DNA of 25,770 nucleotides. Source: a virus. The translations under genes were made by a program, and so were the position numbers. Within the stretch, counting starts at the first letter, position 1, and every line of letters begins with the position of its first letter. Positions 1-25,770 of the stretch are shown here, piece after piece. Location of the stretch: positions 1 through 25,770 of the IMG/VR virus record IMGVR_UViG_3300044941_000045; one strand, written 5' to 3'. A model generated the notes under the pieces. It ran no database searches. It saw only the letters and a list, made by a program, of their open reading frames with translations, and was not told the DNA's origin.

Positions 1-971
1 AAAAAGTATTTGGCACTTTTGTCTGTGAAGGCGGATCAACAATGGGGTATAAGCTTGCTGGATACGATCATCTTGGAGGCGTAGAAATTGACCTTCCTAT
101 TGCCGATGTCTATAAAGCCAATCATAATCCTAAAATATTTTATATAGAAGACATTCGAGAATTTAACAAAAGAACAGATTTACCAAAAGAATTATATAAT
201 CTTGATTTACTTGACGGCTCTCCTCCTTGCTCAAGTTTTTCGATGTCAGGCAATAGAGAAAAAGATTGGGGCAAAAAGAAAGTATTTAAAGAAGAACAAG
301 CCAAACAAATTTTGGACGATTTATTTTTTCATTATATAGAACTTGCAAAGAAATTACAGCCTAAAGTAGTTTTAGCTGAAAATGTAAAAGGGCTAATCCA
401 AGGCAATGCAAAAAGTTATGCCCACAAGATTAAAGCAGGTTTTGAGGATGCAGGTTACAAAGTGCAACTATTTTTATTAAATTCTGCTACTATGGGGGTT
501 CCACAAAAAAGAGAAAGGGTATTTTTTATTTGTCAAAGGGCGGATTTAGAGATGCCAGAATTGAATTTATTTTTTAATTATCATCCAATAAATTACGGAG
601 AGATTAGAATTCAAGGAGACGCTGATATGAGTTGGACAGTGTTAGATGAAAAAATGTGGCATAAGAAAAGAAAAGGAGACCGGAATTACGGTTATATATA
701 TAAAAGAGAAAAAGGCAAAGAAAGTAATTGGAATAGTAAGTTTATATATGATACTGACGTCTGTAACACGATAGCTTTCTCTGGAAAATTAATATCATTT
801 GAAGAACCAAAACGTTTATCAAAAACAGAATTAAAATTATGCGGTTCTTACCCTCTTGATTACAATTTCAAATCTGTAAATCCTAAATATCTAATAGGTA
901 TGTCTGTGCCTCCTGTTATGATGGCACAAATAGCACATCAAATATATTTGCAATGGTTACAAAAACTATGA
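1..971 (+). CDS. DNA (cytosine-5-)-methyltransferase, 5'-truncated by window edge
   Basis: Transfers a methyl group from S-adenosylmethionine to C5 of cytosine in DNA. The frame is open from base 3, before the first ATG at 42, and the residues there (FGTFVCEGGSTMGYKLAGYD) form the SAM-binding motif I of the family, so the true start lies upstream of the window and the ATG at 42 is internal. Other C5 motifs follow in order: SPPCSSF (motif IV, catalytic Cys), LAENVKG (motif VI, ENV), PQKRERVF (motif VIII, QxRxR), RLSKTELKLCGSYP (motif IX) and GMSVPPVMMAQIAHQI (motif X). The recognition region between VIII and IX is short and gives no clue to the target site. It sits directly upstream of the terminase genes and overlaps the next gene by an ATGA junction. 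Likely role by inference: protecting phage DNA from host restriction. No partner restriction enzyme is seen here. Confidence 0.95.
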   Translation, partial: KVFGTFVCEGGSTMGYKLAGYDHLGGVEIDLPIADVYKANHNPKIFYIEDIREFNKRTDLPKELYNLDLLDGSPPCSSFSMSGNREKDWGKKKVFKEEQAKQILDDLFFHYIELAKKLQPKVVLAENVKGLIQGNAKSYAHKIKAGFEDAGYKVQLFLLNSATMGVPQKRERVFFICQRADLEMPELNLFFNYHPINYGEIRIQGDADMSWTVLDEKMWHKKRKGDRNYGYIYKREKGKESNWNSKFIYDTDVCNTIAFSGKLISFEEPKRLSKTELKLCGSYPLDYNFKSVNPKYLIGMSVPPVMMAQIAHQIYLQWLQKL

Positions 972-1378
972 AAAAAAAACCTGATGAACAACCTGAAAAC
1001 ATCGTTATAGGCAGAAACGGGGGAAGGCTTAAAAGACTAAAAAAAGGCGATCCGTCTCCGAACCCCAATGGCAGACCCAAGGGATCACGGAATAGATCGA
1101 CAGTCGTAAGAGAGTTCCTTGACGCTGTTATTAAGTCAAAGAACCCCATCTCCGGGAAGGATGAGAATCTAACAGTCGAACAGCGGATGGCATTGTCTAT
1201 GATTGCACAGGTTATAACAAAGGGAAATGTTAACGCCTGGAACTCTATCAAGGACGACGCTTACGGGAAGCTGAAAGAATATGTCGATCATACCAGTGAT
1301 GGAGAGAAGATCCAACCGATTCTTAATGCCCCAGTTCGTCTGAGCTTCGATGAATGGGAGAAGAAATTCAATAAGTGA
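968..1378 (+). CDS. terS: Terminase small subunit-like DNA-binding protein
   Basis: Probable small terminase that recognises phage DNA for packaging with the large terminase. The 136-residue product is basic near the N terminus and carries GDPSPNPNGRPKGSRNRST, the 'GNPxGRPKGSRN' signature of DUF5681-type proteins often encoded next to phage large terminases. The rest looks helical. Start: ATG at 968 overlaps the methyltransferase stop as ATGA, the junction style used throughout this operon. An in-frame ATG at 953 would add five residues (MVTKT) and cannot be excluded, because neither start has a clear Shine-Dalgarno. Its stop overlaps the GTG of the large terminase. Function rests mainly on position plus the GRPKGS motif. 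Confidence 0.8.
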   Translation: MKKKPDEQPENIVIGRNGGRLKRLKKGDPSPNPNGRPKGSRNRSTVVREFLDAVIKSKNPISGKDENLTVEQRMALSMIAQVITKGNVNAWNSIKDDAYGKLKEYVDHTSDGEKIQPILNAPVRLSFDEWEKKFNK

Positions 1379-2649
1379 TCGACTTAACCAAGAAGCAGGC
1401 GATACTTATCGCATGTCCCGCCAATGAGATTTTGTTTGGTGGGTCGAGAGGTGGAGGGAAAACTTCCGGTCTGATACTTGATTACATAAATGATTTTGAG
1501 ATTCTAAGGGGGAATTCCAGAGGACTTTTTCTTCGCAAAACATATAAAGAGCTCGAAGGATGCTATGATACCTTCAATCAGTTTTTGAAGCCGTTGAAAT
1601 TTGCATTTAATGGCTCAAAGAATGCTTATATTCATCCAAGCGGGGCAACACTTAAACTTGGTTATCTCTCGAATGAGGCTGATGCTGACAACTATCAAGG
1701 TCACCAATACAGCTGGTTAGGTCTGGACGAAGTTGGAAACTATAAGAATTTTAAAGGGATTGATAAACTCAAATCTGTTTTGCGGGGTTTTTCGGTTCCA
1801 CCGAGACTTGTAATGTCCGCTAACCCAGGAGGATCTGCACACGAATTGATCAAAGCAAGGTTTAATACCTCGAAGCCGAATGTAATTCAAAAAGATGAGG
1901 AAGGCTGGACAAGAGTATACATACCATCCCAGTTTGAAGATAATTTTTATCTTGTGGAGAAAGACCCGGATTATCTTAGAAGAGCGACGGAAAATCTGCC
2001 TGAGTATTTAAAACGTGCTTGGCGATATGGGGACTGGGACATATCACCGGAGGCTGGTATGTTTTTTTCCAGAGAAGATTTCGAAGGGAAAATTGTAGAA
2101 TCAAATAGACTCCCCGGCATTGTTAAAGTATGCCGTGCTTGGGACCGTGCAGCTTCTGAACCTTCACCTCAATACCCAGATCCGGATTACACTGCTGGTG
2201 TAAAAATTGCAAAAGGAGCAGACGGCAACTTCTACGTCTTGGATGTTAAACGTAGAAGACAAAGATCTGCCTCAATTCGGTCGCTGATACATGCCACGGC
2301 TCAGGCTGATGGCAAAGGAACTTCCATCGTCTTATTTCAAGATCCAGGACAGGCGGGAAAAGGAGAAGCGGACGACATGAAAAAGCTTCTCGCAGGGCAT
2401 AGGCTATTGGTCGAGAAGGAATCCGGCGCAAAACATATTCGCTGGATGAGCTTTTCTTCTGCTGTCCAAAACGGAATTGTTTATCTCGTCAAAGGCGACT
2501 GGAACGAAGAGTTTGTCGATGAGCTCGTGAGCTTGACTGACAATCCAAGCGATTATGGACACGATGACCAGGCGGACGCTGCAAGTGCAGCTTTCAACGA
2601 ATTAACAAGAGGATTTGACGAAGATGTCGGAATATTGGATAAATTCTGA
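1375..2649 (+). CDS. terL: Terminase large subunit
   Basis: ATP-driven DNA packaging motor and genome-cutting nuclease acting at the portal. The 424-residue product has a classic Walker A at residues 22-30 (GGSRGGGKT), Walker B with catalytic acid near 114-121 (WLGLDEVG), and a C-terminal RNase H-like nuclease: first Asp in AWDRA (about residue 257), second acidic cluster in FQDPGQ, third in DDQADA near residue 400. This domain order is that of the Terminase_6 N and C families. The start is GTG at 1375, overlapping the terS stop (GTGA); the ATPase motif then lies at the normal distance from the N terminus. It is followed by the only sizeable gap (70 bases) in the structural operon. Confidence 0.95.
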   Translation: MIDLTKKQAILIACPANEILFGGSRGGGKTSGLILDYINDFEILRGNSRGLFLRKTYKELEGCYDTFNQFLKPLKFAFNGSKNAYIHPSGATLKLGYLSNEADADNYQGHQYSWLGLDEVGNYKNFKGIDKLKSVLRGFSVPPRLVMSANPGGSAHELIKARFNTSKPNVIQKDEEGWTRVYIPSQFEDNFYLVEKDPDYLRRATENLPEYLKRAWRYGDWDISPEAGMFFSREDFEGKIVESNRLPGIVKVCRAWDRAASEPSPQYPDPDYTAGVKIAKGADGNFYVLDVKRRRQRSASIRSLIHATAQADGKGTSIVLFQDPGQAGKGEADDMKKLLAGHRLLVEKESGAKHIRWMSFSSAVQNGIVYLVKGDWNEEFVDELVSLTDNPSDYGHDDQADAASAAFNELTRGFDEDVGILDKF

Positions 2650-2719
2650 CAAAATAGCAGGATTTTCCAAAAAAAACTTGACAGCTTTTAAATTTAAAAC
2701 GAAAGTATGACATATTGGC
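2650..2719 (+). promoter_or_regulatory. Gap before portal gene with a TTGACA box (weak promoter candidate)
   Basis: This is the only gap longer than 10 bases between structural genes. It contains a perfect -35 hexamer TTGACA at 2678-2683 in AT-rich sequence, but no good -10 follows at 16-18 bases (GAAAGT lies at 17); TATGAC is about 22 bases away. No terminator hairpin is visible. It may be a weak or factor-dependent late promoter, or chance. The portal ATG at 2720 has no clear Shine-Dalgarno. Confidence 0.25.
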
Positions 2720-4000
2720 ATGATTAAAGGGCTTTTTCAATTCTTCCGGTTTCCCGCGTCTCCTTTTTCTTCGTTTGAAGTTGAGAAAGAGGACAAAACA
2801 ATACGTGGAGAATATGAAAGATTAACTAAAAATATACGACGCAAATATTTCCTCCTAGAATCTAAGGGCAGTCTCATCACGAGACTGCTTATCGACTATC
2901 GAGCTTCAATAATTGCAGGCGGCGAAATTTCCATCTCCGGTCAGGAATCGACCGTAGAAGCTTTGAAGACATGGATCGAGGAAGAAAATTTAGAGAAGAA
3001 GCTTATCGAATATACTCAGTTAGCAGAGAGAGAAGGCAGGATTGCAATAGTATTGTACAAGAAGCCAAACGGCTTTGGACTTCGTGCTCTACCTTGGCAC
3101 CAGTACAAATATAAACTTATCTATGATGAGTTTGAGACAGTGATTGGCATACGATATGATTCTTCTGATGGAGAAGTAGAGATTCGCAAGCCTTATCTGA
3201 TCTATATGCAATATGCTGGGCAGGAAGAATATTCTGACGAGACTATCGCACCACCTAAGATAGCTTATTGTCTCAACGATATTGAAGAGATAGATGAAGA
3301 GTTAAAAAGATGGTCAAATATAAACCATTTCTTTGCTGACCCTACTCCCCATTTTGACACAGATGAAGACGGATTTTTTTCTAAGTTGAAACGATTGTTA
3401 TCCGGTAAAGCAGAAGAAGCATCTCCACAAGGCTCCAGCGTAGAATCAGAAAAGAGATCAAGAAGATGGAAAATTGGAGAAGGTCTTGTGACGTATCGAA
3501 CCAAGCTTGAGTACGTTCAGGCAGATATGCGAGGGGTTGAATCATTGGATCGTCATATACAAGTAAGAGCACAGAGAATATCAAGTCTTACCGGGTTCCC
3601 TATTTTCTTGTTATATCCTGAACTTATGAGTAATCGTGCGACAAGTAAAGAGATTGCATCAGAGTCAAATAATGCGATGATCATCGAACGAAGGAAGCAT
3701 GAAGAATTGTGGACTGAAATATTTAAGTCCTATTGCGTAGCATCTAATATTCTAACAGGCACTGCTTATAACCCGATCGGACTTTATGCTGTTCTCCCGA
3801 ATGCAACGCCGACGCAGGTTCAGTTGTTAGTTGATACTTATCTACCGCTATTCCAGAATAAGGTTGTAACAAAACGGACGTTCCAGGAGATGCTCCCCGG
3901 AATTGATCCGGGTATAGAGGCCGAGAACGCAAGAGAAGAGACAGATACAGAGTTCAGCGGCTTATCTAATGCATTATTAAACATGGGGGTGGGGCAGTGA
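2720..4000 (+). CDS. Portal protein
   Basis: Forms the dodecameric ring at the capsid vertex through which DNA is packaged and to which neck and tail attach. The 426-residue product sits immediately after the large terminase and has the length and look of DUF1073/SPP1-like portals: an N-terminal alpha/beta part with LLIDYRASIIAGG near residue 60, and a long helical stem/crown region around YVQADMRGVESLDRHIQVRA followed by ISSLTGFPIFLLYPEL, a segment typical of portals. A charged, low-complexity loop (residues about 200-245) interrupts the middle. It ends with GTGA overlap to the next gene. Recognition comes from context plus characteristic segments; there is no catalytic signature to confirm it. 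Confidence 0.8.
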   Translation: MIKGLFQFFRFPASPFSSFEVEKEDKTIRGEYERLTKNIRRKYFLLESKGSLITRLLIDYRASIIAGGEISISGQESTVEALKTWIEEENLEKKLIEYTQLAEREGRIAIVLYKKPNGFGLRALPWHQYKYKLIYDEFETVIGIRYDSSDGEVEIRKPYLIYMQYAGQEEYSDETIAPPKIAYCLNDIEEIDEELKRWSNINHFFADPTPHFDTDEDGFFSKLKRLLSGKAEEASPQGSSVESEKRSRRWKIGEGLVTYRTKLEYVQADMRGVESLDRHIQVRAQRISSLTGFPIFLLYPELMSNRATSKEIASESNNAMIIERRKHEELWTEIFKSYCVASNILTGTAYNPIGLYAVLPNATPTQVQLLVDTYLPLFQNKVVTKRTFQEMLPGIDPGIEAENAREETDTEFSGLSNALLNMGVGQ

Positions 4001-5091
4001 TCGTCAACGGTTATATACAATCAAATTTTGATTGGAAAAGCATCGTCGATCCTAAGCTAGTCGGCGGTAAATTTGTCAAAGTTTATCTGTTGGCGAAAGA
4101 GGGTATATCGAGACCGAAGCTTCTGGGCTTGACTTCTAAGCCTCTGGAATGGACGAGAGAAGCTGTCGAGTCTTTGGCTTCGCAAGTGAAGACAGGAATA
4201 CAAGCATTTTTTGGGCATGGGAAGACCAATGAGCACACTGGAAGAACACCTGTAGGAGAGTTAGTTGGATCAACTTTAAAAGAGATAGGCGGTAAACTTC
4301 ATCACTATGTAGCCGTCGCAAGCGACAAGCCAAACAATTACGATGTAATCTCAATGGAAGCTTCAATTGAGTTTGAAGATCACAAAGACAAAGGGATCGT
4401 TAGCCGAGCCTTGGAGCTCACAGGTCTTGCCCTCGGCATCAAAGGTAAAGATATACCCGGAGTTGAAGGTGCCGAAATGGTAGCACAGATGCAATTTTTT
4501 GAGCCTGATAAGAGCTCGGAAGATAATAACCGAAAGGATAGAACTATGACATTAGAAGAAGTTAAGCGACTTGTAAAAGAGAATGGATGGGGAGTGACTG
4601 CAATCTTTCCGACTAACCAAGTGATTGGTAAGATTAAGGTCGAGAACGGTCAGATCACATATGATGGAGAAGGGACAGACCCTGCAATCTCAAAAGTCAT
4701 TGGGAAGTATGTATTGGATCAAATCAATCCGGTATTGTCCGACCAAAAAACAAAGATCGAAGAGTACGAACCAAAAGTCAAGGAGTATGTTCAGCTCAAA
4801 ACTGAGACAGAGAAGACGAAGGCAAAGAATCAAGTCGATCAAATTGTGAAAGACCGGTCTCTTACCGAGTCGCATAAAAAATATTTAGACTCGATTATTG
4901 ATGAATACGATCCAAACTCACACAAGTTTGACGAATTTGTAGAATCAAAGCTTGGAGTATACAAAAAACTAGTCGATTCCGGTTTAATACTTACAGGCGA
5001 AGGCGGAGAGAAGCCGCCTAAGCCGGGTGAGGATAAAGAATCAAATGGAGACTGGGAAAAAGAATTGGAGGAGATAGAAAATGGCAAATAA
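3997..5091 (+). CDS. Head maturation protease fused to scaffold domain
   Basis: A 364-residue two-part protein. Residues about 1-170 resemble phage prohead proteases of the gp175/core-protease type (GHGKTNEHTGRTPVGELVG, then YDVISMEASIEFED and a self-contained C-terminal strand region). Residues 184-364 are charged, helical and coiled-coil-like with an acidic Lys/Glu-rich tail, as in scaffolds. The start is GTG at 3997 overlapping the portal stop. Family knowledge: scaffold guides shell assembly and protease removes it. The catalytic residues cannot be assigned with certainty by eye (a Ser in ISMEAS and His in FGHG are candidates). An internal ATG at 4546 with its own Shine-Dalgarno probably gives a separate scaffold (see next entry). 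The 3' end overlaps the next small ORF by 11 bases. Confidence 0.7.
   Translation: MIVNGYIQSNFDWKSIVDPKLVGGKFVKVYLLAKEGISRPKLLGLTSKPLEWTREAVESLASQVKTGIQAFFGHGKTNEHTGRTPVGELVGSTLKEIGGKLHHYVAVASDKPNNYDVISMEASIEFEDHKDKGIVSRALELTGLALGIKGKDIPGVEGAEMVAQMQFFEPDKSSEDNNRKDRTMTLEEVKRLVKENGWGVTAIFPTNQVIGKIKVENGQITYDGEGTDPAISKVIGKYVLDQINPVLSDQKTKIEEYEPKVKEYVQLKTETEKTKAKNQVDQIVKDRSLTESHKKYLDSIIDEYDPNSHKFDEFVESKLGVYKKLVDSGLILTGEGGEKPPKPGEDKESNGDWEKELEEIENGK
4546..5091 (+). CDS. Nested in-frame scaffold protein (internal start)
   Basis: An in-frame ATG at 4546 is preceded by AAAGGA at 4533-4538, seven bases upstream, a usable Shine-Dalgarno in the middle of the coding region. Initiation here would yield a 181-residue protein (MTLEEVKRLVKENGWG...) that is exactly the helical, charged C-terminal half of the protease-scaffold protein. 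This copies the lambda C/Nu3 arrangement, in which scaffold is made alone in excess from an internal start. It is an inference from domain boundary plus ribosome-binding site; proteomics is needed to prove it. Confidence 0.5.
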   Translation: MTLEEVKRLVKENGWGVTAIFPTNQVIGKIKVENGQITYDGEGTDPAISKVIGKYVLDQINPVLSDQKTKIEEYEPKVKEYVQLKTETEKTKAKNQVDQIVKDRSLTESHKKYLDSIIDEYDPNSHKFDEFVESKLGVYKKLVDSGLILTGEGGEKPPKPGEDKESNGDWEKELEEIENGK

Positions 5092-5239
5092 AGCAAAAGA
5101 AGACGAAATTATATCCGAGGAAAATCCATCGGAAAATATTAAATCACCAGAAGAACCAAAGGTATCTAAAGAGGGAGTTATTCATTCCCTATCTGGTGTC
5201 GAGAAACGAAACAAGAATTATGCGATTCACTCGCTATAG
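5081..5239 (+). CDS. Small acidic hypothetical protein (52 aa)
   Basis: Starts at ATG 5081, preceded by GGAGGA at 5067-5072, and stops at TAG 5237-5239; it overlaps the scaffold gene by 11 bases and ends 9 bases before the decoration gene. The product is hydrophilic: a Lys/Glu-rich first 30 residues (MANKAKEDEIISEENPSENI) and a C-terminal part ending NKNYAIHSL. There is no membrane segment or known motif. The strong ribosome-binding site and snug fit between head genes support expression. Small head proteins or internal tethers occupy this place in some phages, but function here is unknown. Confidence 0.6.
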   Translation: MANKAKEDEIISEENPSENIKSPEEPKVSKEGVIHSLSGVEKRNKNYAIHSL

Positions 5240-5248
5240 GAGAGAAAA

Positions 5249-5611
5249 ATGGCTTACAGATTATCATCTGAGCATTCGACAACCAAGGAGATGATTGTTC
5301 CTCTTTCAGCAGATAAAGCTGCCGGCTTAGCTGAAGTAGTTGCAAGCAAACTTGGTTTTTATCAAAACGGAGGGTCTGACGGACAGACCGTATCCTTTAT
5401 ATACGGAGCCAAACGCATCACAGTCGACGCAGATGGGTCATTGACTTATGCGGCAGGCGATGCTGTATATGATGCAGGCACTCCAACCGGGACGGTCAAT
5501 AAGACCGGAGGCACCGGGAGACGGCTTGTTGGATATGCGTTAAGATCTTATCCGGCTAACACGAACAAGATCGAAGTTGAAGATTTCGACGGAACAAGGG
5601 CGGTGTTGTAA
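5249..5611 (+). CDS. Capsid decoration protein (DUF2190-like)
   Basis: A 120-residue small beta-rich protein immediately upstream of the major capsid gene. Features seen: Ala/Gly-rich middle (DADGSLTYAAGDAVYDAG), then GRRLVGYALRSYPANTNKIEVEDFDG, which matches the pattern of DUF2190-type capsid proteins: a small barrel with the 'GxAl..a.a.g..v.v.l' ending. Members sit next to the major capsid gene and decorate or stabilise the shell. The start at ATG 5249 has AGGAGA at 5238-5243. Its stop is at 5609-5611 and the capsid gene begins 2 bases later, implying translational coupling. Confidence 0.65.
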   Translation: MAYRLSSEHSTTKEMIVPLSADKAAGLAEVVASKLGFYQNGGSDGQTVSFIYGAKRITVDADGSLTYAAGDAVYDAGTPTGTVNKTGGTGRRLVGYALRSYPANTNKIEVEDFDGTRAVL

Positions 5612-5612
5612 A

Positions 5613-6662
5613 ATGAACCAAAATCACTTAATGATTTTTCATCCAAACTTCCAGGGTGCGTTAGGCGATCTTGCGAAGAATGGACTCGGGACAGAAAAAG
5701 GGCAAAGAGCCAGAAAGTACATGCAAACTGCTGTTCAAGCATTCTTGGAAGGTGTTTCCAAGTTAGGCGTTGACAAGAAGGTTGCTGACTTGCAGGCTTT
5801 TACCTCTTCAGCTGACATTCCTGATCCACAGTTTGCATTTGACTCTTTCGTTAAAGTCTCAAATTGGGACAATAGATACGAGAACGCATTCAAGGTTCGA
5901 ACCTTTGACAACAATAAGGGCACGTTCTCTATTGTTACTATTAGTAATGGTGGATTTGTGTTCGATCAATTGCCACAAGGAGGAACTGTTACAGTTAGAC
6001 GATTCGATGGAAATTCTATCGACGTTAGGGCTGTGACATACGCTGATGCAGTTGGATGGTATTGGGAAATGGTAGAGGACAGAATGTTCTCCGAGATGGT
6101 TGATATGCTTGGGACAATGGCTCAACAATTCTTCGCATCTAAGTCCAAGAACCATTACAGGTTGTTAACTGATGCATCATTTGATACTTCCAATGGCAAC
6201 GCATCTGTTGCTTGGCAAGGAGTGGGCAGTGATCCATTGCTTACGAGAGACAGACTCACATTGTCAAAGATGGTCAATGATGTGGCATTAGCTGTCAAGG
6301 ACTCTGGATACGGAGATGTTGCTGTTGCTCAATACGATTTGTATTGTCAACCGTTGCTTGCCCAAAGAATTGCAGATGCTTTAAATCCACAGTTAGGTGG
6401 AGCAAACGGGATCGGTAACATTCCAGCGTTTAATATTCGTATCAACCCAACTTACAATCTCAATCGAAGCTCTGGGTCCGTTCTTGCAACAGATGCTATT
6501 TTGGTTCTTTCAGGTAACAAGATCCAGAGAGGAGATAAAGTAAGTTTGACTTCTTATCAAACTACTGATAACTTGTCGGCTTCTGAGATTGTTGTTGGTC
6601 GTGCGAGATACGGAGCGGCTGTGGCTGATCCTAAGCAAACTATCAAAGGGGCGTTCGCATAA
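5613..6662 (+). CDS. Major capsid protein
   Basis: Main shell subunit, 349 residues, probably HK97 fold. Supporting sequence: position after protease-scaffold and decoration genes; length; residues 60-110 (FVKVSNWDNRYENAFKVRTF) like the N-arm and E-loop strands; and a C-terminal half (AQYDLYCQPLLAQRIADALN, then GSVLATDAILVLSGNKIQRG) reading like the P- and A-domains. I chose ATG 5613 (MNQNHLMIFHPNFQ) because it begins right after the decoration stop; the open frame also extends upstream to 5577 inside that gene, which is unlikely to be used. The codon choice is smoother than in its neighbours, as expected for the most abundant protein. No cleavage site can be assigned. Confidence 0.85.
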   Translation: MNQNHLMIFHPNFQGALGDLAKNGLGTEKGQRARKYMQTAVQAFLEGVSKLGVDKKVADLQAFTSSADIPDPQFAFDSFVKVSNWDNRYENAFKVRTFDNNKGTFSIVTISNGGFVFDQLPQGGTVTVRRFDGNSIDVRAVTYADAVGWYWEMVEDRMFSEMVDMLGTMAQQFFASKSKNHYRLLTDASFDTSNGNASVAWQGVGSDPLLTRDRLTLSKMVNDVALAVKDSGYGDVAVAQYDLYCQPLLAQRIADALNPQLGGANGIGNIPAFNIRINPTYNLNRSSGSVLATDAILVLSGNKIQRGDKVSLTSYQTTDNLSASEIVVGRARYGAAVADPKQTIKGAFA

Positions 6663-6663
6663 C

Positions 6664-7269
6664 ATGATCATAAGCCTTCAAGAAGCAATAAATATTCTAA
6701 ATAACGAATTGGGATGTGATCCATTTACGGAAACTGGTGCCGTGAATGGGTCTGGTACATTCTCAACCGTGGGGATATCATCCACTCTTGAAGGCGATGG
6801 AACAGGTGATCTCACAGATTTCCTGGAAATCAATGATCTGTTAGTGATCGATCAAGTCAGCTATCGAATAACTTCAGTGAGTACTGGGGAGTTAGAGATA
6901 GCTGGCGAAATCGAGTTAACTGAAGCAAAATGGCAATATGTTAAAGTAGAGGATTCTGTCCAGTTTTTAAAAGATCAAAAAAGAAGACAACAATCCTTAA
7001 ATGTATCAACAAGAATAATCGAATCTAATACTTGTGAGACCGATCCTATTCCAGAGTCTAAGAAGCTCGCAACAGCTTTGCTTGCTTGCAGATACTATGA
7101 AGGATATTCATCCGATGTAAATAATTCGAATATTTTGTCGGAAAAGATAGGAGATATTTCCACTTCGTATGACAGGAGTAAATTGGTTGAACCGATCCCA
7201 AAAGATATCATAGATATATTAGGCGACTGTTATATTGGGGGGGCTCAACCGAGCTTTTTTACAAAATGA
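6664..7269 (+). CDS. Head-tail connector (adaptor) protein
   Basis: A 201-residue protein directly after the major capsid gene. The N terminus (SLQEAINILNNELGCDPF) resembles the first helix of DnaT-like/gp6-type connectors; a beta insertion follows (residues 20-90, rich in Gly/Thr/Ser), then a helical C-terminal part (KKLATALLACRYYEGYSS). Such adaptors bind beneath the portal and receive the head-closure protein. Start: ATG 6664, one base after the capsid stop; a longer frame begins at 6589 inside the capsid gene and is rejected. It overlaps the next gene by four bases (ATGA). Function is inferred from position and general form. Confidence 0.6.
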   Translation: MIISLQEAINILNNELGCDPFTETGAVNGSGTFSTVGISSTLEGDGTGDLTDFLEINDLLVIDQVSYRITSVSTGELEIAGEIELTEAKWQYVKVEDSVQFLKDQKRRQQSLNVSTRIIESNTCETDPIPESKKLATALLACRYYEGYSSDVNNSNILSEKIGDISTSYDRSKLVEPIPKDIIDILGDCYIGGAQPSFFTK

Positions 7270-8261
7270 CAGGGATTCAGGCGTCAAAAATACTCAGAGA
7301 ACTAACGAAGAACGATCTAAGACTTCTTAGGTCTCTTATACAAGATTCAGCGAAAAATTATAATTACTCTGCAAAGAGAGAGTCGGAAATAATAGCGTTG
7401 TTGAATAAAATATTGCAAGACCAAGCAAGAATACTGTCTCAGCTGATATTACAAGCTCACAGAGATTCTTATTTGGCAGTATTTAAAAAGTTAGGTGTTC
7501 CTGTTATCCCGATCCAAAGATCAGTAGTGGAAACATTGGCAAGAGATACAATCAGAGATTATACGAAAGCAATTGAATCGTCAGAGAATTATATACGAAA
7601 TATTTTTAAGTTATCAAAACAAGACATATTGAGAGAAAATCAAATATCAGAAACAGTTTTAGACCAGCTGATGAACCAAGGAGATTTCCGAACGTCTGCT
7701 AAAGAATTAAATTTGAAGTTTTTGGAGAAGGGATCTACAGATCTTACTAAGATTAGGAGACTGAATCCATCGGAGATAAGAGAGAGAATATCAAGAGCTA
7801 GACGAGCGCTTGCGGAAGGAAAAGGAATTCCTAAGTATATACAAGCTAATACATTGCAAGCCGCACAAGTAAGATTGGCGGAGGGCAAGTTTATCACGAT
7901 TGTAAATAAGAATGGTGATCCCATGACCTTCTCTCTTGAATATTATTCAGAGTTAGTGGCAAGAACAAGAGTAGCAGATGCACAGACTCAAGGAACTATA
8001 GATGCAGGGAATGAGTTAGGCGTTGAATTGTACTATGTGACAGATCACAACACGGATACTGCTATATGCGAGCAGTTCGAAGGTCGTTATTTGTCACCTG
8101 ATGACAGATTGGTGGGGAAAATATTCGAAGGAAAACCAATACTGAAATTAAACGCAGAATCTAAGCCAATATATCATCCGAATTGCAAGCACAGGTTACT
8201 TGCATATCCATTGACAGATTTTGAGATTGAGCAAATACTAGGTGAAAGAAATGCTGCTTAG
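7266..8261 (+). CDS. Minor head protein (SPP1 gp7/Mu F, Phage_min_cap2-like)
   Basis: A 331-residue minor capsid protein thought to bind the portal and help DNA entry. The N-terminal two thirds are helical. The C-terminal domain shows the conserved pattern of the family: YYSELVARTRVADAQTQGTI, then YVTDHNTDTAICEQFEGRYL and the terminal HPNCKHRLLAYPL, where His/Cys/His residues are near-invariant in SPP1 gp7/Mu F-type proteins. Head morphogenesis proteins of this kind usually lie between portal and scaffold; here the gene follows the connector, an unusual place. ATGA overlap upstream; 11-base overlap with the next gene. Confidence 0.8.
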   Translation: MTGIQASKILRELTKNDLRLLRSLIQDSAKNYNYSAKRESEIIALLNKILQDQARILSQLILQAHRDSYLAVFKKLGVPVIPIQRSVVETLARDTIRDYTKAIESSENYIRNIFKLSKQDILRENQISETVLDQLMNQGDFRTSAKELNLKFLEKGSTDLTKIRRLNPSEIRERISRARRALAEGKGIPKYIQANTLQAAQVRLAEGKFITIVNKNGDPMTFSLEYYSELVARTRVADAQTQGTIDAGNELGVELYYVTDHNTDTAICEQFEGRYLSPDDRLVGKIFEGKPILKLNAESKPIYHPNCKHRLLAYPLTDFEIEQILGERNAA

Positions 8262-8529
8262 AATCAGAGAGACAATGAATGAGGTCGGGAAGGTAACGGA
8301 TAAAGAGAGTAAAGAGATTAAATATATCCGAATACAGCCTTCCAATCGGTCAAGACAAAACGGACAAGGAGAACAAGTCTTTGCAAAATGGAAAATATTT
8401 TTACCACCTGGCATTGATATATTGTCTACAGATAAGATAGAGTATGAAAATGATATTTACTCAATATTAGAATTGTATAAAGTTAGAGACAGATTTGACA
8501 AGCATCATCATACGGAGGTTTGGATATGA
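8251..8529 (+). CDS. Head closure / head-tail joining protein
   Basis: A 92-residue protein with a beta-strand-rich middle (KWKIFLPPGIDILSTDKIEYENDIYSI is the region; residues about 45-72), a pattern common to SPP1 gp16/HK97-type head closure proteins in which a small barrel reads '..lpp..di...D.i...g..Y.i'. ATG 8251 has AGGTGA at 8240-8245; a GTG at 8242 is in frame but is itself part of that Shine-Dalgarno. It lies between the minor head and gp10-like genes, the expected place for a neck protein. Confidence comes mainly from context and the fold-like pattern. Confidence 0.6.
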   Translation: MLLRIRETMNEVGKVTDKESKEIKYIRIQPSNRSRQNGQGEQVFAKWKIFLPPGIDILSTDKIEYENDIYSILELYKVRDRFDKHHHTEVWI

Positions 8530-9038
8530 GTCTATCATATAAATTAAATACTAAGTCATTTGAATCAGGCATTAAAAAGTTATCGGGAGATATTGAATCA
8601 GTATTAAAGGACTCATTGGAAGAAGTCGGATTGCGAGTAGTAGTCGATGCAGTGCAGCAATCACCTAAGACGCCAATACTAGATGGATTTTTGACAGGCG
8701 CATTTACCGTCACTGTAACAGGCAGAGACCCAATCAAGCCCAGAGAATATCCTAGTGGCGGAGCAACAGGGAAAGAGTCAAAACAGACATTAGATGCTGA
8801 TTTAATTGCACCAATTGACACTGCGGGAATGGAAAAATACGAAGTTAGAATCGGGAATAGCATGAAATACGCTGCGAGATTGCATGAGTATCCGTTCCAA
8901 CCAGGTTTCTGGTCTGAAAAAAGAGGAGGAGTTGGATACAAGTTTTTATCCTCTAAGATATACAACAATGGAGTCAAATACAGAGATTTGTTAGCGGGAT
9001 TTATTCGGAAAAGATTAAATAGGAAGTTGTACTTATGA
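8526..9038 (+). CDS. HK97 gp10-like neck/tail protein
   Basis: A 170-residue protein starting at ATG 8526, preceded by GGAGG at 8514-8518 and overlapping the previous stop (ATGA). The N-terminal helix (DIESVLKDSLEEVGLRVVVDA) followed by SPKTPILDGFLTGAFTVTV and later YAARLHEYPF matches HK97 gp10-type proteins, where 'P.dtG.Lr.S' and 'YA.yvE.Gt' mark the family. Such proteins act at the head-tail junction or in tail completion. A glycine-rich stretch (GFWSEKRGGVGYKFLSS) carries the typical C-terminal strand before the basic end. Confidence 0.65.
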   Translation: MSLSYKLNTKSFESGIKKLSGDIESVLKDSLEEVGLRVVVDAVQQSPKTPILDGFLTGAFTVTVTGRDPIKPREYPSGGATGKESKQTLDADLIAPIDTAGMEKYEVRIGNSMKYAARLHEYPFQPGFWSEKRGGVGYKFLSSKIYNNGVKYRDLLAGFIRKRLNRKLYL

Positions 9039-9448
9039 TCATAATTACCGATTATTTGCTATTTGATTTAAAACAAAACTTCCCACAAGGGAATGCTATA
9101 CCTTTTCCGATCAAAGGAAACCCACAAAGTTTCATTCTGGTTATGCCGCCACAAGGGAATGAGTCAAGATATTATACAAATGGAATATTCAATGCCTCTC
9201 TTGTTATACAGAACACTGATGCAAGAACGGCTCTCGAAGTTGCTACATCTATATATGATTATTACAGAGATAAGGTAAATTATACGATGGCTTTACCTAA
9301 CACACATGAGCCGCAAGAAACTAAACGCAATCTTTTATTACAATATATTCAGCCTGTGGATAGACCAGTACCTCTTGGCGATGTTGGAAATGGAAGATAC
9401 CAGTACTCACTTAACTTTAATATGATGATAGGAGGATATTCCGAATGA
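9035..9448 (+). CDS. Tail terminator protein
   Basis: A 137-residue protein between the gp10-like and tail tube genes, the usual place of the terminator that caps the tail tube and joins it to the head. Visible pattern: a helix at the N terminus (ITDYLLFDLKQNF), strand FNASLVIQNTDARTALEVATSIYDYY (about residues 50-76), then QPVDRPVPLGDVGNGRYQYSL, similar to terminators with 'p..ig.d..gr..ys.n'. It overlaps both neighbours by four bases. The family is very divergent, so assignment leans on gene order. Confidence 0.6.
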   Translation: MIIITDYLLFDLKQNFPQGNAIPFPIKGNPQSFILVMPPQGNESRYYTNGIFNASLVIQNTDARTALEVATSIYDYYRDKVNYTMALPNTHEPQETKRNLLLQYIQPVDRPVPLGDVGNGRYQYSLNFNMMIGGYSE

Positions 9449-10305
9449 TTATCCAAAAAAGTAAAAACGGCTTCCAATTCTGGGGGCGAGAAGGCGGGAA
9501 GATTGGACCAGCGGCTGCGTTTGCAGACGTTGCAATCCAACCTGATCTCATTGGGACAGTGAGTGCGGGTTCGGCGGGTCCACCGATTGTTAAGTCTTCT
9601 ACACTAACAGGTGTATCCACAACGTTTCTTTCTGATCTCAAGCCAGGAGATTACATAGAGTTGTTGGTATCGCCTAATCCAATCCTTGCGATGGTCGGGG
9701 CAATTGCTACCGATACCTCGCTGACCCTGAAAGATCCAAATAATCCGAGCGAAAATCTTGAGGTTTATATTCCGGCTCTGACAAACTACAGAAAGTTCAA
9801 CGGTTTGTGGCTTGGCAAAACTGCACCAGATGGAATCAATGTCAGCATTGATGAATCTACTGTGGAAACCAAATCGTCTGACAGGGGGGAGTCTGCTGAG
9901 AATGTTTACTCGTCTGGAACCAGCGGGAAGATCGAATTGACTCTGATGGAACCTTCGCTAGAGTCATTGAATAAGCTACTCAAGGGCATGGTCAATGTTA
10001 CACGAGACTCAAATGGACTAATCGTTGCATCTTCCATTGGATCAAGAACCGGATACGATTTTAAAAGAAACGCTATCCAACTTGCGATCATTGAGTACGA
10101 TGGAACACAGATTAGTGCAGATCCTCAAGATCGTTTAGACTGCTTCAAAGTTGCATTCTCAGGTGTGTTTTCTACAACCAAGAATTCGACTGATCAGCAA
10201 GGCGTAACGCTAACAGGCCATATATTCGAAGATGACACTCGTCGAGTGAACGGTATCCCACAGTATATGGCGACTAACTTACCAGCAATGGTATTTGACG
10301 CATAA
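9445..10305 (+). CDS. Major tail protein (tail tube)
   Basis: A 286-residue protein, probable tube subunit stacked in hexameric rings around the tape measure. An N-terminal insert with small strands (residues 30-105) precedes the tube-like core: GINVSIDESTVETKSSDRGE, GTSGKIELTLMEPSLESLNKLL and a strand-rich end (DCFKVAFSGVFSTTKNSTDQ, GVTLTGHIFEDD). The segment 'kiel.l.E.sle.l..ll' is typical of tube proteins. ATG 9445 has AGGAGG at 9430-9435, among the strongest sites here, as suits an abundant protein. It is followed by a small ORF and the chaperones. Confidence 0.8.
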   Translation: MIIQKSKNGFQFWGREGGKIGPAAAFADVAIQPDLIGTVSAGSAGPPIVKSSTLTGVSTTFLSDLKPGDYIELLVSPNPILAMVGAIATDTSLTLKDPNNPSENLEVYIPALTNYRKFNGLWLGKTAPDGINVSIDESTVETKSSDRGESAENVYSSGTSGKIELTLMEPSLESLNKLLKGMVNVTRDSNGLIVASSIGSRTGYDFKRNAIQLAIIEYDGTQISADPQDRLDCFKVAFSGVFSTTKNSTDQQGVTLTGHIFEDDTRRVNGIPQYMATNLPAMVFDA

Positions 10306-10315
10306 GGAGAGATAA

Positions 10316-10486
10316 ATGGAAATCAAAGAAGCTTTTAAAAAGCAAGAGTCAAAAGTCATCCCTCCTGGATGTATTAGAAAAGAGTTTGACGAATATTCGG
10401 TGTTTAAAGAGATTAATGGAGTAAAATACTTCATTGGTTGCAAAAAAACACTCGAAGAAGCTGAAAAATTGTATTGGGAAAAATAA
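10316..10486 (+). CDS. Small hypothetical protein (56 aa) between tail tube and tail chaperone
   Basis: ATG 10316 follows AAGGAGA (10304-10310) with short spacing, and the TAA stop at 10484-10486 shares its last base with the next ATG (TAATG). The product starts MEIKEAFKKQESKVIPPG and ends EEAEKLYWEK; it contains two Cys (PPGCIRKEF and FIGCKKT) and a short strand-turn-strand look. No known family recognised. Position suggests a tail assembly accessory, or a non-structural extra gene riding on the operon. Expression is well supported by the ribosome-binding site and junction. Confidence 0.6.
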   Translation: MEIKEAFKKQESKVIPPGCIRKEFDEYSVFKEINGVKYFIGCKKTLEEAEKLYWEK

Positions 10487-10983
10487 TGAACAACCAAAAG
10501 AAGTTTATTGCTAACCAATATGAGGTTGAAATTTGGGAGGGTGACAAACGTCACCTTCTCAAAATAAACGATGCAACGGGAACATTTCGTTCAATCGAAC
10601 TGGATGAGTTATCTGATGAAACAGTTAAAACCATCAATAAATACAATGAATTGCTGCCTATTGTATCCGATATAATTAAGACCGAACAGATAAAAGAAGA
10701 AGATCATAAGACCTTGGAGTCTTTTGATAAAGTAACAAGAAAAATAAAACAGTTAAACGCTCGATTTATTAAATTAAATGTTAAAGATTGGGAGTCGAAT
10801 ATTGAGTTGATTGACTCTGTCAAGGGAGACGAAAGAGAACTTTTTTTTGCCTCTATTAAAAGAGCATCTCTTGGCATAACGGACGAAAGAGAACAAAGTA
10901 AAAAAAAAGAGCACTCAATGAAATTAATTGGAGAATCAAAAAAGCCAAGTTTAAAAAAGAAGGTTACTCCGAAGAGGAAATAA
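10486..10983 (+). CDS. Tail assembly chaperone (gpG-like)
   Basis: A 165-residue helical, charged protein between tail tube and tape measure, where phages of this type encode chaperones that coat the tape measure before tube polymerisation. ATG 10486 overlaps the previous stop (TAATG); the frame is open upstream to 10474, but the ATG is preferred. The end is very basic (KKPSLKKKVTPKRK) and contains two A-rich slippery stretches, 10902-10908 and 10953-10959. Slippage by -1 near the end leads into the next frame without a stop (see fusion entry). By sequence alone the family cannot be named further. Confidence 0.75.
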   Translation: MNNQKKFIANQYEVEIWEGDKRHLLKINDATGTFRSIELDELSDETVKTINKYNELLPIVSDIIKTEQIKEEDHKTLESFDKVTRKIKQLNARFIKLNVKDWESNIELIDSVKGDERELFFASIKRASLGITDEREQSKKKEHSMKLIGESKKPSLKKKVTPKRK

Positions 10984-11255
10984 ATAACTGGAATATTTAC
11001 GGGATCAACTGGAGAACAAGACTGATGTTAGCGGAAGAATACGAACAAAAAGCCGATAAATACAGAATGCTCTCGATGGTCGCATCATACCCGGAACAAA
11101 TCAAAGCTATAAACAAAAATATTGAAAACTTTGAGAGGGAAGCGTCTGTGTTGCGGGGAGAATATGAAAGCTATGGAGACCCTGTAGTAGCGAAAGAAGT
11201 TCAATCACCTAAGCCAAATGAAGTTTTTAGATTATTACGAGGAGGATTGGCATGA
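10486..11255 (+). CDS. Tail chaperone fusion by -1 frameshift (gpGT-like)
   Basis: Reading 10486-10959, slipping back one base at A AAA AAG, then reading 10959-11255 gives a 256-residue fusion. After the slip the new frame is open and begins EGYSEEEINNWNIYGINWRT, protein-like and without a start codon until 11025, so those residues are otherwise unexplained. The T-like part is helical (LAEEYEQKADKYRMLSMVAS). Lambda gpG/gpGT and most long-tailed phages make the two chaperones this way, the minor product being the fusion. An independent start at ATG 11025 with GGAGA at 11011-11015 is possible as well. The stop overlaps the tape measure start (ATGA). Confidence 0.75.
10953..10959 (+). promoter_or_regulatory. 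Slippery heptamer A AAA AAG for -1 ribosomal frameshift
   Basis: In the frame of the gpG-like gene the codons are TTA AAA AAG AAG, so the heptamer A AAA AAG lies in the correct register, seven codons before the TAA at 10981-10983. This is the heptamer used in E. coli dnaX. A second in-register run, A AAA AAA at 10902-10908, also leads into the same open frame. No strong downstream hairpin was found by eye. Confidence 0.7.
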
Positions 11256-14176
11256 GCACCGGTGCATCTGTAGGATCAATATACTCTTCAATGATCCTAG
11301 ATACCTCTCAGTATGAGCAGGCGTTAAGATCTATTGTTGGCATGACCTCTTCTTCCGCCAAGAAGAATGAAAAAGCTTTTAAAGATACAAGTGATTCAGT
11401 AGATGAAACAACCGATAAATTAAAAAATCAGAAAAAAGAAGTGAACGGTCTTGCGAATGCCTTTCAGGCATTAGGCGGGATCATTGGATCGGCTGCAATA
11501 ATTGGCGGCATGAAGTCAGTCGTTATGGAAGCCGCCAAGTTTGAGACCGTCAAAACTTCATTTGAGGTATTAACCGGGTCAGTGTCTACTGCCACGAAAC
11601 TTCTGAAAGAATTAGACAATATATCGTTAACTACTCCATTCACTCCACAACAGATCCAGGGAGCAGGCAAGACTTTGTTGGCTTTTGGCTTTAACGTTAG
11701 CGAAGTCGGCGATACAATCAAAATGTTAGGTGACGTATCAGCGGGCACCGGGAAGGACTTGAGTGAAATGGCTGTTATCTTTGGGCAAATCAAAGGTGCC
11801 GGTCAACTGATGGGTCAAGACCTGATGCAATTGATCAATGCTGGGTTTAACCCTTTGCAGGTCATGTCCCAAAAGACTGGGAAGTCAATGGCTGAATTAA
11901 AAAAAGAAATGTCTGCCGGGAAGATAACCTATGAACAAGTAGCACAAGCATTTAAAGACGCTACCTCCGAAGGCGGAATGTTTAACAATATGATGGAAAA
12001 ACAAAGCCAGACCCTTGAAGGGTTATTGTCGACGGCTGATGGTAGTTTTGCTGAATTAAAAAAACTTATAGGAGAAGAATTCACTCCCATCATAAAATCT
12101 CTCACATCTGCCTTGATAGGCGTAATAAATTCAATAATTAATTTTAAAAAAGAAAATCCAGCACTTTTTAAAACTATAGTTCAGCTAACAGCTGGTATGG
12201 CTGGTTTATTAGCAGTAATCATCGGCGGTTCAGGATTAATTGCAAGCGTGAAAATGGTTATCCCTGTTATCAAAACATTAGGTCTCACATTTCAAATGTC
12301 CCTTGGACCTATCGGTCTTGTAGCAGCGGCAGTAACAGGATTAGCAGGTGCATATTTACTTCTTCGGAATAGAGCTGAAGAAGCAAGAAAAGCTCAAGCA
12401 AGATCAATCGCAGAACAAAGCGTAAATAATCAAAACATAGATCAACAATTAAAAAGATTTAATCAACTTGTTAAAGCTTCGGATAATGTGCAAACAGTAA
12501 GTGCAAAGCAACGAGAAAGCATAATAAATGATCTGGTCTCGGCAGGATTAAAACTAGAACAAGCACAGTCATTTTTCCATGCCGGAGATACAATCCGGGA
12601 GAACGGCAAGTGGGTTCAATCATATAATTTAAGAAAAGATGCGATCAAAGCATACAGAGAAGAGCTTTTAAGATTAAAAGAATCTGAAAAACAAGTTCAA
12701 GAAGTCTCACCTGTAGCACCGTCAGGCGGGGTAGGCGGGCTGAGGCGAGGTCCGGAAACAGAACCCATGGTTATGGTTGGTTCGTATAACGCAAAACTAG
12801 CGGAGCTTGAAGCAAGATATCAAACGCTTACACAAGAACGAGACAACTATGTAGTTCATGGCTCTGACGCTTGGAATGACTACACAGAAGAGATAGAGCA
12901 AACAGAATTCCAACTGAAAAAATTAAAAGAAGAGATGCAGGCGAATGCAGGAATGTTTGAGCCACTTACAAAAGCATTCGAAGATTTTGGCTTAAAAGCC
13001 TCAAAAATCCTGAAAGCAATATTAGGTGGCACATCTGAACTTATTAATGGATATTCTAACATGCTTAATACGATGGCACAAGCAGAGCAACAAAAATTCC
13101 AAAATACACAACAGCAAATTGGTACTGTTATGGAATATGGCACTGCTATAGTAGACCGTGAATTGCAGAACAGGTTGAAACTGTTCGAAGCGGAAATAGA
13201 CGCCTTACAGTCACAAAAAGATGAGCTGATACGAATCGAAAGGGAGTATCAGATGCGACGTGATGAGATGCGCAATGAAGAGATAGCAAAAATTAGAGCA
13301 AAGATCGAAGAAGAGTATCAGCTAGAAGCAGAGCGTTTGCAAAGAGAGTATGAATTAGATTTAAAAAATCAAGACCAAAACATGGCTTCTGAAGAACAGA
13401 GAAGGTTTAATCAACAAAGATTACAAGAAGAACACTTACAGACATTAAACGACCTTAGAAAGCGTTATAATGAGATGACGGAACAGGAAATTCGCCAGCT
13501 TACAGAGACTATGTCGGAAGAGGATCGTGTAAGATCAGAAAGCCACAAAACAGAGCTTGAAGCAATGGCAGAAAATGAGAAAAGAATCCAAGCTGAAATG
13601 AACAAAGCAAAAGAAGATGCCGACAAAGAAAAGATGCAACTAGAGAAGAAAATGAGACGGTTTGAATGGGTACAGGGGAAAGATGCATTTGAGGCAGGCA
13701 AACAAGCACAAATGGCGTCTATCCAGATCCAAATGGCTCAAGGTCTAATGAGTGCCGCAGTCGCTGGTGCATTGTTAGCCGCTACGGTTCCTGTAATCGG
13801 GTGGGTATTAGGTCCAGCTCTTGGGATTGCTCTTGCTGCTATGGTTGCAAGTGCAGGTATGGCTTCGCTAAGCGCTGTTGGCGCTTCACAATATCCACCT
13901 CCTCCTGCCACTGCATTCGCTCAAGGTGGTCTTGTCACTGGCGGGATGCCTAACAAGGATTCGGTGCCTGCGATGCTTATGCCCGGCGAGCTTGTGGTTC
14001 CAAAGCAAAACTTCGAAGAGGTTGTAGGATCTGTCTCAGATAACAGATCGGGTATGAAGACTGTTAACATAACAGGGAATAATTTTTATGGGATCGAAAA
14101 TCCTATGGACTTCGTCGAACAGGTGAAAGAGATACTTCTTGAAGACTCTAGAATGGCAGTGGGAGCCTTTGCATGA
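11252..14176 (+). CDS. Tail tape measure protein
   Basis: A 974-residue protein that sets tail length and helps DNA ejection. An N-terminal tape-measure domain of the TIGR02675 type is seen at about residues 75-275 (AKFETVKTSFEVLTGSV, LTTPFTPQQIQGAGKTLLAF, GAGQLMGQDLMQLINAGFNP). Hydrophobic membrane-like segments follow at 310-375 (AGMAGLLAVIIGGSGLIAS and GPIGLVAAAVTGLAGAYLLL), then long coiled coil rich in Glu/Gln/Arg (about 640-820), a further hydrophobic stretch (residues 830-875), and the typical C-terminal motif FAQGGLVTGGMPNKDSVPAM then LMPGELVVPK. At about 0.15 nm per residue it predicts a tail near 145 nm. ATG 11252 has GGAGG at 11241-11245. Confidence 0.95.
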   Translation: MSTGASVGSIYSSMILDTSQYEQALRSIVGMTSSSAKKNEKAFKDTSDSVDETTDKLKNQKKEVNGLANAFQALGGIIGSAAIIGGMKSVVMEAAKFETVKTSFEVLTGSVSTATKLLKELDNISLTTPFTPQQIQGAGKTLLAFGFNVSEVGDTIKMLGDVSAGTGKDLSEMAVIFGQIKGAGQLMGQDLMQLINAGFNPLQVMSQKTGKSMAELKKEMSAGKITYEQVAQAFKDATSEGGMFNNMMEKQSQTLEGLLSTADGSFAELKKLIGEEFTPIIKSLTSALIGVINSIINFKKENPALFKTIVQLTAGMAGLLAVIIGGSGLIASVKMVIPVIKTLGLTFQMSLGPIGLVAAAVTGLAGAYLLLRNRAEEARKAQARSIAEQSVNNQNIDQQLKRFNQLVKASDNVQTVSAKQRESIINDLVSAGLKLEQAQSFFHAGDTIRENGKWVQSYNLRKDAIKAYREELLRLKESEKQVQEVSPVAPSGGVGGLRRGPETEPMVMVGSYNAKLAELEARYQTLTQERDNYVVHGSDAWNDYTEEIEQTEFQLKKLKEEMQANAGMFEPLTKAFEDFGLKASKILKAILGGTSELINGYSNMLNTMAQAEQQKFQNTQQQIGTVMEYGTAIVDRELQNRLKLFEAEIDALQSQKDELIRIEREYQMRRDEMRNEEIAKIRAKIEEEYQLEAERLQREYELDLKNQDQNMASEEQRRFNQQRLQEEHLQTLNDLRKRYNEMTEQEIRQLTETMSEEDRVRSESHKTELEAMAENEKRIQAEMNKAKEDADKEKMQLEKKMRRFEWVQGKDAFEAGKQAQMASIQIQMAQGLMSAAVAGALLAATVPVIGWVLGPALGIALAAMVASAGMASLSAVGASQYPPPPATAFAQGGLVTGGMPNKDSVPAMLMPGELVVPKQNFEEVVGSVSDNRSGMKTVNITGNNFYGIENPMDFVEQVKEILLEDSRMAVGAFA

Positions 14177-14967
14177 TTACATATTATATTGAAAACAAAC
14201 GAGGCGAAAGACTAGAGTTAGAACAAAGGCAGAATTACAGAAGAGATCCTCTGGAATTTAAGCCCGAGAAGTCTTTATATGCCAGACAAGGTCAGTTCGG
14301 TGTTATATCGAGAGGCACATTCAAGCAAGCATCAAAAGAGATAAATCTGAAATTTGATATAGTAGAAGAGTCAATTGAACAATACTACTATCAGATCAAC
14401 AGAATCGGAGCATTTTTATATGACCAAAGAAATTCACCGTTTTATTTGTATTCGGTGGAAAGAGGGTCAAGAGCTAAAATTTCCATTTCTGAAATAAAGG
14501 AAAATTATTCGGAAGGTATGGAGACCAAACTTGGATTAAATTGTTCTCTTAAAGTAACCATGGAAGATGCTCTCTGGGAGTCTATATCTGAAGTTCCTGA
14601 AATTGTAACTCTCTTCAATGGAGACTCATTTGACATAGAGCTTAGAGAAGATAGTGTTGATAGTGCTGGAATATTCAAGATCAAGAATTTAGATTCAAGC
14701 CCGAACACTGAATTCGCATTACAGCTAACAAACGGATCGACTGTACAGAATATAATTATCGCCCCGGTTGGGTTCAATGAAAATGAAATAATCACTCTAG
14801 ATTGCTTCAATGGCACAATCCGTCTCGGCAATCAATTTATACAAAATAGAGTGATAGCGGGAGGATTTTTTCCACTACTCCCCGGGATAAATACAATATT
14901 GTATGAATGTCCATCGAATCAGGAAGTAGAAATACAATCTGCTTATAGGATAAGAAGACTTATATGA
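14173..14967 (+). CDS. Distal tail protein (Dit-like)
   Basis: A 264-residue protein following the tape measure, as expected for Dit, the hexameric ring that joins tube to tail tip. The first half reads like a Sipho_tail domain (YYIENKRGERLELEQRQN, LKFDIVEESIEQYYYQINRI, with a Gly-poor two-layer fold), and the second half ends with the characteristic GGFFPLLPGINTILYECP, in which 'f..L.pG.N.i' marks Dit C-terminal galectin-like domains. The segment LDCFNGTIRLGNQ just before it supports this. Overlaps of four bases bind it to both neighbours. Confidence 0.8.
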   Translation: MITYYIENKRGERLELEQRQNYRRDPLEFKPEKSLYARQGQFGVISRGTFKQASKEINLKFDIVEESIEQYYYQINRIGAFLYDQRNSPFYLYSVERGSRAKISISEIKENYSEGMETKLGLNCSLKVTMEDALWESISEVPEIVTLFNGDSFDIELREDSVDSAGIFKIKNLDSSPNTEFALQLTNGSTVQNIIIAPVGFNENEIITLDCFNGTIRLGNQFIQNRVIAGGFFPLLPGINTILYECPSNQEVEIQSAYRIRRLI

Positions 14968-16823
14968 GTTCGTATACAGAATATTATGCGAACGGATTCG
15001 GGATTGGATTATTTCATACTCCGATACTATCTCAGGGGAAGGATATGTTTTTGTACCAAGAGCCTGTATCAGGAGACAATATCAACGAATCAGTTTCTTT
15101 TGGTCTTGCAAATGGTTCATTTTTCACTTCCTATCCGCTTAACGTACCGAACACTATATTTTCTTCTTTTAGGTTTAAAGTAAATCGAGGAGGGAATTGT
15201 CTATCATTTGATTTCGAATTGAATAGATTGCCTGAAGAACCGATCTTAAAGTTCACAACAGTTCAGATTAGGCTCGGAAACGTTGCAAGATTTTTTGGAT
15301 ACATAACAAAACGACCACTAGATGGAGAGGATGGCAATTTAAAGTTTTCAGGTCATGGGACTGTTCACAGGCTAGAGAAGAGAAAAATATTTAACGATGA
15401 AAAATATTTAATAAGCGAAATAGAAGAATCGGGATCGAATATGATCATTACTCTAACAGGGGCAAGTCTTGGGTCGATTGTAGGACAAAAGATTGTAGTA
15501 AGAGAGCATATCGAAGATAAAAATAATGGGATCTTCGATGTAATATCTAACACCTCAAATACTATTACAGTTCTTAACCCCTCAAGGGTAGCTTCTACTA
15601 CTGTATCTGGACAAGCTGTTATATTGCCGACTTATTGGACAGACTCAATCCTGATATCAGAATTTTTGAAACAAACTTTAGAAAATAACTTAAATAAATC
15701 CAATGTCGAATATGTAGCATCTAAGATTGAAGAGACGACAGGAGTCGTTACAGCCGGAGCATCTAACTTTGAAGGAATGGAGTTTTCAAGGTTCCAAAGA
15801 GTCATCGAAAACATTTTATCGAATCAATATTGGTTTGGAGTTGACGGGCAAAATCAGTTTTTTTTGAAAAAGAAACCCTCTGGAAAGATAGATACTTTTT
15901 TTGCGGGATTTAATCTTCCAGAAGGGTCTATAAAAATTGATGAGGATGTGGAGGGGAATGCAATTACGATATTTAGATCGGGGAGCAAAGATGGTCGTCG
16001 CCGTGGGTCTGTTATAGCAGGCACCGCATCGGATGCTACTTCTATTGCAAAATATGGTGAGTCGGCTTATGACGAAGAGATACCTGCTTGGCTATCCAAC
16101 GAAACGGGGCAGTTATACGCTGAAAACTGGCTTGAATTTATGAAAAATCCTTCAATTAAAGCTGAAGCAAAAAACATGCCGTATCGCTGGTATGAGTTCG
16201 GAACGTACGGATATGTGACTGAGGCTGGAAATTGGAATTTTGATCTGTTAGATTTTGACTCTTTAACAGGATGGATCACGGGCGGAGACATTGAAGCTAC
16301 CTTGTCGAATAATACTCTTGTCAATGGAGCATTCTCCCATAGGCTTGAACTGTCTCTAGATTCCATCGGTCAAACACACGTTAAGACTGGATTAAACTTC
16401 CTTGTTGCAGGCGGAAATAGTATATCATTTTATCTCCGATCTAATACACCTGTTAAGATTCGGGTCGGGTTCGGAGTCTCTTGGACAGACAAGACATTTG
16501 ATATAGCTGCGTTAGGTCTTAATCGCTTCGAGCTTATTAAAATATATATACAAGGATGGGGGATTAGAAAAATTGAAGAGATAGGATTTGAGATATTGGA
16601 GTGTGAAGCTACCACTACAATATTTTTAGATTATATGACCATAAATCAGTTCTCGAACAAGCACTATGAGCTTGAATTGGATGAAGTTGAATATGTCTTT
16701 GAATCACATGAGAGGAAGTGTAATCTTAAGTTTGGGGATACCAGAAGAAACCCAGGATTCGGAGAATTTGTTGCAGGAATTAAAGCACAAGTAGAATTAA
16801 GTAAATTAATGTTGAGAGAATAA
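14964..16823 (+). CDS. Tail hub (Tal-like) protein with inserted beta-sandwich
   Basis: A 619-residue tail-tip protein directly after Dit, the place of the hub that closes the tube. An N-terminal beta-rich part (SFRFKVNRGGNCLSFDFELN, then TTVQIRLGNVARFFGYITKRP) resembles hub domain 1 of gp27/Tal proteins, in which 'v.i.lG....fqG.I' is typical; the middle (ENILSNQYWFGVDGQNQFFL) continues the hub fold. Between about residues 425 and 560 lies a distinct beta-sandwich resembling a carbohydrate-binding module (DFDSLTGWITGGDIEATLSN at its start, and a pattern of SFYLRSNTPVKIRVGF). The hub then resumes (YELELDEVEYVFESHERKCN). No peptidase motif is visible. It may bind surface glycan as well as build the tip. 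Confidence 0.7.
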   Translation: MSSYTEYYANGFGIGLFHTPILSQGKDMFLYQEPVSGDNINESVSFGLANGSFFTSYPLNVPNTIFSSFRFKVNRGGNCLSFDFELNRLPEEPILKFTTVQIRLGNVARFFGYITKRPLDGEDGNLKFSGHGTVHRLEKRKIFNDEKYLISEIEESGSNMIITLTGASLGSIVGQKIVVREHIEDKNNGIFDVISNTSNTITVLNPSRVASTTVSGQAVILPTYWTDSILISEFLKQTLENNLNKSNVEYVASKIEETTGVVTAGASNFEGMEFSRFQRVIENILSNQYWFGVDGQNQFFLKKKPSGKIDTFFAGFNLPEGSIKIDEDVEGNAITIFRSGSKDGRRRGSVIAGTASDATSIAKYGESAYDEEIPAWLSNETGQLYAENWLEFMKNPSIKAEAKNMPYRWYEFGTYGYVTEAGNWNFDLLDFDSLTGWITGGDIEATLSNNTLVNGAFSHRLELSLDSIGQTHVKTGLNFLVAGGNSISFYLRSNTPVKIRVGFGVSWTDKTFDIAALGLNRFELIKIYIQGWGIRKIEEIGFEILECEATTTIFLDYMTINQFSNKHYELELDEVEYVFESHERKCNLKFGDTRRNPGFGEFVAGIKAQVELSKLMLRE

Positions 16824-16824
16824 T

Positions 16825-17805
16825 ATGAGCATACTAATAGGACGAAGAGATATAGACTTTAGATACGATCCGCTTAACGGGGCATTGGTTCCGCAAGAAA
16901 TCCTCGGAACAGATGGATCTGGGAACGGGGAAGTCCATCAGGCGGTCGCAATCGAGGGGCTACCTGGAAGATTTGGTTTCTCGCCTAACGAAATGCCACA
17001 AAGAAGAACAGATATAGCCGATTCTGGTATTGTAGTATATGAAGTGGATTCATCGAATAATTTAACAGGCTTTTCTGCTCTTGGTGATGCACTTGTGCAA
17101 GTTAGACCACCGATCGGAGGGCAACCGGGACCTAACGAATACGCAGTAGATTTCAATAATCCAATCAATTTTTTAAACACAGGAAGGTTTTTTTTCAACC
17201 CTTCCGATAGTGGAAAATTTTACAGAATCCATAGATATTTTGGGCTTGGTTCAATCAATTCAGTGAGGAATACGTTCTTCATCGAACAAGCTGCACTTCT
17301 TACCAAGTTATCTAGAGACGGGTCTTTGCCAATGACAGGCGATTTGAATTTCGATGGTTTCAAAGGCGTCGGTCTCGCAAACGGAACAAACGCTGGTGAT
17401 GCGGTGAACTTTGGGCAACTGGACGGCAAGGTATCAAAATCGGGGGATACAATGACTGGAAATCTGAGTATCCCTGCTGGCACGATAAATGCACATGCAG
17501 TCAATAGAGGCCAATTAAACAGTTTATTTAATTCTTTTCAGGCTTCTCAAGGATATTCAAACAATAATCCATCGGCTAACGCATTCGTGTATTATGTAGA
17601 GGGCAATGTCAATATAACAGGATGCCCAAATACTGCTGGAACAGTAATTATAGTAAATCATAATGCTGGTTCCCCTGGCGTTTTCGAACTTCGGGTACAT
17701 GGTCAGGTAATTGGGAACACTCCATCGGGTTCATCTATTAGCAGACTAATATATAACAGGGGGGTAGGGTCCCCACTTTGGCTGAATATTTCTCAAACAC
17801 CATGA
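16825..17805 (+). CDS. Tail fibre protein with 'MTGDL' repeats
   Basis: A 326-residue fibre-type protein. The N-terminal 170 residues probably attach to the tail tip (SILIGRRDIDFRYDPLNGAL, and FYRIHRYFGLGSINSVRNTF). From about residue 170 come fibre shaft repeats, PMTGDLNFDGFKGVGLANGT, NAGDAVNFGQLD and GDTMTGNLSIPAG then AHAVNRGQL, a motif found in many trimeric phage fibres ('mtGdLdmggnkItgla...daanKayvd'). The C-terminal 90 residues are beta-rich (NITGCPNTAGTVIIVNHN) and may be the receptor-binding head. ATG 16825 starts 1 base after the hub stop. Its stop overlaps the next start. Confidence 0.75.
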   Translation: MSILIGRRDIDFRYDPLNGALVPQEILGTDGSGNGEVHQAVAIEGLPGRFGFSPNEMPQRRTDIADSGIVVYEVDSSNNLTGFSALGDALVQVRPPIGGQPGPNEYAVDFNNPINFLNTGRFFFNPSDSGKFYRIHRYFGLGSINSVRNTFFIEQAALLTKLSRDGSLPMTGDLNFDGFKGVGLANGTNAGDAVNFGQLDGKVSKSGDTMTGNLSIPAGTINAHAVNRGQLNSLFNSFQASQGYSNNNPSANAFVYYVEGNVNITGCPNTAGTVIIVNHNAGSPGVFELRVHGQVIGNTPSGSSISRLIYNRGVGSPLWLNISQTP

Positions 17806-18068
17806 AATCAATCAACTACACATTCTTCCAAAATAACCAGTGGCAGTTTACGATCGAGGCTGATTTTTCTCTTGCTGGCTTCACAGCTTATTGTTCTGCA
17901 GAGCGTGAAGATGCAAAAATAAACTCGACAACAAGCATAGTTGGCAATATCATAACAGTAACATTTAATTCTACAAACGTGCAAAAAGGAATATGGAAGT
18001 ACGACGTAGAAGTGAATAATGGAACAGACAATTTCACACTTCAGAGAGGAGAGATACAAGTACTATGA
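17802..18068 (+). CDS. Small baseplate-periphery protein (BppU-N/Ig-like domain)
   Basis: An 88-residue all-beta protein: TFFQNNQWQFTIEADFSLAG followed by AYCSAEREDAKINSTTSI and a terminal FTLQRGEIQVL. This '..g.d..f.i...dlsg....a.i.....' layout is that of N-terminal domains of BppU-type proteins and of the first domain of the next gene, so the two may be related by duplication. ATG 17802 is preferred because it overlaps the fibre stop (ATGA); a TTG at 17778 would lie deep inside that gene. Probably a small tail-tip or fibre-connecting part. Exact role unknown. Confidence 0.6.
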   Translation: MKSINYTFFQNNQWQFTIEADFSLAGFTAYCSAEREDAKINSTTSIVGNIITVTFNSTNVQKGIWKYDVEVNNGTDNFTLQRGEIQVL

Positions 18069-19315
18069 GTTTTCCAAAGCAAAAAGATCTATCGCTTTAC
18101 AGAGGTGATACTACAAAATACATATTCAACGTCTCTGATCTTATTGGATATGTATCGGTCGGAATAAGATTTGCTGTTAAGCGGACAGATAACAACGAGA
18201 AAGTGATTGACTTCAATATACTCCCCACAGATCCAGGTAACAACTGGAACGCAGGAATCGTTCAGGCGAACGTAACCTCTGGTATGACACAAGCGATAAA
18301 AACCACACAAACTCTAGTCTTGCGATATGATCTTGAGGTAACAAGAGACGATGGTTCGAATCCGATAGTGATTAAAACAGAATGGTATGGGACGATTGCA
18401 TTTACTCCTGATGTTACAGTAGGAAATCCAATAATCACACCTCCGACAGAGGCAAATATACGAGAAGACCTAGGATCGAATAACATATCCAAGGGTGCAA
18501 CACTGGTAGGCGTTGCGTCTTCTATCTGGACGGGAATCGCTGTAAACGTTCAAGAAGCCTTAGAATGGTTGTTAGATAATACGGTAGGTCTTCCTCCTTC
18601 TTGGGTTCCAGGGAGAATCTTAAAAACAGGGGCAAGTAAACCGAATTTAGAATATTCTGGGCTTGAGATAGATAATTTAAATAACCTAACCGGTGCAAAT
18701 TCAGTGACAGCTGATTCGGCACCAACTAATCCGGAAGACTTAACACGTAAGGATTATGTGGACTCTGAGATCCTATCTGGTATAGCAACGAGAGTAGCAA
18801 AAACAGGTGATTCCATGTCGGGCGATCTGGACATGGGCGGAAACATTATCACCGGGTTAGACGATGGAGTAAGTCCGTCTGATGCGGTAAACAAAGCACA
18901 ATTGGACAATGCTGTAGCATCGGTTGGGGTCACAGACTCACCTAATTGGAGCTCTCCTTCCACAACACTTGCCCCTTCGGTTCGTGCGGTCGATGAAAGG
19001 ATAGGTGATAGATTGTCCGGTGAGAGTATCACTATCGAGTTAGATGATGATGATGAAATAAAAGTGACAGAATTATTTGACACAGCATCGAACGGAGAAT
19101 ATTTAATATTTCAAGAATCTGATCCACTAATCTATGCAAGGTTTATGTTTCGCTCTGGCTCTCCGGATTCAGCTGTTGTACTGGATGGATCACCCGAAGT
19201 AGTAACCTCAGATGTAGACACGAAACTATGCTTATATGAATCTTCGGGAGAAATATTTTTTAAAAACAGGCTAGGTAGTACACTAGAATTTAGAGTACAT
19301 AGGAGATCATTATGA
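18065..19315 (+). CDS. BppU-like tail fibre/baseplate protein
   Basis: A 416-residue tail protein. Residues 1-130 are a beta-sandwich beginning SFPKQKDLSLYRGDTTKYIF, the 'L.rGDt..y.f.v' opening common to BppU-type domains; it is laid out like the previous 88-aa protein. The middle has WTGIAVNVQEALEWLLDNT, like the 'NVQ.ALe.L' spacer of fibres, and the repeat GDSMSGDLDMGGNIITGLDD then DAVNKAQLDNAV, shared in kind with the fibre at 16825. The C-terminal 110 residues form a beta domain with a very acidic patch (ELDDDDEIKVTELFD). It probably links fibres to the tail tip. Confidence 0.7.
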   Translation: MSFPKQKDLSLYRGDTTKYIFNVSDLIGYVSVGIRFAVKRTDNNEKVIDFNILPTDPGNNWNAGIVQANVTSGMTQAIKTTQTLVLRYDLEVTRDDGSNPIVIKTEWYGTIAFTPDVTVGNPIITPPTEANIREDLGSNNISKGATLVGVASSIWTGIAVNVQEALEWLLDNTVGLPPSWVPGRILKTGASKPNLEYSGLEIDNLNNLTGANSVTADSAPTNPEDLTRKDYVDSEILSGIATRVAKTGDSMSGDLDMGGNIITGLDDGVSPSDAVNKAQLDNAVASVGVTDSPNWSSPSTTLAPSVRAVDERIGDRLSGESITIELDDDDEIKVTELFDTASNGEYLIFQESDPLIYARFMFRSGSPDSAVVLDGSPEVVTSDVDTKLCLYESSGEIFFKNRLGSTLEFRVHRRSL

Positions 19316-20088
19316 TATTAGATACAAGGATTCCGTCACTTCTTAAACAAAGATTTCCCAATGGTTTAGTTCCAAAAAATAATACAGGAAGTCCAAATAC
19401 TGTTCTTGATATAACAGCCGGGGATACCTGGGATGATACATTTTCCGATGTTTTGGTTTCATCTGGGGGCACTATTGATTTAGCGACAAACGGTCTCAAT
19501 GGTCTCGACACAGGTTCGATAGCAGCAAATCAGACTTATTTTTTATATATAATCAAAAACCCCACGACTCTCGTCACTGGGTTTTTAGCTTCGTTGTCTA
19601 TCTCTTCTCCGACACTTCCAAGTGGATTTACACTCAAGAGAGAGATAGGAGCTTGGACAACGAATGCAAGTAGCCAGTTGAGACCATATCGAACGCAAGG
19701 GTCTGGTGAGATAGTGACATACTCCCCCCTTGCCCCTATAGCATCTGTCGATGTAACTAATTTAGGAACGAGTGCCACAACTTACACTATAACAGATGCA
19801 CCAAATGGGAAAGCAGTTGAAGCAGTTATTGAAGGGAGAAATTCACGGGATGGGTCAGTAGCATCTATGAGAATATCCGCATTAGATACTACTAATATTG
19901 ACTTAAACACTAACTTAATATTTGTAAATATTGGGAACAATATATCTGGTCATAGTGGGCCAAATAGAAACGGATATAGAGTCTCTATTTATCTTAATTC
20001 TTCCAGGCAATTCAGGGCAAGATCATTAAATTCAGGGCAGGAATATTCAGCAATTTTAGTAAAATTTGACTACAACAGGAGTATATAA
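19312..20088 (+). CDS. Tail fibre tip protein
   Basis: A 258-residue beta-rich protein ending the fibre block. The segment LDTGSIAANQTYFLYIIKNP, followed by LASLSISSPTLPSGFTLKRE then IGAWTTN, is a pattern found in many phage fibre C-terminal regions ('ldtG.iaa.tfY..yli.n..tg..aalaS.sp.tPtlP.Gyt..rrig'). The last 110 residues are a separate beta domain (TTYTITDAPNGKAVEAVIEG), a good candidate for the receptor-binding tip. ATGA overlap upstream and TAATG overlap downstream. Confidence 0.7.
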   Translation: MILDTRIPSLLKQRFPNGLVPKNNTGSPNTVLDITAGDTWDDTFSDVLVSSGGTIDLATNGLNGLDTGSIAANQTYFLYIIKNPTTLVTGFLASLSISSPTLPSGFTLKREIGAWTTNASSQLRPYRTQGSGEIVTYSPLAPIASVDVTNLGTSATTYTITDAPNGKAVEAVIEGRNSRDGSVASMRISALDTTNIDLNTNLIFVNIGNNISGHSGPNRNGYRVSIYLNSSRQFRARSLNSGQEYSAILVKFDYNRSI

Positions 20089-20252
20089 TGTTAGTTTGGG
20101 TAGAGTTTAATGAAAATAAAACGGAAGTAGTTGGAATATATGCATGCGAGCAACTACCCGATCCGAATGGTGGATTTTCTCCCGTTACGGAAGAGATCGA
20201 TGAAAATGACTCGAGAGTTATTGCATTTAAGGAGCGTAAAAATGAGCAATAA
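20088..20252 (+). CDS. Small tail-fibre-associated protein (54 aa)
   Basis: ATG 20088 shares its A with the previous stop (TAATG), is preceded by AGGAG-like sequence (20077-20082), and ends at TAA 20250-20252, overlapping the next gene by 11 bases. The product (MLVWVEFNENKTEVVGIYAC at its start; ending SRVIAFKERKNEQ) resembles in form the short proteins following fibre genes, with one strand-rich half and a terminal 'D.ri.aF' element, as in fibre assembly or XkdX-like proteins. Family not proven. Confidence 0.6.
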   Translation: MLVWVEFNENKTEVVGIYACEQLPDPNGGFSPVTEEIDENDSRVIAFKERKNEQ

Positions 20253-20934
20253 AACATTTCAATTCATATGGTTTAAGATACTTGCAAGATTTTACAAGCG
20301 CAAAAAAGGCAGTGGAGCAAATCTTTCAGATTATAGAAGTTACATGATTGGATATCTTAAATGGGGCAGAAGGCTTACTAACCTAAAAGGTGTTATTATT
20401 GGAGATAGCAACGGTGAGGAGATGAAGAACTATGAGTCTATGAAACGATTCGCAGAACCAACTGTCAACATTGCAATCGGGGGGACTCGTGCAGATCAAT
20501 GGGATGAGTTTATTTATAGAGATGAAGAGATAAGGAGACTGCTTTGGGGTTTAAAAATAATATCAAATGTCGGAGGAAATAACATATTGCAGAATAAATT
20601 TGATAAGCTGAATTTAGCACTCATGAATCTTTATATTCAGTTTTCGGAATATTATCCAATAACGATCCCGCATATACACTATAAGATAATTGCAAACCTA
20701 ACAGGCAAACCGGAAGAATTGATCAGGAGTCAGGTTGAAGAAGCGAATGAGATGATTAAAAAATATTGCTATCCTGGGAATTTAATTGACATTGCTGATT
20801 TTACAGGCGATAAAGGGGAGCCGTACTGGTTCGTGCATAAAGACGCTGTGCACTATACCGATGAATTTGATTACAAGGTCAGAATACCATTGATCAACAA
20901 AATAGTTTATGGAGTGGAGAATCGTGGGGATTGA
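20242..20934 (+). CDS. SGNH/GDSL-type hydrolase
   Basis: A 230-residue protein with the four SGNH blocks in order: G54-D55-S56-N57 (IIGDSNGEE; nucleophile Ser56), block II Gly80/81 (NIAIGGTRADQW), block III GGNN at 111-114 (NVGGNNIL; Asn), and D201-A-V-H204 near the C terminus (KDAVHYTDE; catalytic Asp and His). The family hydrolyses esters, often O-acetyl groups of polysaccharide or lipids. No signal peptide is evident; the N terminus (FQFIWFKILARFYKRKK) is mixed hydrophobic and basic. ATG 20242 has AGGAG at 20230-20234. Lying between fibre and lysis genes, it may be a tail-borne deacetylase acting on host surface glycan, or a lysis helper. Substrate is unknown. Confidence 0.8.
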   Translation: MSNKTFQFIWFKILARFYKRKKGSGANLSDYRSYMIGYLKWGRRLTNLKGVIIGDSNGEEMKNYESMKRFAEPTVNIAIGGTRADQWDEFIYRDEEIRRLLWGLKIISNVGGNNILQNKFDKLNLALMNLYIQFSEYYPITIPHIHYKIIANLTGKPEELIRSQVEEANEMIKKYCYPGNLIDIADFTGDKGEPYWFVHKDAVHYTDEFDYKVRIPLINKIVYGVENRGD

Positions 20935-21247
20935 TTTTTTTGGACTTATAATCGGGCAAGGAGTAGTGCTTGCAGTCATGTACTACGCCTTCTCTTCTAA
21001 AGTTAAAGAGATAGTTAAAAAAGAGTTAGACGAACATGAGAACAAAACATTAAAAAAGTTGTCTGAGCTTGAGAAAATAGATAAGTATCAAGACCAGAGG
21101 ATAAATGAGATCGACAAAAGGGTTGCAATAGTTGAAGCAAATCAATCTTATGTTGCAATCAACATTATGGACATTAAGTCAAGCTTATCCGATAGCTTGA
21201 ATAAAATTGAAGATATATGGAAATATTTAATCAAGGGAAAGCAATGA
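20924..21247 (+). CDS. Membrane-anchored coiled-coil lysis-module protein
   Basis: A 107-residue protein with one N-terminal membrane helix (residues about 5-23, FFGLIIGQGVVLAVMYYAF) and a long charged coiled coil (24-100, with VKKELDEHENKTLKKL). GTG 20924 is preferred because GGAG/GGAGA lies 4-13 bases upstream; an ATG at 20909 would put that site inside the gene. It overlaps the hydrolase gene by 11 bases and the peptidase gene by four. Such a form is seen in spanins, XhlA-like holin partners and DUF2730-type proteins. Topology suggests the coil outside the inner membrane or in the cytoplasm; this cannot be decided by eye. Confidence 0.6.
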   Translation: MGIDFFGLIIGQGVVLAVMYYAFSSKVKEIVKKELDEHENKTLKKLSELEKIDKYQDQRINEIDKRVAIVEANQSYVAINIMDIKSSLSDSLNKIEDIWKYLIKGKQ

Positions 21248-21813
21248 TAGCAAAATTTATACCACCACCAAATGACCAACGATCCGATATTAAATGGGAG
21301 AATGAAGGTGTCAATATACTTCCGAATTCGCAATGTCTAGGTAACTTTGCAGAAGATGTTATGCGATCGGTAAGTCTTGAGACAGGCATATCGACTCTTT
21401 ATCCTGCCAACACATATGAATACTACCATATTTTTTTGGCGAATTTTCGTTCTATGTTTAAAAGATTCCCGTCGAGGATAGAGTATCTTACGGTTGATAT
21501 CCATTGCAAGATACAGAATGAGATTTACAAATCTAATGGATTAGAACATAAGCTGAAGTGGCTAGAGACAAAATCTTTGTACAATCTAGAAAAAAGGATG
21601 GTAACTAATCAAAGGATAGCCGGTGCCTCCGTAAATATTCCGGGCTCCACTCACTGGATACGATTTAATAAAATATTAGAAAACGGATTCGAAGTAAACG
21701 ACCCTTTTGGAGAATATCCGTACGATAAAAAAAAAATTGGGGGTGTATATATTTACGAAAAAGAATTGCTACAAAAAATAGGAATAAATAGAATAGCATG
21801 GATTGAGGTATAA
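21244..21813 (+). CDS. C39/papain-like cysteine peptidase, probable endolysin
   Basis: A 189-residue protein resembling Peptidase_C39_2 domains: Q30-C31 in NSQCLGNFAEDVM (nucleophile Cys31), H137 in GSTHWIRF, and D153 in GFEVNDPFGEYPY, the 'hW....' and 'vnDP.g.y' blocks typical of that fold, followed by GVYIYEKELLQKIG. Papain-fold enzymes cut peptide or amide bonds, and CHAP-type relatives are common endolysins. With holin-like and spanin-like genes next door, peptidoglycan cleavage is the likely job, though a tail-related peptidase is possible. No signal peptide; a holin would release it. ATG 21244 overlaps the previous stop; the 21217 start is rejected. A run of ten A and five G at 21727-21743 is intact in frame. 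Confidence 0.7.
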   Translation: MIAKFIPPPNDQRSDIKWENEGVNILPNSQCLGNFAEDVMRSVSLETGISTLYPANTYEYYHIFLANFRSMFKRFPSRIEYLTVDIHCKIQNEIYKSNGLEHKLKWLETKSLYNLEKRMVTNQRIAGASVNIPGSTHWIRFNKILENGFEVNDPFGEYPYDKKKIGGVYIYEKELLQKIGINRIAWIEV

Positions 21814-21814
21814 T

Positions 21815-22021
21815 ATGAAAGTTTATATATTAGAGAAAGATGAAGTTTTGTTTCAGATAAAAATTTTTATATTCGGTGCAGGATATGAATTTTCTGTATG
21901 CAAATCAGGTGACCAATACGGAATATACGAATCTGATACATCTAGATTGATTGTTTTATGCAATAGTTACAATGAGGCGATCAACTATTGCTCAGAAAAC
22001 GAAATGGAGATTGAGAAATGA
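21815..22021 (+). CDS. Small hypothetical protein in lysis block (68 aa)
   Basis: ATG 21815 lies 1 base past the peptidase stop and has GAGGT at 21805-21809; a TTG at 21803 is in frame but unlikely. The product MKVYILEKDEVLFQIKIFIF begins like a strand pair, has Cys at VCKSGD and VLCNSY and NYCSENE, and ends acidic. It carries no clear membrane helix and no family is recognised. The 'Y.I.........f....N..eA...C' ending resembles small KTSC- or DUF-type domains in general look only. Overlaps the holin-like gene by four bases. Confidence 0.55.
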   Translation: MKVYILEKDEVLFQIKIFIFGAGYEFSVCKSGDQYGIYESDTSRLIVLCNSYNEAINYCSENEMEIEK

Positions 22022-22236
22022 GTAACCCATTAAACGGAATTTATTTTACAAAAAACGACATTTGGCGGACAATAGGTTTGATACTGATATTAATTGGGCA
22101 ATTTACTAACAGGCATAAGTATGAAATATTCGGGCAAATATTTGAGACATCGGAACTTGCATTAGTCGGTATTGCTCTTGCAGTTGTTATGCCGCTGTTA
22201 ATGCGAAAATTCGGAGGTAACAATGATTCCAATTGA
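22018..22236 (+). CDS. Holin-like protein (two membrane helices)
   Basis: A 72-residue protein with two predicted membrane helices: residues 16-30 (WRTIGLILILIGQFT) and 47-63 (LALVGIALAVVMPLLMR), separated by a short polar loop with N-terminal polar start and a charged, Asn-rich end. Size, topology (both ends probably inside) and place after the probable endolysin fit a class II holin, which makes the inner-membrane lesion that releases lysin. ATG 22018 overlaps the previous stop (ATGA) with GGAG in the preceding 15 bases. Sequence-level holin families cannot be named. Confidence 0.6.
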   Translation: MSNPLNGIYFTKNDIWRTIGLILILIGQFTNRHKYEIFGQIFETSELALVGIALAVVMPLLMRKFGGNNDSN

Positions 22237-22432
22237 ATTGCTTAAGATATTAAACTGGAAAGGGTGGTTATTTCTGGTTTTGTTATTTGTGCTTATTTTG
22301 GTTGGAACAATAAAAACATGCAATCGAATAACGGAGGATAAATATGAAGAAGCAATTGAAGTTGAGTATGATACTATTGATGACTATCGGTCTCTTTGCT
22401 TGCCAGTCACAGGCAAACCGTGTGCGTTCTGA
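22223..22432 (+). CDS. Small membrane protein, i-spanin-like (Rz-like)
   Basis: A 69-residue protein with one N-terminal membrane helix (residues 14-31, GWLFLVLLFVLILVGTI) and a short acidic outer part (TEDKYEEAIEVEYDTIDDY). ATG 22223 has GGAGG at 22213-22217, five bases upstream. Its last 89 bases overlap, in another frame, the start of a lipoprotein gene, the typical layout of Rz/Rz1 inner and outer membrane spanins, which fuse the two membranes at the end of lysis. The outer part is shorter than usual for an i-spanin (about 38 residues), so the role is an inference from layout and topology. Confidence 0.55.
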   Translation: MIPIELLKILNWKGWLFLVLLFVLILVGTIKTCNRITEDKYEEAIEVEYDTIDDYRSLCLPVTGKPCAF

Positions 22433-22706
22433 ACACGCCCTGGCTTGTAAAGACGTATCCATACCTCTGGATGCAAAAATCAGAGAAGGAGATATCATCA
22501 CATATAAGTCAAAGATTTATGTTCCGTCCGAAAGATACATTGCGTTAGCTGGTCATTCCGCTGTCCTTGCAGAGTGTGGGAGAATTTCTCAATGCGTTAT
22601 ACGATGGACGGAATACGAAAGAGACTGTGAGATAGAGCAGAGAACGTTTTTATTTTATATAACAGGGATCAAAAAAAAATGCACTCTAGAGCGTCCCGAT
22701 TGCTGA
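22344..22706 (+). CDS. Cys-rich lipoprotein, o-spanin-like (Rz1-like)
   Basis: A 120-residue lipoprotein: basic start (MKKQLK), hydrophobic core (LSMILLMTIGLFA) and lipobox L17-F-A-C20, so lipidation at Cys20 is expected. The mature part has six further Cys (HALACKDV, LAECGRISQCVIRW, RDCEIE, KKKCTLERPDC), suggesting disulfides in the periplasm. ATG 22344 has GGAGG at 22333-22337. The first 89 bases lie inside the previous gene in a different frame, as for Rz1 in Rz. It is longer and more Cys-rich than common o-spanins; a superinfection-exclusion or envelope lipoprotein is the alternative. Last gene of the late operon. Confidence 0.6.
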   Translation: MKKQLKLSMILLMTIGLFACQSQANRVRSEHALACKDVSIPLDAKIREGDIITYKSKIYVPSERYIALAGHSAVLAECGRISQCVIRWTEYERDCEIEQRTFLFYITGIKKKCTLERPDC

Positions 22707-22745
22707 CTTCATAAACTCCCTAACATCTTTCACTACTTACTTTGT

Positions 22746-22770
22746 CCCGGGTTTGGCCCGGGGTTTTTTT
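22746..22770 (+). terminator. Rho-independent terminator of the late operon
   Basis: The inverted repeat CCCGGG-TTTGG-CCCGGG (22746-22762, six GC pairs, loop of five) is followed by G and seven T (22764-22770). It lies 40 bases after the lipoprotein stop and is the first clear terminator in the window. Confidence 0.9.
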
Positions 22771-22983
22771 GGCTTTTTCCCCCTATTAAGCCGTAAAATG
22801 CATAGAATCGGCGATTTGAAGCAAAGTAGACATAATAAAGAGTTAAAAAAGGGTAAAAAACGGCTATTTTTTGTGTTTTTTGGGTGTATATTCCCCCGGG
22901 GAAAATAGCATTTTTTGGGGTTTTTTGGCAGGTAGGCAGTTAATTTTTTTTATCTTTTTTTTGATTTTTTTATTTTTTTTTGG
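22771..22983 (+). other. Non-coding junction between late and early regions, phased T-tracts
   Basis: No gene is found from 22707 to 23031. After the terminator come a weak hairpin GGCTT/AAGCC (22771-22792), a long-range inverted repeat AGCCGT (22789-22794)/ACGGCT (22860-22865), and a purine-rich stretch. From 22911 the + strand is dominated by T-runs of 6-9, starting at about 22911, 22921, 22944, 22955, 22965, 22973 and 22989; several are 10-11 bases apart, as in intrinsically curved DNA. They end at the -35 of the first early promoter, so they may act as an UP-like or curved promoter element. A replication-origin role is possible but no iterons are seen. Confidence 0.5.
22863..22916 (+). 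terminator. Possible second terminator hairpin
   Basis: GCTATTTT (22863-22870) is repeated inverted as AAAATAGC (22902-22909), followed by a T-run (22911-22916). The inside contains GGG and CCCC that may also pair. The loop is long (31 bases), so folding as a terminator is uncertain; it may back up the first terminator. Confidence 0.35.
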
Positions 22984-23011
22984 TTGACTTTTTTTTGCAG
23001 CAGTCTATATT
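22984..23011 (+). promoter_or_regulatory. Early promoter P1
   Basis: TTGACT (22984-22989), 16-base spacer beginning with eight T, then TATATT (23006-23011). Transcription should start near 23018, giving a leader of only about 14 bases that begins at the Shine-Dalgarno GAGGT (23019-23023) of the 58-aa ORF. The T-run just after the -35 is shared with the two promoters downstream. Confidence 0.7.
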
Positions 23012-23031
23012 GTATATAGAGGTAAATAACG

Positions 23032-23208
23032 GTGAAAACAACAGAATTAAAGCAAAAAATTGAAAATGCAAATAAGCAGTATGGATACGAAAGATTTTCG
23101 TTTATAACTGGTTACAAGACCAGATATGGATTGCTCAACAAAAACGGGGTTGTGGAAAGAGTAATGGATAAAAAAGCATTTATCGCTCATATCACTGAGC
23201 AATTCTAA
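23032..23208 (+). CDS. Small early protein (58 aa) upstream of the ribozyme
   Basis: GTG start at 23032 with GAGGT at 23019-23023; TAA at 23206-23208. The product (MKTTELKQKIENANKQYGYE at its start; ending KKAFIAHITEQF) is small and basic with two short helices and an inner strand (FSFITGYKTRYGLLNKNG), and no known family. The start element GAGGTAAATAACG-GTG-AAAACA is nearly identical to those of the next two early genes, which supports it being real. The stop codon lies 2 bases upstream of the hammerhead ribozyme (23210), so ribosomes finishing this gene would cover the ribozyme's 5' strand. Confidence 0.7.
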   Translation: MKTTELKQKIENANKQYGYERFSFITGYKTRYGLLNKNGVVERVMDKKAFIAHITEQF

Positions 23209-23209
23209 A

Positions 23210-23270
23210 ACCTCACTGATGAGCTTTAAATAAGCGAAACCTTCCCATGCAACTGGGAATGGTCTGAGGT
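23210..23270 (+). ncRNA. Type I hammerhead ribozyme
   Basis: A self-cleaving RNA with every conserved core base. Stem I: 23210-23215 (ACCTCA) pairs with 23265-23270 (TGAGGT), 6 bp, open-ended, hence type I. Core box 1: CTGATGA at 23216-23222. Stem II: GCTT 23223-23226 with AAGC 23232-23235, loop TAAAT, with the conserved G10.1-C11.1 pair. Core box 2: GAAA at 23236-23239. Stem III: ACC-TTCCCA (23239-23247) with TGGGAA-T-GGT (23254-23263), 9 bp with one bulged T at 23260, loop TGCAAC, including A15.1-U16.1. H17 is C23264, so the cleavage triplet is GTC and the cut falls between 23264 and 23265. No stem I internal loop for tertiary contact with loop II is obvious, so in-cell speed is uncertain. 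It lies between two early genes and masks the Shine-Dalgarno of the second. Confidence 0.93.
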
Positions 23271-23278
23271 ACAAAACG
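23266..23278 (+). promoter_or_regulatory. Shine-Dalgarno of the 289-aa gene, within ribozyme stem I
   Basis: GAGGT (23266-23270) lies eight bases before ATG 23279 and is paired to ACCTC (23210-23214) in stem I. Cleavage at 23264/23265 would free it and leave the 14-base leader TGAGGTACAAAACG. The same element occurs before the 58-aa ORF (23019-23031) and the 107-aa gene (24227-24238). Confidence 0.75.
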
Positions 23279-24148
23279 ATGAAAACAGATACTAAATATT
23301 TTAAAGCTTTATACGATTTTTGTGTAAATTCCGAAAAATTAACACAAAAAGACATTTGCGAATTTTGCAAAAATTACAAATCACAAAATCTTGTAAATGT
23401 ATCGCAAAAAGAGTCTTTGGCGTTTGCAAAAACTGTCATGCAAAAAAGAGCCGAAAGAAAACAAATCAAAGATGCAGAATTTGAAACTTTGAGAGATAGG
23501 TACAATTTGTCCAAGGTTTCTATTCTTTCTGAGTTATTTTTGGAAAAGTTTAAGTTCCTTGCGATCACCAAAAACCGAACAGTTTTTACTGCAAGCGATG
23601 AAGAATTCGAATTGCTTAAAAGATATAAAACTGCCAAGTCAGGCAAGTACTTAAACTCACAATCGATTTACAGTGTTAATTTTTGTCTATCGGACATTGA
23701 TAGCGTTCCCAGAAAATTCCTTGTGATTGACGGGATTATCAATAAAAAGATTTACTCAAAAACCGTGAAACAAGGAATCACTTTGATCGATGCGGAAGTT
23801 TTTGTGCAAGATGGTCGAGACATTGAAGCAAAAAGAGTTAAGATTGCGGTTCGTGGGAATTTTGCATATCACTCTGAAATTTCATGGGGCGACGCGATCG
23901 AAGGTTTGTACAAAAAAATCGATAAATCAGTCAAAAAATACTTTCGGCTCAACAATGTCACTTTAGATACTAAGATGACAAGAAGACTTTACTCTGAAAT
24001 CACAGGGGCTTGTAGTTTTGGAGTAAATGAGTTTTGTAAAAAGTATGGCTTGGAAAATACAAAAGAAATTGCAGTCCGAGACTTGCTTCCAATTTTGGAA
24101 AGTGAAAACGCTTATGGATTGCAAATTTTGAAAAAAGCTTTAATATGA
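23279..24148 (+). CDS. Early hypothetical protein (289 aa) downstream of ribozyme
   Basis: A basic 289-residue protein; no catalytic motif recognised. The N-terminal third is helical with several Cys (DFCVNSEKLTQKDICEFCKN, two CxxC-like spacings: FCVN and CEFCK). The middle is beta-rich (FLVIDGIINKKIYSKTVKQG, RVKIAVRGNFAYHSE). The C-terminal part, ISWGDAIEGLYKKIDK, then RRLYSEITGACSFGVNEFCK and AVRDLLPILESENAYG, matches a C-terminal pattern I know from phage and plasmid proteins of unknown function ('ITGaC..G...F.....l......s..e.l......yG'). ATG 23279 uses the ribozyme-embedded Shine-Dalgarno. No promoter is seen just upstream, so it probably depends on P1 and on the processed transcript. A terminator follows directly. 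Confidence 0.85.
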   Translation: MKTDTKYFKALYDFCVNSEKLTQKDICEFCKNYKSQNLVNVSQKESLAFAKTVMQKRAERKQIKDAEFETLRDRYNLSKVSILSELFLEKFKFLAITKNRTVFTASDEEFELLKRYKTAKSGKYLNSQSIYSVNFCLSDIDSVPRKFLVIDGIINKKIYSKTVKQGITLIDAEVFVQDGRDIEAKRVKIAVRGNFAYHSEISWGDAIEGLYKKIDKSVKKYFRLNNVTLDTKMTRRLYSEITGACSFGVNEFCKKYGLENTKEIAVRDLLPILESENAYGLQILKKALI

Positions 24149-24154
24149 GATTTA

Positions 24155-24183
24155 AGGGAACCGATTTGGTTCCCTTTTTTTTT
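24155..24183 (+). terminator. Rho-independent terminator after the 289-aa gene
   Basis: AGGGAACC (24155-24162), loop GATTT, GGTTCCCT (24168-24175), a perfect 8-bp stem followed by T through 24183. It starts six bases after the stop codon and ends the first early transcription unit. Confidence 0.93.
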
Positions 24184-24192
24184 ATTCTAAGC

Positions 24193-24221
24193 GACACTTT
24201 TTTTTAGTTTACTTTTATAAA
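24193..24221 (+). promoter_or_regulatory. Early promoter P2
   Basis: GACACT (24193-24198), 17-base spacer beginning with T-run, then TATAAA (24216-24221). Start of transcription should be near 24228, right at GAGGT (24227-24231), giving a very short leader. CGACACTTTTTT plus TTTACTT before the -10 is repeated at P3 (24612 on). Confidence 0.65.
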
Positions 24222-24238
24222 TGAAAGAGGTAAAAACG

Positions 24239-24562
24239 ATGAGAACAGTAGAAAAACAAAATATTGAACTAGATAGTTCGGTTGATTTATATCAAGAAAC
24301 CATTACGGTTTATGGTGAGGATTCGGATGGAAATCTTTTATTTTCTATCGATGTCAACGGTAAGACAATTCCTCAAGCCTATGCAGAAATCGGGAAAATT
24401 GTAAATTACAGAGAGTTCTGTGAAATTGTGCAAATTGCCCGATGGAAATACAGTAAGGAGCTTAAAGAGCACAACGAAAGAAACGCTGATTCATATGCCT
24501 CTTATTGGAGAGGGAGTCGAGGAAAATCTTACTCTCACTATCGCAGAGAGTACGGAGCTTAA
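24239..24562 (+). CDS. Early hypothetical protein (107 aa)
   Basis: ATG 24239 has GAGGT at 24227-24231 and is preferred over the in-frame ATG at 24221, which is part of the P2 -10 element. The product begins MRTVEKQNIELDSSVDLYQE with strands (TITVYGEDSDGNLLFSIDVN), then a helical part (YREFCEIVQIARWKYSKELK) and an aromatic/basic tail (YASYWRGSRGKSYSHYRREY). No family recognised. The tail rich in Tyr, Arg and Ser could touch nucleic acid, but this is only a guess. It forms its own transcription unit between P2 and a strong terminator. Confidence 0.75.
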   Translation: MRTVEKQNIELDSSVDLYQETITVYGEDSDGNLLFSIDVNGKTIPQAYAEIGKIVNYREFCEIVQIARWKYSKELKEHNERNADSYASYWRGSRGKSYSHYRREYGA

Positions 24563-24568
24563 TTTCAG

Positions 24569-24607
24569 AATCCTTCCAAGATTAAAAACCTTGGGAGGAT
24601 TTTTTTT
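24569..24607 (+). terminator. Rho-independent terminator after the 107-aa gene
   Basis: AATCCTTCCAAG (24569-24580) pairs with CTTGGGAGGATT (24590-24601), 12 bp with one G-T pair, loop of nine, then T through 24607. It begins seven bases after the stop. Confidence 0.93.
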
Positions 24608-24612
24608 GTGAC

Positions 24613-24642
24613 GACACTTTTTTAATTTGTTTTACTTATATT
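24613..24642 (+). promoter_or_regulatory. Early promoter P3
   Basis: GACACT (24613-24618) with T-run, 18-base spacer, TATATT (24637-24642). Transcription should start near 24649, at AGGAG (24649-24653), the Shine-Dalgarno of the DUF932-like gene. Same design as P2, and only five bases after the terminator T-run. Confidence 0.65.
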
Positions 24643-24663
24643 AATAACAGGAGAATAAATAAA

Positions 24664-25437
24664 ATGAATCAATCAATTTTACCAAAATCAGCTTTGGCGG
24701 TTTGTAAGCATTCTGATCGTACAGATAAATATAGATTTATCTCTACTTTGGAAGTTATCAAAGAAGCCGAAAAATACGGTTGGAACGTGGTTAGAACCGG
24801 TGAGGCAAATTTAAGAAAGAAATCTATCGAGCGAGGAATCGATGGTTTTCAGAAACATATAATCATCATGGAACATCCAAATTTTCGTGATGGCAAGAAA
24901 TCAATTCAGTTTTGCATTCGGAATTCTCATAACGGTACTTCCGGTTTGCAGTTGTTTATCGGATGTATGGTCGTGGCTTGTGCTAACCAGTTATTTTCCA
25001 AAGATATGCTGGGAAAAGGAAATGCAATTTCGATCCGGCACTCTGAAAACGGATTTCAAGCGATGAAAACATTTATTTCTCAGTTCGATTTACTGGTAAA
25101 TAAATTTGCAAATGGAATTAGACGTTTCGAGGAAAAAGTTCTTTCCCCAGAACAAGTAAAAGTTTTCGCTCAAAAAGCTATCGAGTTAAGATACGATTCA
25201 GAGCAGTTCAATCAAAGTACTGTAGAAGAATCTGTGCGATGCTTACACTTTGAACAAAAAGAAGACAATCTTTGGAATGTTTTGAATCGAGTTCAAGAGT
25301 CGTTGGTTAGGGGAAACTTGCATATTGTTTCGAAAAAAGGCAAGTTAAGAAGAACTAGAAAAATTAAATCTATGGAGGTACTTGTCGATTTAAACACAAA
25401 ACTATTAAATCTTGCTAACGATTTAGTCGAAGCATAA
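24664..25437 (+). CDS. DUF932-like phage/plasmid protein
   Basis: A 257-residue soluble protein. Segments that match DUF932 in order: KYRFISTLEVIKEAEKYGWN near the N terminus (family 'rY..vst..v...l...Gw'), SIQFCIRNSHNGTSGLQLFI and ACANQLF in the middle (where members carry R.SHdgs and a C.NG-type site), and a C-terminal LWNVLNRVQESLVRG ('lw.v.NrvqEnl..G'). Family members are widespread in phages and plasmids, with unsettled function, often near recombination or replication genes. ATG 24664 has AGGAG at 24649-24653. Single-gene unit between P3 and a terminator. This implies an early, DNA-metabolism-linked role by context only. Confidence 0.75.
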   Translation: MNQSILPKSALAVCKHSDRTDKYRFISTLEVIKEAEKYGWNVVRTGEANLRKKSIERGIDGFQKHIIIMEHPNFRDGKKSIQFCIRNSHNGTSGLQLFIGCMVVACANQLFSKDMLGKGNAISIRHSENGFQAMKTFISQFDLLVNKFANGIRRFEEKVLSPEQVKVFAQKAIELRYDSEQFNQSTVEESVRCLHFEQKEDNLWNVLNRVQESLVRGNLHIVSKKGKLRRTRKIKSMEVLVDLNTKLLNLANDLVEA

Positions 25438-25458
25438 AATCTCTCACAACAATTTACT

Positions 25459-25491
25459 ATACCCGTCAATTTTTTGGCGGGTATTTTTTTT
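25459..25491 (+). terminator. Rho-independent terminator after the DUF932-like gene
   Basis: ATACCCGTCAA (25459-25469), loop of four T, TTGGCGGGTAT (25474-25484), 11 bp with one G-T pair, then T through 25491. No promoter is visible before the next gene, so some read-through is likely to feed it. Confidence 0.92.
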
Positions 25492-25505
25492 AAGGAGTAA
25501 AAAAA

Positions 25506-25770
25506 ATGAATAAAATAATAGAAAAAATAATTAATAAAAAAACTAATTTAAACAATTTCATTTTAGTTGAACCATCTAAGAATAAAAAAGTAAATCGGTT
25601 TATTGCAACTGATTTAAGTTCTCTAGTCGTTGTTCAATCTGATTTATTTGGGAAGTATTGGAGTAAGTCACAATATTTAAGGTATCCAGAATTAGATGGA
25701 TTCAATATTGCCGACTTTCATGTAAAATTAAAAGAAGAATGGAGGAATGTGATTAAATTAAAAGTATCGG
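25506..25770 (+). CDS. Hypothetical protein, 3'-truncated by window edge
   Basis: ATG 25506 has AAGGAG (25492-25497) eight bases upstream; the frame is open for 88 codons to the edge. Visible part: MNKIIEKIINKKTNLNNFIL, a strand-rich middle (IATDLSSLVVVQSDLFGKYW) and DGFNIADFHVKLKEEWRNVI. Very A/T- and Lys/Asn-rich compared with the late genes. No family recognised. It lies 68 bases after the preceding stop, beyond a terminator and without a clear promoter of its own. Confidence 0.7.
   Translation, partial: MNKIIEKIINKKTNLNNFILVEPSKNKKVNRFIATDLSSLVVVQSDLFGKYWSKSQYLRYPELDGFNIADFHVKLKEEWRNVIKLKVS

Follow-up and report, generated by a model that had tools for sequence, protein, structure and literature searches.

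What is a lone gene with the catalytic residues of an SGNH hydrolase doing between the tail fibres and the lysis genes of a phage? The question is raised by a viral record (25,770 bases, 39.0% GC) that is referred to here, over its full length, as the window; its genes are named by their first position. The initial annotation had read ORF 20242-20934 as an SGNH hydrolase that either sits in the virion and strips acetyl groups from surface polysaccharide or helps lysis by acting on envelope lipids, and had considered both roles rare in phages. Answering it requires asking in turn how securely the family can be assigned, which host the virus probably infects, whether the gene belongs with the fibres or with the lysis cassette, and which substrate would fit such a position.

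A stand-alone gene with four SGNH blocks

The reading frame is as first described, opening with an ATG at 20242 and closing with a stop codon at 20932-20934, and the residues named for the four blocks (S56, G80/81, N113/114, D201-H204) are all correct in the translation (Table 1). The blocks follow one another in SGNH order, namely G54-D55-S56-N57, N76-I-A-I-G80-G81, G111-G112-N113-N114 and D201-A-V-H204, and we predict an active site with Ser56 as nucleophile, together with Asp201 and His204, and an oxyanion hole formed by Gly80/81 and Asn113/114. A four-block pattern with SGNH-like spacing was carried by a single ORF among the 1827 in the gathered loci that reach 180 aa, the gene itself, and shuffled versions of the protein produced its strict form 0 times and its loose form 35 times in 200,000; as the pattern was composed after the protein had been seen, these counts serve as a guide and not as a formal P-value.

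The gene overlaps both of its neighbours, by 11 nt with ORF 20088-20252 and by 26 nt with ORF 20909-21247, and is therefore part of a tightly packed gene run. Its product has a basic N-terminus (net +10 in 45 residues) and no membrane segment by hydropathy, with a top 19-residue Kyte-Doolittle mean of 0.65. By Kyte-Doolittle hydropathy alone no signal peptide is apparent either, on which ground a secreted lipase was rejected. The SGNH-like region is a lone 230-aa ORF rather than a domain inside a fibre or spike, and no fibre, trimerisation or docking domain was recognised in it with Pfam, PHROGs or NCBIfam; a trimeric tailspike was rejected for want of a fibre domain.

Table 1. Features from the tail fibres to the end of the lysis cassette (window positions)
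Feature	Position	Strand	Basis or remark
Tail fibre	18065..19315	+	similar to L109 over the first 305 aa and, in its N-terminal part, to Leptospira plasmid-prophages
Tail fibre protein, presumed partner of the SGNH protein	19312..20088	+	phrog_19294 tail fiber protein, E 3.6e-10
54-aa ORF overlapping SGNH start	20088..20252	+	possibly short fibre-assembly-like (weak)
AAGGAG, likely ribosome-binding site of SGNH gene	20229..20234	+	read from sequence
SGNH-like hydrolase	20242..20934	+	230 aa, stand-alone; without recognised fibre domain
S56 codon, predicted catalytic serine, block I GDSN	20407..20409	+	
G80 and G81 codons, block II	20479..20484	+	in register with hhalign, not with MAFFT
N113 and N114 codons, block III GGNN	20578..20583	+	sequence, hhalign, MAFFT
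D201-A-V-H204 codons, block V DxxH	20842..20853	+	sequence, hhalign, MAFFT
XhlA-like small protein	20909..21247	+	hydrophobic near the N-terminus, coiled-coil-like beyond; weak match to phrog_937 hemolysin, E 0.0012
Endolysin, cysteine-protease type	21217..21813	+	phrog_8519, E 4.5e-08
72-aa hydrophobic protein, holin candidate	22018..22236	+	sequence only; no family match of weight
Small membrane protein of nested spanin-like pair	22223..22432	+	L193, E 9e-06; L109, E 0.002
Lipoprotein of nested spanin-like pair	22344..22706	+	LFAC lipobox (by eye)

Assignment to the SGNH family

Searches of Pfam, PHROGs and NCBIfam returned no SGNH family match, and a sequence search of the PDB no SGNH chain, in each case at E up to 1. 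When MAFFT was used to align the protein with four SGNH proteins from bacteria, picked for also having a GxNN block, GDS54-56, G111, N113, N114, D201 and H204 fell into invariant columns and block II was left unaligned. With hhalign, residues 73-208 aligned to a first broad SGNH profile (rows from the 19 of 30 loci that passed a motif filter, the others being dropped), which put blocks II, III and V into register; none of 900 decoys and none of 300 shuffles reached the score. A second broad profile, for which 44 of 87 loci passed the filter, 29 building the profile and 15 being held out, gave the same register; here one of 500 decoys and none of 200 shuffles scored as high or higher, and the held-out SGNH proteins scored 84-206 (15 of 15) against 25 for the window protein. 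The hhalign alignments span 124-129 columns and begin after block I. A narrow profile from five SGNH proteins of the GxNN type gave no match, 21 of 700 decoys equalling or exceeding the window protein (decoys being, for all three profiles, samples of ORFs of 180-350 aa). An hmmsearch placed the protein third among 2469 sequences with an E of 1.3, and AlphaFold2 models made without relatives had an uninformatively low mean pLDDT of 34 both times, the second covering residues 46-230.

The product of 20242-20934 is thus likely, though not proven, to be a remote SGNH-like protein, with borderline profile scores and SGNH-type hydrolase as the best assignment. The identity first proposed for it therefore survives as regards the blocks and the profile register, but in a more guarded form.

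The virus and its probable host

An indication of the host comes from the tail genes. The tail protein encoded at 14964-16823 matches 6 of 72,556 plasmid records, all six from Leptospira interrogans, whereas a tblastn search of 50,697 phage records, LE4 included, gave no match to it at E 0.001. One of the six plasmids is lcp3 (NZ_CP006727), where 14964 is matched at 26.1%; upon mitomycin C induction, lcp3 is described as giving tailed particles (PMC6078989). Collinearity with the window extends over tail genes 14964, 16825 and 18065 in three of the six (L086, L087 and L088). Of the relatives found, the nearest is the record IMGVR_UViG_3300020057_001243 (L109): among the 13 window genes between 7266 and 19315, 12 match it at 30-55% identity, the comparison starting at 7266, where the fetched L109 locus begins. 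On these grounds the host is probably a leptospire or close kin.

Towards the two ends of the window, a C5-cytosine-type DNA methyltransferase gene (42-971; phrog_116, E 1.1e-56) directly precedes ORF 953-1378 and the terminase large subunit, and ORFs 23279-24148 and 24664-25437 lie beyond the lysis genes, neither with a strong NCBIfam match and the former with no PHROGs match at E 0.01.

An exchangeable block at the receptor-binding end

The gene indeed stands between tail fibres and lysis genes, as had been claimed, with fibre-like 19312 upstream and, downstream, a lysis cassette related to those of L109 and L191-L194. Similarity to L109 extends through the first 305 residues of fibre 18065, whose C-terminal end had no match, and resumes at endolysin 21217 and the spanin-like pair 22223/22344. 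Genes 19312, 20088, 20242 and 20909 had no tblastn match in L109 at E 0.01, the 54-aa ORF 20088 being too short for its missing match to weigh. The SGNH gene thus lies within the receptor-binding region, after 19312 and inside a block unmatched in L109. In the same slot L109 has a longer fibre (collar-type by eye), a protein whose weak DUF4376 match stays under the cut-off, and a membrane-type protein of 231 aa; L087, L088 and lcp3 have DUF4376-type proteins (one above the Pfam cut-off, one below it and one by annotation) along with others. The 231-aa protein of L109 (13879-14574) has an N-terminal membrane stretch, takes the position ahead of the endolysin that XhlA-like 20909 has in the window, and gave no Pfam match of weight.

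Fibre 19312 is matched by 35 phage records, including a Rhizobium phage RHph_N17 protein that covers 91% of it at 27.9% identity. Near its relatives in 6 of these 35 matches there was no SGNH-annotated gene, the neighbours being mostly 'hypothetical', and one such neighbour scanned with Pfam gave no match. The 54-aa ORF has no Pfam match and shares a 13-residue similarity (E 0.51) with a small protein encoded next to a fibre of a Rhizobium phage.

Relatives of the SGNH protein itself were sought widely. A tblastn search at E up to 0.1 gave no match in the 50,697 phage and 72,556 plasmid records, and phmmer over the gathered loci recovered the window's own copy alone. Pattern-based searches, sensitive to close relatives only, returned 11 matches in viral contigs and 20 in genome contigs, with no relative in either; a VIIGDSNG-type DNA pattern picked out ten stretches of viral contigs, of which five with the motif in frame were inspected and none looked SGNH-like by eye. 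A loose SGNH pattern was absent from all 1226 ORFs of 130 aa or more in 57 loci, a set made up of finds by tail-gene similarity (some overlapping pieces, some weakly related), LE4, part of LE1 and lcp3. In 28 records reached via leptophage-type loci, neither the protein nor PF13472 found a match (0/28 each), the PF13472 count being weak because that profile misses the window gene too. Given a block without an L109 match, other contents of the slot in relatives and the absence of the pattern from those 1226 ORFs, the SGNH gene is, by comparison of gene content, an accessory insert at the receptor-binding end. A seroconversion gene of the lysogen was rejected as a candidate, given that the gene lies within the tail-to-lysis run.

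The lysis cassette downstream

The genes that follow can be traced in related viruses. Endolysin 21217 is 29.6% identical to its L109 counterpart (E 7e-18) and 24.4% to that of L193 (E 2e-07), and lipoprotein 22344 is 37.0% identical to that of L109 (E 5.7e-25) and 36.4% to that of L193 (E 2e-18). L193 is one of four further loci, L191-L194, which we infer to be leptospiral: all four contain lipoprotein relatives, L193, which was compared gene by gene, also has the endolysin and the small membrane protein, and by eye the four have XhlA-like and holin-like genes too, the layout of 20909 resembling the gene there. The stretches fetched from L109 and from L191-L194 (for the latter four, the + strand) contained no SGNH-pattern gene, and an essential lysis role for the SGNH gene seems unlikely. 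It could still have travelled with the lysis genes, because XhlA-like 20909 is also without an L109 counterpart.

As in Rz/Rz1, the genes of the spanin-like pair overlap out of frame, at 22223-22432/22344-22706 in the window and at 15662-15886/15798-16211 in L109, and the lipoprotein has an ACQSQAN motif and conserved cysteines. Terminator-like stems occur at 22744 and 22894, after the last lysis gene, a weak signal given 4 such sites against 1.8 expected. For the lytic leptophages LE3 and LE4, it is reported that lysis genes could not be identified (PMC6078989).

A possible role at the phage tip

Tentatively, we favour a lone, diverged SGNH serine esterase that is exchanged with the receptor-binding genes and acts on O-acetyl groups of the host O-antigen at the phage tip. 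The enzyme would be made together with the fibres and would strip O-acetyl groups from the lipopolysaccharide O-antigen; that it might dock to a fibre through its basic N-terminal 45 residues is speculation. Work on leptophages lends such a role some context: lipopolysaccharide (LPS) is described as a receptor of LE1, LE3 and LE4, and a nonsense mutation in, or deletion of, LEPBIa2019, a probable O-antigen-locus acetyltransferase, made L. biflexa resistant to LE4 (PMC6078989). According to the same source, loss of LEPBIa2019 did not significantly reduce LE4 adsorption, complementation of the resistant mutant failed, and a high LE4 dose still caused some lysis (PMC6078989). LE4 is a different phage, so its result points to no more than a possible importance of O-acetylation for leptophages. 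Of the two roles that the initial annotation had left side by side, the virion esterase would fit both the exchangeable block and leptophage biology, and the lysis helper comes out weaker.

That helper would attack membrane lipids from within the cell, as an esterase or lipase, alongside the holin, endolysin and spanin-like genes. Such a role would suit the 26-nt overlap of the 3' end with the XhlA-like gene, that gene's own lack of an L109 match and the basic N-terminus. Against it stand the endolysin and spanin-like cassettes of L109 and L191-L194, whose fetched stretches have no SGNH-pattern gene, the absence of a membrane segment by hydropathy and the spanin-like pair already in place, and we hold it to be quite unlikely. 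An esterase released freely at lysis, which would act outside the virion and clear O-acetyl groups from debris, vesicles and neighbours so that progeny are not trapped, strikes us as unlikely, though somewhat less so than the helper. The enzyme stands alone without a recognised fibre or docking domain, its gene lies where fibres give way to lysis genes in a single run, followed by the (weak) terminator-like stems, and most LE3/LE4 particles are reported to be associated with membrane-derived vesicles (PMC6078989); the phage SGNH esterases described in PMC13123978, PMC11058221 and PMC9569702 are, however, virion tail proteins.

A different sort of accessory enzyme, working inside the cell to alter, for instance, a host metabolite or envelope precursor, would agree with the accessory distribution and with the lack of a secretion signal by hydropathy, but the gene lies inside the tail and lysis run and not among separate accessory genes, which makes this reading improbable. 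Little credit, too, goes to the view that the protein is no SGNH enzyme at all, its blocks being coincidental in an orphan protein or its fold being kept without activity. This would account for the missing family match, the failed narrow profile and a score near that of the best decoys; it has to contend with catalytic residues that are complete and in order, with a strict pattern that none of 200,000 shuffles produced and only this ORF among the 1827 carries, and with a collinear hhalign alignment in register. We consider it the least probable of the readings discussed here.

Leptospira serovars are distinguished largely by their O-antigen. Should the favoured tip esterase edit O-acetylation, it would offer a direct handle on leptophage specificity and could be used to map the O-acetyl groups of Leptospira LPS. 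The lytic leptophages LE3 and LE4 are described as having a narrow, LPS-dependent host range (PMC6078989). A bolder proposal is at present a doubtful conjecture: a lone SGNH esterase, and not a fibre domain, would serve Leptospira phages as a swappable module for receptor tuning, unmasking or editing O-acetylated O-antigen as the counterpart of the LE4-deciding acetyltransferase.

Comparison with known phage SGNH esterases

The idea that such enzymes are uncommon in phages does not hold, SGNH esterases being no rarity among phage receptor-binding proteins. Among Klebsiella prophages, SGNH domains are reported to be among the most prevalent receptor-binding enzymes, occurring also in adjacent genes (PMC13123978), and Acinetobacter phage fibres contain them too (PMC11058221). 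Pectobacterium phage Possum gp66 is an SGNH tail fibre that deacetylates O-polysaccharide (PMC9569702), as is gp63.1 of phage G7C, as cited in PMC9569702 and PMC13123978. In the open-access literature searched, no paper was found that joins SGNH, phage, lysis, esterase and Leptospira, and none that joins leptophage and deacetylase.

At the level of the family, the window protein shares the order of GDS, G, GxN and DxxH with Pfam Lipase_GDSL_2 (PF13472) and other SGNH hydrolases, but does not match PF13472 at E up to 1 and holds Asn in its GGNN block, where block III of SGNH hydrolases usually reads GxND. That a gene of SGNH type is overlooked by Pfam, PHROGs, NCBIfam and a PDB sequence search alike matters for phage annotation. 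The L. interrogans plasmid-prophages NZ_CP092164, NZ_CP043879 and NZ_CP092160 have 14964, 16825 and 18065 collinear at 25-32% identity; within this group, lcp3 included, the slot of the SGNH gene is taken by DUF4376-type proteins and others.

With G7C gp63.1 and Possum gp66 the window protein has in common the SGNH blocks, a place in the receptor-binding region and a plausible O-antigen substrate. The published phage SGNH esterases compared here are mostly domains of long fibres, as in Possum gp66, where the SGNH domain is central in a long fibre, whereas the window has a lone 230-aa predicted esterase without a recognised fibre part. Close to it as well are the SGNH-domain receptor-binding proteins of Klebsiella prophages, with SGNH in or beside receptor-binding genes as in the window, whose phage is itself related to prophages; two of the Klebsiella proteins are active on pNP-acetate, whereas the window protein, a predicted esterase, has no similarity detected by the library profiles. 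SGNH esterases in phage receptor-binding regions are already established, and the novelty here lies in the probable host group, in the stand-alone form of the protein and in how extremely it has diverged.
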